Part shown: in pieces, positions 1 to 64,000 of the stretch
Numbering within the stretch: position 1 is the first letter of the stretch
Layout of the letters: each line of letters starts with the position of its first letter
Source of the DNA: Metabacillus litoralis
GTDB taxonomy: Bacteria > Bacillota > Bacilli > Bacillales > Bacillaceae
Assembly (NCBI RefSeq): GCF_007994985.1
Contig: NZ_VOQF01000003.1
Span: forward strand, 248,001 to 312,000
DNA: 64,000 nt
Direction of reading: 5' to 3'
Notes under the pieces: model-generated
What the model was told of the DNA's origin: nothing
The model's database searches: none
What the model saw: only the letters and a program-made list of their open reading frames with translations
Position numbers and translations under genes: made by a program

Positions 1-627
1 GGGTTTAGTATCTGGAGGATGTTCAGAAAGTAATAAATGTGAAGAAATTATTTTTTCAGACAGTGAAATATTTTCTTTTGGATACACATGATTTAGCCCT
101 CCTGCAATAACCGCTATCGTTTTACCATTGTTGGACAAAGCTGCTTCATGTGCAATTGTATCAATACCTTTAGCCATACCACTAACAATCACCCAATTAA
201 CTTTAATAAGTGGTTTTAAGATATGATGTAATGCTAATCTTCCATATTGAGAAGGAAATCTGGTTCCTACAACGCTTATTAATTTTGAATAACTCGCTAA
301 GCTAATATTTCCTTTATAGAAAAGTATTGGTGGAGGATCAGCAATTTGTTTTAACAAAATGGGATAATTATTTTGAAAAGTAGTTGTAAAGGAGATATTA
401 TCACGGTTATATTGGTCATTTAGTTGTTCAAAACAGAGGCTATTATATTCCTGTCTAATTAGATTTGCTTGTTGTGATTGAATATTCAAGTATTGTGTCC
501 ACTCTATTTCTTTGAACTGTAAAAAGTTAGTTAACATTGGGTCAATTTTTAGTAGATTATTAATAAGTTGGTTACTCACACTTTTACAATGTGCTAATAA
601 AAAAACTTTCTTTATTACACCATTCAC
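1..627 (-). CDS. dprA: DNA processing protein DprA (Smf), partial: N-terminal 209 residues
   Basis: Minus-strand reading frame open from a GTG at 627 to the window edge, so the 3' end is missing (family usually about 300 aa). The GTG is preceded by GAGGAG (636-641) at 8 nt; the nearby ATG at 621-623 is out of frame. The translation has the DprA Rossmann-fold signatures in order: YPILLKQIADPPPILFYKG, VVGTRFPSQYG, VSGMAKGIDTIAHEAAL, IAGGLNHVYPKEN and LLLSEHPPDT. DprA loads RecA on incoming single-stranded DNA during transformation and protects it. It follows sucCD and is separated from sucD by a hairpin (657-686). Identification is confident; only the C-terminal region is unseen. Confidence 0.93.
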   Translation of the reverse strand, partial: MNGVIKKVFLLAHCKSVSNQLINNLLKIDPMLTNFLQFKEIEWTQYLNIQSQQANLIRQEYNSLCFEQLNDQYNRDNISFTTTFQNNYPILLKQIADPPPILFYKGNISLASYSKLISVVGTRFPSQYGRLALHHILKPLIKVNWVIVSGMAKGIDTIAHEAALSNNGKTIAVIAGGLNHVYPKENISLSEKIISSHLLLSEHPPDTKP

Positions 628-656
628 TTTGGCCTCTCCTCATTTTAAACATGATT

Positions 657-686
657 AATAGGAACAGGTTAGAACCTGCTCCTATT
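657..686 (-). terminator. Hairpin between sucD and dprA
   Basis: A 14-bp stem, AATAGGAGCAGGTT pairing with AACCTGTTCCTATT through one G-U pair, lies 6 nt after the sucD stop. The T-run after it is poor on the minus strand, so termination may be partial and allow read-through into dprA. Confidence 0.6.
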
Positions 687-692
687 TTAAAA

Positions 693-1595
693 TTAATGTG
701 TTTTACATTTTTCTAATAACCCCTGCTCTTTTAAAACAGAGATAAGAGTTTCACCCATTACAGAAGGTGTATCAGCTACTTTAATACCACATTCATTCAT
801 TGTTTTAATCTTTTCTTCAGCTGTACCCTTACCACCTGAAATAATTGCTCCAGCATGACCCATACGCTTTCCTGGAGGTGCTGTTTGACCACCAATAAAG
901 CCTACTACAGGTTTAGTCATATTAGCTTTAACCCATTCTGCAGCCTCTTCTTCTGCAGTACCACCGATTTCACCAATCATGATGACTGCATAAGTGTCTT
1001 CATCTTCATTGAATGCTTCAAGAACATCAATAAAGTTCGTACCATTAACAGGATCTCCACCGATACCCACAGCCGTTGATTGACCAATCCCAGCTTGTGA
1101 TAATTGGTGTACAGCTTCATAAGTAAGTGTTCCTGAACGTGATACAACACCGACATGACCTTTTTTGTGAATATATCCAGGCATAATACCTATTTTACAT
1201 TCATCAGGTGTAATAACTCCAGGACAGTTTGGTCCTACTAGTCGTGTCTTTTTACCTTCCATATATCTCTTAACATTTACCATATCCAATACAGGTATAT
1301 GCTCTGTGATACAAATAACAAGATCAAGTTCTGCATCTACGCCTTCCATAATTGCATCAGCAGCGAAAGCAGCAGGTACATAAATAACAGATGCATTTGC
1401 ACCAGTTTTTTGAACCGCTTCTTGAACTGTATTAAAAACAGGCACTCCTTCTACTTCAGTGCCACCTTTACCAGGTGTAACACCACCAACAATATTTGTA
1501 CCATACTCAAGCATTTGCTTAGTATGGAATAGAGCAGTTGATCCAGTAATACCTTGTACGATTACTTTAGTATCTTTATTAATAAATACACTCAT
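693..1595 (-). CDS. sucD: Succinyl-CoA synthetase (ADP-forming) alpha subunit
   Basis: 300 aa, the normal family length. With SucC it interconverts succinyl-CoA and succinate with substrate-level ADP phosphorylation in the TCA cycle (cytosol). The N-terminal CoA-binding Rossmann domain starts [26 protein letters not shown] and [13 protein letters not shown] follow, and the active-site histidine lies in [17 protein letters not shown] near residue 245. The ATG at 1595 has an AGGGG ribosome binding site. The gene lies 18 bp after sucC, so the two are co-transcribed. A hairpin at 657-686 ends the unit. No anomalies seen. Confidence 0.98.
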
Positions 1596-1613
1596 GTTTG
1601 TCCCCTGCCTTTC

Positions 1614-2774
1614 TTACTCTACTAATGAAACGATTTTTTGTGCGCCGTCAGCCATCGACTCTGCAGAAGTAATATTTAATCCAGATTCATTTAAAATTTT
1701 CTTCCCTAAATCAACATTTGTTCCTTCAAGACGAACTACAAGTGGTATTTCCAAGCCAACCTGTTTTGTTGCTTCTACGACACCTTCTGCAATTACATCA
1801 CATTTCATGATTCCACCAAAGATATTTACAAAAATACCTTTAACATTTTCATCAGACAGAATAATCTTAAATGCTTCTGTTACTTTCTCTGCAGTTGCAC
1901 CGCCCCCAACATCCAGGAAGTTTGCGGGATCTCCACCATAATATTTAATAATATCCATAGTAGACATCGCAAGACCTGCACCATTTACCATACATCCAAT
2001 ATTTCCATCTAATGAAATATAGCTTAAATCGTATTTAGATGCTTCAATTTCTTTTGCATCTTCTTCCTCAAGGTCACGATATTCTACTATATCTTTATGA
2101 CGGTATAATGCATTTGAATCAAAGTTAAGCTTAGCGTCAAGTGCCATAACTTTTCCATCGCCAGTCACAACCAATGGGTTGATTTCAGCAATAGAGCAAT
2201 CCTTCTCAATAAATACTTTATATAATCCCATCATGAACTTAACCGTTTGCCCAACTAGTTCTTTTGGAATATTGATATTAAAAGCAATTCTTCTAGCTTG
2301 ATAGCCTTGTAATCCTACAGCAGGATCAATTACTTCTTTAAAGATTTTTTCTGGAGTTTGCTCTGCTACCTCTTCAATTTCTGTTCCACCTTCTTCAGAA
2401 GCCATAAGAACAACTCGAGATGTAGCACGATCTAATACTAGACCTACGTAATATTCTTTCTTAATATCACAGCCCTCTTCAACAAGAAGTCGTTTCACTT
2501 CTTTACCTTCAGGACCTGTTTGGTGTGTTACAAGAGTTTTCCCTAAAATTTCTTCAGCATATGTACGTGCTTCTTCAAGGTTTTTAGCAACTTTTACCCC
2601 ACCAGCTTTTCCACGTCCACCTGCATGGATTTGAGCTTTAACTACCACTACTTCTGTTCCAAGTTCTTTTGCAGCTTCAACCGCTTCATCTACTGAAAAA
2701 GCCACTTGTCCATTTGGTACAGACACTCCGTATTTACGAAGGAGTTCTTTTCCTTGGTACTCATGGATATTCAT
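1614..2774 (-). CDS. sucC: Succinyl-CoA synthetase (ADP-forming) beta subunit
   Basis: 386 aa, typical length. The N-terminal half is an ATP-grasp domain ([17 protein letters not shown] start, [16 protein letters not shown] nucleotide-binding segment, then [20 protein letters not shown] with metal/nucleotide ligands). The C-terminal half carries [13 protein letters not shown] and [17 protein letters not shown] of the CoA-ligase domain. It is the first gene of the sucCD operon; the ATG at 2774 follows AGGAGG. The upstream region holds a candidate sigma-A promoter (2825-2853) and an overlapping CcpA-like box (2810-2827), suggesting repression by good carbon sources, as expected for TCA genes in Bacillus. 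Confidence 0.98.
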
Positions 2775-2809
2775 TTGCCATCCTCCTAACCTATTTGCAA
2801 GAATAAAAA

Positions 2810-2827
2810 TTAGACTGCGCTTTCATT
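2810..2827 (-). promoter_or_regulatory. Candidate CcpA (cre) operator upstream of sucC
   Basis: The minus-strand sequence AATGAAAGCGCAGTCTAA fits the cre consensus WWTGNAARCGNWNNCAWW with one mismatch (T for A at the penultimate core position). It overlaps the proposed -10 box and the start point, a position suited to repression. Confidence 0.55.
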
Positions 2828-2853
2828 TTATATAATAGTTTGAACATTGTCTA
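2825..2853 (-). promoter_or_regulatory. Candidate sigma-A promoter of sucCD
   Basis: On the minus strand TAGACA (2848-2853), a 17-nt spacer and TAAAAT (2825-2830), about 50 nt upstream of the sucC start. Both hexamers differ from consensus by one base. Confidence 0.55.
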
Positions 2854-3002
2854 TAATTCCACACAAAATAGTAAAATCCTTTTTTAAATTAAATTTTTAT
2901 TTTTTTAGTATAAAGCTATTTTAGTGAGTTTATAAACGATTTTCATTATAAAGAAAATTTTTTTAAATAGTTCTTTACTTTTTTCTCTTCTAATAGTCCT
3001 TT

Positions 3003-3029
3003 AGACCCCTGTAGGTTTTATAGGGGTCT
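3003..3029 (-). terminator. Hairpin after ylqH
   Basis: Perfect 8-bp stem AGACCCCT/AGGGGTCT with an 11-nt loop, 20 nt after the ylqH stop. No T-run follows on the minus strand, so it may be a weak terminator or another RNA element. Confidence 0.4.
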
Positions 3030-3049
3030 GATGCACAAGGTTTAATTAT

Positions 3050-3325
3050 TTATTTTTTCTTCAGATCATTTTCTAGTTGATAAACAAAGGCAAAAATCTC
3101 AGCAACTGCTTCATATAATTCATCTGGTATTTGTTGATGAATTTCTAACTTTGATAATAATTCAATTAGTGCTGGATCTTCTTGTATATGGACTTGATGC
3201 TTCTGTGCTGTTTCTACGATTTCATCAGCTAAAAGTCCTTTCCCCTTTGCGATAACTATTGGTGCTTGTTCTTTTTCAGCATTATATTTTAAAGCAACTG
3301 CTTTCTTTGATTCATTTTTACTCAT
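3050..3325 (-). CDS. ylqH: FlhB C-terminal-like protein (YlqH/FhlP type)
   Basis: 91 aa. The sequence matches the cytoplasmic FlhB_C/EscU-type export-switch domain: AVALKYNAE, APIVIAKGKGLLADEI, IQEDPALIELL and IPDELYEAVAEIFAFVYQL. Homology begins exactly where flagellar FlhB continues after its autocleavage motif NPTH; that motif and all FlhB membrane segments are absent. It is therefore a free-standing version of the post-cleavage fragment. It overlaps ylqG by ATGA (translational coupling). As I recall, the B. subtilis homologue YlqH was renamed FhlP because it can partly substitute for FlhB in hook-length control. A role in type III export switching is inferred from family and neighbour, not shown here. 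Confidence 0.85.
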   Translation of the reverse strand: MSKNESKKAVALKYNAEKEQAPIVIAKGKGLLADEIVETAQKHQVHIQEDPALIELLSKLEIHQQIPDELYEAVAEIFAFVYQLENDLKKK

Positions 3326-4896
3326 ATCCAGAGATCAACTCCTGTATACGACAAATTACCCTGACTATTCGTTAGTAACTTAATTGGCTTATCCGATTTA
3401 TTAGTTAATTCAAAAGGCTTTACACTTACTGAGGTTAATTGATAGTTCATCTCAGCTAAAGATTGCTTTAATAAATCAGTTTTTCTTAAAACGAACTCCT
3501 TTAGGTCACTATGATCATTTGTAATAGAAATTGTCATAATTCGATTTTGAATTTGTACATCAATCATCGTGTCGGCTAATTTAGGTAATTGCAAATAAAA
3601 GAATATTCGACAAAAAGATGGGTCTATACTCCCATCTTTTTGTTTCTTTCCTTCCCATTGTATCGTTAAATCTGATTGATGATCTAAAAAATAAAGTGGT
3701 ATTTGTGTAAAAATTTGCTGTGTTGGACCATGATCTTGCGTTAGTAGTGAGTGACCATGTAAACGTTGAACTAAATGCTCCATTTGTTCTTTTAGAACAG
3801 GAAAATCCACTTCTTTACTAGCTATAATTAATAATTCTTTTAAAGATTGGATATTGTTTTTATCTTCGCTCCCAATCTTAACTTGTGAAAATAATTTAAC
3901 ATGACCTAATTGTTTCTCAAGACTTAATAAATTTGTTAGCACTTCATCCTTAGTAATAGAACTCGTCATTTCAGTAGCGATCTTATTTATAAAATCGGAC
4001 TCAAATTCACTTAACAATTTTGGTAAGTTAACATATCCATTTAAATTTTGTATTACTGATTGTTTCGTCACTTGCTCACTTGTATCAAGTAAATTTATTA
4101 TTTCTCCCTTAACTTGATTGAGTACTTGTACATCTTGCAATTTTATATTTAATTGAGCTAAAGTACGTTGTTCATTATTAGTAAGATCTCTATGAAGTTC
4201 TGGATTACCAATAAAATTTATTACTTTTTCTAGTAAATTATTCACTGGATATTGCTTCAATTTTACTAATGATTGTGTCAAATGCGAGATATTAGGACTT
4301 TCCCCTTCCACTTTTTGTAATGAATCAATAAGTGAATTAATTTGATTAGTTAAGGGTATATCCGTTTGTGCTTGAACTAAAGCCCTGATTATCCCTTGTG
4401 ATATTGGGAAATTTTCTTTTATAGCATATTGAATTGCTCTTATTGTCTCAGGTATTGCTTGTTTGTTTGTATGTTTAATAACTTCTATAGCTGCACTAAA
4501 CTGCTGACTTGTAATTGGTAACTCTTCTTTCAATAATTGCTTAGCAAGTAGAATATTTTCTTTTGAAGGTTTCTGATGAAATAGTTGCACTAAATCTCTC
4601 GTAGCCTCTTGCTTCGAATTCTTATCATATTCAACCTGTTTTAACATTTTTAAGGAAATTCCTTGTTTCATTGAACCTCCTACTCTAAACCAATAATTCT
4701 CATTTGTCGAAATTGACGTTTCTAGCTGTGCAACAAGCTTAGATTGACCTAATTGAATCAATGCCTTTTGATCAGGAAATAATTTCAATACTCTGCCTTG
4801 AACGATTTGATTTTCTTTTAAAGATAAGTTATTTCTTGATTGTGACAACGTAACACTATGTTTAAGGAGATTTGAAAATGCATTTATGGGATTCAT
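3322..4896 (-). CDS. ylqG: YlqG family protein, FliK-like C-terminus
   Basis: 524 aa from the ATG at 4896, which has AGGAG (4904-4908) 7 nt upstream; a longer frame to 4938 would overlap rnhB and lacks a good ribosome site. The protein is hydrophilic, rich in Gln, Leu and Lys, with no signal peptide or membrane segment. The last ~120 residues (from IPLYFLDHQSDLTIQW through LPKLADTMIDVQIQNRIMT and FVLRKTDLLKQSLAEMNYQL) resemble the FliK hook-length control C-terminal domain: two beta strands, a helix, then a short V-rich strand. Its partner gene ylqH overlaps it. Family assignment to YlqG by position and pattern; the FliK resemblance is my inference. Confidence 0.75.
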   Translation of the reverse strand: MNPINAFSNLLKHSVTLSQSRNNLSLKENQIVQGRVLKLFPDQKALIQLGQSKLVAQLETSISTNENYWFRVGGSMKQGISLKMLKQVEYDKNSKQEATRDLVQLFHQKPSKENILLAKQLLKEELPITSQQFSAAIEVIKHTNKQAIPETIRAIQYAIKENFPISQGIIRALVQAQTDIPLTNQINSLIDSLQKVEGESPNISHLTQSLVKLKQYPVNNLLEKVINFIGNPELHRDLTNNEQRTLAQLNIKLQDVQVLNQVKGEIINLLDTSEQVTKQSVIQNLNGYVNLPKLLSEFESDFINKIATEMTSSITKDEVLTNLLSLEKQLGHVKLFSQVKIGSEDKNNIQSLKELLIIASKEVDFPVLKEQMEHLVQRLHGHSLLTQDHGPTQQIFTQIPLYFLDHQSDLTIQWEGKKQKDGSIDPSFCRIFFYLQLPKLADTMIDVQIQNRIMTISITNDHSDLKEFVLRKTDLLKQSLAEMNYQLTSVSVKPFELTNKSDKPIKLLTNSQGNLSYTGVDLWI

Positions 4897-4912
4897 TATT
4901 ATTCTCCTATTC

Positions 4913-5677
4913 TTATAGCAATGCTTTAACTGGGGCAAAACTTTTTCGATGATACTCAGTTACACCATATTGCTTTAGTGCCTCTAAATGAATTTTAGTT
5001 CCATATCCCATATGTTTATCAAATCCATATTGAGGATACTCATGAGCAAGATTCATCATCATACGATCTCTAGTAACCTTTGCAATTACAGAACTCGCAG
5101 CAATAGACACACTTTTTGCATCACCTTTGATAATAGATTGTTGATCTATAGGTATATCTAATTTCATCGCATCAAGTAATAAATAATCTGGGTCTATTTT
5201 CAAGTCCTTAATTGCTTCTGTCATGGCTAGCTTAGTTGCTTCATAAATATTAATGTGATCAATTATTTCTGGTGAAACAATTCCAATACCAATAGCTTCT
5301 GCATTTTCTTTTATTAATTCAAAATAGTGCTCTCTCACAGTAGCTGTGAGCTGCTTAGAATCAGTTAAACCCGGTATGTAACAATCTTCCTTCAATATAA
5401 CAGCTGAAGCAACTACAGGGCCTGCTAGCGGTCCTCTACCGACTTCATCTATACCTGCAAGTAATCTATAGCCTTTTGTACGAGCCTCACGCTCATAACG
5501 CAACATACTATAAAATTGTTGTTGTTTTCGCTTCTCTACTTCTTCATTCTTATACCACTTTTCTACAAGTTGTTGAACACCTTTTCTACTATCCTTTTTA
5601 CACTCTAGTAGAAAGGGATCATCTTCACTTTTGATACTAGCTAATTTTTGTTGTACTTCTTTTGTAGTTAATGTCAT
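4913..5677 (-). CDS. rnhB: Ribonuclease HII
   Basis: 254 aa. Removes ribonucleotides and RNA primers from RNA-DNA hybrids. The catalytic DEDD set is visible: GIDEVGRGPLAGPV (Asp and Glu), then DAMKLDIP (Asp) and SVIAKVTRDRMMMNLAHEYP near residue 200. HMGYGTKIHLEAL marks the C-terminal region. The N-terminal ~65 residues (charged, KKDSRKGVQQLVEKWYK) match the extra domain found in Bacillus RNase HII. The ATG at 5677 follows AGGGG. It precedes ylqG by 16 bp and so probably leads a rnhB-ylqG-ylqH unit. Confidence 0.97.
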   Translation of the reverse strand: MTLTTKEVQQKLASIKSEDDPFLLECKKDSRKGVQQLVEKWYKNEEVEKRKQQQFYSMLRYEREARTKGYRLLAGIDEVGRGPLAGPVVASAVILKEDCYIPGLTDSKQLTATVREHYFELIKENAEAIGIGIVSPEIIDHINIYEATKLAMTEAIKDLKIDPDYLLLDAMKLDIPIDQQSIIKGDAKSVSIAASSVIAKVTRDRMMMNLAHEYPQYGFDKHMGYGTKIHLEALKQYGVTEYHRKSFAPVKALL

Positions 5678-5755
5678 TAGTTTTTCCCCTACACTTTTTT
5701 TACATTTTCATAAATTTATACTTTATATATCGTCAAAGTACATAAAAAATAAAGA

Positions 5756-5782
5756 GGTTGACCCTAACTAACAGAGTCAACC
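5756..5782 (-). terminator. Terminator after rbgA
   Basis: On the minus strand GGTTGAC/GTCAACC forms a 7-bp stem followed by TCTTTATTTTTTATG. It lies between the rbgA stop and rnhB. Confidence 0.75.
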
Positions 5783-5812
5783 GTCCTAAAACTATTTATG
5801 CTTATCTAAAGC

Positions 5813-6676
5813 TTAATCCTCATGATCAAATTGTGATGGTGTTTCAAATGATAGTCTCCCTAACTTATCCGCTCTAATTTCTCTTAAAATAAGCTCTGAT
5901 GTTTTATCATAATCAATATAGCCACCTTGCATCATACAACCACGCTTTTTACCTATTTCATCAAATAAAGAAACTATCTCTTCTGGTAGCTCTTCTAAAT
6001 TATACCGTTCTTGTAATCGATTGGGATAATGATCCTTTAAAAATCTTAAAGCGAATACAGTAATATCTTGAAGATTTAAAATAGCATCTTTAATAGCACC
6101 TGTAGTGGCTAATTTATAGCCGACTAACTCATCCTCAAATTTTGGCCAGAGAATTCCTGGTGTATCCAAAAGCTCTAATTCAGTTCCTACCTTTACCCAT
6201 TGTTGAGCCGTGGTTACCCCCGGTCTATCTCCAGTTTTTGTAATGTTTCTTTTGGCTAATCTATTTATTAAAGTAGATTTTCCTACATTAGGTATTCCGA
6301 TAATTAATGCCCGAATCGCACGAGGTTTTATTCCTTTAGCAGCCATTTTATCGAATTTTTCCTTCAATAATACTTTTGAGAGAGCTGTAATTTGTTTTAA
6401 ACCAGTACCAGTTTGCGCATCAATAGCAATTGCAGGAATATTTTGTTCTTTAAAATAGGAGATCCATTGCTTTGTAATAAAATCATCAGCTTTATCTGCT
6501 TTATTTAACAAAACAATGCGTGGCTTTGTTGAAATAATTTCATCAATCATTGGATTTCTTGAAGACATTGGAATTCTAGCATCCACAAGTTCAAAGACTA
6601 TGTCAATTAGTTTAATTTTCTCAGTTACTTGCCTTCTTGCTTTAGCCATATGTCCTGGAAACCATTGTATTGTCAT
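5813..6676 (-). CDS. rbgA: Ribosome biogenesis GTPase RbgA (YlqF)
   Basis: 287 aa. A circularly permuted GTPase needed late in 50S subunit assembly. The motif order is G4-G5-G1-G3: NKADK near residue 58, then [19 protein letters not shown] (P-loop, about 126-145) and [10 protein letters not shown] (G3). The [17 protein letters not shown] start is typical of YlqF. The C-terminal helical domain ([17 protein letters not shown]) is present. The ATG at 6676 has AGAAGG upstream. It follows the signal peptidase gene by 18 bp, and the two are likely co-transcribed. Confidence 0.97.
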
Positions 6677-6694
6677 AAAAACACCTTCTTTACA

Positions 6695-7246
6695 TTACTC
6701 AGTTAATCTTATATCTGATATTGGCCAATAAACCAAGCTTGTTTTACCCATAACCTCTTCTATTGGAACAGTACCAATATGTCTGCTATCCTTACTTTGC
6801 CGTCTATTATCTCCCATAACAAATATATGACCTTCTGGTACTGTGGGTTGACCAATGATGCTTTCTAAATTAAAGGGTTCAGTTAATGGCCCATCGATAA
6901 GTTGATTTTGATAATCTTCAAGATATGGTTCAGCATATTCTTTTCCATTAATAATAAGGGTATCATCTTTGTACTCAACAGTATCGCCTGGTAAACCAAT
7001 TACTCTTTTAATATAGTCTCTATCTGAAGTAGCATGAAATACTACAATATCAAAACGTTTTGGTTCACCAATTTTATAAGAAAACTTATTTACGATCATT
7101 CGATCTTGCGTATGTAAAGTCGGCATCATGGAGAATCCATCAACTACGATTGGAGCAAAAAAGAAATATCTTATAATAGCTGCTAGTAATACAGCTATTG
7201 TAAGTGCCTTTATCCATTCAAGTAGCTCATTTTTCTTTTTTGTCAT
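6695..7246 (-). CDS. sipS: Type I signal peptidase (SipS family)
   Basis: 183 aa from the ATG at 7246 (TAGGTGA upstream); a frame to 7279 lacks a ribosome site. Membrane-bound serine protease that removes signal peptides from exported proteins. One N-terminal membrane segment (about residues 14-31) precedes the catalytic Ser39 in DGFSMMPTL. The general base is Lys80 in YIKRVIGLPGD, and the conserved box GDNRRQSKDSRHIG lies near the C-terminus. Single-anchor architecture is the Gram-positive P-type form. It sits between rplS and rbgA, as I recall for B. cereus-type genomes rather than B. subtilis. Bacillus usually has several paralogues, so the symbol is a family name. Confidence 0.93.
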   Translation of the reverse strand: MTKKKNELLEWIKALTIAVLLAAIIRYFFFAPIVVDGFSMMPTLHTQDRMIVNKFSYKIGEPKRFDIVVFHATSDRDYIKRVIGLPGDTVEYKDDTLIINGKEYAEPYLEDYQNQLIDGPLTEPFNLESIIGQPTVPEGHIFVMGDNRRQSKDSRHIGTVPIEEVMGKTSLVYWPISDIRLTE

Positions 7247-7450
7247 TTTTTCACCTACTCTAGCAATCATTATAACCACAGTCTATATAGTACTATACCC
7301 TATTACAAATGTAGTAATAGAAGTTTTTAAGATATCGTTAAACTTGAACTTAGTTGTTGTTCACCTTGAACTTGAAGTCAGTCCTTTGAGGCTGTTTTTT
7401 CAATTTTTGAAAGGAACAAATTAATTTATAGCCTTAAGAATAACCTATTG

Positions 7451-7484
7451 AAAAAGGAGCTTGTTAAATAACAAGCTCCTTTTC
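7451..7484 (-). terminator. Strong terminator after rplS
   Basis: Stem AAAGGAGCTTGTT/AACAAGCTCCTTT with a 4-nt loop, followed on the minus strand by a T-rich tail. It closes the ylxM-to-rplS block. Confidence 0.9.
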
Positions 7485-7542
7485 AACTATACGGACAGTT
7501 AGCTGACCCATATATTTGAGACTTAGCATAAACTAAGCTATC

Positions 7543-7887
7543 TTATCGAATTTCTTTGATACGCGCTTTTTTACCACGTAATTGACGTAGGTAGTAAAGT
7601 TTAGCACGGCGAACTTTACCGCGACGAATTACTTCTAATAACGCGATCTTTGGTGTGTGTACAGGGAAAGTACGCTCAACACCTACTCCGTAAGAAATCT
7701 TACGAACTGTAAATGTTTCACTAATTCCACCACCACGACGCTTAATCACAACACCTTCAAACACCTGAATACGCTCACGAGTACCCTCTACAACTTTAAC
7801 GTGTACACGCACTGTATCACCAGGACGGAATGCAGGAAGATCAGATTTTAATTGTTCTTTTGTGATTTCTTCAATTAGTTTTTGCAT
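7543..7887 (-). CDS. rplS: 50S ribosomal protein L19
   Basis: 114 aa from the ATG at 7887 (AAGGAG at 9 nt); the upstream frame extension to 7980 is leader RNA. L19 sits at the 30S-50S interface. The N-terminus [20 protein letters not shown], the [16 protein letters not shown] segment and the basic C-terminus [20 protein letters not shown] are characteristic. It is preceded by its own promoter (8010-8038) and a structured leader, so expression can be adjusted separately from trmD. A strong terminator follows. Confidence 0.98.
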
Positions 7888-7889
7888 CG

Positions 7890-8005
7890 TTTTCAACTCC
7901 TTCCAACAGACGCTCATTCCAATATATTCATTGCAGCGGAACATCGTTTTAACGCCTGCCCTCTCTGAAAGCACCCACAAGGAGCCTCCTTGAGCAAGTC
8001 ACGAG
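7890..8005 (-). promoter_or_regulatory. Structured rplS leader (candidate L19 autoregulatory leader)
   Basis: About 115 nt of leader between the promoter and the rplS start. On the minus strand it contains AAGGAGGCTCCTT (self-complementary hairpin). A longer imperfect pairing of ACGATGTTCC with GGAATGAGCGT encloses an AT-rich loop just before the ribosome site. Position and structure fit the L19 leader known from Bacilli. I could not run a covariance model. Confidence 0.55.
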
Positions 8006-8009
8006 ATTC

Positions 8010-8038
8010 ATCATACCATAAAGACTATTGTCCTGCAA
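8010..8038 (-). promoter_or_regulatory. Promoter of rplS
   Basis: TTGCAG (8033-8038), 17-nt spacer, TATGAT (8010-8015) on the minus strand, immediately after the trmD stop codon. Good sigma-A match. Confidence 0.7.
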
Positions 8039-8041
8039 TAG

Positions 8042-8776
8042 TTAGTTCCCATTTTTTAAGGTTTTTATAAATGATTGTTGCTTTTCTGTTAGTGGGTAAG
8101 AATCTAATAAATCTGGTCTTCTATTAAAGGTCCTTCTAAGAGACTCTTCCTCACGCCACTCTGCTATTTTTTTATGATTTCCTGAAAGAAGTACATCTGG
8201 AACCTTTAGACCTCTAAAATCTGCTGGTCTAGTATAATGAGGGTGCTCTAACAATCCAGAGCTGTAAGAATCAAGTACAGGTGAATCTTCATTTCCTAAA
8301 ACACCTGGTAACAGACGAACAACACTATCTGCTATGACCATAGAAGCAAGCTCACCTCCTGTTAATACAAAATCTCCAATAGAAATCTCATCTGTAACAA
8401 GATTTTCTCTTATACGCTCATCATAGCCTTCATAATGGCCGCAAATGAACAACAGGTGTTCTTCTTTAGCAAGTTGCTCTGCTTTTTCTTGTGTATACCT
8501 CTCACCTTGAGGACATACAAGAATAACTTTAGGTTTTGAATCTGTTTTATTTCTAATATCTTCCACTGCATCAAAAATGGGTTGTGGCTGTAAAACCATT
8601 CCCGCTCCTCCACCATATGGGTAATCATCAACATTATGATGTTTGTTTGTGGAATAATCACGAAAATTCATTACTCTAAACTCTACTGCAGCTTTTTCTT
8701 GTGCCTTTTTTAAGATAGATTCATTTAAAACACCTTGAAACATTTCAGGAAAAAGTGTTAGAAAGTCAATCTTCAT
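8042..8776 (-). CDS. trmD: tRNA (guanine-N1)-methyltransferase
   Basis: 244 aa. Methylates G37 of tRNAs using SAM, preventing +1 frameshifting. SPOUT-fold trefoil-knot motifs are seen: [13 protein letters not shown] and [14 protein letters not shown] with [20 protein letters not shown] nearby. The start [13 protein letters not shown] is typical. The ATG at 8776 overlaps the rimM stop by one base, so the two genes are translationally coupled. Confidence 0.98.
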
Positions 8777-9297
8777 TAGTCTAGTAATCCCTCCATAGGA
8801 GTGATGATAATTTTCTTATCCTCAATATTAATTTCACTAACAATATCATCAATATATGGTACAAGTAGATCTTTTCCTTCTTTTCTTTTCACAACCCAAA
8901 CATCATTTGCTCCAGTAGCTAAGATTTCACGGATAACACCAATCTCAAGCCCTTCATCTGTAAACATCTGACATCCAATAATTTCATGGAAATAATACTC
9001 TCCGTCATCTAACTCAGTCAATTGATCTTCTGTTACTTTTAATAATGAACCTTTAAATGGCTCAACATCTTGAATAGAGTTCATTCCTTTAAAAGTCAAT
9101 AAGTCAAAGTTTTTATGAACACGATGACTAACAACTACTACTTCAAGATGTTCCTCAGAGTTTTCTTTAAATATGTATAGTTTATTTCCTGGCTGATATC
9201 TTTCATCTGCGAAATCCGTCTTTGAAATAACACGAACTTCTCCTCTAACTCCATGTGTATTTACTATCTTTCCTACATTAAACCATTTTTCTGCCAT
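8776..9297 (-). CDS. rimM: Ribosome maturation factor RimM
   Basis: 173 aa from the ATG at 9297; the upstream in-frame GTG at 9306 is part of the ribosome site GAGGTG. RimM assists 30S head maturation together with S19. [19 protein letters not shown] opens the N-terminal barrel. The PRC-barrel half contains [20 protein letters not shown] and [20 protein letters not shown]. Placed between ylqD and trmD in the ribosome-assembly operon. Confidence 0.97.
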
Positions 9298-9302
9298 AAT
9301 TA

Positions 9303-9683
9303 TCACCTCAGGCGTATTTGATCTATAATTCCATCTTTAATTACAATTGTTTTTTCTTTCATTATTTCTGACCAATTATCACCAACATTTACTTCTATTA
9401 TTGCTTCCACTTCTTTTTCTTTTAACTCGCTACCAAGTGGTAAGATATTGACTTGCTCTAGCTGAAATTCAACGAGCTTAATTTTCTCTCGTCTTTTATC
9501 TATCTCTTTAAGATATTGAGTTGCTAATGATTTACTCGTTTTTTCGATTTTCTTATATTCAAAATACAATTGGTCACATTCTTGTTCTAACCGTTTTTTC
9601 TTTTCTGTAAACTGTTTTATTAATTCTTGTTTACTTGTCTCAGTTATAGTCTGTTTGACCGTTACGTGGTGGAGTATATTCAT
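9303..9683 (-). CDS. ylqD: YlqD family protein (unknown function)
   Basis: 126 aa from the ATG at 9683, which has GGGGAGG upstream; the frame extends to 9749 without support. The N-terminal half is highly charged and predicted coiled coil (about residues 15-75: [20 protein letters not shown], then [18 protein letters not shown]). A short beta-rich C-terminus follows ([29 protein letters not shown]). No signal peptide or membrane segment. Position between khpA and rimM is conserved in Bacillus. Function is not established. Confidence 0.85.
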
Positions 9684-9844
9684 TATTGTTCCTCCCCTAC
9701 TAAGCTTCATACAACAATAAACCTTCAAGTAACTTATATTTTCCTTCATCTCTATTTCTATCTATCTCTATAGTACAAGAAAAGTGCAAGAGACCTGCTT
9801 GGGCCCTTTGAGCTAAACACTAAATTTACGTTCTTACCTATCAA

Positions 9845-9874
9845 AAAAAGGTGAGGAATCTTCCTCACCTTTTT
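9845..9874 (-). terminator. Terminator after khpA
   Basis: AAAAAGGTGAGGA/TCCTCACCTTTTT stem with a 4-nt loop and T-tail on the minus strand, overlapping the khpA stop. It separates rpsP-khpA from ylqD-rimM-trmD, so read-through or a promoter within 9684-9844 must supply the latter. Confidence 0.85.
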
Positions 9875-10119
9875 CAGTCGTTAATTTCAAGTTGAATTCT
9901 TTTAGATGAATTAGATCCTGCTGCATATACAACAGAACGAATCGCTTTTGCTATACGTCCTTGTTTGCCAATCACCTTGCCAACGTCATCTTTATGAACA
10001 GATAGACGAAACGTAATTTGATCTTCCTGAACAAGTTCAGTTATTTCAATATTCTCTGGTGAATCAACTAGTGGCTTAACAATAACTGCGATCAACTCTT
10101 TCATCTCATTCACATTCAT
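9874..10119 (-). CDS. khpA: RNA-binding KH-domain protein KhpA (YlqC)
   Basis: 81 aa. A single KH domain with its signature GKVIGKQGRIAKAIRSVV at about residues 47-64. KhpA forms a dimer or pairs with KhpB (Jag) and has been linked to cell elongation and RNA metabolism in Gram-positives. The ATG at 10119 overlaps the rpsP stop by one base, so expression is tied to S16. A strong terminator follows at once. Confidence 0.95.
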   Translation of the reverse strand: MNVNEMKELIAVIVKPLVDSPENIEITELVQEDQITFRLSVHKDDVGKVIGKQGRIAKAIRSVVYAAGSNSSKRIQLEIND

Positions 10120-10391
10120 TACTTGCTAAATTTTGCGTTATGGAATTTTTCCATAATGCCTTGTTTAGAGAACAAGTTACGAACTGTATCAGAAGGTTTA
10201 GCACCATCCTGCATCCATTTTAATGCTAACTCTTCATTGATTTTAACTTCTGCTGGTTGAGTAACTGGGTTGTATGTTCCAACTACTTCGATGTCACGTC
10301 CATCACGTGGTGAACGAGAATCTGCTACTACAATACGATAAAAGGGAGACTTTTTTGATCCCATACGTTTCAAACGAATTTTAACTGCCAT
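10119..10391 (-). CDS. rpsP: 30S ribosomal protein S16
   Basis: 90 aa from the ATG at 10391 (GGAGGTG upstream); the open frame to 10523 is non-coding leader. [20 protein letters not shown] and [20 protein letters not shown] are diagnostic of S16. The C-terminus ends in [19 protein letters not shown] candidate internal promoter lies at 10430-10458. Confidence 0.98.
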
Positions 10392-10429
10392 TTTATAAAG
10401 CACCTCCGAAAATATTTCAACAAGATAGT

Positions 10430-10458
10430 ATATTATCAAATAAATTATATGATGTAAA
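10430..10458 (-). promoter_or_regulatory. Candidate internal promoter upstream of rpsP
   Basis: TTTACA (10453-10458), 17-nt spacer, TAATAT (10430-10435) on the minus strand in the 162-bp ffh-rpsP gap. Confidence 0.4.
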
Positions 10459-10553
10459 GGTTTTTTTCTTGTCAGAAGAAAATCCCTTTGTAAAAACCAT
10501 AAAAATCTGAGTTCCGCGGTCAATTTCTGATGACTAAATTACCACAAAATTTG

Positions 10554-11894
10554 TTACATGAAAGGGAATTTCATGCCTTTTTTCTTACCTTTTGACATAG
10601 TTGTCATTTGTTTCATCATTTTTTTCATGTCTTCAAATTGCTTCAGTAGTCGATTTACTTCCTGAACAGAAGTTCCACTGCCTTTTGCAATTCTTTTTTT
10701 ACGTGAAGCATTCATCATTTCAGGGTTGATTTTTTCTGCAGCTGTCATTGACTTAATAATTGCTTCAACATGACTTATCTGTTTTTCATCAACCTGTAAA
10801 TTTTTGAGACCCTTCATCTTATTAGCACCAGGTAACATGCCAATTAGATCTTCTAATGGACCCATATTTCGTACCTGACCTAACTGTTCAAGGAAATCAT
10901 CAAAAGTAAAGGATGCCGTACGCATTTTTTGTTCTAGCTCTTTAGCTTTTTCAGCATCAACATTTGTTTGAGCTTTTTCAATAAGTGTTAAAACATCACC
11001 CATACCTAAAATACGTGAAGCCATTCGTTCAGGGTGAAATGCTTCGATTGCGTCTAGTTTTTCACCAAGACCTACAAACTTAATAGGCGTTTCAGTAACA
11101 GAACGAATTGATAATGCCGCTCCACCACGTGTATCACCATCAAGTTTTGTAAGAACAACCCCTGTTAAGCCGAGCAATTCATTGAAGCTCTTTGCTACAT
11201 TTACAGCATCTTGACCTGTCATTGCATCAACCACTAAGAAGATTTCGTCAGGTTTTGCAATAGCTTTTACCTGTTCGAGTTCTTCCATCAAATGCTCATC
11301 TATATGAAGACGACCGGCTGTGTCAATTAACACATAGTCATGATGCTCTTCTTTGGCATGTTCAAGAGCCTTTTTTGCAATTTCAACTGGACTTACTTGA
11401 TCACCTAAAGAGAACACAGGCATATCTAACTGCTTACCTAACGTTTCCAATTGTTTAATTGCTGCAGGACGATAAATATCTGCTGCCACTAACAACGGTT
11501 TACGATTATGTTTCTTTCGTAATAGATTTGCAAGTTTTCCAGTTGTCGTTGTTTTACCAGCACCTTGTAAACCAACCATCATGATGACTGTTGGTGGACG
11601 ATTTGAAACAGCAATTTTACTCTGCTCTCCACCCATTAATTCAGTTAGTTCTTCTTTAACAACTTTAATAACCTGTTGGCCTGGTGTTAAGCTTTTCATT
11701 ACCTCTTGACCAACAGCACGTTCACTTACGCGTTTAATAAAGTCTTTCACAACTTTAAAGTTAACATCCGCTTCTAATAGAGCAAGGCGAACTTCCCGCA
11801 TCATCTCTTTTACATCAGCTTCAGAAACCTTTCCTTTACCGCGTATTTTCGCCATCGTATTTTGCAGTCGGTCGGCTAATCCTTCAAATGCCAT
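10554..11894 (-). CDS. ffh: Signal recognition particle GTPase Ffh
   Basis: 446 aa. Binds signal peptides of nascent membrane proteins and, with 4.5S/6S RNA and FtsY, delivers ribosomes to the translocon. N domain 1-90; G domain with GLQGAGKTTTTGKLA (108-122), DTAGRLHID and LTKLDGDTRGGAALS. The M domain carries DFLEQLGQVRNMGPLEDLIG and the RNA-binding SRKKRIAKGSGTSVQEVNRL. A Met/Lys-rich tail ends the protein. ATG follows AGGAGG, 13 bp from ylxM, which as I recall is an SRP-associated factor. Confidence 0.98.
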   Translation of the reverse strand: MAFEGLADRLQNTMAKIRGKGKVSEADVKEMMREVRLALLEADVNFKVVKDFIKRVSERAVGQEVMKSLTPGQQVIKVVKEELTELMGGEQSKIAVSNRPPTVIMMVGLQGAGKTTTTGKLANLLRKKHNRKPLLVAADIYRPAAIKQLETLGKQLDMPVFSLGDQVSPVEIAKKALEHAKEEHHDYVLIDTAGRLHIDEHLMEELEQVKAIAKPDEIFLVVDAMTGQDAVNVAKSFNELLGLTGVVLTKLDGDTRGGAALSIRSVTETPIKFVGLGEKLDAIEAFHPERMASRILGMGDVLTLIEKAQTNVDAEKAKELEQKMRTASFTFDDFLEQLGQVRNMGPLEDLIGMLPGANKMKGLKNLQVDEKQISHVEAIIKSMTAAEKINPEMMNASRKKRIAKGSGTSVQEVNRLLKQFEDMKKMMKQMTTMSKGKKKGMKFPFM

Positions 11895-11906
11895 AAATGC
11901 CGCCTC

Positions 11907-12239
11907 CTAATCTAATTTCTCAAGTTCATTTAGTAATGTATCAAACTCTTGTTGATTTTCCATTTCAGACGAAAATTCACGAAGTTTTGTCATTAATTTT
12001 TGACGCTCTTGAAATTTTTGAAAAAGTAATAGCTTTTCTTCATATTGCTCTAGCATTGCATCAGTACGCTTAATGTTATCGTAAACAGCTTGTCTACTTA
12101 CATCATACTCTTCCGCAATTTCACCAAGGGAGAAATCCTCTAAATAGTATAACGACATATAGCTTTTTTGTTTAGGCGTTAGCAACGATTGATAAAAATC
12201 AAAGAGATAAGTCAGCCTCGTCGTTTTTTCAAGAGTCAT
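11907..12239 (-). CDS. ylxM: YlxM/p13 family DNA-binding-like protein
   Basis: 110 aa. A sigma-70 region 4-like helix-turn-helix is visible: [20 protein letters not shown] followed by [20 protein letters not shown] (about residues 25-55). A charged C-terminal helix follows. YlxM is encoded with ffh across Firmicutes and has been reported to modulate SRP activity in streptococci. Start ATG after AAGGGG. It is the first gene behind the strong promoter at 12282-12310. Confidence 0.92.
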
Positions 12240-12281
12240 GTCGTCACCCCTTTGTTAAGTGAATTACCTTTACACCTTAAT

Positions 12282-12310
12282 ATTCTACATATGTAGCTTT
12301 TTCTTGTCAA
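12282..12310 (-). promoter_or_regulatory. Strong sigma-A promoter of the ylxM-ffh operon
   Basis: Perfect -35 TTGACA (12305-12310), 17-nt spacer, TAGAAT (12282-12287) on the minus strand, 43 bp upstream of the ylxM start. Confidence 0.8.
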
Positions 12311-12448
12311 GTATAAACTATATGAAGTCTATTTAGGTAAGCTTTGTTGCTTTAAGTAAAAACATATTATCCTTAAACAAGTACTTTTTTTGTAATTTAA
12401 ACAGAGGATACAATTTAGACTCCGGATAATATTGAATCTAAAAATAAA

Positions 12449-12494
12449 AAGTCAAATTTATACAATGTAGAAAAACATTATACAAACTTGACTT
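12449..12494 (-). terminator. Terminator after ftsY
   Basis: On the minus strand AAGTCAAGTTTGTATAATGT pairs imperfectly with ACATTGTATAAATTTGACTT, then TTTTATTTTT follows. It lies 7 nt after the ftsY stop. Confidence 0.88.
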
Positions 12495-12500
12495 CTTTAT

Positions 12501-13502
12501 CTATTCTTCTTTTTCCTGTTCTTCAATAATCTCTGAGAAAAGACCATAAACATATTGATTTGTGTTAAATTCTTGTAGATCATCCATTTTTTCACCTAAA
12601 CCGACAAATTTAACCGGAATATCTAATTCACCTTTAATTGCTAACACAATTCCACCTTTTGCTGTTCCATCCAGTTTTGTTAGTACAATACCTGAGACAT
12701 CAGTTGCTTGTGAAAATTGCTTTGCTTGAGTCATTGCATTCTGTCCAGTTGTAGCATCTAAAACAAGTAAAACCTCATGTGGCGCTCCAGGTATCTCTTT
12801 TTCAATAACACGTTTTACCTTTTCAAGCTCCTTCATTAAATTAACTTTATTTTGGAGTCTTCCAGCAGTATCACATAGTAGCACGTCTACTTTACGGGCT
12901 TTAGCTGCTTGTACAGCATCATACATTACAGCAGCAGGATCAGAACCCTCAGATTGCTTAATAACGTCTACTCCAACGCGTTGACCCCATACTTCAAGCT
13001 GCTCAATTGCACCTGCTCTAAAAGTATCGCCAGCAGCTAAAAGGACAGAATTTCCTTCGTTCTTTAGCTTGTGAGCTAATTTACCAATAGTTGTTGTTTT
13101 GCCAACACCATTAACTCCAACAAATAAAACAACATTTAAGCGCCCTGCTTCAAGATTTAAGCTGTTAGATTTCTCCTCATCCTCATCACCTTCATAAATC
13201 TCAACAAGCTTCTCAGAGATAACTGACTGAACCTCTTTTGTATCTTGGATATTTCGTCGTTTAACCTCCATTTTCAGCTCATCAATCAGATCCATTACTG
13301 TTGCAACACCAACATCTGCGCTTATAAGAAGCTCCTCAAGTTCCTCAAAAAAATCTTCATCAACTTTTCTATATTTTGCTACAAGATCATTCATCTTCCC
13401 TGCAAATGAATCTCTTGTTTTAGTTAAACCATCTTTAAATTTTTCTGTAACAGAATCTGTTTGCTGTGTGATTTTTTCTTTTAATTTTTTAAAAAAGCTC
13501 AT
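12501..13502 (-). CDS. ftsY: SRP receptor GTPase FtsY
   Basis: 333 aa from the ATG at 13502 (GAAGGGA upstream). Membrane-associated partner of Ffh. Short amphipathic N-terminus, MSFFKKLKEKITQQ, without the long acidic A domain of E. coli FtsY. GTPase motifs: FVGVNGVGKTTTIGKLAHK, DTFRAGAIEQL, LLCDTAGRL, LVLDATTGQNAM and LTKLDGTAKGG. The gene lies 14 bp after smc. The closing terminator is at 12449-12494. Confidence 0.97.
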   Translation of the reverse strand: MSFFKKLKEKITQQTDSVTEKFKDGLTKTRDSFAGKMNDLVAKYRKVDEDFFEELEELLISADVGVATVMDLIDELKMEVKRRNIQDTKEVQSVISEKLVEIYEGDEDEEKSNSLNLEAGRLNVVLFVGVNGVGKTTTIGKLAHKLKNEGNSVLLAAGDTFRAGAIEQLEVWGQRVGVDVIKQSEGSDPAAVMYDAVQAAKARKVDVLLCDTAGRLQNKVNLMKELEKVKRVIEKEIPGAPHEVLLVLDATTGQNAMTQAKQFSQATDVSGIVLTKLDGTAKGGIVLAIKGELDIPVKFVGLGEKMDDLQEFNTNQYVYGLFSEIIEEQEKEE

Positions 13503-13516
13503 ACATACTCGTCCCT

Positions 13517-16500
13517 TCAACTAGATTGTACTAATTCTTTTGTTTCTTCAAGTCTAACAGATACAAGCTTAGATACTCCTGATTCTTGCATAGTTACACC
13601 ATACAAGACATCAGCTTCTTCCATTGTTCCTTTTCGATGCGTTATAACAATAAATTGAGTTTCATGACTGAATTTTTTCAAGTACTGAGCAAAACGATAC
13701 ACATTTGCTTCATCCAATGCCGCCTCAACTTCATCAAGTACACAAAATGGAACAGGACGTACCTTTAAAATTGAAAATAAGAGTGCAATGGCAGTTAAAG
13801 CACGTTCCCCACCTGATAGTAACCCTAGATTCTGCAACTTTTTCCCTGGAGGCTGAGCGACTATGTCAACACCAGTATTTAGTATATCTTCAGGATTAGT
13901 TAATTTCAGCTCAGCTCGTCCACCACCAAATAGTGCCTGAAAAACAGATTCAAAATGTGAGCGAATGGCATTGAAGGTTTCCTCAAATCGCTTTATCATT
14001 TCTTCGTCCATTTCATCAATAACTTGGTATAGAGTATCCTTTGCTTCTAATAGGTCATCTTTTTGTTCTGTTAAGAAATTATACCGCTCTGATACACGTT
14101 CATATTCATCAATCGCTCCTAAGTTTACCGTTCCTAACTCATCAATTGCAAGCTTAATTAGCTTCACTCTTTTTCTAGCATCATTAACATCTATCTCTAA
14201 AGTATACTGCTCTTTAGCACCTTCGTATGTTAAAAAATATTCCTCACGAAGATGATTTAAACGGTTATCTAATTCAACATCTAAACGATTCAGCTTAACT
14301 TCTTCATCCTTTAATATATCTCGTAACTGTTTATCTTGACGTTTTAATTCTTTCAATTCTCTTTCTTCATTTTCAAGCTTTTCCTGAAGTTGAAGACGTT
14401 CTTCTCTTCTACTAGCTATTAACTCAATGGTTTTCGTTTTATCCTGCAGCTTCATTTTTGCTGCTTCTTCTAATTTTTCCTCACCTGATGAACTAGAATT
14501 CATTTCATTTGAAAGCAACGAATAATCATCTGTCGTTTCTTCATATTTTTGTTCTGATTGTGAAAGCTCTTCATGAATTCTTTCAACTTTTTCCTTGTGA
14601 TTTTCATAAACTTGTTGCTTGCTAGCAAGTACAATTTTTAATTCGGTTAATTCGTTCTGCAATTCATCTTTGGATGTTTGCTGTGATGTTTTCTTTTTCG
14701 ACAATGAATCGATTTCTGCATCTAGTTTAACTAATTTCTCAGCAATACTTTGTATATTTACTGAAAGCTCGTCTTTTCGTTTTGCATTCTTCACCTTTTC
14801 TGAATCAAATGATTCTAACTCAGCGTCATAAATTCTTAAATGATCATTTATATTTTTTTCATTTAATTCAATCTCTCTTATTTCACTTCTAATCTTCTGT
14901 TCTTCTAAACGCAGCTCTTCCCCGGTAGCACGTAACTGCTCTTGTTCTCTTTCTTTATTTTGGATAGCTTGTTTGATAGACTTTACATCTTGTTCAAGCT
15001 CCGCTGTTTTTTCATCCATTACAGCTAACTTACCTACAAGTGTTTCTAACTCACGTTGACGACTTAATAAAGAGTTATTCTTTTGCTTTACTGCTCCACC
15101 TGTCATAGATCCACCAGGGTTAACAACATCTCCCTGAAGAGTTACAAGTCGATAGCGATAATTCATCAGTTTAGCAATCTCATTTGCACCTTTTAAATCT
15201 GAAGTAACAATTACAGTACCTAGCAAATTTCCGATAATTGATTTAAACTGTTGATTATATTTCACCAAATTTGTTGCAACACCAACAAAAGCTTGGTGAT
15301 TCTGAATTGTTGTAAGATCATGAGGGTTTATTGATCTTTCTTTCATAACAGTTAAAGGAAGAAAAGTTGCTCTACCATATGAATTAGATTTTAAAAATTG
15401 GATAGCTTTTCTCGCAGAAGCTTCATCTTCAACAACAACATGTTGCATAGAGCTACTTAAAGCAATTTCGATTGCTGTTTCATATTCTTTTGCTGTAGAC
15501 ACTAACTCTGCAACTGCCCCATGAATGCCAGGAATCTGATCCTTAGCCTTTAATACTTCCTTTACACCTTGAAAGAAGCCTGCATAATCTTCTTGCATTG
15601 ATTCTAGAACTTCTTTACGTGACCGCGATTGTTGCAAAAGCTGATATGCTTGATATAAAGCAGATTCTTTCTTTTGATAAGAATTTTTTAGATTATCTAG
15701 CTTGTTTGATAAATCGCGAAACTCTTTTATCTGATCTGATAACTTTTTCTCTATTAAAGAATAATTTTCTTCTATTAGCTTTTTCTTTTCATATATTTCT
15801 TCACGTTCAGTTACATAACGTTTGTTAGAATCTAACAGTCGTGTATTTTTACGTTCTTGTTGACTCAATTGTTCATCTATATAGCTAATTTCATTACGAG
15901 CTGATGCTTGTTCATTTAGTAGCTCAAAGTACTCACTTTTCAAACCTTCAATTAATTCTTCCATATTTTGATCATATGTTGAAAATAGCTTTTGCTTTTC
16001 GGCTAATTGGTGTTTGATGGCTTTTAATTCACTTTCACTGCTATTTAAGAAAGCTTCCTGCTCTCGTTTATCTTGCTTCAACAGAGAAATACGCTCTTTT
16101 AGCTCTTCAATCGTTTTTTCTAATTGAGCCTTATTTTGATGTGCATTTTTCTTACGTTCTTTAAGGACTTCTTTACGTCCTTCTAGTTTCTCAAGTTCCT
16201 CACTAGCTAGTAATAAAACCTGTTGAAGGTCATCAATAGAATCGTCCAGTGCAGTTAAATGATCTTTCATCTTTTCAACATCCGCTTCACGCTTTTGCAT
16301 CATAGCTGACAGATTTAGCTCTTGATCCTTACCCACCTCAACAGATTTCGAAAGTGATTCATATTTTTCGTGCAGCTCTTCAATTTCATAAACCGTTAAA
16401 GCAACTTCTATCTGCTCTAGTTCTTTCTTTTGTTCAAGATAATCCTTAGCAATAGAAGCCTGAATTTTCAATGGTTCAACTTGAACTTCTAGTTCGTGAA

Positions 16501-17083
16501 GAATATCTTGTACACGGTTTAGATTTTCTTGTGTTTCTGCTAATTTATATTCGGCTTTCTTTTTACGGGATTTATATTTTAAAACACCTGCAGCTTCTTC
16601 AAAAATGCTTCTTCGTTCTTCAGATTTACTACTTAAAATCTCTTCTACCTTGCCTTGACTTATAATTGAAAATGCCTCTTTACCTAATCCGGAATCCATA
16701 AACAAGTCAACGATATCCTTTAAACGACATCCTTGTTTATTAATAAAGAACTCACTTTCACCTGAGCGAAAAACACGTCGTGTTACACTCACTTCATGGT
16801 AATCTATAGGTAAAAATTGATCTGTATTATCTAAAGTAAGTGTAACTTCTGCTACATTAAGGCCTTTTCTCGAATCACTTCCTGCAAAAATGATATCTTC
16901 CATTTTTGCTCCACGAAGAGATTTAGCAGATTGTTCACCTAACACCCATCTTATACCGTCTGTTATATTACTTTTGCCACTTCCATTAGGTCCAACTACC
17001 GCTGTAACTCCATTAACAAAATCAACTGTTACTCTTTCAGCAAAGGACTTGAATCCTACAATATCCAATCGTTTGAGGAACAT
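13517..17083 (-). CDS. smc: Chromosome condensation ATPase SMC
   Basis: 1188 aa, normal length. Core of the SMC-ScpAB condensin. N-terminal Walker A is VVGPNGSGKSNITDGIRWVL (residues 31-50). Two long antiparallel coiled coils (about 170-500 and 680-1000) flank the hinge around 510-660, which contains IPGIHGAVAELV and VNPGGSMTGGAVKQKNNSLL. The C-terminal ABC signature is LLSGGERALTAIALLFSIL and Walker B is CVLDEVEAALDEANV. The ATG follows AAGGAGG. The gene is separated from rnc by 300 bp that contain a long terminator hairpin, so it should have its own promoter in 17084-17290. Confidence 0.99.
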   Translation of the reverse strand: MFLKRLDIVGFKSFAERVTVDFVNGVTAVVGPNGSGKSNITDGIRWVLGEQSAKSLRGAKMEDIIFAGSDSRKGLNVAEVTLTLDNTDQFLPIDYHEVSVTRRVFRSGESEFFINKQGCRLKDIVDLFMDSGLGKEAFSIISQGKVEEILSSKSEERRSIFEEAAGVLKYKSRKKKAEYKLAETQENLNRVQDILHELEVQVEPLKIQASIAKDYLEQKKELEQIEVALTVYEIEELHEKYESLSKSVEVGKDQELNLSAMMQKREADVEKMKDHLTALDDSIDDLQQVLLLASEELEKLEGRKEVLKERKKNAHQNKAQLEKTIEELKERISLLKQDKREQEAFLNSSESELKAIKHQLAEKQKLFSTYDQNMEELIEGLKSEYFELLNEQASARNEISYIDEQLSQQERKNTRLLDSNKRYVTEREEIYEKKKLIEENYSLIEKKLSDQIKEFRDLSNKLDNLKNSYQKKESALYQAYQLLQQSRSRKEVLESMQEDYAGFFQGVKEVLKAKDQIPGIHGAVAELVSTAKEYETAIEIALSSSMQHVVVEDEASARKAIQFLKSNSYGRATFLPLTVMKERSINPHDLTTIQNHQAFVGVATNLVKYNQQFKSIIGNLLGTVIVTSDLKGANEIAKLMNYRYRLVTLQGDVVNPGGSMTGGAVKQKNNSLLSRQRELETLVGKLAVMDEKTAELEQDVKSIKQAIQNKEREQEQLRATGEELRLEEQKIRSEIREIELNEKNINDHLRIYDAELESFDSEKVKNAKRKDELSVNIQSIAEKLVKLDAEIDSLSKKKTSQQTSKDELQNELTELKIVLASKQQVYENHKEKVERIHEELSQSEQKYEETTDDYSLLSNEMNSSSSGEEKLEEAAKMKLQDKTKTIELIASRREERLQLQEKLENEERELKELKRQDKQLRDILKDEEVKLNRLDVELDNRLNHLREEYFLTYEGAKEQYTLEIDVNDARKRVKLIKLAIDELGTVNLGAIDEYERVSERYNFLTEQKDDLLEAKDTLYQVIDEMDEEMIKRFEETFNAIRSHFESVFQALFGGGRAELKLTNPEDILNTGVDIVAQPPGKKLQNLGLLSGGERALTAIALLFSILKVRPVPFCVLDEVEAALDEANVYRFAQYLKKFSHETQFIVITHRKGTMEEADVLYGVTMQESGVSKLVSVRLEETKELVQSS

Positions 17084-17293
17084 TGTGATCCTCCTTACTA
17101 TTCTATTTATGTTTTTTCCTTTGTTAAACTATCTTGTTTTATATAATTTATTAGTAGATGTGTAGTACAATTTGAAAATATTTATACAACAAGTGTTTTA
17201 ATTATCCTATTATTTTTGAGAAATAATAATTCTTAAATATTTTATCATAATATGTCGAACCTAGGTGATAACTTTATAGATATTTAATCTAAG

Positions 17294-17377
17294 AAAAAAG
17301 GACAACTCGTTATTTGTATAATTCCCTTAACTAAAAAGAAGTGTTTAGGGTTACACGTACAAACGAGCCTGTCCTTT
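17294..17377 (-). terminator. Long terminator hairpin after rnc
   Basis: On the minus strand AAAGGACAGGCTCGTTTGTA pairs with TACAAATAACGAGTTGTCCTTT around a roughly 40-nt internal region holding an ACCCT/AGGG mini-stem, followed by a T-run. The rest of the 17084-17385 gap shows only weak promoter-like AT-rich sequence upstream of smc. Confidence 0.8.
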
Positions 17378-17385
17378 GAAGAAAT

Positions 17386-18129
17386 TTATTTATTAATTTG
17401 TTGCAATTTTGATAATGCCTCTTGAGCTGCATGCTGTTCTGCTTCTTTTTTAGATTTCCCGCTTCCTGTCCCAAAAACCTCGCCATTTAACGAAACAGTT
17501 GATATAAATTCCCGATTATGAGCAGGGCCTTTCTCTTGCAAAATTTTATACTCTAACATACCTTTAGTATCACGTTGTACAAGCTCTTGTAGTTGGCTTT
17601 TAAAATCCATCACATGAGAAAAAGCACCTTCATCCACTTTCGGAATGACAAACTGGTCTAAAAATTGCACTGCAGCTTCTAAGCCTTGATCTAAATATAA
17701 AGCACCAATAAATGCCTCAAATACATCTGCTAGCAATGCTGGACGAGCACGACCACCTGTCATCTCCTCACCTTTACCTAGCAGGACCAAACTTCCAAAA
17801 GAAAGATGATTTGCAAATGCTACTAACGATGGTTCACAAACAATCGCAGCACGCAATTTAGTTAATTCACCTTCACTCATCATGGGATATTTTTTGTAGA
17901 GATATTGGGATATCGTTAGTTCTAAAACTGCATCTCCTAAAAACTCCAACCTCTCATTATCTTCATATGGCTTTTTACGATGCTCATTTACATATGATGA
18001 ATGTGTAAATGCTTGATATAGAAGTTTTTCATTCTTAAAAGAATGACCTATACGCTCTTGAAATTTTTTAAATTCCTCTGCTTTTTTTGCAAAGGTTCTT
18101 CTTTCTTTATAATTAATATTTCTTGCCAT
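17386..18129 (-). CDS. rnc: Ribonuclease III
   Basis: 247 aa. Cleaves double-stranded RNA, including rRNA precursors and (in Bacillus) toxin/antitoxin and small RNA duplexes. The signature [14 protein letters not shown] (about 58-71) contains the metal ligands, with a second acidic set at [18 protein letters not shown]. The C-terminal double-stranded RNA-binding domain includes [35 protein letters not shown] and [23 protein letters not shown] at 18129 with GGAGG 10 nt upstream; a nearer ATG is out of frame. A long inverted repeat (18172-18223) lies just upstream. Confidence 0.98.
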
Positions 18130-18171
18130 AACATAGGAACCTCCATTTTAAAAGCGAAAGCTACGCCTTAG

Positions 18172-18223
18172 ATAAGTCACTTCATAATTGAAGGGAAATT
18201 CCTTGAATTATGGAGTGGCTTAT
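18172..18223 (-). repeat. Long imperfect inverted repeat upstream of rnc
   Basis: ATAAGTCACTTCATAATT... pairs with ...AATTATGGAGTGGCTTAT: 23-bp arms with three mismatches, two of them G-U compatible on one strand, and a loop of about 6 nt. It begins 43 nt before the rnc start and ends 75 nt short of the acpP terminator. Confidence 0.75.
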
Positions 18224-18245
18224 GTCAAGTTAAACTTTTCATTTA

Positions 18246-18274
18246 ATCATATTCTCAACTAACTTTTCCCCAAA
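18246..18274 (-). promoter_or_regulatory. Possible rnc promoter
   Basis: TATGAT (18246-18251) with a 17-nt spacer to a weak TTTGGG on the minus strand. If used, the inverted repeat would lie in the rnc 5' leader. Confidence 0.3.
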
Positions 18275-18298
18275 TTTAAAAGAACGTTAAAAAGGGTT

Positions 18299-18324
18299 AA
18301 AGTCCCGTAAAACTACGGGACTTT
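18299..18324 (-). terminator. Terminator after acpP
   Basis: AAAGTCCCGTA/TACGGGACTTT, an 11-bp perfect stem with a 4-nt loop, followed on the minus strand by AACCCTTTTTAACG. It lies 13 nt beyond the acpP stop and ends the fap-plsX-fab-acp operon. Confidence 0.85.
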
Positions 18325-18336
18325 TAAAGCAACATA

Positions 18337-18570
18337 TTATTGTGTGCTATTTATGTAGTTAACAGCGTCACCCACTGTACCGATCTTTTCTGCATCTTCA
18401 TCAGAAATTTCCATATCGAACTCATCTTCAAGTTCCATAACAAGCTCAACTACATCAAGGGAATCTGCACCAAGATCATCTTTGAATGATGACTCTAACT
18501 TTACTTCAGCTTCATCAACACCTAAACGGTCAACGATAATCTTTGTTACACGTTCTAATACATCTGCCAT
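18337..18570 (-). CDS. acpP: Acyl carrier protein
   Basis: 77 aa, strongly acidic. Carries growing acyl chains on a phosphopantetheine arm. The attachment serine is in [19 protein letters not shown] (about residue 37). Start [20 protein letters not shown] is typical of Bacillus AcpA. ATG after GAGGGGAGGTG. Last gene of the FapR-controlled operon; followed by a strong terminator. Confidence 0.99.
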
Positions 18571-18688
18571 TTTACTTCACCTCCCCTCAAGTATTATAGT
18601 GTATTTCATTTTAAAAAACTAGGTTTCATCTTGTATTTTTCGATGAAAGATAGATAATTAGCTACTAAATTTTAATAGCTAAGATCTA

Positions 18689-19429
18689 TTACATGAACAT
18701 TCCGCCATTAACATGCATTGTTTGACCTGTAATATATTTGCTTTTCTCAGAAGCAAGAAATGTGACTAAATTTGCAATATCACTTGGTTCTCCTAATTTT
18801 GCGAGTGGAATTTGTTTAAGCATTTCTGATTTAACTTCTTCTGACAGTTCATCTGTCATATCTGTTGTGATGAATCCAGGTGCTACAGCATTAACATTTA
18901 TATTCCGTGATGCTAATTCCTTAGCTGTTGTTTTTGTTAAACCAATTACCCCAGCTTTAGCTGCAACATAATTTGCTTGCCCAGGATTCCCACTCACTCC
19001 CACGATAGAAGTTATATTAATTATGCGACCATTTCTTTGCTTCATCATTTGTCTAGTTACGCCTTTTGTACACAGGAAGACACCTTTAAGATTTGTATTG
19101 ATAACATCATCCCATTCATCATCTTTCATTCTCATTAAAAGATTATCACGTGTTATCCCTGCATTATTAACCAAAATATCTAATGAAACAAATTCCCCAA
19201 TAACTGCTTTTATCATCTGTTGTACATCATCTTGGTTTGAAACATCTGCTTTAATGGCAATTGCCTGTCCACCATTTGCTTTAATTTCATCTACAACTTC
19301 ATTTGCTTTTGCTTCATTTCCAGCGTAGTTAACAGCAATACTAGCTCCATTCTGAGCTAAATCTAAAGCAATAGCTTTTCCGATCCCTCTGGAAGCACCT
19401 GTAACAAGTGCAACTTTGTTATTTAACAT
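18689..19429 (-). CDS. fabG: 3-oxoacyl-ACP reductase FabG
   Basis: 246 aa short-chain dehydrogenase. NADPH-dependent reduction of 3-ketoacyl-ACP in fatty-acid elongation. [16 protein letters not shown] (cofactor loop, 10-25), [14 protein letters not shown], catalytic Ser in [17 protein letters not shown], then Tyr/Lys in [13 protein letters not shown]. The C-terminal VNGGMFM is typical of FabG tetramers. It starts 2 bp after fabD stops, with AAGGGGG upstream. Confidence 0.98.
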
Positions 19430-19431
19430 GA

Positions 19432-20373
19432 CTATTCCCCCTTAAGTTTCTCTATAACAGATGTCATCGTTTCAATATCATAAATATTATGTACAGTTGC
19501 TGAACGATCTATTTTTTTAACTAACCCTGTTAAAACTTTTCCCGGACCAATCTCAATAAAAGTTGTCACACCTTTATCAAGCATAGCTCTTACTGATTCT
19601 TCCCATCTAACAGGAGAGTATAACTGTTTTACTAGTAACTCTTTAATTTCTTCTTGATCAACAACAGGCATTGCTGTGACATTGGCAATAATAGGTTTAT
19701 AGGCTGCATTAAAATTTAATTCAGATAGAACTTTACTTAGTTGTGACGCTGCTGGCTTCATTAACTCAGAATGAAAAGGTCCACTAACTACTAAAGGTAT
19801 TGCTCTTTTTGCTCCCTTTTCTTTAGCTAAAACTGAAGCTTTTTCAACTCCCTCAGTTGTTCCTGAAATAACAATTTGACCTGGGCAGTTTAAGTTTGCT
19901 AATTGTACAGAATCACCAGCTTTAGAAATCTCTTCTGTAATAGCTTCTAATTCTTCTGATCCCATACCTAAAATAGCAGCCATAGCTCCTTTACCAGAGG
20001 GAACTGCTTCTTCCATAAATTCACCACGTTTTTTTACAGCAAAAACTGCATCCTCAAAGCTTAAAACACCAGCAGCAACAAGTGCAGTATATTCACCTAA
20101 ACTATGACCTGCTAGGTAATCAGGGTTAATATTATACTTTTTCAAGCCTTCTAAAATAGCAATACTTGTTGTAAGTAATGCCGGCTGAGCATTAAAAGTT
20201 TGTGTTAATGTTTCCTGAGGTCCTTCAAAAATTAATTCTGAAAGATTTTGAGTTAATTTTTGATCAGCCTTCTCAAAAATTAACTTCGCTTCCTGGATTT
20301 GGTCAAACAGTTCTTTCCCCATTCCAACTGTTTGAGATCCTTGTCCTGGAAATAAAAATGCGATTTTTGACAT
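19432..20373 (-). CDS. fabD: Malonyl-CoA:ACP transacylase FabD
   Basis: 313 aa. Transfers malonyl groups from CoA to [23 protein letters not shown] opens the protein; the nucleophile Ser is in [19 protein letters not shown] (about residue 92). [13 protein letters not shown] holds the catalytic His near 200, and [16 protein letters not shown] lies near the C-terminus. ATG after GGGAGGG. It lies between plsX (18 bp gap) and fabG. Confidence 0.98.
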
Positions 20374-20391
20374 ACAAAAAGCCCTCCCATT

Positions 20392-21390
20392 TTATGCTTT
20401 GTTACTTGAATTTGCTTCTAATGAATTATAAATTGTTTCAGAAACATTGTTAGCTACCATATCACGAGTCTGGCGAATTGCATTATAGATCGCATTAGCA
20501 TCAGAAGAACCATGTGCTTTAACAACAGGTGCTTGTAAGCCGAATAGGGCAGCACCACCATATTCTGAATAATCCATCTGCTGTTTAATCCCTCTTAGTT
20601 GAGGTTTTAACACACCAGCTGCTAGCTTCGATTTAAGGTTACTAGTTAAAGCTGATTTCAACATTGAAAACACAGATAGTGCAGTTCCTTCTATTGTTTT
20701 CAATGCTATATTCCCTGTAAATCCGTCTGTAACAATAACATCTGCTACACCACTCATTAAATCACGTGACTCGACATTACCGACAAAATTAAGGTCCGTA
20801 TGTTTTAATAACTCAAAAGCTTGTCTAGTCAATTCATTACCCTTTTTATCTTCAGTGCCAATATTCAACAAGCCAATACGTGGGTTTTTAATTCCCCGTA
20901 CTTTTTCTACATAGATTGAGCCCATTATTGCATATTGCTGAAGATGCTCTGGTTTTGCATCCACATTCGCTCCCACATCTAAGAAAAGAAATCCATCACC
21001 GTTTAAAGTCGGTAGTGTTGGTGATAATGCCGGCCTTTCAATTCCTTTAATTCGTCCAACAACAAATAAACCAGCTGTCATCAGAGCACCTGTATTTCCA
21101 GCTGATATACAACCGTCTGCACGTTTTTCCTTTACTTCATTAGCCATTAATACCATCGAAGAATTTTTCTTCCTTTTCACTGCTCGAACAGGTTCATCAG
21201 TGCCTTCTATCACTTCATCAGTATGTATAATTGTAATTCTAGTAGAGTCTGTTAGGAATTGTTTTATTTGATCTTCTTTCCCAAAAAGAGTCACCTCTAA
21301 ATCAGGAAATTCAGTTATAGCTTTCATAACTCCTTCTACCACTGCTTGAGGAGCATTGTCTCCGCCCATTGCATCAATTGCCAATTTCAT
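20392..21390 (-). CDS. plsX: Phosphate acyltransferase PlsX
   Basis: 332 aa. Makes acyl-phosphate from acyl-ACP for the PlsY step of phospholipid synthesis; peripheral membrane enzyme. [60 protein letters not shown] and [20 protein letters not shown] are family signatures. The ATG at 21390 follows AGGTAGG. Second gene after fapR. Confidence 0.98.
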
Positions 21391-21402
21391 TTTTATCGTT
21401 AC

Positions 21403-21975
21403 CTACCTTTGTGTTGGATTTGAACGAAACATTTCAAATTCTCCAGAAAAAACCAATTCATTCACTACATAACTATTTACCTCGATAAGCGTTCTTCTAT
21501 TTTCAGAATCATTTTTAATAATCTTTGCTTTTGCAATAACACGTTCGTTTTCTTTTACCTGTCTAGTAAAATGAATATTTGCTTTAGCAGTAAGTGCTAA
21601 TTCATCATTAATCATCGCAACAGCTAATGAATTTGCTTGAGCAAATAAATGGTGACCACGTGCAATTTGATTACGACTAAAAACATGTTCTTTTTTTATT
21701 TCTAATATTGAAATGGCAGATTCATCTAGCTGAAGATCTATAATATCACCAATTACTTCCTCTATTGGTAGTGCTTTAACTTCATCATCTAGTTTTTTCT
21801 CTGCTACATGCTTAATTCGTTCTCTTAATTCAGGAATAGATAATTCTAGACGATCTAACCTAATCGTCTGAATACTAACTTGAAACTTTTCAGCAAGCTC
21901 TTCATCTGTGATAAATGGAGTGTTCACTATTGTTTCCTGTAGTAATAGTTGTCTATCTTTTTTGTTTTTTTTCAT
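21403..21975 (-). CDS. fapR: Transcriptional repressor FapR of lipid synthesis
   Basis: 190 aa from the ATG at 21975. N-terminal winged-helix HTH ([20 protein letters not shown], residues 24-43) and C-terminal hot-dog domain ([20 protein letters not shown] and [20 protein letters not shown]) that binds malonyl-CoA, releasing DNA. The frame extends to 22050 but that stretch contains the promoter and a FapR box, so it is untranslated. The ribosome site is weak (GGTGTC). Autoregulation is indicated by the operator at 22001-22017. Confidence 0.96.
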
Positions 21976-22000
21976 AATATTTATGACACCGTCCGAACTA

Positions 22001-22017
22001 TTAAGACTAGGTACTAA
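22001..22017 (-). promoter_or_regulatory. FapR operator
   Basis: Minus-strand TTAGTACCTAGTCTTAA matches the FapR box TTAGTACCTRNTACTAA closely: the left half is perfect and the right half degenerate. It covers the predicted transcription start just downstream of the -10 (22022-22027). Confidence 0.85.
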
Positions 22018-22021
22018 TAGT

Positions 22022-22050
22022 AGTATATAGATAAAGAAAACAGATTGCAA
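22022..22050 (-). promoter_or_regulatory. Promoter of the fapR-plsX-fabD-fabG-acpP operon
   Basis: TTGCAA (22045-22050), 17-nt spacer, TATACT (22022-22027) on the minus strand. The -35 box lies inside the downstream arm of the recG terminator. Confidence 0.75.
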
Positions 22051-22070
22051 GACAAATGCAATCTGTTTTT
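22037..22070 (-). terminator. Terminator after recG
   Basis: AAAACAGATTGCA/TGCAATCTGTTTT perfect 13-bp stem with an 8-nt loop; on the minus strand it is followed by TTTTCTTTATC. It overlaps the fapR -35 box. Confidence 0.8.
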
Positions 22071-22143
22071 AATAGGTAATCTGTTTACAAACATAGTCTT
22101 AATAAGGTATATACCGTACTTTTTAGAATCTAATTTAAGTCTC

Positions 22144-24192
22144 TCAATCTAATTTCTCTCCATTAAGGATACCAGAGTGAGTTAACTGAATTCTTAAACC
22201 AGCATATTTTTCATCTTTCCAAAACGCATCTGAGCGCACTAGTTCTACAGCATCTTGTCTTGCAACCTCTAATGCACGATAATCGTGCACCATATCAGCA
22301 ACTTTAAACACAGGCATTCCACTCTGTTTTTTCCCAAAGAAATCTCCAGGTCCTCTAAGCTCAAGATCTCTTTCAGAAAGGACAAAACCGTCATTTGTTT
22401 CCGTCATAATCTTCATTCGTTCTTTACCTGTTTCCGATTTTGGATCTGCAAGTAAAATACAATATGATTGTTCGCTACCTCTTCCAACTCGTCCACGTAG
22501 CTGATGAAGCTGTGATAAACCAAAACGCTCCGCATCATAAATCACCATTGTCGTAGCATTTGGTACATTTACCCCTACCTCTACAACAGTTGTTGATACT
22601 AATACATGAACATCATTTTCACTAAAGCTTCGCATTACAGCATCCTTTTCATCTGAGGATAGCCTACCATGCATAAGTCCCACTTTATATCGATTTTGAA
22701 AAAATTGAGTTAGCATACTATGAACATCCAACGCATTTTGTACATCTAACTTCTCAGATTCTTCTATTAAAGGACATATTACGTATGCTTGACGTCCTTT
22801 TGCTATTTCCTTTTCAATAAATGTCAATATTCGATCTAACATATCTGGTTTAACCCAATATGTTTCAATTGATTTTCTACCAGCAGGTAACTCATCAATA
22901 ACTGACACATCCATTTCACCAAAAGCAGTAATAGCAAGAGTTCGAGGAATAGGTGTTGCTGTCATAAACAAAACATCGGTGTTTGCTCCCTTTTCTCGAA
23001 GCATTCGTCTTTGTTCAACACCAAATCGATGCTGCTCATCTGTTATCACTAATCCTAGTTTATGAAAATGGATTTCATCTTGTATTAGAGCGTGAGTACC
23101 TATTAATAATTGAATATCATTATTCTTCAGTCTTTCTAACAATTCTTTTCTTTTCTTTCCTTTAACAGAGCTAGTTAAGAGAGCAATGTTAATTTTAAAT
23201 GGTTCAAACAATTTATATAAAGACTCGGCATGTTGTTCTGCTAGTATTTCAGTTGGAACCATTAATGCTCCCTGATATCCTGAAAGTATAGTCGCATATA
23301 TTGATATTGCTGCTACTACTGTTTTACCTGAACCAACATCTCCCTGTAGCAGTCTATTCATCCGATAAGGTGATTTCATATCATTCAATATTTCATCTAT
23401 CACTCGTGATTGTGCACTTGTTAGAGGAAAAGGCAATGCTTTAATAAATAGATTTAGATCATCTTGTGAATATTTCTGGGTCAACCCTTTAGATTGTTCT
23501 CTTTGTACCTTTCGTAAAGCCTGCATTTTCAATTGAAACAATAAGAATTCTTCATAAACAAATCTTCTTCTAGCTTGTTTTAAATTTGCCTGTTCAATTG
23601 GAGCATGCATTGTTTGAATAGCAACTTTTCTTGTCATAAGTTTGTATTTTTGTAAAAGCTCGGAAGGAAGCATCTCATCGATCTCTTCGAAATATTCCTT
23701 CATAGCAATTGAAATGAACTTTCTCATTCCTTTAACCGTTAACTTCCCTTTTACAGAATAAACTGGCTCTATTCCAGATGCTTCCTTTTTCGGTCCGAAA
23801 TTAACTTCTTGAGCTGTTATTGTTTGTCTATTCTTATCCCATTTTCCAGTAACAGTAATTGTTGAATTCAGAATAAGCTTACTTTTAAAATAAGGTCTGT
23901 TAAAACACACAACGGAAAGTAAATATCGACCTACTAATAATCTAAACGTGAGTCTCGAACGTTTTTTCCCAAAGTAAGTAAGAATCGGTTCACTGTGTAT
24001 AACACCTTCAACAGTAACACGTTCATCATGTTTAACTTCTTCTAAATCTTTTAGACTATTGTCATCATAACGATAAGGAAAATACTCAATTAAATCATTA
24101 ATCGAATAAATCCCCATATCGTGCAATAGAACTGCTGTTTCTTCTCCTACTCCTCTTAAATGAGTAATTGGTTCTACTAGTCTATTTATCAC
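22144..24192 (-). CDS. recG: ATP-dependent DNA helicase RecG
   Basis: 682 aa. Remodels stalled replication forks and branched DNA. N-terminal wedge/OB domain (ITHLRGVGEETAVLLHDMGI; LTVTGKWD-type segment), then SF2 motifs: LLQGDVGSGKTVVAAISIYA (Walker A), VITDEQHRFGVEQR (DEQH box), FMTATPIPRTLAITAFGEMD, STTVVEVGVNVPNATTM and QLHQLRGRVGRGSEQSYC. Start GTG at 24192, one base after the sdaAA stop; the ribosome site is weak, so translation may depend on coupling to sdaAA. Confidence 0.98.
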   Translation of the reverse strand: MINRLVEPITHLRGVGEETAVLLHDMGIYSINDLIEYFPYRYDDNSLKDLEEVKHDERVTVEGVIHSEPILTYFGKKRSRLTFRLLVGRYLLSVVCFNRPYFKSKLILNSTITVTGKWDKNRQTITAQEVNFGPKKEASGIEPVYSVKGKLTVKGMRKFISIAMKEYFEEIDEMLPSELLQKYKLMTRKVAIQTMHAPIEQANLKQARRRFVYEEFLLFQLKMQALRKVQREQSKGLTQKYSQDDLNLFIKALPFPLTSAQSRVIDEILNDMKSPYRMNRLLQGDVGSGKTVVAAISIYATILSGYQGALMVPTEILAEQHAESLYKLFEPFKINIALLTSSVKGKKRKELLERLKNNDIQLLIGTHALIQDEIHFHKLGLVITDEQHRFGVEQRRMLREKGANTDVLFMTATPIPRTLAITAFGEMDVSVIDELPAGRKSIETYWVKPDMLDRILTFIEKEIAKGRQAYVICPLIEESEKLDVQNALDVHSMLTQFFQNRYKVGLMHGRLSSDEKDAVMRSFSENDVHVLVSTTVVEVGVNVPNATTMVIYDAERFGLSQLHQLRGRVGRGSEQSYCILLADPKSETGKERMKIMTETNDGFVLSERDLELRGPGDFFGKKQSGMPVFKVADMVHDYRALEVARQDAVELVRSDAFWKDEKYAGLRIQLTHSGILNGEKLD

Positions 24193-24193
24193 G

Positions 24194-25072
24194 TTATTTT
24201 TGCGAATCCCCGAAAATCTTGGTCTTAAGTTGTTGACCAGTAGGAGTCGCTGCTAACCCCCCTTGCGCTGTTTCTTTTAAAGCATTCGGCATCATTTGAC
24301 CTATTTTAAACATTGCATCAATTACCTCATCACAAGGGATTCTACTTGTAATTCCTGCTAAAGCCATATCCGCCGCAACCATTGCATTCGCAGCTCCCAT
24401 AGCATTCCTTTTCACACAAGGTACTTCTACTAATCCAGCAACAGGATCGCAAACGAGTCCAAGCATATTTTTTAAAGTAATTGCCATTGCAGTTGCCGCT
24501 TGACGAGGTGATCCACCTGCTAATTCGACAATGGCAGCTGCTGCCATGCCAGAAGCAGATCCCACCTCAGCTTGACACCCCCCAGCTGCACCTGATATTG
24601 AAGCATTGTTGGCGATAACAAAACCAAATGCACCTGATGTAAATAAATACTCAATCATTTCTTTTCGGCTAGGATTCAACTTATTTTTGACAGCAAAAAG
24701 CGTACCTGGAACAACACCCGCTGAGCCAGCAGTTGGTGTGGCACAAATCGTTCCCATTGCTGCATTTACTTCGTTAGTCGCAACTGCTTTACTTACTGCA
24801 TCAAGGATCGTGCTTCCTGATAGAAACTTCCCTTCATCAATATAAGATTGTAAAAGTACAGCATCTCCTCCAGTTAAACCAGAATGTGATTTAACTCCAG
24901 CTAAGCCTCTTTCAACCGCTTGTTCCATAACAACTAAATTACGTTCCATTTGTGCCATAACATCTTCACGTGTTCTATTTGTTACTTTACACTCCTGTTG
25001 AATCATTATTTCCGCAATTTTGACGCCTTTATTCTCAGCTAGTGAAACAAGTTCCTCCACATTTCGAAACAT
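24194..25072 (-). CDS. sdaAA: L-serine dehydratase alpha chain (iron-sulfur)
   Basis: 292 aa. Converts L-serine to pyruvate and ammonia. Oxygen-sensitive [4Fe-4S] enzyme; the cluster cysteines are in TICATPTAGSAGVVPG, GAAGGCQAEVGSASGMAAAA and LVCDPVAGLVEVPCVKRNAMG. ATG after GGGGAG. It lies 44 bp after sdaAB, and the two subunits together form the two-chain Bacillus enzyme. No truncation. Confidence 0.97.
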   Translation of the reverse strand: MFRNVEELVSLAENKGVKIAEIMIQQECKVTNRTREDVMAQMERNLVVMEQAVERGLAGVKSHSGLTGGDAVLLQSYIDEGKFLSGSTILDAVSKAVATNEVNAAMGTICATPTAGSAGVVPGTLFAVKNKLNPSRKEMIEYLFTSGAFGFVIANNASISGAAGGCQAEVGSASGMAAAAIVELAGGSPRQAATAMAITLKNMLGLVCDPVAGLVEVPCVKRNAMGAANAMVAADMALAGITSRIPCDEVIDAMFKIGQMMPNALKETAQGGLAATPTGQQLKTKIFGDSQK

Positions 25073-25116
25073 AATGATTTCTCCCCTCTAAATGCATTTA
25101 CAATCATTCTGTAAAG

Positions 25117-25779
25117 CTAATCATCTATTTTAGTTACTTGTAATATATTTGGTAAGGTTTTTAACTCTTCTAAAACGTCTTTACTTAAATTTTGATCTGT
25201 TTCAATTGTCATCAATGCTAGCTGACCAACTTCTTTTCTGGAAACATCCATATGCCCGATGTTAATTGCATGTTTTGCCAGTATATTTGCAACAGAAGCA
25301 ATTGCACCGTAACGATCATTATGAACAACCAAAATAGCTGGATGATTTCCAGAGAGCTTCAATTCAAAACCATTAAGCTCAGTGATTTCAATCTTTCCAC
25401 CACCGATTGATACTCCAACTAACTCTAATTGTCCGTAATCATCACCTATAATCAATCTTGCTGTATTAGGGTGATCTGTAATGGCATCTTCTTCAATAAA
25501 GGATACCTTTATTCCCTTATCTTTCGCTATTTCTAAGGATGATTTTATTCGTTCATCATAGGTATCGAAATCCAACAAACCACCAATTAGCGCAATATCT
25601 GTTCCATGACCACGATATGTCTGTGCAAAAGATCCATATAGCGAAATCGTTGCCCATTTTGGTTCACGATCAAATAAGGTTCTTGCTACCCGTCCAATTC
25701 TTGCCGCACCCGCTGTATGGGAGCTAGATGGACCAATCATAATTGGACCAATAATATCAAAAACACTTCGATATTTCAT
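25117..25779 (-). CDS. sdaAB: L-serine dehydratase beta chain with ACT domain
   Basis: 220 aa from the ATG at 25779 (AGGAGAGGA upstream); the frame extends to 25830 without support. The N-terminal half MKYRSVFDIIGPIMIGPSSS is the serine dehydratase beta domain (GPSSSHTAGAARIGRVART). The C-terminal ~70 residues, from HPAILVVHNDRYGAIASVAN, form an ACT domain expected to bind serine. Partner of sdaAA directly downstream. Confidence 0.96.
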   Translation of the reverse strand: MKYRSVFDIIGPIMIGPSSSHTAGAARIGRVARTLFDREPKWATISLYGSFAQTYRGHGTDIALIGGLLDFDTYDERIKSSLEIAKDKGIKVSFIEEDAITDHPNTARLIIGDDYGQLELVGVSIGGGKIEITELNGFELKLSGNHPAILVVHNDRYGAIASVANILAKHAINIGHMDVSRKEVGQLALMTIETDQNLSKDVLEELKTLPNILQVTKIDD

Positions 25780-25983
25780 TGCTAATCCTCTCCTCATTTT
25801 CATATCATTAAAGGTAACAGAGTGAAACAAGCGTATTAAATTGATTTATAAATATAAGTGAATTTAATGTATTTAGTATTTAAAAACATTCTAATTCTTA
25901 GTTTAACAGATTTTACTCTTAACGGTACTTAGACAAAAATAACTAAGAAATATTTATTTATTCACATTTTTCAATGAATTAAT

Positions 25984-26022
25984 AAAAAACAAAAGAAAAC
26001 CCGACACGTGGCCGAGTTTTCT
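25984..26022 (-). terminator. Terminator of the yloU-fakA unit
   Basis: AAACAAAAGAAAAC with CCG pairs with CGG and GTTTTCTTTTGTTT, then TTTTTTATT on the minus strand. It now lies 184 bp past the fakA stop, because the repeat element at 26037-26201 is inserted between them. The remainder of the gap (25780-25983) shows no gene, only AT-rich sequence upstream of sdaAB. Confidence 0.85.
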
Positions 26023-26036
26023 TTTGTTTTTTAATT

Positions 26037-26201
26037 AGGCTGTTTTCGTAAACTTTGTTGCTTTTGTAATTCCAAGTAATCAACACTGTATCAAGAATGC
26101 TGACATCTTTTCTTCAAAGATTAGTACCTTATTATGCAATAACAACAATGGTCCAACTGTATAATTAGGGCAATTAGCAACAATCTTTCAGAAAAGAGCC
26201 T
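26037..26201 (+). mobile_element. MITE-like element, copy A (165 bp)
   Basis: Bounded by imperfect terminal inverted repeats AGGCTGTTTTC ... GAAAAGAGCCT. Perfect TTAATT direct repeats flank it (26031-26036 and 26202-26207), consistent with a target-site duplication. It has no coding capacity. A second copy in opposite orientation lies at 50060-50223 with about three-quarters identity by eye. The right flanking repeat overlaps the fakA stop codon (26206-26208). The element was therefore inserted between fakA and its terminator. Confidence 0.8.
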
Positions 26202-26205
26202 TTAA

Positions 26206-27876
26206 TTATTCTACTGAGAATATATAAGAATACAGAGGCTGTTCACCTCTATGAACCTCAACCTCGACATGATCAAATTTCTCTTCAGCAAACGTTACAA
26301 GTTTTTCAACTTCTTCATCATTTGCATCTTCACCTTGAATGATTGTTAAGATCTCGTCATCTTCAGTAATCATTTCAGAGAGAAGTTTTTGAGAAGCTAA
26401 TAATTGATCACGTTCAGTCAAAACAATTTTCCCATTTGAGATTCCCATAAAGTCACCTTTTTCAATATCAAGGCCATCTATATTGGTATCTCTAACAGCA
26501 AATGTAATTTGACCGCTCTTTACACTACTTAAAGCATCAACCATTGTCGACTCCACATCACTTGGCTCAGCAGTTGGATTGAACGAAAGTAGGGCCGCCA
26601 TTCCTTGTGGAACAGTTTTAGAAGGAATAACAATTACATTCTCATCTACTACAGAAGCAGCTTGCTGTGCCGCCATAACGATGTTTGAATTGTTCGGTAA
26701 TATAATAATATTATCAGCATTAACCTCATGTATGGCTTTCACGATATCCTCCGTACTAGGATTCATCGTTTGACCACCTTCAATGACCATGTTTGCGCCA
26801 ATACTTCTAAATAATTCTGCTATTCCACTACCCATTGAAACTGTTACAATGCCAAACTTACTTCTTTCTTTTTTTGTATCCTGCTTTTGTGGAACGGACT
26901 TTTCTACTTTTTCACCAACGATATCTGTATGCTGTTGACGCATATTTTCAATCTTCATGTTAATGAGATTACCATATTTCTGTCCATATGATAGTACATC
27001 ACCTGGGTGTTCAGCATGAATATGTACTTTAGCAAGATCATCATCAGATATAACTAACAAAGAATCTCCAAATTCACTTAAATCATTACGGAAAACTTCT
27101 TCATCAAAAGTTTTTTTACCATCTTCAAAGCGGACCATGAACTCAGTACAATAACCAAACTCGATATCTTCTGTATTCATATGACCTTGAACATTTTTAT
27201 GATGTTCAGCGTTTACAAGATCATCCATTGAAAGTCTATTTGCATTAATTTCTAACTTTTCACCTTTTAAGATAGCCAAGAATCCTTCATAGACAAATAC
27301 TAATCCTTGTCCACCACTGTCCACAACACCAACTTCTTTTAAAACAGGAAGAAGATCAGGTGTACGCTTCAAAGAAGCTTCAGCTTCCTTTAATGTAATT
27401 TCCATCAATTTATCGATTGATGACTCAGTTTCTGAAGCGATTACAGCAGCTCTAGCAGCATCTTTCGCAACTGTTAAAATAGTCCCCTCAACAGGTTTCA
27501 TAACAGCTTTATAAGCAGTATCCACACCAGCCTGTAGTGCATCCGCAAATTCAATAGCTGTAATTGTTGCCTTTGATTCTATAGATTTTGAAAATCCTCT
27601 AAATAATTGAGATAAGATTACTCCAGAATTACCTCGAGCACCCATAAGTAAGCCTTTTGATAACGCTTGACCAACCTTACCAATATGATCTGACTGATGG
27701 TTGCGAACTTCTTTAGCTCCTGATGTTATCGATAAATTCATATTTGTTCCAGTGTCTCCATCAGGAACTGGAAAAACGTTAAGTGCATCGACTAATTTTG
27801 CATTATTCGATAGGTGGTCTGCACCTTGCAAGATCATCTCTGCAAAACGCTTACCATCTAAGGTTGTAATTGACAC
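26206..27876 (-). CDS. fakA: Fatty acid kinase catalytic subunit FakA (YloV)
   Basis: 556 aa. Phosphorylates exogenous fatty acids bound to FakB (DegV family) for phospholipid synthesis. The N-terminal DhaK/DAK2 domain has LNVFPVPDGDTGTNMNLSIT and GARGNSGVILSQLFRGFSK (residues ~36-90); a middle domain contains GVVDSGGQGLVFVYEGFLA. The C-terminal half has the DegV/DAK-related GIVTVSMGSGIAELFRSIGA and IILPNNSNIVMAAQQAASVV. Start GTG at 27876 with AAGGAGG. The stop TAA lies in the duplication flanking the MITE-like element. Confidence 0.95.
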   Translation of the reverse strand: MSITTLDGKRFAEMILQGADHLSNNAKLVDALNVFPVPDGDTGTNMNLSITSGAKEVRNHQSDHIGKVGQALSKGLLMGARGNSGVILSQLFRGFSKSIESKATITAIEFADALQAGVDTAYKAVMKPVEGTILTVAKDAARAAVIASETESSIDKLMEITLKEAEASLKRTPDLLPVLKEVGVVDSGGQGLVFVYEGFLAILKGEKLEINANRLSMDDLVNAEHHKNVQGHMNTEDIEFGYCTEFMVRFEDGKKTFDEEVFRNDLSEFGDSLLVISDDDLAKVHIHAEHPGDVLSYGQKYGNLINMKIENMRQQHTDIVGEKVEKSVPQKQDTKKERSKFGIVTVSMGSGIAELFRSIGANMVIEGGQTMNPSTEDIVKAIHEVNADNIIILPNNSNIVMAAQQAASVVDENVIVIPSKTVPQGMAALLSFNPTAEPSDVESTMVDALSSVKSGQITFAVRDTNIDGLDIEKGDFMGISNGKIVLTERDQLLASQKLLSEMITEDDEILTIIQGEDANDEEVEKLVTFAEEKFDHVEVEVHRGEQPLYSYIFSVE

Positions 27877-27893
27877 AGGTAATTTCCTCCTTA

Positions 27894-28256
27894 CTATGGG
27901 TTCGAAACACGAACTCCTTGTACAAAAATATTAACGGAATCAACAGAAAGTCCTACTGTTTGATCTAACGTATATCTTACTTTCGTTTGCACGTTATGTG
28001 CGACCTCAGAAATTTTTGTACCATAGCTGACAATAATGTACATATCAATATTAATTGAATCATCATCTTGGCGAACAATAACACCTTTGCTAAAGTTCTC
28101 TTTTCTAAGAATCTCTGTGAAGCCGTCTTTTATTTGATTCTTTGATGCCATTCCAACAATACCGTAGCAGTCGATTGCGGCACCGCCCGCAACAGTTGCA
28201 ATGACCTCATTGGATATATCAATTTGTCCGTACTTAGTTTTTAATTCAATGGACAT
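27894..28256 (-). CDS. yloU: Asp23/Gls24 family protein YloU
   Basis: 120 aa. Asp23 family, found as a small alkaline-stress/envelope-associated protein. KYGQIDISNEVIATVAGGAA and CYGIVGMA lead the domain. IDMYIIVSYGTKISEVAHNV and VNIFVQGV lie near the C-terminus. ATG with GGGGGAA upstream. Followed after 17 bp by fakA, and this pairing is conserved in Firmicutes. Function of YloU itself is unclear. Confidence 0.93.
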   Translation of the reverse strand: MSIELKTKYGQIDISNEVIATVAGGAAIDCYGIVGMASKNQIKDGFTEILRKENFSKGVIVRQDDDSINIDMYIIVSYGTKISEVAHNVQTKVRYTLDQTVGLSVDSVNIFVQGVRVSNP

Positions 28257-28431
28257 GATGGTTCCCCCTTTGGAATTGTTCGCACTGGCTATAGCTATTT
28301 TACTATAAGCAACTTCATTTTAAAAGCGATTATAAGTCCGAAGTGAAAAAAGCAGACATCCTTATTATTATACAACAACATCAAAAATACTATGTCAAGG
28401 AAAAATTCTTGAAAGGAGTCCATCAGAAGTA

Positions 28432-28460
28432 TTGCATTCTAATGGTAGTTATGATAAATT
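28432..28460 (+). promoter_or_regulatory. Candidate rpmB promoter
   Basis: TTGCAT (28432-28437), 17-nt spacer, TAAATT (28455-28460) on the plus strand, giving a leader of about 70 nt before rpmB. Other AT-rich hexamers are nearby. Confidence 0.4.
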
Positions 28461-28535
28461 ATTAAAGTATCTCATGGCTATGTACATGACTATCGTAAAA
28501 TATGTAAGGTTTTTTTGTAGTAAGGAGGGAATAAC

Positions 28536-28724
28536 ATGGCACGTAAATGCGTTGTTACTGGTAGAAAGACACGTTCAGGTAATTCACGTTCTCACGCGAT
28601 GAACGCTAACAAACGTACTTGGGGAGCAAACCTTCAAAAAGTTCGCATCTTAGTTAACGGTAAACCTAAAAAAGTATATGTATCTGCTCGCGCTTTAAGA
28701 TCTGGTAAAGTTGAGCGAGTTTAA
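28536..28724 (+). CDS. rpmB: 50S ribosomal protein L28
   Basis: 62 aa, basic. [40 protein letters not shown] and [16 protein letters not shown] are L28 signatures. CVVTGRK retains one cysteine only, so this is the C-minus (zinc-independent) form. The ATG follows AAGGAGGG. It is on the plus strand, divergent from yloU and convergent with spoVM. A shared terminator lies at 28919-28955; the intervening 28725-28918 shows no feature I can support. Confidence 0.98.
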
Positions 28725-28918
28725 TTTATTTTAAACTTACTTGATGAACTTCAAAAAGAAGGTAGCGAAGCTATAAAACTTTTATTCAAATAAAGATTTA
28801 ATTGCTTAACGATCAGCTTTTTGAAAGAACCTATAAAGCAGAAAACATGAATGATAGCTTATCTTAGTGGCTAATTGCTACTTTGTTTCATATTCATACA
28901 ATATTAAACGAATAAGCT

Positions 28919-28955
28919 AAGAAAAAAGCACCGAACATAACGGTGCTTTTTTCTT
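28919..28955. terminator. Bidirectional terminator between rpmB and spoVM
   Basis: AAGAAAAAAGCACC/GGTGCTTTTTTCTT, a perfect 14-bp stem with a 9-nt loop, A-rich on one side and T-rich on the other, so it can act in both directions. Confidence 0.85.
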
Positions 28956-29034
28956 AGTCTTTTTTAAACGAACCGAGCATCGCTCGAACTATTCCTCCTA
29001 AAAACTTCGGTAATTTGATCGTATAAAATTTCAT
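28954..29034 (-). CDS. spoVM: Stage V sporulation protein SpoVM
   Basis: 26 aa amphipathic helix, beginning MKFYTIKLPKFLGGIVR and ending MLGSFKKD. SpoVM marks the convex forespore membrane and anchors SpoIVA for coat and cortex assembly. The proline at position 9 is the residue known to matter for curvature recognition. ATG at 29034 after GGAGGG. A sigma-E-type promoter is expected upstream; GTCATTTT followed by AATATAAT on the minus strand near 29110-29140 is a weak candidate. This gene identifies the organism as a spore former. Confidence 0.97.
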   Translation of the reverse strand: MKFYTIKLPKFLGGIVRAMLGSFKKD

Positions 29035-29189
29035 TGTTTCCCTCCTCAACCAAATCGATTAAACAAGTTTTTGCTAGCTTGTTCAAAGGTGTTTTTACTA
29101 CGTCATAATCAAAATATAAATCAGTTCTCTAGCATTATATTCAAGTTTTTTAAAAAAATGACGCCTATAACCACTTTGGACAAACAATG

Positions 29190-29834
29190 CTAATCACAGC
29201 TTCTTATCATTATTAATATGCCATCTTCAAAAGAAAAAGTACCTACTTCATGAATGAGTTCATTACTAATACATAATGTTGACCCTAATCCAATATGACA
29301 ATTTTTTAAAGGATACTTAAAACCCTCCAATGTTATTCCCTTCACCTCTATGCTTATCGGGATAAATGATGTATATTTTTTATCTCTGTCTTTCTTTATT
29401 GTATATGTACCAGGAGTATGAAGCGTGATACGATTTTGTTGATCTATTATTTCTATTTCTGTTTCACTTTTTATTGAGTGAATTAACAGGTGAATATTTG
29501 CGAATAAGTGGTCAATTCTCCCGCCTGTTGCGCCAAAAATTTTAATACTTTCCGGATTTTGATTAATCGACCATTCTAATGCAATTTCTGTATCTGTTTT
29601 ATCTTTTTCCGGAGAGAAGATTGCGACTTCTTCAATACAATCTACCAGTTTGTCCATTTCCGAAGAAGAAATTGAATCAAAATCTCCAAAGGCATTTTGA
29701 ATTGGTAACCCAAATTCCTTTAAATATGTCACTCCTCTATCTACACCTATCCATGTAACATCTTCAGTATGGAAATCTTCTAAATTTACTAAATCGTCTC
29801 TAGGACCGCCTGCAACAATTGCAATTATCTTCAT
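29190..29834 (-). CDS. thiN: Thiamine pyrophosphokinase ThiN (YloS)
   Basis: 214 aa from the ATG at 29834 (GGAG upstream); the frame to 29888 runs through a terminator. Converts thiamine to TPP. The N-terminal catalytic domain has MKIIAIVAGGPRDDL, GVDRGVTYLKEFGLP, AFGDFDSISSSEMD and FSPEKDKTDTEIALEW, then IFGATGGRIDHLFANIHLL. The C-terminal thiamin-binding beta domain covers about 140-214. Downstream of the 58-aa ORF but separated by a terminator at 29874-29906. Confidence 0.96.
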   Translation of the reverse strand: MKIIAIVAGGPRDDLVNLEDFHTEDVTWIGVDRGVTYLKEFGLPIQNAFGDFDSISSSEMDKLVDCIEEVAIFSPEKDKTDTEIALEWSINQNPESIKIFGATGGRIDHLFANIHLLIHSIKSETEIEIIDQQNRITLHTPGTYTIKKDRDKKYTSFIPISIEVKGITLEGFKYPLKNCHIGLGSTLCISNELIHEVGTFSFEDGILIMIRSCD

Positions 29835-29873
29835 TGTTTCTCCTTTACTACTTTCCTTAATAAAATTGATATG

Positions 29874-29906
29874 AAAAAAGCCTGACATATAAATATGTCA
29901 GAGCTT
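29874..29906 (-). terminator. Terminator between the 58-aa ORF and thiN
   Basis: AGC-CTGACATA/TATGTCAG-GCT hairpin with a 4-nt loop and TTTTTTC tail on the minus strand. Confidence 0.8.
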
Positions 29907-29909
29907 GGT

Positions 29910-30086
29910 TTAAAATGAGCTATCATCATAGTCATACCTAAATCCATCATTTTGAGCAGAAGAATTTTTGTCTAACTTCTTTAATACCGATTCATACTGT
30001 TCTATTTCTTCGTAATCAGTACTATTTATAGCTGCTGTCTTTAATGCTTGTTCAATGATAGCCAAATCATTTTTTGAAACGTCCAT
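29910..30086 (-). CDS. Small acidic protein, 58 aa, unknown
   Basis: ATG at 30086 preceded by AAAGGAGGG at a good distance; the stop at 29910-29912 sits 4 nt before a rho-independent terminator. The protein is acidic and soluble-looking (MDVSKNDLAIIEQALKTAAI ... YDYDDSSF), with a helical N-terminal half and a Tyr/Asp-rich tail. No signal peptide, cysteine or membrane segment. It lies between rpe and thiN, where I recall no gene in B. subtilis. The strong ribosome site and terminator argue that it is real. I do not recognise the family. Confidence 0.75.
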   Translation of the reverse strand: MDVSKNDLAIIEQALKTAAINSTDYEEIEQYESVLKKLDKNSSAQNDGFRYDYDDSSF

Positions 30087-30185
30087 TAAAACCCTCCTTT
30101 TAAAATTTCGACTTAAATCTAGTCTATATTAGGATGGGAATTAAATCGTTTTTTATAAATTTTTTTAAGAATCTTATTTCTTGTG

Positions 30186-30839
30186 TTATATCGTTGCTTT
30201 CTTTAAATCTTGAATCGCTTTACGTCTATCAGCTTTATTAAAAACTGCAGAACCTGCGACAAGAACAGATGCCCCTGCATCAACAACTAGCTTAGCTGTT
30301 TCTTCATTAATTCCACCATCAACTTCAATCTCAATAGATAAGTTTCTAGTTTTGATTATATCAGACAATTGTTTAATCTTTGGTACTACTTGAGGGATAA
30401 AAGCTTGACCCCCAAATCCTGGATTAACAGTCATTAACAACACCATATCAATATCCTCTAACACATGGAGAATTGATTCAATCGGTGTATGAGGGTTAAG
30501 AACAACACCTGCTTTTATACCTTGGGACTTAATCAATTGTATTGAACGATGTAGATGCCTGCATGCTTCAACATGTACAGTAATGATATCTGCACCTGCA
30601 TTAGCAAATTCTGCAATATATAAATCAGGCTGTTCAATCATTAAATGCACATCAAGTGGCAATTTAGTAATAGGACGAATTGCATTAACTATTAATGGAC
30701 CAATTGTAATATTTGGAACAAAATGACCATCCATAACATCTACATGAATATAGTCAGCACCAGCATGTTCTACTTCTTTAATCTCTTCTCCCAATTTTGC
30801 AAAATCTGCCGATAAGATTGACGGAGCTATCTTTATCAT
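30186..30839 (-). CDS. rpe: Ribulose-phosphate 3-epimerase
   Basis: 217 aa TIM barrel of the pentose phosphate pathway. [37 protein letters not shown] (metal-binding), [29 protein letters not shown] and [20 protein letters not shown] are family motifs. Starts 1 bp after the rsgA stop; GAGG upstream. Part of the prpC-prkC-rsgA-rpe cluster. Confidence 0.98.
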
Positions 30840-30840
30840 A

Positions 30841-31725
30841 TTAGTACCTCGGCTTTCTATCTTTTATTTCTTCTAAAAATGTTACATAATGGTCATACCT
30901 ATACTGTGGGATCTCTCCATTATCTAGCGCTTGTTTTACAGCACATTTTGGTTCTCTAATATGTGTACACCCTCGAAATTTACAGTCACTGCTTCTTTCT
31001 CTCATTTCAGGAAAACAATATGATAGATCTTCTACCTCTATTCCAGTGAAATCGAGCGAGCTAAATCCCGGAGTATCTGCTACAAACCCTGTACCAACAG
31101 ATATTAATTCAACATGTCTAGTTGTGTGTTTTCCCCTACCAAGGTGTGATGATATGTCGTCAGTTTTCAAGTCTAGATCCGGCCTTAACACATTTAATAA
31201 AGAAGATTTCCCAACACCAGATTGACCAGCAAATACAGAGATATTATTTTGTAAAAGTGGTAAAAGATCTTCATCAACAGTTGACTCTACGGTTGATGTT
31301 AACAACACTTTGTACCCTATATTTTCATAGTCTTTTGCGTAATTGTGAACTTTCTTTTTCACTTCTTCTGAAGAAATAAGATCTGACTTACTAATGACAA
31401 TGAGTGGCTCAATATCATTAGCCTCTATAAGTACAAGAAAACGATCTAAAAGAGTTGGACTAAAATCTGGTTCAACAGCAGAAAATACTAGTATTGCTTG
31501 ATCTACATTGCTTATTGGTGGTCTTACTAGTTCATTCTTTCGCTCAAATACTTCAAGAATATAACCTTCTTGATCATTTTCCGCCTGATATTTCACCTCA
31601 TCTCCTACTAAAGGAGAAATATTATTTTTGCGGAAAATACCTCGACCTCTACACTGAACTAATCTACCTTGATCTTGCACATAGTAAAAACCACTAAGAG
31701 CTTTTACAATTTTCCCTTGTGGCAT
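30841..31725 (-). CDS. rsgA: Ribosome small-subunit GTPase RsgA
   Basis: 294 aa. Circularly permuted GTPase that acts in late 30S maturation. N-terminal OB fold ([20 protein letters not shown]). G4 is VISKSDL, then G1 [16 protein letters not shown] and G3 DTPGFSSLD. The C-terminal zinc knuckle is [22 protein letters not shown] at 31725 with GAGGTT upstream. A 77-bp gap separates it from prkC. Confidence 0.97.
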
Positions 31726-31802
31726 GGATAACCTCCTCGATGGTATTTCACCATTTGATTTCTTAATAAGGTAATCATAGTTATCTAAATTTAAAATATC
31801 AA

Positions 31803-33776
31803 TTAATCGACTGGATAGGGTATTGTTTTAGAAGTAACAACCTTATTATCAACAATAATTTGATAAAACGCACTTTCACTAGGATTAATCAGGAATTCTA
31901 GTTTTCTTTCTTGGGTACTAGTTATTTTAAAGGTATCGTATGGTTCAGAGATTGAATTTTCAGCATCATCAATTAATATTGACACTTCTAATTCCTGACC
32001 TTCTTCAGTTGGTTCATATGGAATGACAACTGTTTCTGACACAGTTTTAGGCGGCTTAGCTTTTGGACCTAGAGAATAAACAAGAGATAGATTCGTTCCC
32101 TTTTGAACCTCCTCACCAGCACTTGGTGATTGCGAGATAATTTGACCTTCTGGTACTTCTTCTGAATGGACCTCTGACACACTTGCGTTAAATCCTTCTG
32201 AACTGATATACTCATCAACCTGGCTTTTCGTTTGCCCTTTCAAGTCTTTAACTTTAATAAGCTTCGGACCAGCACTAACAGTAAATTCTATCGTATCTTC
32301 TGAAGGTATCACATATTCTCCTACCTCAGGGTCTTGAAAAAGAATAGTTCCAGCTTGTGCAGAGTCATGTGTTTCTTCTTTCACTCTAATATCTGTGAAC
32401 CCATTCATTTCAAGTATTGATTTTACCCGATCAATATTTCTGTCAACATAATCATCTAATAAAACTTTTTCTTTACCAGTGCTTTCGTGTATGATAACTG
32501 TTGAACCTTCTTTTACTACCGTATTCGCTTCAGGATCTGTCTTAATAACATAACCTTCTTCTATTTCTTCATGAGCAACTAGTTCTGGATCACCAACTTC
32601 AAAACCAGCTTCATATAAAATACTCACAGCATCTTCATAAGATTTGTTTGTTACATCTGGTACTTCAATATCCTTTGGCAAGAATAGTGATGGAATGACT
32701 GTAACAGCAGCAATAGCAGCAAGTCCCAGTATCACAAAAAGAGTAATAATAAAAACAGCAAGTTTACTTTTTTTCTTTTTAGGCTTTTTGGTCTTTTTTG
32801 TTTGCTTATTATTATCATGAGTTTGATTATTAACTGGTGGACGTACTAGCGTATCATCCAATTTGTTTTTTTCAATCGTGTCATTCGTAATAATCGGTAT
32901 GGCTTTAGTCGCTTCATCGTCATCAGGAATGGTAAAACGTTGTTCTGAAATTCTACTCACTTCAAATACAGTTTCTAAGTCTTTTTCCATTTCTTCTGTA
33001 GATTCATAGCGATGAAATGGATCTTTAGCTGTTGATTTTAAAATTATATTTTCCAGGCTTTGTGGAATATCAGGATTCCATCTTTTTGCTGATGGTGTTT
33101 CAGACTGTAAATGCTTCAGGGCTATCGATATAGCTGACTCCCCATCAAATGGTAGACGACCTGTTAAAAGTTCAAATAACACAATACCTATCGAGTAGAT
33201 ATCTGACTTTTTATTAGCTAGTCCACCTCTTGCTTGTTCAGGAGAAAGATAGTGTACAGATCCTAGTACAGAGTTTGTTTGTGTAATAGTTGTTGAACTT
33301 AATGCCATAGCAATTCCGAAATCTGTCACTTTTACATTTCCATGATGATCGATTAAGATATTATGAGGCTTTATATCTCGATGAATGATTTGATTATCGT
33401 GTGCATGTTGAATAGCTGATACAATTTGAACCATGATATTTACTGCTTTTCTTGGATGTATTGGGGCAAATTGTTGGATATATTGCTTTAATGTTTGTCC
33501 CTCTACGTATTCCATCACTATGTAATAAACTCCGTCTTCCTCACCAACGTCATATATACTAACAATATTAGGGTGAGCTAGACTTGTAGCAGACTGCGCT
33601 TCTCTTCTAAAGCGTTTAATGAATTCATCATCGTTGGAAAAATCAAAACGTAATACCTTCATTGCTACTTCTCGTTCTAGAATCATATCTTTAGCTAAAT
33701 AGACATTTGCCATTCCGCCGCCGCCAATTACTTCTAGAATTTTATAACGACCACTGATTCTTTTGCCAATTAACAC
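31803..33776 (-). CDS. prkC: Membrane Ser/Thr protein kinase PrkC with PASTA repeats
   Basis: 657 aa. Kinase domain 10-270: glycine loop VIGGGGMANVYLA, catalytic Lys40 in VAMKVL, HRDIKPHNILID, DFGIAM and YLSPEQARGG. A Lys-rich stretch (325-338) precedes one membrane segment (338-364). The outside part holds three PASTA repeats (from about 369) that sense muropeptides, and a C-terminal Ig-like domain. Involved in spore germination and cell-envelope signalling. GTG start at 33776, overlapping the prpC stop by 7 nt; prpC encodes the antagonistic phosphatase. Confidence 0.97.
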   Translation of the reverse strand: MLIGKRISGRYKILEVIGGGGMANVYLAKDMILEREVAMKVLRFDFSNDDEFIKRFRREAQSATSLAHPNIVSIYDVGEEDGVYYIVMEYVEGQTLKQYIQQFAPIHPRKAVNIMVQIVSAIQHAHDNQIIHRDIKPHNILIDHHGNVKVTDFGIAMALSSTTITQTNSVLGSVHYLSPEQARGGLANKKSDIYSIGIVLFELLTGRLPFDGESAISIALKHLQSETPSAKRWNPDIPQSLENIILKSTAKDPFHRYESTEEMEKDLETVFEVSRISEQRFTIPDDDEATKAIPIITNDTIEKNKLDDTLVRPPVNNQTHDNNKQTKKTKKPKKKKSKLAVFIITLFVILGLAAIAAVTVIPSLFLPKDIEVPDVTNKSYEDAVSILYEAGFEVGDPELVAHEEIEEGYVIKTDPEANTVVKEGSTVIIHESTGKEKVLLDDYVDRNIDRVKSILEMNGFTDIRVKEETHDSAQAGTILFQDPEVGEYVIPSEDTIEFTVSAGPKLIKVKDLKGQTKSQVDEYISSEGFNASVSEVHSEEVPEGQIISQSPSAGEEVQKGTNLSLVYSLGPKAKPPKTVSETVVIPYEPTEEGQELEVSILIDDAENSISEPYDTFKITSTQERKLEFLINPSESAFYQIIVDNKVVTSKTIPYPVD

Positions 33777-34537
33777 GGCTCTTCACCTAATTCATCATGC
33801 GTCGCCTTTTTGATAACAACTAAAGTAATATTATCCTCTCCACCATGATCATTTGCTAATTGGACTAATGTAGTTGCTGTTTTTGAAAGATTATCAATAT
33901 TTGTTAGTTCTTTTTCCATTGTTTCGTCTGTAACTTTGTTTGATAGTCCATCTGAACATAGTAAAAGAACATTATTTTCTTCAAATTCAATCGTTTTCAC
34001 ATCTAGCTCTACTGTCTGTTCAGTACCTAGTGCCCTTAATAGTACATTTTTCCTTGGATGATGTTCTGCGTCTTCCTTAGAAATTTGACCTGATTTTACT
34101 AATTCATTTACTAGAGAGTGGTCCTGTGTAACCTGTTTATAGCCACTATTATTTAATAAATAGCAACGGCTATCACCAATATGACCTATTGTCGCAAAGC
34201 TAGATGTCACGATTGCACCAACAATTGTTGTGCCCATACCTTGACATTCAGGGTTCTCAATAGAATGCTCATATACAGCTTTATTTACTACTGCTACCTT
34301 ATCTCTAAACCAAGTTTCAGCATCTTGTGGTCCATCAATTTTCTCAACTTCATTCCATAATGACTCGAATGTTGAGATTGTCATTTGGCTCGCAACATCT
34401 CCAGCCAAATGACCTCCCATACCATCAGCTACAATGGCTAAAATCCCAACATTATTTTCAAATACACCAACACAATCTTCATTATGCTGTCTTACTTTTC
34501 CCCTATCAGATAAATAAGCTCGTTCCAAAGCGGTCAC
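33770..34537 (-). CDS. prpC: PP2C-type protein phosphatase PrpC
   Basis: 255 aa. Metal-dependent phosphatase reversing PrkC phosphorylation. Motifs: [30 protein letters not shown] (metal ligands), [28 protein letters not shown] and [13 protein letters not shown]. Start GTG at 34537 with GAGGAG 5 nt upstream, within a GTGA overlap of the rlmN stop; a downstream TTG is a possible alternative. Overlaps prkC. Confidence 0.96.
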
Positions 34538-35631
34538 CTCGTCTCCTCTTTACGCTCCTTAGCTCGTAGTTGTCCACATGCTGCATCTATATCATGGCCT
34601 TGTTCTCTTCTTGTTGTTACATTTAGACCATGCTTTTTAAGCGTATCTTCGAATAATGTAATTTGTTCTTTTGGCGTACGTACATAATTTCTTTCAGGAA
34701 CATAGTTTACTGGAATTAGATTAATATGACATTTTAACCCTTTTACAAGTCTAGCTAGTTCTTCAGCATGTTCAACTTGATCATTTTCTCCACCAAATAA
34801 ACCATACTCAAAACTTACTCGTCTACCTGTTTTATCAACATAGTACTTAATAGCTTCCATTAAATCTGGTAACTTATATGCACGATTTATCGGCATAAGC
34901 TTAGAACGCAATTCAGAATTAGGCGCGTGCAATGAAATGGCAAAGTTAATTTGTAATTTTTCATCCGCGAACTTGTAAATTTTGGGAATAATACCACTTG
35001 TAGATACAGTGATATGACGCGCACCAATGTTTAGACCATTATCATGATTGATGATTTTAAGGAATGACATCATTTCATCGTAATTATCAAAAGGTTCACC
35101 TATACCCATTATCACAACATGACTTACTCGTTCTTCAAATTCATCAAGAGCCTGCTGTACTTTTACAACCTGGGCCACAATTTCTCCAGCTTCTAGATTT
35201 CGTTTTAATCCACCTAAAGTTGAAGCACAGAAAGTACATCCAATTCGACAGCCCACTTGAGTTGTTACACAAACAGAATTCCCATATTCATGTCTCATTA
35301 AAACAGTTTCAATTGAATAACCATCATGTAATTCAAAAAGAAACTTTATTGTGCCGTCCTTTGATGTTTGTTGAATCAGTGTTTTAAGAGTTGTAAGCGT
35401 AAAGTTATCATTTAATAATGTTCTTAAGCTTTTTGATAAATTTGACATATCATCAAAACTTGTAGCTCGTTTAGTATATAGCCATTCGAAAACTTGATTT
35501 GCTCTAAACGCTTTTTCTCCATTATTTTTTAGCCAATCCTCTAATTCATGTAATTCTAAAGAATAAATCGACGGGTTTGCTTTACTTTCTTCGTTGTCTT
35601 TCTTCGTTCTCGTTGTTTTTGCTTGTTCCAA
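34534..35631 (-). CDS. rlmN: 23S rRNA/tRNA adenine-C2 methyltransferase RlmN
   Basis: 365 aa with the TTG at 35631 as start (GAAGGG 6 nt upstream); an in-frame ATG at 35655 overlaps rsmB and has no ribosome site. Radical SAM enzyme methylating A2503 of 23S rRNA and A37 of some tRNAs. The cluster motif is [15 protein letters not shown] (CxxxCxxC). [16 protein letters not shown] and [14 protein letters not shown] follow. The essential C-terminal cysteine lies in AACGQLRAK. Between rsmB and prpC. Confidence 0.95.
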
Positions 35632-35633
35632 TT

Positions 35634-36986
35634 TTAACCCTTCTTTCGTAAACATACTATATAAAATCCATCTGTTCCAAAATAATGAGGCAATAGCTGG
35701 ATCTCTCCGTCTTGATAATACGGCTGTAGCTTTTCTGGTAATAAATCCTTTACGGCTATATCACGTTCAAATTCTGGATGAGTATCTAAAAATGCTTGTA
35801 CAACATCATGATTTTCTTCATGATCAATTGTGCATGTACTATAAACTAACACACCATCTCTTTTTAATAAAGGGGCAACAGCATGTAAAATGTTTTTTTG
35901 AAGCTCAGCAAGCTTTAAAATATCATCTTCAGTTTTAGTGTATTTAATATCAGGCTTTCTTTTGATAACGCCAAAACCAGAGCAAGGTGCGTCAACTAAA
36001 ATTCGATCAAAGCTTTCTTTTTCAAATTTTTCTCCAGCTAACCTACTGTCTAATGCCTCAGCTTTTATATTTCGAAGATTTAAACGCTCTGCCTGTTGTT
36101 GAATTAGTTTCACTTTATGCTCATGTAGATCTAGTGAATGAACAGTACCAGTTCCACCCATTCGTTCTGCTATATGAGTAGATTTACCTCCTGGTGCCGC
36201 ACATGCATCTAATACAAGATCATTTTCCATTGGATTTAACGCCCGTGCTACTAACATGGAGCTTTCATCTTGAATGGTTAAGAGTCCATCAGAAAAAGCC
36301 TTAGTTAATGCAAGATTTCCCTTTAAACCTTTAATAGCATCCTCTGATAAATCTCCTTTTTCAACCGCAATCCCATTTTCAGACAAGATTTGTACAAGCT
36401 CTTTCACAGAATTTTTCATTTTATTAACTCGAGCTGTTTGAGTAGGAGCCTTTAAATTTTCTTCACACATTCGTTCAGTTTCTTGGAAGCCAAACTGCTT
36501 TACCCACTTTTCTACTAACCATTTTGGATGACTAGTTTGTATTGATAATCTTTCAATAGGGTCTTCGATGTTATTAATATCTGGAATACCTTCACGTTGG
36601 ACCGTTCTTAGTACTCCATTAACAAAAGACGAAATCCCTTTATGTCCCCGCTTTTTTGCAACTTCTACAGCTTCGAAGAAAATAGCCCTCTCAGGAACTC
36701 GATCAAGATACACCATCTGATATATTGATATACGAAGGAGTATTTGCACCCATGCTTCAATTTTCTTCGCCTTTTTTAAAAATCCAGCTAAAAAATAATC
36801 TAACGTTTTTTGTCTTTGTAAAGTTCCATAAACAATCTCAGTTAAAAGGGCAATATCCTTGTCCTTAACTTGGTGCTTTTTTATCATTGTGTTCAAAAGT
36901 AAATTGCTATACGCTTGATTTTTCTCGATTTGAAGCAATGTTTCAACTGCAACATCTCGCACATTCATTTGCTTTTTATTCGTCAT
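35634..36986 (-). CDS. rsmB: 16S rRNA m5C967 methyltransferase RsmB
   Basis: 450 aa from the ATG at 36986, overlapping fmt by 11 nt; an in-frame TTG at 37004 overlaps the likely ribosome site. N-terminal NusB-like RNA-binding domain ([20 protein letters not shown]). C-terminal SAM-dependent domain: [37 protein letters not shown] and [11 protein letters not shown], with the two catalytic cysteines. Length and motifs normal. Confidence 0.95.
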
Positions 36987-37914
36987 TTTGTAATTTATCT
37001 CCAACTGAAATATTGGTCCCTCTTAAAAAGTCTTCTCCACTCATCTTCTTTTTTCCTGATGGCTGCAGCTCAGTGATTTTAATCGCTGTTCCATTGCCCG
37101 TTGCTACAACAAACCCATCTGTATCAATACCAATTACAGTACCTGGTTTTGCATCATTTTTATTTGGCATCTTTTCACTCCACCATAGCTTAAGCACCTG
37201 GTTGTTTAACATTGTAAAAGCGACAGGCCAAGGATTCAGTCCTCTAATTTGATTGTATATTTCTTCTCCTGTTTTACTCCAATCGACCTTTTCTTGTTCT
37301 CTCTTAATGTTTGAAGCAAATGTTGCTTGTGAATCGACTTGCTTTATAGGTGTAATCTTTCCCTCCAATAAATTAGGGATTGTTTCTAGTAGTAATGTTA
37401 CACCTGCTTGACTTAATTTATCATGTAAAGACCCAACTGTATCACGTTCTTCAATTTCAACCTCTACCTGTGTCAGAATATCACCTGCATCAAGCTTTTC
37501 TGCCATATACATGATTGTTATTCCTGTTTTTTTCTTACCTTGAAGGATTGAATAATGTATTGGTGCGCCTCCTCTTAATTCAGGTAGAAGAGAAGCATGA
37601 ACATTTATACAACCGTACTTTGGAGCTTCCAATAGTTCTTTTGGTAGTATTTGACCAAATGCTGCTGTAACAATTAGGTCTGGCTTTAATGCTAGAACAT
37701 CAGCAACTTCATTTCGTATTTTTTCTGGCTGTAGAACAGGTAATTGATGTTTCTCAGCTTCTACTTTTACAGGAGGTGGTGTTAATGCCTTTTTTCGACC
37801 TTTAGGACGATCTGGCTGTGTAACAACACCAACTATATTATATCCTTCATTAACTAGACTTTTCAAAACCGGTACAGAAAAATCTGGTGTTCCCATAAAA
37901 ACGATTCTTGTCAT
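36976..37914 (-). CDS. fmt: Methionyl-tRNA formyltransferase
   Basis: 312 aa from the ATG at 37914 (AAGGA 8 nt upstream); an in-frame ATG at 37923 lies within the ribosome site. Formylates initiator Met-t[59 protein letters not shown] (catalytic Asn/His region) and [11 protein letters not shown] are diagnostic. The C-terminal OB domain runs from about 205. It lies directly downstream of def, the gene that removes the formyl group. Confidence 0.96.
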
Positions 37915-37919
37915 AATAG

Positions 37920-38402
37920 TCATCCTTCCGTGCTTTCTAAATCTTCTGCATCCAAATATTTTTCAACTTTTGATGTAAATAACACACCTTCCAGATGATC
38001 TATTTCATGTTGAATTGCTCTTGCAAGAAATCCCTCTGCCTCAAGTGTTCTGACTTTTCCTCTTCTGTTATATGTTCTAACTTTAACATAATTAGCCCGA
38101 CTTACTTCACCATATAGTCCTGGAAAGCTTAAACAGCCTTCTGGTCCAGTCTGCACACCTTGTTTATCGAGAATAACAGGATTTATCAACTCTATTGTGC
38201 CGTTTTGATCATCAATGTCAACAATTGCTATTTTTTCTGATATACCAATTTGAGGTGCCGCTAACCCTACACCATCATTCTCAATCATTGTGTCATACAT
38301 ATCTGCTAATAATTTCGAGAGTTTCCGATCAAAGGTTGTAACCTCTTTACAAGGTTGTTCTAAAACATCTGCTGGAAACATAACTATTTCTCTAACTGGC
38401 AA
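37920..38402 (-). CDS. def: Peptide deformylase
   Basis: 160 aa. Metalloenzyme removing N-formyl groups from nascent proteins. Three motifs: [10 protein letters not shown] (residues 45-54), [11 protein letters not shown] with the metal Cys, and [12 protein letters not shown] with two metal His and catalytic Glu. TTG start at 38402 with GGAGGAG upstream. Type 1 form without the long Gram-positive type 2 insertion. Upstream of fmt. Confidence 0.96.
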
Positions 38403-38468
38403 TTCTGCTCCTCCAAACTATCTTTTATCTTAACAAGTGTTTATTCTTCACTTTTAAAAAATTCATTA

Positions 38469-40886
38469 TCACATCATCGTGCTAGGGTTCAAATCCACTG
38501 TAATCAATAAATCATTCGAAGTTATGTCTTGCTGAAAGTGTTCGATGATTTTCCTTAGTGTCTCATTCAAGTTTTTTTCTCGTTTGTATTTTACCATGCA
38601 TTGGTAACGATATCTATCCTTGATCCTTGGTATTGGTGATGCAACAGGCCCGAGAATTTTGGTTTCATTTGAAACATTTCTTCTTAAAAATTGTGAGACT
38701 TTTTCAGTTACTGACACGACCTTTGTTATTTCTGGATGTGAAACAGTTACTAGAGCAATATAATAATACGGTGGATACGCGTGATTTTTTCTTAATAGCA
38801 TTTCTTGTTCATAAAATAGATCATATTCATATTGGCTAGCCAACTGAATGCTGTAATGCTCTGGGGCATATGTTTGAATAATCACTTCACCAGGAAGTTC
38901 ATGTCTCCCTGCTCTTCCACTTACTTGTGTTAATAATTGAAAGGTTTTCTCTGAAGCACGAAAATCCGGTAAATTGAGCATTGTATCTGCAGCTAGGACA
39001 CCAACTAATGTAACATCAGGAAAGTCAAGGCCTTTTGCAATCATTTGAGTCCCTAATAAAATATCAGCTTCTTTATTTCCGAATTTTGTAAGTAGTTTTT
39101 CATGTGCACCTTTCTTTCCTGTTGTATCAACATCCATCCGAATTATTCGGGATTCCGGCAGTACCTTTACCAACTCTTCCTCTACTTTTTGTGTACCTGT
39201 ACCAAAAAAACGTATATGTTCACTTTGACATTCTGGACATACCTTTGGCATATGTTCCTCATGACCGCAATAATGACACTTTAGCTTTTGTCCATGTCTA
39301 TGATAAGTTAAAGAAATATCACAATGTTGACATTGTATTACAAATCCACAATCACGACACATAACAAAGGAAGAATAGCCTCTTTTATTAAGAAATAGAA
39401 CTGATTGTTCTCCTTTACTTAACCGATCTTGGAGCTTTTCAATTAATGAAGTTGAAAACATCGTACGATTTCCATTTCTTAACTCTTCTCTCATATCAAT
39501 AATATCCACACCTGGCATTGAGCGCCTATTTACTCGTTCCTTTAAGGTTAATAGTTTATAAACACCTTTTTGAGAGCGAGCAAACGTTTCTAACGTGGGT
39601 GTTGCACTTCCTAATACAACAGGACATTTATGAAGCTGTGCCCGATAAATTGCAACGTCTCTAGCATGATAACGAGGGTTTTCTTCTTGCTTGTAACTTG
39701 ATTCATGTTCCTCATCAATTATTATCATTCCCAGGTTATCAAAAGGAGCAAATATTGCTGACCTGGCACCTACAACAAGTTTAACTTCTTTGCGTTGAAT
39801 CTTTCTCCATTCATCATATTTCTCACCTATTGAAAGGCCACTATGTAATACTGCGACTTGTGAGCCAAACCTACCTTTAAATCGATGAACCATCTGAGGT
39901 GTTAGAGAAATTTCTGGTACGAGCACAATTGCTTCTTTTCCATTCTTTAATACTTCCTCAATTGACTGAAGATACACCTCTGTCTTACCACTACCTGTTA
40001 CACCGTACATAAGAAAAACTTCATGATGAGAATGTTTAACAGAAGACAAGATCGGAGCGATCGCGTTTTGTTGTTCTTGATTTAATTGAAGAGAAGATGT
40101 TTGCTTAAAGTTTCTATCTTGATAGGGATCTCTATAGATTTCTTTACTTTCTTCAATTAGAACCCCCTTGGAAATGAGAGACTTAACTGAAGTATCAGAA
40201 GTTTTTGCTTCCACCAATAGTTCTTGTAATTGGATCTGACTCTTAGAATTTAATTTAAAGTAATTCAGAATGTCCATTTGCTTTTTTGCATTTGAAGGTA
40301 ACTCGTTAATTAATTGTTCTAGCTGACTTACTGGTACATTTAATTTTATTACCTTAACCATTTTTTTGTTCGTTTTTTGTTTCACTTTGTAGATAAGTTC
40401 TAAATGACCAAGTTTAATTTGTTTTTGTATGAAAGCAAGTGAAATCGTTTTTTCAATATCTTTTAAATTTACTTGATCTGTTTTTTGAAAATATGGAAGA
40501 AGCATTTCAGGTAAGCTTACTAATTCTTGATCTCTAGCTAGTCTGATTACTTTTTCATATTTTGCTTTCATTGCAGCAGGCAGCATAACTTGAAAAGCAG
40601 AAATTTTAAAGCATAATGTTTTTTCTGTTAACCAGTGTCCTACTTGTAACAGCTCTGGAGTTAAACAGGGTGTTAAATCCAATAATTCAGTTATAGACTT
40701 TAACCGATTAAAATCAGAATGGTTTTTTGTTTCAATAACAAACCCTTGAACCTTTCTTGGGCCAAATGGAACGATCACCCTCATACCTGGTGTAATAAGT
40801 TCTTGCCATTCATCAGGAATTTTATAATCAAAGGCACGATCTGTTTGCATAGCTGGCACATCGACAATTATACTCGCAAACTTCAT
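38469..40886 (-). CDS. priA: Primosomal helicase PriA
   Basis: 805 aa. Restarts stalled replication forks. N-terminal 3'-DNA-binding domain (FASIIVDVPAMQTDRAFDYK), then SF2 helicase: LMYGVTGSGKTEVYLQSIEE (Walker A), IIIDEEHESSYKQEENPRYH and VLGSATPTLETF. The zinc region between residues ~515 and 560 has CRDCGFVIQCQHCDISL, LKCHYCGHEEHMPKVCPEC. RMDVDTTGKKGAHEKLL and LLGTQMIAKGLDFPDVTLVG follow. ATG at 40886 overlaps the coaBC stop (ATGA). Confidence 0.98.
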   Translation of the reverse strand: MKFASIIVDVPAMQTDRAFDYKIPDEWQELITPGMRVIVPFGPRKVQGFVIETKNHSDFNRLKSITELLDLTPCLTPELLQVGHWLTEKTLCFKISAFQVMLPAAMKAKYEKVIRLARDQELVSLPEMLLPYFQKTDQVNLKDIEKTISLAFIQKQIKLGHLELIYKVKQKTNKKMVKVIKLNVPVSQLEQLINELPSNAKKQMDILNYFKLNSKSQIQLQELLVEAKTSDTSVKSLISKGVLIEESKEIYRDPYQDRNFKQTSSLQLNQEQQNAIAPILSSVKHSHHEVFLMYGVTGSGKTEVYLQSIEEVLKNGKEAIVLVPEISLTPQMVHRFKGRFGSQVAVLHSGLSIGEKYDEWRKIQRKEVKLVVGARSAIFAPFDNLGMIIIDEEHESSYKQEENPRYHARDVAIYRAQLHKCPVVLGSATPTLETFARSQKGVYKLLTLKERVNRRSMPGVDIIDMREELRNGNRTMFSTSLIEKLQDRLSKGEQSVLFLNKRGYSSFVMCRDCGFVIQCQHCDISLTYHRHGQKLKCHYCGHEEHMPKVCPECQSEHIRFFGTGTQKVEEELVKVLPESRIIRMDVDTTGKKGAHEKLLTKFGNKEADILLGTQMIAKGLDFPDVTLVGVLAADTMLNLPDFRASEKTFQLLTQVSGRAGRHELPGEVIIQTYAPEHYSIQLASQYEYDLFYEQEMLLRKNHAYPPYYYIALVTVSHPEITKVVSVTEKVSQFLRRNVSNETKILGPVASPIPRIKDRYRYQCMVKYKREKNLNETLRKIIEHFQQDITSNDLLITVDLNPSTMM

Positions 40887-42097
40887 GGTCTTTCTTCCTT
40901 CATCATGGTTTCAATTTTTTCTAGTAATTTTATTGCAACATCTCTTTTGGACATAAGTGGAAGCTCCACCTTATTTAAATTACGATCAAACATTGTGACA
41001 ATATTTGTATCTGTCCCAAAACCCGCACCTTCTGTTGTTACATTATTAGCCACAATCAAGTCTAGGTTCTTTCTCGTTAATTTAGATTTTGCATATTCCT
41101 CTAATGAATTCGTTTCTGCCGCAAATCCTACTAATAGCTGTTTATTTTTACGTTCACCTAGTTCTTTTAAAATATCTGTTGTTTTTTCCATTTCTATTGT
41201 TAAATGATCTTTTTGCTTTTTTAGTTTTTTATCATATGTTACAACAGGACGATAATCAGCTACAGCAGCCGATTTTATTACTACATTTGTTTCCTCATAA
41301 TATTCAAGCACTTTCTCTAGCATATCCTGAGCAGATTCAACCATAATGGTTTTCACACGGTCTGGTGGATTGAGGTCCGTCTTTCCTGAAATCAATATTA
41401 CATTCGCGCCTAATTTAGCTGCCTGTTCTGCTATTGCATATCCCATTTTTCCAGAAGAATGATTTGTAAAGTAACGAACAGGATCAATTTTTTCCCTAGT
41501 AGCTCCTGCAGTAATTAAAAAATTCATTCCTTTAAAGATTTGTTTACCTTCTTTTTTACTTAAGTAGTCCTTTAAAAGATCAACAATTTTCTCCGGCTCT
41601 TCAAGTCTTCCTTTTCCAACATAACCACAAGCTAAAAAACCTTCACTTGGTTCGATAAATTTATATCCATATTCATCTAGAGTTTTTATATTTTTTTTAA
41701 CAGCAGGATGGTCATACATATGTACATTCATAGCGGGAGCAATCCACACCGGTGCAGTTGAAGCTAAAAGTGTTGTCGTAAGCATATTATCTGCTATACC
41801 ATTTGCCAGTTTACCTATAATATTTGCTGTAGCGGGTGCAACAAGGACAATATCTGCCCAATCAGCAAGATCTATATGGGAGATAACTTGTGAATTTTTT
41901 TCATCAAAGGTATCATAATAAACATCATTACGAGATAAAGCTTGGAAGGTTAGAGGTGTAACAAATTCCATTGCTGACTGACTCATGATGACCTTTACTT
42001 CTCCACCAGCTTGGATAAGCTTGCTTGTCAAAGCAGCTGCTTTATACACAGCAATACCACCACTAACACATAATAAAATCTTCTTACCGTTTATCAT
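40883..42097 (-). CDS. coaBC: Bifunctional CoaBC: phosphopantothenoylcysteine synthetase/decarboxylase
   Basis: 404 aa. Two steps of CoA synthesis. CoaC flavoprotein domain (1-185): LLCVSGGIAVYKAAALTSKL, IAPAMNVHMYDHPAVKKN and the cysteine lid FLACGYVGKGRLEEP. CoaB domain: ITAGATREKIDPVRYFTNHS, SSGKMGYAIAEQAAKLGANV and IKSAAVADYRP. ATG after TAGGTGGG. The 42098-42375 region upstream holds a long inverted repeat (42274-42361) and no gene. Confidence 0.97.
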   Translation of the reverse strand: MINGKKILLCVSGGIAVYKAAALTSKLIQAGGEVKVIMSQSAMEFVTPLTFQALSRNDVYYDTFDEKNSQVISHIDLADWADIVLVAPATANIIGKLANGIADNMLTTTLLASTAPVWIAPAMNVHMYDHPAVKKNIKTLDEYGYKFIEPSEGFLACGYVGKGRLEEPEKIVDLLKDYLSKKEGKQIFKGMNFLITAGATREKIDPVRYFTNHSSGKMGYAIAEQAAKLGANVILISGKTDLNPPDRVKTIMVESAQDMLEKVLEYYEETNVVIKSAAVADYRPVVTYDKKLKKQKDHLTIEMEKTTDILKELGERKNKQLLVGFAAETNSLEEYAKSKLTRKNLDLIVANNVTTEGAGFGTDTNIVTMFDRNLNKVELPLMSKRDVAIKLLEKIETMMKEERP

Positions 42098-42273
42098 GAT
42101 TACCCACCTACCTTTCCAATCTATCTTTCCTAATCATCGATATATGTTAAGCCTTACTTATGACTTAATCTTCTATAAGTAGCCATAAAGGTACTATAAT
42201 TTAGAAGAATTACAAGCAACCAACCTAGTATACAGTATATTAACAATAAAGCTTAGGAATTTGTACTATAGCA

Positions 42274-42361
42274 AAGGGCCAGACCTCTCAATCAAAAATA
42301 GATAGTGAAGATGTTCCCAAGATCACTTCCATCCAGATTTATTGAGGGGTCAGGCCCTTTT
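42274..42361 (-). terminator. Long inverted repeat after rpoZ
   Basis: Arms AAAGGGCCAGACCTCTCAAT and ATTGAGGGGTCAGGCCCTTT pair with two mismatches around a 48-nt centre. It lies 15 nt past the rpoZ stop and ends in CCCTTT on the minus strand. Probably the terminator of the yloC-remA-gmk-rpoZ unit, though the large loop is unusual. Confidence 0.6.
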
Positions 42362-42375
42362 CACTGTTTAATTTT

Positions 42376-42576
42376 TTACTTTTCTACTCTTTTATAATTT
42401 AGTAGTCCTTCATTAATTTCTTCTAGAGCTTTACCAACATATTTAAAAGAAACAGGCTTAGCAATTTGTTGATCACTTTCTTCTTGCATTTCACGTGCTC
42501 GTTTAGCTGCAACAGTAACAAGAGTATATTTAGAATCTAATTTATTCATTAAAACATCAATAGAAGGATATAACAT
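42376..42576 (-). CDS. rpoZ: RNA polymerase omega subunit
   Basis: 66 aa. [20 protein letters not shown] and [13 protein letters not shown] are the conserved omega motifs; the C-terminal [12 protein letters not shown] is typical of Bacillus. It assists beta-prime folding. ATG at 42576, 2 bp after gmk ends, with GGAGG upstream. Confidence 0.97.
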
Positions 42577-42578
42577 TT

Positions 42579-43471
<893 letters not shown>

Positions 43472-43545
43472 ACATGTGCTCCCCCTAATTAAGGACAAAA
43501 CTATTTTTGCCTTATAAGCCCTTTTATAATCAATGAAACGTTTCC

Positions 43546-44421
43546 CTATTCAATATTCTGAACTTGTTCTTTCAATTTTTCAATAATACTTTTTAATTCA
43601 ACAACATTTTTTGCAATAAGTCCATCATTTGCTTTAGAACCGATCGTATTTGCCTCTCTATTTAATTCTTGAACAAGAAAATCAAGTTTCCTTCCGACAG
43701 GCTCTTGCTCTATGAGGGTTTCTTGAAATTGGTGAATATGACTATGTATTCTCGTTAGTTCTTCGGTTATATCAGCTTTATCAGCAAATAGAGCAACTTC
43801 GGTTAAAATACGATTTTCATCTATATTACCTGTTATAAACTCTCCAACTCTTTTTTTGATACGCTCACGATATTGCTCAACAACATCAGGAGCAATTTTT
43901 TCCAGATCAAGTGTTATCTCTTGAAGGCTTTTAACTCTCTTCTTTAAATCCTGAACTAGCTGTTGCCCTTCAATAGCTCTCATGTCTGCTAATTGCTTAA
44001 CTGCTGTTTCAATAAGCTGAACAATCTCTAGTTCATATTCATCACTTGGGAGAGATTCTTCAGTAACCTCAATACCTGCACCAAAAGACAAAATATTTTC
44101 TAAGGATATCTGGTCTTCTATTGAATAACGTTTTTTTATTTCTTTTAGCGAATCAATAAATTGATCAACGATCGCCCAATCAACCTTTACTGTTTTATTT
44201 GCTAGAAACTCACCTTCAAAATTAATGTAAACCTCAAGTCGACCACGATTGATTGATTGAGAGATGATTTTTTTAATTTTGTCTTCAATTCCCATAAATT
44301 GCTTGGGCATTTTAAGATTAATATCTAAAAACCTGTGGTTGACAGACTTCATTTCAACTGTAAAAAAACATGATCCTATTTGTTTACTAGCACGACCAAA
44401 ACCCGTCATACTGACTACCAT
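43546..44421 (-). CDS. yloC: YicC family endoribonuclease YloC
   Basis: 291 aa. [20 protein letters not shown] and [18 protein letters not shown] are the YicC N-terminal hallmarks; the C-terminal domain contains [20 protein letters not shown] and [20 protein letters not shown]. YicC-like proteins are reported to be RNA endonucleases. ATG at 44421; a second ATG four codons downstream is possible. A TATAAT (44545-44550, minus strand) with a weak -35 upstream may be its promoter. Confidence 0.95.
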
Positions 44422-44665
44422 TATGTATCACATCACTTTCTTTTTAACTCATTAGATAAGGATTAAAAGCAAGCGTAGTTATGGGACTTACTGATAATAG
44501 TTATGAACTTATCTAATCTTTACTTGTTACTGTCAGTTATCCCCATTATACCTTAGAGCATTCATGAGTTTCCTTAGGGGTTGACTACTTGTAAAGAACC
44601 GGATAAAAAGAATACGACCTTGAGAAAATAAGGATTTTTTAGACTAAGTATTTAAAAAACAAGTA

Positions 44666-44694
44666 AAGGGGATGACTTTTTGGGTCATCCCCTT
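44666..44694 (-). terminator. Terminator after the Ca2+ ATPase gene
   Basis: AAGGGGATGAC/GTCATCCCCTT perfect 11-bp stem with a 7-nt loop on the minus strand, then TTACTTGTTTTTT. Confidence 0.8.
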
Positions 44695-44711
44695 ATGAAT
44701 TATATCATATT

Positions 44712-47390
44712 CTAGGAAGATTTTCTTGTTAAAAGTGAACCGGCTAATAAAAAAGTTGGAATTGCCGACATACCCAGTATTAATAACCAATCTCTTAGCA
44801 GTATCGGAACTGTATGGAATATCGGTTGTAATGGTGGATAATAGATAACAATTAACATTAAAACTATAGAGGAAATCACTGCCCAAATTAAATACATATT
44901 TTCAAATGGATTTCTTTCGAAAATAGACTTTTCACTTCGGCAATCAAAAACATGTATTAGCTGAGCCATAACAAGTGTTGCAAAAGCTATTGTTTGTGCA
45001 TAAGCTAAATCCTCTGGATTGCGATAATAAACAATCATAAATGCAGCTAGCGTTGCTATACCAATTAAAAAACCTCGAGATATAACCTTCCAGCCTAATC
45101 CTCTAGCAAACACTCCTTCTTTAGGGTGTCTAGGCTTCCTCTTCATTAAATCTCCTTCTGGTTGATCTAAGCCAAGTGCCATAGCTGGCAAGCCATCTGT
45201 TACAAGATTTACCCAAAGTATTTGAATCGGTACTAAAGGTAATGGAAGTGCTAAAAGCATAGCGAACAACATAACTAATATTTCCCCAACATTCGAAGCT
45301 AATAAATACCGGATAAACTTTCTAATATTTTCATATATATTTCTTCCTTCTTTAATTGCAGATTTGATTGATGCAAAATTATCATCAACAAGTACAAGTG
45401 AAGAAGCTTCTTTAGCAACATCTGTTCCAGTAATCCCCATTGAAATACCAATATCTGCAGCTTTGATCGCTGGTGCATCATTTACACCATCACCAGTCAT
45501 TGCTACAATATGTCCACGATTTTGCAAAGCTTTTACAATCTTAAGCTTATGCTCTGGAGAAACTCTGGCAAAAACATAAACATCATCAACAACCTCTTCC
45601 AGCTCTTCAACAGATAATAATGATAATTCTTTACCTTCCATTACTCTTCCGTTTTTTGGTAAAAGCTGCAATTGTGTAGCAATTGCTTTCGCTGTTATAA
45701 CATGATCACCTGTAATCATAACTGTTTTAATACCTGCATCTCGGCATTCTTTTACTGCTTGTTTTACTTCAGGTCGTGGTGGATCAATCATTCCTTGTAA
45801 GCCAATGAACACTAAACCCTTCTCCGCTTCAAAACTAGAGTTGATTTTATCCGAGGCTTTTAAAGGTTTAAAAGCTATTGCTATTGTACGTAATGCTTGA
45901 GATGCTAGAGATTCTATTGCAGCTTTTACCTTATTACTATAATCACTTGTCATACCTTCCTGTCTTTCACTCCATAAGATATTAGTCGAAACACCTAATA
46001 ATACATCAGGAGCACCTTTAGTCACGACAAAACGATTACCACTTTTGTCTTTTACAATCACACTCATCATTTTTCGTGCAGAGTCAAAAGGGAATTCTTC
46101 AATAATTTCAAAACCGTGTAGCAATTTTTCCTTTTTTAAGCCTGCTTTCATTGCTGAAACGATTAATGCACCTTCAGTTGGATCTCCATCTAAATGATAT
46201 TGCCCTTCTCTTTCAACAATCTCTGCACTGTTACACAAAGAGCCGAAGGTTAGAATTTGCTGAAGTGTTTTTGTTTTTGCTACATCAACTTGTTGTTCAT
46301 TAAATAAGAACTCACCATGTGGATGATAGCCTGTTCCAGTAACATTCCATAATTTATCACCAGACCATACATGTGTAACAGTCATTTTATTTTGTGTCAT
46401 TGTGCCTGTTTTATCTGAACAAATAACTGAAGCACAACCTAGTGTCTCCACAGCAGGTAATTTACGAACAATAGATTTTTGCTTAATCATTCGCTGTACA
46501 CCAAGTGATAACGCAACAGTAACAATTGCAGGAAGTCCTTCTGGAATGGCCGCTACCGCTAATGAAACACCAGCTAAAAACATATTATAAAGATCATGTC
46601 CTTGAAGCACACCAATACCAACTACAAGCACTGTTAATAATAAAGCAACAACTATTAATATTTTTCCAAGTTGCTCTAAACGTCTTTGAAGAGGTGTTTC
46701 CATCGTTTCAGCATTTTGAAGAAGATCTGCAATTTGTCCCATTGCAGTATTCATCCCAGTACCAATTACAACTCCAACACCAGAGCCTCTCGTTACTAAC
46801 GTTCCCATAAAAACCATATTCGTTAAATCTCCTAGGCCGACATCATCTCCTGCAATCGGTTGAGTAGATTTTTGAACTGGAAGAGATTCACCTGTAAGTG
46901 CTGATTCCTCTACCTCCAAGCTTTTATTTTCTATTAACCTCATATCAGCCCCAATGCGATCTCCACTTGTAAACTTCACTACATCACCTGGTACCAACTC
47001 TTTCGAAAGAATCTTTACCCATTCCCCGTCCCTTAATGCCATTACTTGAGGTGCAGACAGTTCCTTTAGTGCTTCTAGTGATCTTTCTGCACGCCTTTCT
47101 TGAAAAAAGCCTAAAACCCCATTAACAATAACAATAGCAATAATAGCTATAGCATCTATATACTCACCTAAAAGGCCTGAAATAAGAGTTGCTGCTAATA
47201 AAACAAGCACCATAAAATCCTTGAATTGACTTAAAAATATAATAATAGCTGAAGGACGATCAGCTTCTTTAAGTTCATTTAGTCCAAATTTCTGCTCCCG
47301 TTTTTTAACCTCCTTTTCCGTTAGCCCTGATTTTACATCTGTATTAATTGAATTCATCACTTCTTCTGATCTCATCTCATGCCATTTCAT
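44712..47390 (-). CDS. yloB: P-type Ca2+-transporting ATPase YloB
   Basis: 892 aa, SERCA-like. N-terminal cation ATPase domain (MKWHEMRSEEVMNSINTDVK), TGES actuator loop in ESALTGESLPVQKS, phosphorylation site ICSDKTGTMTQNKMTVTH, and hinge MTGDGVNDAPAIKAADIGIS. About ten membrane segments, including AIPEGLPAIVTVALSLGVQR with the PEGLP calcium-site motif. C-terminal cation-ATPase region ends LAGSLLTRKSS. In B. subtilis YloB is linked to calcium in spores and heat resistance. ATG after AGGTGA; divergent from rqcH. Confidence 0.95.
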   Translation of the reverse strand: MKWHEMRSEEVMNSINTDVKSGLTEKEVKKREQKFGLNELKEADRPSAIIIFLSQFKDFMVLVLLAATLISGLLGEYIDAIAIIAIVIVNGVLGFFQERRAERSLEALKELSAPQVMALRDGEWVKILSKELVPGDVVKFTSGDRIGADMRLIENKSLEVEESALTGESLPVQKSTQPIAGDDVGLGDLTNMVFMGTLVTRGSGVGVVIGTGMNTAMGQIADLLQNAETMETPLQRRLEQLGKILIVVALLLTVLVVGIGVLQGHDLYNMFLAGVSLAVAAIPEGLPAIVTVALSLGVQRMIKQKSIVRKLPAVETLGCASVICSDKTGTMTQNKMTVTHVWSGDKLWNVTGTGYHPHGEFLFNEQQVDVAKTKTLQQILTFGSLCNSAEIVEREGQYHLDGDPTEGALIVSAMKAGLKKEKLLHGFEIIEEFPFDSARKMMSVIVKDKSGNRFVVTKGAPDVLLGVSTNILWSERQEGMTSDYSNKVKAAIESLASQALRTIAIAFKPLKASDKINSSFEAEKGLVFIGLQGMIDPPRPEVKQAVKECRDAGIKTVMITGDHVITAKAIATQLQLLPKNGRVMEGKELSLLSVEELEEVVDDVYVFARVSPEHKLKIVKALQNRGHIVAMTGDGVNDAPAIKAADIGISMGITGTDVAKEASSLVLVDDNFASIKSAIKEGRNIYENIRKFIRYLLASNVGEILVMLFAMLLALPLPLVPIQILWVNLVTDGLPAMALGLDQPEGDLMKRKPRHPKEGVFARGLGWKVISRGFLIGIATLAAFMIVYYRNPEDLAYAQTIAFATLVMAQLIHVFDCRSEKSIFERNPFENMYLIWAVISSIVLMLIVIYYPPLQPIFHTVPILLRDWLLILGMSAIPTFLLAGSLLTRKSS

Positions 47391-47670
47391 GAATCACCTA
47401 CACACCCCTTAAACACAAAAAATTTTAGATGTTAGCTATCCTTATTACATGGACTACCCTCTCCTATAAGACAACTTATTCAGCCTCGTCCAAAAACATG
47501 CTATAATCAAGAAGAAAACTTGTATTAGTTTTATAAGTAGAAAAAAGGAGCTTTTCTAAAACAATATCTACTATAAATAGGTCAGATTAAATCTTAATAA
47601 TACTCAATAAAACAAGAAATAACTTATTATTCTTACATACAACGTAGATGTTAAAAAAGGAGTTTTACCC

Positions 47671-49386
47671 ATGTCATTTGACGGTTTATTCACATATACA
47701 ATTACACATGAATTAAAAGAAGCTTTAAATAACGGGAAAATCACAAAAATTCATCAGCCCTATAAATACGATCTTATTTTTCAAATAAGATCAGGAGGTA
47801 GAAATCACAAGCTTTTTATTTCAGCTCACCCAAGTTATGCTCGGATACATATAACAAACGAGAATTATGAAAACCCAAGTGAACCTCCTATGTTTTGTAT
47901 GCTTTTAAGAAAGCATTTAGAGGGTGGCGTTATCGAGAATATCGAACAATTAGAAATGGAAAGAATTTTTATTATTGATGTTAAAAGCAGGAATGAGCTT
48001 GGAGATACCACAACAAAAAGGTTAATCGTAGAAATTATGGGCAGACACAGCAACATCATTTTGCTCGATAAAGAGAAGAACACCATTTTAGATAGTATTA
48101 AACATCTGTCACCAGCAGTTAACCGTCACAGAACCGTATTACCTGGTCAGCCATACATACTTCCACCTAGTCAAGGTAAAACAAATCCATTTGATGCTGA
48201 TGAAGAAACAGTACTCAAGAAATTGGATTTTAATGCAGGGAAAATTGACCAGCAGCTAGTCGAAAATTTCGCAGGAATTTCGCCTTTATTTTCTAGAGAA
48301 GTAACACACAGAGCTGGACTAATCAATCGTACGACAGTTCCTAAGACATTTTTAGCTATGATAAAGGAATTAAAAATGGTGCAAGTTACTCCACAAATTT
48401 TTTATAAACAAAATAAAGAAATCTTTTATATGCTAAACCTAACTCATCTTAGTGACTATGAGCAAAAAAGCTTCTCTTCTATTTCCGAGTTACTAGATCG
48501 TTATTATTACGGCAAATCTGAGAGAGATCGCGTTAAACAACAAGGAAATGATTTAGAACGTTTTATCATTAATGAAAAGAAGAAAAATGAGAAAAAAGTA
48601 AAGAAATTAGCCGCAACTTTAGATCAAGCTGCAAAAGCTACTGAGTTTCAGCTATACGGGGAATTATTAACTGCTAATTTATATGCAATTAAAAAAGGTG
48701 ATAAAACCGCTGAGGTGATTAATTATTATGATGAGAATAATGAAACAATCATCATTCCATTAGATATTCAAAAATCACCTTCTGACAATGCTCAAAAATA
48801 CTTTTCAAAATATCAAAAAGCGAAAAACTCAGTTGAAGTTGTTCAGCAGCAGATCGAACTGGCTCAACATGAAATCGATTATTTTGAAGGTTTAACACAA
48901 CAGATTGGATCTGCTTCACCAAGAGATATAGAAGAAATTCGTGAGGAGTTAATAGAAGGAGGCTATTTAAAACAAAGGAAATCTAAAACAACCAAAAAGA
49001 AAAAACTGCAAAAGCCAAGTCTGGAATATTATTTATCAAGTGATGGTACTGAAATCATAGTCGGTAAAAACAATAAACAAAATGAATTTCTTACAAATAA
49101 ATTAGCTGCACGTGATGATGTTTGGTTTCACACAAAAGATATCCCAGGATCACATGTTGTCATCCGAAGCACAAATCCTTCGGAAAAAACACTATTAGAA
49201 GCTGCAAATATTGCCGCCTATTTTAGTAAAGCTAAAAACTCAAGTTCTGTTCCGGTTGATTACACTGCAATTAGATATGTAAAAAAACCAAATGGTTCAA
49301 AACCTGGGTATGTTATCTATGATAATCAACAAACAGTTTATGTTACACCAGATGAAGATTTAGTATTTCGTTTACGGAAGAATTAG
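47671..49386 (+). CDS. rqcH: Ribosome quality-control factor RqcH (YloA, NFACT family)
   Basis: 571 aa on the plus strand. Binds obstructed 50S subunits and adds C-terminal alanine tails. NFACT-N domain: [40 protein letters not shown] and [21 protein letters not shown] coiled-coil arm lies at about 285-430 ([20 protein letters not shown]). The NFACT-R domain has [23 protein letters not shown] after AAAAGGAG. TATAAT at 47502-47507 may be its -10. Divergent from yloB. Confidence 0.96.
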
Positions 49387-49433
49387 TAAAAAGGTACAAT
49401 CTATGAAACTGGTCTTATAAGGTTAGAAAATTC

Positions 49434-49470
49434 TGGAGAGAATAACACTTTTCTTGTTATCCTCTCTTAT
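49434..49470 (+). terminator. Terminator after rqcH
   Basis: GAGAG-A-ATAACA pairs with TGTTAT-C-CTCTC, followed on the plus strand by TTATTTTC. It abuts the convergent GNAT gene end. Confidence 0.65.
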
Positions 49471-49473
49471 TTT

Positions 49474-49998
49474 CTATTCCTCAATCCAAAATCTTTTGAT
49501 CACATTTCCATTATCTTCAACAAAATCTGACTCTTCTATTCCCCCATTATTTTTAATTGTTTTATATGATCCTATATTCCATTCATCACAAACAACCAAT
49601 ACCTTTTTAATTCCTAATTTCTTTGTTTTTTCTAAAGCTAAATGTAAGAGTTTAGTAGCATATCCCTTTTTTCTTTCTGATGGACGAATACCATACCCTA
49701 TGTGACCTCCTCTGGTTAAAAGAAAGTCTGTTAACTCATGCCGTATATTTACTACACCCAAAATTCGGCTTTCTTCGTTTATAAGCCAATAGGTTGAGTC
49801 AGGAACCCAGCCTGTTGGTAGATTAATGCCTTTTTCGTTATTAGCTAGAAACTGAATCATATTATCAAAGTTTGTTGGATCTTTTTCAATAACCCAAGGA
49901 ATCATCTCTTCCTTACTTTGAACCCATTCATCATAAAAAGAAAGGTACTCTTCTTTTAAATCCGTTGTTGGTTTTATAAGTGTTAATGAACTACTCAT
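49474..49998 (-). CDS. GNAT family N-acetyltransferase
   Basis: 174 aa from the ATG at 49998 (GGAGG 9 nt upstream; an ATG at 50004 is too near). The acetyl-CoA-binding segment is visible as HIGYGIRPSERKKGYATKLL (R/Q-x-x-G-x-G/A type), followed by LHLALEKTKKLGIKKVLVVC and IGSYKTIKNNGGIEES. Substrate is unknown. It lies on the minus strand beside a MITE-like element and between rqcH and an EamA transporter, a place where I recall no gene in B. subtilis; likely accessory. Soluble, with no signal peptide. Confidence 0.85.
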   Translation of the reverse strand: MSSSLTLIKPTTDLKEEYLSFYDEWVQSKEEMIPWVIEKDPTNFDNMIQFLANNEKGINLPTGWVPDSTYWLINEESRILGVVNIRHELTDFLLTRGGHIGYGIRPSERKKGYATKLLHLALEKTKKLGIKKVLVVCDEWNIGSYKTIKNNGGIEESDFVEDNGNVIKRFWIEE

Positions 49999-50059
49999 TC
50001 TCATTTGCCTCCTTATAAAAAGATAAATTTCTCATATTTTATCATGTTTTCCTTTTTTA

Positions 50060-50223
50060 AGGCTCTTTTTTGAATGATCGTACCTAATTGTCCTATTTAG
50101 TAAAAACATTGTTGTTATAGCAATATAGGTGCAAATTTATGAAGAAAAGATGCCACCTTGCTTTATTATACAATGTTGTTTACTTGAAGTTATTAAAAGC
50201 AACAAAGTTTACGAAACAAGCCT
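50060..50223 (-). mobile_element. MITE-like element, copy B (164 bp)
   Basis: Second copy of the repeat at 26037-26201, inverted relative to it. Read on the minus strand it opens AGGCTTGTTTCGTAAAC and ends AAAAAAGAGCCT. A 22-bp block starting TTTCGTAAACTTTGTTGC is identical in both copies, and the remainder is about three-quarters identical with small indels. No clear target duplication remains here. It occupies most of the 49999-50356 gap between the GNAT and EamA genes; a 10-bp inverted repeat (GGATTTTATA/TATAAAATCC) follows near 50235-50270. Confidence 0.75.
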
Positions 50224-50356
50224 TTCTTCAACAGGATTTTATAAAGGAAAGCAGGATTTTTTATAAAATCCAATAAAAACAATAATGATTTCCATTTCTA
50301 AATTCTTACTTTTTTGTTAAGATTAATTTTACATGTTTTGAATGGAAGTGGTCATT

Positions 50357-51271
50357 ATGCAGAAAAACATAGCCTATTTGTACATTTTGTTAGGTGCAAC
50401 TTTATGGGGTATGATTGGTATCTTTGTTACCTTTTTATACAAAGCAGGATTTACCCCGACTCAAGTTGTCGCAATCCGAGCTTTATCTGCTTGTTTTTTT
50501 CTTTTATTTTTTGTTTTGATTAAAAATAGAGAGATGTTAAAAATTAAGGTAGCTGATAGCAAATATTTTATTGGAACTGGAATTGTCAGTATTGTTTTCT
50601 TTAATTGGTGTTTATTTAACAGTATAGAGGAAACATCAATTTCGATAGCAAGTATATTGTTATACACAGCTCCTGCATTTGTAACCATTCTTTCTAGAAT
50701 TGTATTTAAAGAATTACTCACATTCCGTAAAGTGTTAGCATTACTATTAACCTTTTTAGGATGTATGCTAGTAATTGGTCTTTATCCTAGTTCAAGTCAA
50801 GCTATTTCCGTTTATGGATTAATTTTAGGAATTGGTTCAGGTCTTTTTTATGCCATGTATAGTATTTTTGGAAAACTCGCTCTTAAAAAATATAAATCTT
50901 TAACTGTAACTGTTTACACTTTTATTTTTGCTTCTGTGGGAATCCTACCATTTAGTCAATTATGGAATGTTTTGGATTTGTTTCAACATGTAAATGTGTG
51001 GTTTTATATAATTGGATTAGGTTTTTTATCAACTGTGCTAGCGTATACCTTTTACACGAGGGGTCTTGAAACAGTAGAATCAAGTCGTGCCTCAATACTT
51101 GCAACAGTTGAACCGGTTGTTGCTTCATTAATGGGGTTTTTATTTTTTCAGGAAAAGTTAAGTGGATGGCAGTACATAGGAATAATATTAGTGATTATTG
51201 CGGTTATTGTTGTACAGGAAAGACGTAGCGGAGACACATTAAGGCCCTCCCTCACGAAGCAAGCTTTGTAG
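50357..51271 (+). CDS. EamA/DMT family transporter
   Basis: 304 aa from the ATG at 50357 (AAGTGG upstream; an in-frame ATG at 50342 is less placed). Ten predicted membrane helices in two EamA repeats: LYILLGATLWGMIGIFVTFL with RALSACFFLLFFVLIK, and a second repeat with GLILGIGSGLFYAMYSIFGK and ILATVEPVVASLMGFLFFQE (the typical EPV motif). Probably exports a small metabolite or amino acid; substrate cannot be told. Plus strand, convergent with sirC. I recall no counterpart here in B. subtilis. Confidence 0.9.
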   Translation: MQKNIAYLYILLGATLWGMIGIFVTFLYKAGFTPTQVVAIRALSACFFLLFFVLIKNREMLKIKVADSKYFIGTGIVSIVFFNWCLFNSIEETSISIASILLYTAPAFVTILSRIVFKELLTFRKVLALLLTFLGCMLVIGLYPSSSQAISVYGLILGIGSGLFYAMYSIFGKLALKKYKSLTVTVYTFIFASVGILPFSQLWNVLDLFQHVNVWFYIIGLGFLSTVLAYTFYTRGLETVESSRASILATVEPVVASLMGFLFFQEKLSGWQYIGIILVIIAVIVVQERRSGDTLRPSLTKQAL

Positions 51272-51304
51272 AATTTAATAATACTCCAAAACATTAATAA
51301 CGAA

Positions 51305-51349
51305 GAAGAGAAAATGACTATTATACATTCATTTTCCCTTCTTTTTTTT
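51305..51349 (+). terminator. Terminator of the EamA gene overlapping the sirC 3' end
   Basis: GAAG-A-GAAAATGA pairs with TCATTTTC-C-CTTC, then TTTTTTTT on the plus strand. The T-run region encodes the Lys-rich sirC C-terminus on the other strand. Confidence 0.7.
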
Positions 51350-51835
51350 ATTTTCTTGTCTTTTTTCATACATAATATCTAACTCTTTTATAAAAGATTC
51401 ATCAAATTGATGTGAAATCTGCTCACAAATTTGTTTAGCTAACTTGGGACTAGCTCCATTTGTTGAAACAGATAGGGTTAATCTGCCTTTTTGAATCGAT
51501 TTAGGAACAATAACATTTCCCTGCTCTGCATTACTTGCCACATTAATAAGTTGATTTGGTGTTACTTGTTTAGCAACCCATTCATTTATTTGATGATCAT
51601 TTGTTGCTGCAATAATTATAAAAGCCTCTCTAAGATCAGACACTTCAATTTTCTTTTTCTTCCAAATAAGTTGACAGCTTTGTGCAAGGTTTTTAATTTC
51701 ATCTACAACTGCAGGACTAACAACTGTAACATGTGCATCTTCCTCTAAGAAAAGCTGAAGGCGACGAAGTGCAACGCTTCCTCCGCCTACTATGAGAACA
51801 TTTTTATTTTGTACATTAATGTGAAGAGGCAGCAT
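51329..51835 (-). CDS. sirC: Precorrin-2 dehydrogenase SirC (YlnF)
   Basis: 168 aa from the ATG at 51835 (AAAGGA 7-8 nt upstream), overlapping sirB by 20 nt. NAD-dependent oxidation of precorrin-2 to sirohydrochlorin. N-terminal Rossmann: MLPLHINVQNKNVLIVGGGS, VALRRLQLFLEEDAHVTVVS; then AATNDHQINEWVAKQV, VNVASNAEQGNVIVPKSIQK and LSVSTNGASPKLAKQI as in Met8/SirC. The C-terminus is Lys-rich. Last gene of the cysH operon; supplies siroheme for sulfite and nitrite reductases. Confidence 0.94.
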   Translation of the reverse strand: MLPLHINVQNKNVLIVGGGSVALRRLQLFLEEDAHVTVVSPAVVDEIKNLAQSCQLIWKKKKIEVSDLREAFIIIAATNDHQINEWVAKQVTPNQLINVASNAEQGNVIVPKSIQKGRLTLSVSTNGASPKLAKQICEQISHQFDESFIKELDIMYEKRQENKKKKGK

Positions 51836-52604
51836 AGTTAATTCCTTTATCAAATGTATAAGAACCATCGTTATTAACTATTGCTTCATTCACTCTTTCA
51901 ACAAAAATATCCAATAAAATCGGATGTGGTCCAAGGTAAGAGCAAACTTCAACTTTACGACTACCCCAATCATATTTCGCAATCGTTTCATCTACTTCTT
52001 TCTTTAGTAACCCAGTAAAAATTAGGTATGGAATGACAAATATCGATTGTTCATTAGATTGATAATATTCTTCAATACTTTGTGAAAATTTTGGTTCAGC
52101 TGCTGTTAAGAAGCATGTATGAACTTTCTTAAGATTTGTTTTAGCATGTAATCTAGAAGAAATCTCATTTAAATCATTCACTACATCCATATCACTGCTA
52201 CCTCTTCCAACTAAAATAGCAACAGATTCATCACTGATAGGTGATAGTTCATTCATTTTCTCAACAAGCATTTTAGTTAATCGATCATCAACACCGATTG
52301 GTTTACCATACGTTACCTCAATGTTCGGAAAATGAGCTGTAGCATGAACAACTTCTTCTGGTATATCACTTTTAGCATGTGCTGCCGTTAGAAGTAATAA
52401 CGGAATAACTGCAATATGTGTTGCACCTTGCTCTACACAAGATCTGAACCCTTCATCAATAGACGGCTCTGCTAATTCCAAAAAACACACCTCTTGTATA
52501 GGAGCATCAACTTTAGGTTTAACTAATTCAATAAATTCAACTGCTTCATCACGCGCCTTCGGAACACGACTTCCATGGCATACATATAAAACGGCTTGCT
52601 TCAT
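51816..52604 (-). CDS. sirB: Sirohydrochlorin ferrochelatase SirB (YlnE, CbiX-type)
   Basis: 262 aa. Inserts Fe2+ into sirohydrochlorin. Two CbiX repeats: YVCHGSRVPKARDEAVEFIE (metal His) with QGATHIAVIPLLLLTAAHAK and ILVGRGSSDMDVVNDLNEIS with FVIPYLIFTGLLKKEVDETI. The second repeat ends in a C-terminal extension. ATG in an ATGA overlap with the sumT stop. Sits between sumT and sirC, so the three siroheme steps are contiguous. Confidence 0.95.
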   Translation of the reverse strand: MKQAVLYVCHGSRVPKARDEAVEFIELVKPKVDAPIQEVCFLELAEPSIDEGFRSCVEQGATHIAVIPLLLLTAAHAKSDIPEEVVHATAHFPNIEVTYGKPIGVDDRLTKMLVEKMNELSPISDESVAILVGRGSSDMDVVNDLNEISSRLHAKTNLKKVHTCFLTAAEPKFSQSIEEYYQSNEQSIFVIPYLIFTGLLKKEVDETIAKYDWGSRKVEVCSYLGPHPILLDIFVERVNEAIVNNDGSYTFDKGINYAASSH

Positions 52605-53380
52605 AATACTAGAGCCTCACTTTGGGATTTATTTGAAATCATTTCTTCAAACCAATTAAGTTTCTCTCTTAAAGAAACAACTTCACCAACTATAATCATA
52701 CTTGGATTTGAAATTCCCTCTTGTTTTACACGGTCATTTATATTCTCAAGTGTACCAATGACCGTTTTTTGCACATCTGTTGTCCCCCAGTTTATTACAG
52801 CAACTGGTGTCTGTAGGGATTTACCATATTTAATAAGCTGACTTTGAATATATGGTAAATTACTTATTCCCATGTAAATAGCTAATGTATCAATACCTTT
52901 TGCAAGTGATTCCCACTTAACTTGCTCGTGAATTCCTTCTCTTCGATGACCTGTAACAAAAGCAACACTAGCACTTAAATCTCTATGTGTAACAGGAATA
53001 CCTGCATATGCTGCTGCTGCAACTCCTGATGAAATACCTGGAACAATTTCATAGGGGATGCTATTCAAGCTTAAGGCTTCAGCTTCTTCTCCCCCCCGAC
53101 CAAAAATAAACGGGTCTCCACCTTTAAGCCTAGTAACAACTTTACCACTTTTTGCGTATTTTACTAAAAAATGATTAATTGTTTCTTGCTTCATCGTATG
53201 ATAGTTTGGTAGCTTTCCACAATAAACTAGTTCACACTCATTCTTCGCATGCTTTAAAACCTCTTTATTTACTAAACGATCATATAAAATAACATCCGCT
53301 TTTTGTATGCATTTGAGTGCTTTTATCGTTAATAATTCCGGATCACCAGGGCCTGCTCCTACTAAATATACCTTTGCCAT
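52601..53380 (-). CDS. sumT: Uroporphyrinogen-III C-methyltransferase SumT (YlnD)
   Basis: 259 aa from the ATG at 53380 (GGGGGAG upstream; the preceding in-frame ATG is closer to the ribosome site). SAM-dependent double methylation to precorrin-2. KVYLVGAGPGDPELLTIKAL, VVTRLKGGDPFIFGRGGEEA, IPYEIVPGISSGVAAAAYAG and IPVTHRDLSASVAFVTGH are the tetrapyrrole methylase motifs. Separated from cysC by a 147-bp gap with a hairpin. Confidence 0.95.
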   Translation of the reverse strand: MAKVYLVGAGPGDPELLTIKALKCIQKADVILYDRLVNKEVLKHAKNECELVYCGKLPNYHTMKQETINHFLVKYAKSGKVVTRLKGGDPFIFGRGGEEAEALSLNSIPYEIVPGISSGVAAAAYAGIPVTHRDLSASVAFVTGHRREGIHEQVKWESLAKGIDTLAIYMGISNLPYIQSQLIKYGKSLQTPVAVINWGTTDVQKTVIGTLENINDRVKQEGISNPSMIIVGEVVSLREKLNWFEEMISNKSQSEALVL

Positions 53381-53451
53381 CATTTCTCCCCCTTTCTTTT
53401 TACAAAATCACTTTCCTTATCTTACATAATAACTCAATTAATTAGAAAAGT

Positions 53452-53478
53452 AGCAACCGGTTTACATCACCGATTGCT
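53452..53478 (-). terminator. Hairpin between cysC and sumT
   Basis: On the minus strand AGCAATCGGT pairs with ACCGGTTGCT (one wobble) with a 7-nt loop, followed by a T-rich ACTTTTCTAATT. Candidate attenuator lowering siroheme-gene expression relative to cysH-cysC. Confidence 0.5.
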
Positions 53479-53527
53479 TATTTTCCAAAATCTATTTATC
53501 TTAAATACAAGACTTTATTTGAGAAAT

Positions 53528-54130
53528 TTAATTATTAATTAATCCTTTAGCAACCAGAAAGTCTACGATATATTTAACTGAATCTTCAACACTCTGACTT
53601 TCAGTATCTACTATTATAGCAGGATTTTCTGGCTCTTCATATGGAGAATCAATTCCTGTAAAATGTTTGATTTCATTGTTTCGTGCTTTTTTATATAATC
53701 CTTTAGGATCTCGGACTTCACATTCATCTAATGAACATTTAACATATACTTCAAAAAACTCATTTTCAGCAAGAATATCTTTCACTTGTTGTCGATCCTC
53801 ACGGAACGGTGAGATAAATGCCGTTAAAACAATCTGACCACTGTCAACAAATAACTTAGAAACTTCTCCGATTCGACGGATATTTTCTTTACGGTCTTCA
53901 TCATCAAATCCTAGGTCATTATTTAAGCCATGTCTAATATTATCTCCATCAAGTACATATGTACCGATATTTTCTTCAAAAAGATATCTTGCAAGTGCAT
54001 TGGCTAATGTTGATTTACCTGAACCTGACAAACCAGTAAACCATAAAACATAGCTTTGATAATTGTTTTTCTTTCTTCTTTCTTCTTTTGTAACAGATGT
54101 ATTATGCCACACAATATTATTAGTAGTCAT
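53528..54130 (-). CDS. cysC: Adenylylsulfate kinase
   Basis: 200 aa. Phosphorylates APS to [24 protein letters not shown] (P-loop, about residues 32-51), [54 protein letters not shown] and [20 protein letters not shown] are diagnostic. ATG after AGGAGG. Co-directional with sat upstream. Confidence 0.97.
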
Positions 54131-54148
54131 AAAATAATTTCGACCTCC

Positions 54149-55288
54149 TTATGAATTTACTGTTTGTTTCATTCCTTTTATTAGCACTTCGACAACTTCT
54201 TTACGACTAAACGTACTCGGTGGTAGCTCACCATTACGAAGCATTGCACGAACCTTAGTACCAGATAAAATAACTCTGTCCTCTTTACCATGTGGACATG
54301 TTTTAGAAGATGCCATCGCCTCACATTTTGTGCAATAAAAGCTATGTTCAAAGAATAAAGGTGAAATTCCTAATTCATCTGCAGTAAAGTTATTAAATAT
54401 CTTTTGTGCATCATATGTTCCATAGTAATCACCAACACCAGCATGATCTCTTCCAACAATAAAGTGGGTACAGCCATAGTTTTTACGCACAAGTGCATGG
54501 AAGATAGCTTCTCTTGGCCCAGCATATCTCATAGCTGCCGGAAACACTGCAAGGTGAACTCGATCTTCTGGATAATAATTCTTTAGTAATACTTCATAGC
54601 TTTCCATACGAATATCTGCTGGAATATCATCAGACTTCGTTTCCCCAACTAAAGGATTTAAGAACAAACCATCTACAGTTTCTAAAGCAGTTTTTTGAAT
54701 ATATTCATGTGCACGGTGAACTGGGTTACGTGTTTGAAATCCAACAATTGTTTTCCAGTTAAGCTCTGCAAATTTTGCTCTCGATTCCTTTGGATCTAAA
54801 TAATAATCTGCAAATTTCTTTTCAGGACGAGATACAAGCTTTATTTCTCCACCTACATAAACATCACCACGGTCAAACATTTTTTTAACACCAGGATGTT
54901 CTAAATCTTCTGTACGATAAACATTCAATGCTTCTTTTTTCTTATCTGGGGTAAAAATATCAGCTACCTTAACCGTACCATATGTAACACCGTTTGCTAC
55001 AAGACGGACTTCATCACCAACAGCTAAACTAGAAGCCTTGTCTTCAGAAATAGGTAACGTAATTGGGATACTCCACACTGCACCATTTGATAATTTCATA
55101 TTTTCAACAACAGATTCATAATCTTCTTTAGTTAAAAAGCCTTCTATAGGACTGTATGCGCCAATTGCAATTAATTCTAGATCACTTAAAGCAATACCAT
55201 CAAGTTCAATTTCTTTACTAATGTTAGAAACATCTTCACCTAAAGATAATTTTTGAATTAATGTTCCTCCGTGTGGCTGTATGCTCAT
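54149..55288 (-). CDS. sat: Sulfate adenylyltransferase (ATP sulfurylase)
   Basis: 379 aa, PUA-like N-terminus plus catalytic domain. Makes APS from sulfate and [23 protein letters not shown] (QxRNPxHxxH motif), [40 protein letters not shown] and [17 protein letters not shown] are the ATP-sulfurylase signatures. The cysteine pair [19 protein letters not shown] suggests the zinc-containing bacterial form. ATG after GGAGG. Between cysP and cysC. Confidence 0.98.
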
Positions 55289-55359
55289 TTTTAAATCCTC
55301 CAGTTCATTTATTGTAAAACTATTTCCAATTCATTAAGATCTGTTTTATAGGAATGATC

Positions 55360-56427
55360 TTATATTCCTCCACCTTCTTGATGCACTGTACGTCTTTCTT
55401 GATTAGTAGCCTTCATTAAGCTAATTGCACCAATTGTAGCAAGCAATAAACTAAGTAAAACAAATATTGTATAAAAATCACTTTCGATTAATAATTTTAC
55501 TAAGAAATAAGACATCGTCAGTGAAACAAGTGGTGATATTAACCAAACCATTAGCATCTTTTTAACAATCTTTTGTTGAAGAACTGTTTTACCTGATTTA
55601 GCAATTCCAATTCCAAGAATAGAAGATGTTGTTATTTGTGTAAGTGGCACCGGAATACCAAAAAGCGAAGCAATAATTACAAGCGTTGCACCAGTTCCTG
55701 ATATAAGGACACCCTCAATTTTGGAGAAGCTTGTAATCTTCTTACCATTTGTCTCAAGAACTCTACGACCAAGAAACAAAGCCCCCAGTGCCACAAAAGC
55801 ACCACCTATGAAAGTACCTTTTGAAACGGATATAATTCCAGCACTTACTAAAGGACCCACGGCATTTGCAACATTATTCATTCCAGCTGAAAAGGCTTCA
55901 AAAAAACCAGCAAAAATCAACAAATAAGTTATAATCTTACCTTCAAATGAATATTTTTCAGACAACTTGAAATAATGCAATATTTTAATAAATAAAAATG
56001 CTATAACAAAAGCAACAATTGGCACTATAACCCAAAACATAACAATCCATAGCAAACTATTAACATATAAAGCTTGAAATGCAATACCAACGCCAACAAC
56101 AGATCCAACTGTTACTTCACTTGTTGACAGAGGTATACCTAATAGATTTGATAAAAAAAGTGAAAATGTTGCTGAGAATAGGATAATAACAACAATTTTA
56201 ATTGAGATAAATGATGTTGGGATGATCCCAGAACTTATTGTTTTTACAACCTCTCCACCACCGATTGCTGCACCTAGTATAACTCCTATACCACATAATA
56301 TTAATGCATTTCTGGGATTTTTAATTGCCCCAGATCCATAAGCAACTCCCATTGAAGCTGCTGCTCCACTTGCCCCTATATTCATGGCAAAAAAGAAGCT
56401 AATTACAATCGCTATTATTTCTAACAT
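55360..56427 (-). CDS. cysP: Sulfate permease CysP (PiT family)
   Basis: 355 aa with about ten membrane segments. PiT-type transporter related to inorganic phosphate carriers; the homologue in the B. subtilis cysH operon is a sulfate/thiosulfate permease. FAMNIGASGAAASMGVAYGS and GMNNVANAVGPLVSAGIISV are the paired PiT signatures (NxxAN-type), with IPLSTSEVTVGSVVGVGIAF in the loop. ATG after AGGAGG. Follows cysH by 14 bp. Confidence 0.93.
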   Translation of the reverse strand: MLEIIAIVISFFFAMNIGASGAAASMGVAYGSGAIKNPRNALILCGIGVILGAAIGGGEVVKTISSGIIPTSFISIKIVVIILFSATFSLFLSNLLGIPLSTSEVTVGSVVGVGIAFQALYVNSLLWIVMFWVIVPIVAFVIAFLFIKILHYFKLSEKYSFEGKIITYLLIFAGFFEAFSAGMNNVANAVGPLVSAGIISVSKGTFIGGAFVALGALFLGRRVLETNGKKITSFSKIEGVLISGTGATLVIIASLFGIPVPLTQITTSSILGIGIAKSGKTVLQQKIVKKMLMVWLISPLVSLTMSYFLVKLLIESDFYTIFVLLSLLLATIGAISLMKATNQERRTVHQEGGGI

Positions 56428-56441
56428 CTTTTAGTTTCCTC

Positions 56442-57143
56442 CTATTGATGGAGGCCACATTCTGTTTTCATTTGCCCTGACCATCTTCCAGATCTTAAAT
56501 CATCTTCATTAAATGCAGGTTTCGTGCAATGAAAACAACCGATACTTGGATATCCTCTGTCATGAAGCGGGTTATAGATTAAGTCATTTTTATGAACATA
56601 TCTCCATACATCCTTCCATGTCCAGTGAATAAGTGGGCAAACCTTTACCGAATGAAAGCGTTCATCCTTGTTAATAAAATTAACGTGCTTTCTAGTTTCA
56701 GATTGTTCACGTCTAAGACCCGAAATCCATGCTGTCGCACCATTTAATGTTTCTTCTAATGGGATAATTTTACGAATGTTACAGCACTTGTTTGGTTCTC
56801 TCTCCCAGAGCTTATCACCATGTTGAGCAGCCTGCTCTTCTAATGTAAGCTTTGGTTTTTTTAACTGAATATTTAAGGAAGGATACTTTTCTTTTACTTT
56901 ATCAATAAGCTCATATGTTTCCTTAAAGTGAACATCAGTGTCTAAAAAAACAATCTTTGCATCAGATTTTATTTTTGAAATCAGATCGATAAGGACAATT
57001 CCCTCAATACCGAAGCTACATGCATAAACAACATCATCACCATAATGGTCATACGCCCATTTAATTACATTCAAAGCACCACGATATGTTTCATCAATTT
57101 CAAAATCTTCTTTAGGTTCTACCCAATTCTGATAAGTAAGCAT
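56442..57143 (-). CDS. cysH: Adenylylsulfate (APS) reductase CysH
   Basis: 233 aa. Reduces activated sulfate to sulfite using thioredoxin. P-loop-like [53 protein letters not shown]. The cysteine pairs [15 protein letters not shown] and [10 protein letters not shown], which bind a [4Fe-4S] cluster, mark the APS-using type; the C-terminal KTECGLHQ holds the catalytic Cys. ATG after AAAGAGG. First gene of the sulfate assimilation operon behind the promoter at 57329-57357. Confidence 0.97.
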
Positions 57144-57328
57144 TCTCCGCTACACCTCTTTCATTCTATTATTCATTAAAAACCATTTATTCGTACATTA
57201 ATAGTCGGAATTATATTTAAAGCCGAGTATTTTAATATGAATTATTTTATGAAGAACACATTCATTGTGTTCCTTCATCCAATGTTTCTTGGAATCAAGC
57301 ACAGTCTCTACTTCAACTCCTTGAAATT

Positions 57329-57357
57329 ATTATACTATTGACAAAATTTTAACACAA
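57329..57357 (-). promoter_or_regulatory. Candidate cysH operon promoter
   Basis: TATAAT (57329-57334), 17-nt spacer, TTGTGT (57352-57357) on the minus strand. The leader to cysH would be about 180 nt; it contains a hairpin GAACACA/TGTGTTC (57250-57285 region). No S-box (SAM riboswitch) signature is visible. Confidence 0.6.
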
Positions 57358-57520
57358 TTACTTTAAAAGTCAACCCGAGTTTACTGATAGGATTAATATT
57401 TTTTCTTATCTTATATAACTTAAACATAGTTCTTTTATCATGGAAAATAATAAGACAACTTTTAGATATTCTTTTATACACGCTTAATAATCAGTGATTT
57501 CAATAGTTGATCCGTTTGTG

Positions 57521-57536
57521 TTAACAATATTGTTAA
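57521..57536. repeat. 16-bp perfect palindrome TTAACAATATTGTTAA
   Basis: Perfect dyad between the divergent cysH operon and the 91-aa membrane-protein gene, 165 bp upstream of the cysH -35 and 128 bp upstream of the membrane-protein start. Looks like a transcription-factor operator; the factor is unknown. Confidence 0.6.
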
Positions 57537-57663
57537 TCACAAAAATCCTCACTTTTTAAAGCCAACAAAAAGACTCTGAATTAAGGTGTTTAGTTTTAGG
57601 AATATATTATACAGAGAAACATATATTAATAGTATGTAGAATTTTGTGTATAGGAGGTCATTA

Positions 57664-57939
57664 ATGTTGTCAATTCTAGTTCATATACTCATTGTCTTTA
57701 TAAGCTTTTACTTTTTTTGCTTATGTAGTGCTCATGTTTTTATGTACAAGCCAGACCTACAGTTCTTAAAGCATATGAAGAAACGTCCAGTTACCTTTCT
57801 CTTTTCTATCTTAGGCCTCGCTGCTTTTTATTTATTAAAAAAACTAAAACTTTCGGATCGATGGATTTATCCTGCTTATATTGGGTTATTTATCATCCTT
57901 TCGACTACCTCATTTATCATGATGGTCTCTTCTATATAA
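57664..57939 (+). CDS. Small integral membrane protein, 91 aa, unknown
   Basis: ATG at 57664 follows AGGAGG (about 57653-57658) at good spacing; the open frame reaches back to 57646 without a ribosome site. Three predicted membrane helices: MLSILVHILIVFISFYFF, RPVTFLFSILGLAAFYLL and IYPAYIGLFIILSTTSFIMM, joined by short polar loops (FMYKPDLQFLKHMKK, KKLKLSDR). No charged residue inside the helices. On the plus strand, alone between the cysH and pyr operons, where I recall no gene in B. subtilis. I do not recognise the family; function unknown. The 57940-58150 stretch after it shows no feature. Confidence 0.7.
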   Translation: MLSILVHILIVFISFYFFCLCSAHVFMYKPDLQFLKHMKKRPVTFLFSILGLAAFYLLKKLKLSDRWIYPAYIGLFIILSTTSFIMMVSSI

Positions 57940-58150
57940 GTGATCTGTTTATTAAATTAGCTTTTATCAGTGATGATTATAGCTCCGGTTATTAAATACC
58001 TTTGGTTTAGATTTTCTCAATGATTTAACTTTATTTTTGCTAATTGGTCGTCAATTATAAAAAGACAATGTAATATTATTTCATCTCCTTTCATTCAGAC
58101 TAAATTCCTCATGTTAATCATAAAACTTGAAGATATAAAAACAAATATAA

Positions 58151-58194
58151 AAAAGCAAAAAGCAATCGGTGCTTTTCCGTTTGCTTTTTGCTTT
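58151..58194 (-). terminator. Terminator of the pyr operon after pyrE
   Basis: GCAAAAAGCAA-ACGG pairs with ACCG-TTGCTTTTTGC on the minus strand, followed by TTTTTTATATTTG. Confidence 0.85.
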
Positions 58195-58201
58195 ACATAC
58201 T

Positions 58202-58830
58202 TTAAATATTTAACCAATCTTCGTTAGATGGGTTTTGTCTCCACATTTTTAACTTATTTATATCATCGTCACTAACATATCCTTCTTTAGCAGCAACTTC
58301 TATTAAAGTATCATAATCACATAAAGATTTTGAATCTATATTTGCCTCTGTTAGCTTTTCTTCAGCAACAGCTAAACCATAAGTAAAGATTGACACGATG
58401 CCAAGAACTTCACATCCAGAAGCTCTAAGTGCCTCAACAGCTGTGATTGCACTTCCTCCTGTTGAAATTAAATCTTCGACAACAACAACCTTTTGATTCT
58501 CAAGAACTTGTCCTTCAATTTGATTTCCTTTACCATGCCCTTTTGCTTTACTACGTACATAGCACATTGGTAAATTCAATTTATCACTTACCCATGCTGC
58601 ATGTGGAATACCAGCAGTAGCAGTGCCTGCAATCACATCTACCTCTGGGTAGTGTTCTTTAATTAGATTTGCTAGACCTTCTGCAATTTTTGTTCTTATT
58701 TCAGGAAAGGGTAATGTCAAACGATTATCACAATAAATTGGAGATTTCATTCCACTAGACCATGTAAAAGGTTCATTTGGTTGGAGATAGACAGCCTTAA
58801 TTTCTAGTAAATGTTTTGCTATAGTTGTTT

Positions 58831-58834
<4 letters not shown>
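58202..58834 (-). CDS. pyrE: Orotate phosphoribosyltransferase
   Basis: 210 aa from the ATG at 58834 (GGGAGGG upstream), overlapping the pyrF stop as ATGA; the frame extends to 58852 inside pyrF. Converts orotate and PRPP to [43 protein letters not shown] and the PRPP motif [20 protein letters not shown] are diagnostic. Last gene of the pyrimidine operon. Confidence 0.97.
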
Positions 58835-61231
<2,397 letters not shown>

Positions 61232-61235
<4 letters not shown>

Positions 61236-64000
61236 GTTAAGCTCACCTCTAGCTGTTTATTAATTTTAGGCATTGTATCTGTTGAAAATGTCATAGACTC
61301 AAGTACACGTAAAATTGCTACAGCTGTATCTAATGAAGTTAAACATGGAATACCATTTTCAACTGATTCTCGGCGGATTTTAAAGCCATCTCTTGCTGGC
61401 TGCTTTCCTTTTGTTAATGTATTGATAATAAATTGCGCTTCACCTTTTCGAATAACATCTAGTAAGTTATGCTCTTTTGCACCAATTTTGTTAACAACTT
61501 TAACTGGAATATTATTATTTTTAAGATAATCTGCTGTACCACTTGTTGCAAGAATTTGATAACCAATTTGATGGAATCTACGTGCTATTTCTAATCCTTC
61601 TTCTTTATCTTTATCAGCAATTGTTAATAAAACTGATCCATGGTTTTTAATTTGAATACCTGATGCTACTAAAGCTTTGTAAAGTGCTTTTTCTAACGTA
61701 ATATCTTTCCCCATAACTTCACCTGTTGATTTCATTTCAGGTCCAAGCGTAATATCTACATTACGAAGTTTTGCAAAAGAGAAGACAGGAGCTTTTACGT
61801 ATACCCCTTCACTTTCAGGATAAAGACCAGTTTCATAGCCTAAATCTGCAAGATCCGCTCCGAGTATCACCTTTGTAGCTAAGTTCGCCATCGGCACACC
61901 CGTTATTTTACTTAAAAATGGTACTGTACGACTTGATCGTGGATTTACTTCAAGTACAAAAATCTCACCCTTAGATAAAACAAATTGGATGTTAAGAAGT
62001 CCTACTATATTTAACCCTTTTGCAAGCTTAATTGTGTAGTCAATAATATTATTTTTAATTTCTTCAGATAAAGATTGAGGAGGATATACAGCAATTGAGT
62101 CACCAGAATGGACACCTGCTCTTTCTATATGTTCCATAATTCCTGGGATTAAAACAGTCTTACCATCTGAAATGGCATCTACTTCAATTTCTTTACCTGT
62201 TAAATATTTATCTATTAATACTGGATGCTGCGGATTAATTTTTACAGCATTATTCATATAATGCAATAGCTCAGCTTCTTGATAAACAATTTCCATTGCA
62301 CGCCCACCTAGTACATATGAAGGACGTACTAATACTGGATAGCCGATGTTTGTCGCAATTTTAACTGCTTGCTCTACAGATGTTGCTGTTTTACCAAGCG
62401 GCTGTGGAACTCCTAATGAAACTAATGTTTGTTCAAACTTATCACGATCTTCTGCTCGATCGATATCTTCTAGTGTTGTTCCAAGGATCTTAACTCCTCT
62501 TGCTTGTAATTCACTAGCTAAGTTAATGGCAGTTTGTCCACCGAATTGAACAACAACACCTTTTGGTTTTTCTAGGTCAATGATGTGCATAACATCTTCA
62601 ATTGTTAATGGTTCAAAATAAAGCTTATCTGAAATACTGAAATCAGTTGACACTGTTTCAGGGTTATTGTTAACAATGATAGCTTCATAGCCTGCTTCTT
62701 TAATAGCCCATACTGAATGAACTGTAGCATAATCAAATTCAACACCCTGACCGATTCGAATTGGCCCTGATCCTAATACAACAACACTTTCTCTTTCTGT
62801 AACAATAGATTCATTTTCATCTTCATAAGAGCCATAGAAATATGGTGTTGATGATTCAAATTCTGCTGCACATGTATCAACCATTTTATAAACTGGAATG
62901 ATATCTGCTTGTTTACGAAGCTCATAGATTTCACGTTCATTTGTGTTCCATAGCTTAGCTATTTCTGAATCTGCAAATCCCATTTCCTTTGCCTTTTGTA
63001 AAATTGTTAGGTCATATTGATTTTCCTGTAGCTTTGTTTCAAACTTGATTATTTTTTCAATTTTCATTAAGAAAAATAGATCAATTTGACTCCACTCATG
63101 AATTGTTTCTTTTGTAACACCTCTTCTTAATGCTTCAGCAATATAGAATAGACGTTCATCACCAGCTCGACGAATACGTTTTTCAATTAATTCATCCTGG
63201 AATTCTTCAGCATTTTTTAAGCGTAAATAATCAACATCAGATTCTAAAGAACGAACTGCTTTTAATAATGATTCCTCTAACGTTCTTCCAATCGCCATTA
63301 CTTCACCAGTAGCCTTCATTTGTGTTCCTAATCGACGATTTGCGGATTCAAACTTATCGAATGGCCAACGTGGGATTTTAGAGACAATATAATCTAGTGC
63401 AGGCTCAAAGCAAGCATACGTTCTTCCAGTTACTGGATTTTTCATTTCATCAAGAGTTAACCCTACTGCAATTTTCGCCGCCAGTTTTGCAATTGGATAA
63501 CCAGTTGCTTTTGACGCTAATGCTGATGAACGACTTACACGTGGATTAACTTCAATAATGTAGTACTTAAAGCTATGTGGATCAAGTGCAAGCTGAACAT
63601 TACAGCCACCTTCTATTTTTAGTGCTCTAATAATCTTCAAAGATACATTACGAAGCATCTGATATTCACGATCACTCAATGTTTGACTTGGTGCGAATAC
63701 GATCGAGTCACCTGTATGAACACCAACAGGATCAAAGTTTTCCATATTACATACTACGATCGCATGATCATTTGAATCACGCATTACCTCATATTCAATC
63801 TCTTTAAAGCCAGCAATGCTTTTTTCAAGAAGACATTGTGTAACTGGACTATGTTTTAATCCACTTGAAACGATTTCGATTAACTCTTCCTCGTTCTCAC
63901 AAATTCCTCCACCTGTTCCACCTAAAGTATAAGCAGGTCTAACAATAACCGGATAACCGATACGTTCAACAAAAGCGAACGCCTCTTCTAAGTTGTGAAT
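61232..64000 (-). CDS. carB: Carbamoyl-phosphate synthase large chain, partial (C-terminal ~922 aa)
   Basis: The frame is open to the window edge, so about 150 N-terminal residues are missing of the usual ~1070. Makes carbamoyl phosphate from glutamine, bicarbonate and two ATP. First ATP-grasp half: [40 protein letters not shown]. The oligomerisation region follows, then the second half: [40 protein letters not shown] and [20 protein letters not shown]. The C-terminal MGS-like regulatory domain begins near [20 protein letters not shown]. In a pyr operon, so this is the pyrimidine-specific form (pyrAB in B. subtilis). An internal methionine at 63784 is not the start. Confidence 0.98.

Follow-up and report, generated by a model that had tools for sequence, protein, structure and literature searches.

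A 163-bp insertion at the fakA stop codon of Metabacillus litoralis: a probable IS1595-family miniature element with a conserved central motif

What kind of element has inserted exactly at the stop codon of fakA in Metabacillus litoralis, and what moved it there? The locus lies in a 64,000-nucleotide stretch of DNA (the window) that was analyzed together with the rest of its genome (G000) and with related genomes. A sequence-only reading had described a MITE-like insertion at this position, which direct reading of the sequence bears out. With a probability of about 0.92, we regard the element as a non-autonomous MITE of the IS1595 family that would be moved in trans by a clade-A transposase. 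The features of the locus are as follows.

About 25985..26031, minus strand: fakA terminator-like hairpin, on the far side of the element from the gene
26030..26037, no strand: left target duplication, TTTAATTA
26038..26200, plus strand (TL to TR): probable IS1595-type MITE, 163 bp (direct reading, profile and flanks)
26038..26061, plus strand: left end TL, GGCTGTTTTCGTAAACTTTGTTGC
26100..26115, plus strand: central conserved motif, CTGACATCTTTTCTTC in the window copy, consensus GTGGCATCTTTTCTTC
26177..26200, minus strand: right end TR, GGCTCTTTTCTGAAAGATTGTTGC (minus-strand reading)
26201..26208, no strand: right target duplication, TTTAATTA, with the fakA stop codon within it
26206..27876, minus strand: fakA (name as given in the sequence-only reading), stop codon 26206-26208
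50061..50222, minus strand: second, diverged copy with the motif intact and the duplication decayed to 6 of 8 bases

The insertion at fakA and its empty site

The element proper begins with GGCT and finishes with AGCC, and fakA reads into its TR end. The element was first outlined as 165 bp (26037..26201) with inverted ends; the inverted ends stand, but the element proper spans 163 bp, from 26038 to 26200. Likewise, the TTAATT repeats described at its borders are present at 26031-26036 and 26202-26207, but the duplication extends over 8 bp instead of 6, and its two copies match perfectly. The overlap of the right repeat with the fakA stop codon is complete, as the whole codon falls within that duplication. 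In the fakA-side copy of the 8-mer the codon is retained, in agreement with the proposal that the duplication restored it. The hairpin stands on the far side of the element from fakA, and the claimed separation of the gene from its terminator holds. At 163 bp, with inverted ends TL and TR and without an open reading frame of 60 aa, the element has the length, ends and lack of coding capacity of a MITE. A profile search (E <= 1e-3) finds 2 copies only in the window; the second had been placed at 50060-50223, within one base of its position at either end. The sole Rfam match in the window is a ribosomal protein L19 leader RNA (RF00556; 7907-7947, minus strand).

fakA is present in all 21 genomes of the genus, our own included. 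In M. litoralis SaN21-6 (G003), whose fakA is 87% identical, the element is absent and the stop codon adjoins the corresponding terminator. This is the empty site expected of a MITE insertion, for which the sequence-only reading had proposed to look, and it holds none of the unrelated sequence that would have spoken against insertion. M. crassostreae DSM 24486 (G011; fakA 98% identical) carries a remnant of ~45 bp with both ends and an identical duplication, its interior deleted. Because the remnant occurs in G011 and the empty site in G003, the insertion probably predates the split between G000 and G011 and postdates the split from G003; exact loss of the element in G003 is the alternative. 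In a different species of the genus (G018, locus L109), an element with ends of this kind has inserted independently between the fakA stop codon and the terminator, flanked by the duplication TATATTAA. Inspection by eye reveals no element between the stop codon and the hairpin in the remaining 17 relatives. G002 has a remnant of one end directly after the fakA terminator.

Copies, target duplications and stop codons

The genome-wide search that had been suggested as a check returns at least 78 near-complete copies. In a whole-element search of our genome, 40 of 229 first-look candidates were scored, and all 40 places match the whole element with 74-100% identity; two extra rows are short opposite-strand matches at places already counted. 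A profile built from 26 copies gives 88 matches, 78 of them near-complete, in the fetched loci of this genome and the window; because the loci were fetched around known copies, these counts are lower bounds. The element has no plasmid match (E 1e-5). In one locus (L171, 1932-2292), some 190 bp of other sequence split a copy just past its motif.

The flanks of the 62 copies with complete ends were compared at lengths from 3 to 12, and length 8 alone stands out. Flank identity at this length is 0.87, as compared to 0.55 in a control in which flanks of different copies were paired. Perfect 8-bp duplications flank 33 of the 62 copies, versus 0.6% in the control, and in 48 the two flanks agree at 7 or more of the 8 bases. 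This agreement sets the true duplication length at 8 bp. Among the 48, the target shows a preference for T at position 1 (45 copies) and for A at positions 7 and 8 (42 copies each). The element thus occurs as many dispersed copies with target duplications, as does a MITE.

A substantial share of these copies lies at the ends of genes, a gene being taken as an open reading frame of 100 aa or more, chosen by length. Copies that overlap such a frame were excluded (3 of 78 in G000, 4 of 64 in G003 and 0 of 19 in G011), and distances were measured to the ends of the profile match. Of our own 75 copies, 19 are at most 12 bp away from a 3' end (one overlapping it by 13 bp), as compared to none at that distance from a 5' end. 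For 14 of the 19, the distance is 0-5, so that the duplicated 8-mer spans the stop codon. The share expected near a stop, for which 107 intergenic regions free of the element (24,549 bases) were used, is 5.9% without and 7.5-7.8% with the target preference; the binomial tail of 19/75 against 8% is 5e-6. In M. litoralis G003, 13 of 60 copies lie within 12 bp of a stop codon and 3 equally close to a 5' end, and M. crassostreae has 5 of 19 and 1, respectively, with the reservation that insertions may be common by descent across the three genomes, which are then not fully independent. The fakA insertion is not an isolated case, as many other copies share its position at a stop codon. The most likely cause of the excess is a choice of AT-rich targets together with the loss of deleterious insertions; because surviving insertions alone are visible and counted, targeting and selection are indistinguishable.

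The same excess could mean that the element is kept at gene ends as RNA, acting in 3' stabilization, processing or termination, in which case the fakA copy would not be neutral. We consider this unlikely. It is consistent with the position near stop codons in three genomes and with the folding of the window copy, both strands of which fold better than shuffled sequences (z of -3.7 and -3.5). There is also precedent in other host groups, compared here by description only: QMITE2 of Coxiella and ERIC of Enterobacteriaceae share the location at 3' ends of genes, the Coxiella MITE being found mainly in 3' untranslated regions and ERIC having effects at 3' ends, according to the accessible part of PMC10969869. 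However, the alignment of 26 copies gives no shared fold (consensus energy of -0.22 kcal/mol, 0 compensatory pairs), although single copies fold well, and a conserved structured RNA was rejected on this ground. The element contains no T-run terminator, and no Rfam family covers it, the one match being far below threshold. A strand preference in our genome, where TR points towards the gene in 15/19 copies at stops, is missing in M. litoralis (6/13; 3/5 in M. crassostreae) and was dropped. Moreover, the fakA copy of M. crassostreae has lost its interior.

Spread by segmental duplication, or by recombination that carries the flanks along, is very improbable. Some copies do occur in close series, such as three at 169-bp spacing in G342 (G342:C1:1269935-1270287); three neighbors also lie together at G059:C4:275862-276339. 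However, the shared flanks that the sequence-only reading had named as the mark of this process were not found: flanks and duplicated 8-mers vary from copy to copy, and for the window copy the empty site in G003 and the target duplication contradict it.

Kinship to IS1595 elements

The element is matched in 33 of 60 genomes, our own included, many of them only across about 29 bp of the left end. The IS1595 transposase domain PF12762 occurs in 20 of the 60, and 30 transposase loci were fetched for inspection of their ends. Eight IS1595 elements (L060, L061, L065, L071, L073, L080, L081 and L084) share this end type and have 7 or 8 of 8 bases duplicated; in L077 the ends are also of this type and 6 of 8 bases are duplicated, and L063, L066 and L074 each have one clear end of the type. 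A second type, GGCTCTGTTAAAG or close to it, is found in L069, L076, L078, L082 and L089 and, over a longer stretch, in L064/L290. The other loci of the 30 have no convincing end pair, weak pairs in L079, L086 and L087 being disregarded. The end type tracks the transposase clade, as judged from BLASTP neighbors. The left end of the window element is identical at 26 of 28 positions to an end of L060, L061 and L081; the right end (GGCTCTTTTCTGAAA..) is less similar to the ends of autonomous elements, with 17-23 of 28 positions identical in the eight clade-A elements. NCBIfam and Pfam both place the proteins of L060, L061 and L068 in IS1595, with NF033547 and PF12762 assigned to L060 and L061. 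A transposase with matching ends, proposed earlier as something to look for, is thus found in relatives, and the common ends together with the 8-bp duplication are those of an IS1595-derived element.

IS1595 elements are described as having inverted repeats of 25 bp and direct repeats of 8 bp, with targets that are AT-rich (PMC5704250, accessible part). The family, including MTnSag1 (tISSag10) and tISCpe8, resembles the element in end type, 8-bp duplication and AT-rich target. The element differs in its 163-bp length, in having no transposase or gene, in one end that has diverged from autonomous ends, and in a central motif that, with 3 mismatches allowed, is missing from 14 of 15 transposase-bearing elements. 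Family members in relatives also carry passenger genes, namely, a phosphoesterase in L060 and an unnamed 143-aa protein in L061. A 1.1-kb element with IS1595-type ends (L046, 1502-2606, in G057) carries a nucleotidyltransferase gene (PF06042) and, by eye, a transposase remnant. Miniature elements with IS1595-type ends (L037, L039, L040, L044, L045, L049, L050 and, on the minus strand, L198 1793-1975) enclose a GC-rich hairpin repeat, which is matched in 49 of the 60 genomes searched. The L198 example measures 183 bp, has ends that resemble the second type and the duplication TATGCAAA at its borders, and is nested within a copy of the window element.

The 75-contig assembly of our genome has no transposase of the matching clade. 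Its only PF12762 protein, L068, is N-terminally truncated and shares 94% identity with L064, the element of which carries the other end type; near L068 there is one recognizable end only, of that second type. A cognate transposase in the same genome is not required for membership among MITEs. Because our genome is without a transposase of this clade, we infer movement in trans, or by a parent element that was lost or not assembled. In the proposed mechanism, a DDE transposase of the clade with ends like GGCTGTTTTCGTAAA..TTTGTTGC would recognize both ends of the element in trans and make a staggered cut in an AT-rich 8-bp target, and repair would duplicate the cut 8-mer. At fakA, the target 8-mer would have spanned the stop codon, the fakA-side copy keeping the stop and the element coming to lie between stop codon and terminator.

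The ISL3 family also produces 8-bp duplications. Descent from ISL3, to which the end sequence and duplication bear some likeness, is scarcely credible and was rejected, as our genome has no PF01610 match, no ISL3 transposase with matching ends was found, and the elements with matching ends encode IS1595 transposases far under the ISL3 cutoff (20.1 bits for L060 versus 180).

The central motif

The element type itself, an IS1595-related MITE, is known; the puzzle is the conserved central motif, 14-16 bp in length with conservation above that of the ends. In 26 own copies, 14 columns (GGCATCTTTTCTTC) are 98.9% identical, as compared to 94.6 and 93.8% for the ends and 77.5% for the rest. These copies were selected by whole-element match and constitute alignment A1, the 30 best copies without L009, L011, L012 and L023. 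With all 30, the values are 98.1% for the motif, 94.4 and 93.3% for the ends and 77.0% for the rest, the 14-mer being exact in 23. None of 20,000 column shuffles reached the conservation of the motif with either 26 or 30 copies. The fakA copy in the window departs from the motif at one position.

Of 60 genomes, 7 contain the exact 15-mer, with 72 matches in our own, 115 in G003, 28 in G011, 35 in G020, 49 in G059, 2 in G014 and 1 in G026, the last lying outside any element by eye. A reversed control 15-mer occurs 0 times in these seven genomes and once each in three others. Among 397 genomes drawn from the order, 16 have the 15-mer: our own (72), G059 (49), G102 (46), G342 (35), G162 (18) and 11 with a single match each, of which that in G097 is this element and the other ten, by eye, are not. 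The 18 copies in G162 (L336, L340 and L343), from another family, lie inside a different GC-rich repeat. Eleven copies from G000, G014, G020, G059, G102, G097 and G342, mostly picked by exact motif, align with the motif equally placed and the same kinds of ends, their interiors being mostly different apart from the motif; in this way it recurs at the same place in elements from two other families of the order. Exact-15-mer counts select for the motif, and the whole-element sets from our genome and G059 are the fairer tests. In the G059 set, the values are 0.912 for the motif, 0.905 for the left end, 0.867 for the right end and 0.826 for the rest, the motif being exact in 13 of 31 copies, which supports its conservation more weakly. 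Among the 15 transposase-bearing IS1595 elements, the exception noted above, L089, has one 3-mismatch match; the motif is absent from 13 of 13 other miniature elements at 4 mismatches.

Tentatively, we suggest that GTGGCATCTTTTCTTC may be a third functional site to which the transposase or a protein of the host binds, and that selection may maintain it across families as the remainder of the interior drifts. Save for one inserted base, the motif is similar to the right end, of which it is perhaps an internal copy, GGC-TCTTTTCT with one base added. A 163-bp element from another family (L036, 1366-1528, in G045) has, by eye, GTGCTCTTTTCTC near the place of the motif, closer still to the right end. 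Use of the motif as a transposon end itself was rejected, since partial profile matches start at model positions 1, 6, 2, 8, 83 or 95 and never at the motif, and a coding use was dropped after inspection by eye.

High-copy MITE-like intergenic repeats are also known from a related genus, and the likeness to bcr1-bcr3 of the Bacillus cereus group, often located in untranslated regions (PMC3446304, accessible part), is one of description only. The element is undescribed in the freely accessible literature searched, including the accessible parts of PMC10969869, PMC2267715, PMC3446304 and PMC5704250. These data add an abundant Bacillales repeat, undescribed in the literature reached, that is tied to a transposase family, and a counted case of miniature elements on stop codons. 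They also reveal conservation of an internal motif, which is directly testable and for which the usual view of a MITE, two ends and a free interior, offers no explanation. If the motif is a third site, it would help explain how a gene-less element multiplies on a transposase made elsewhere.
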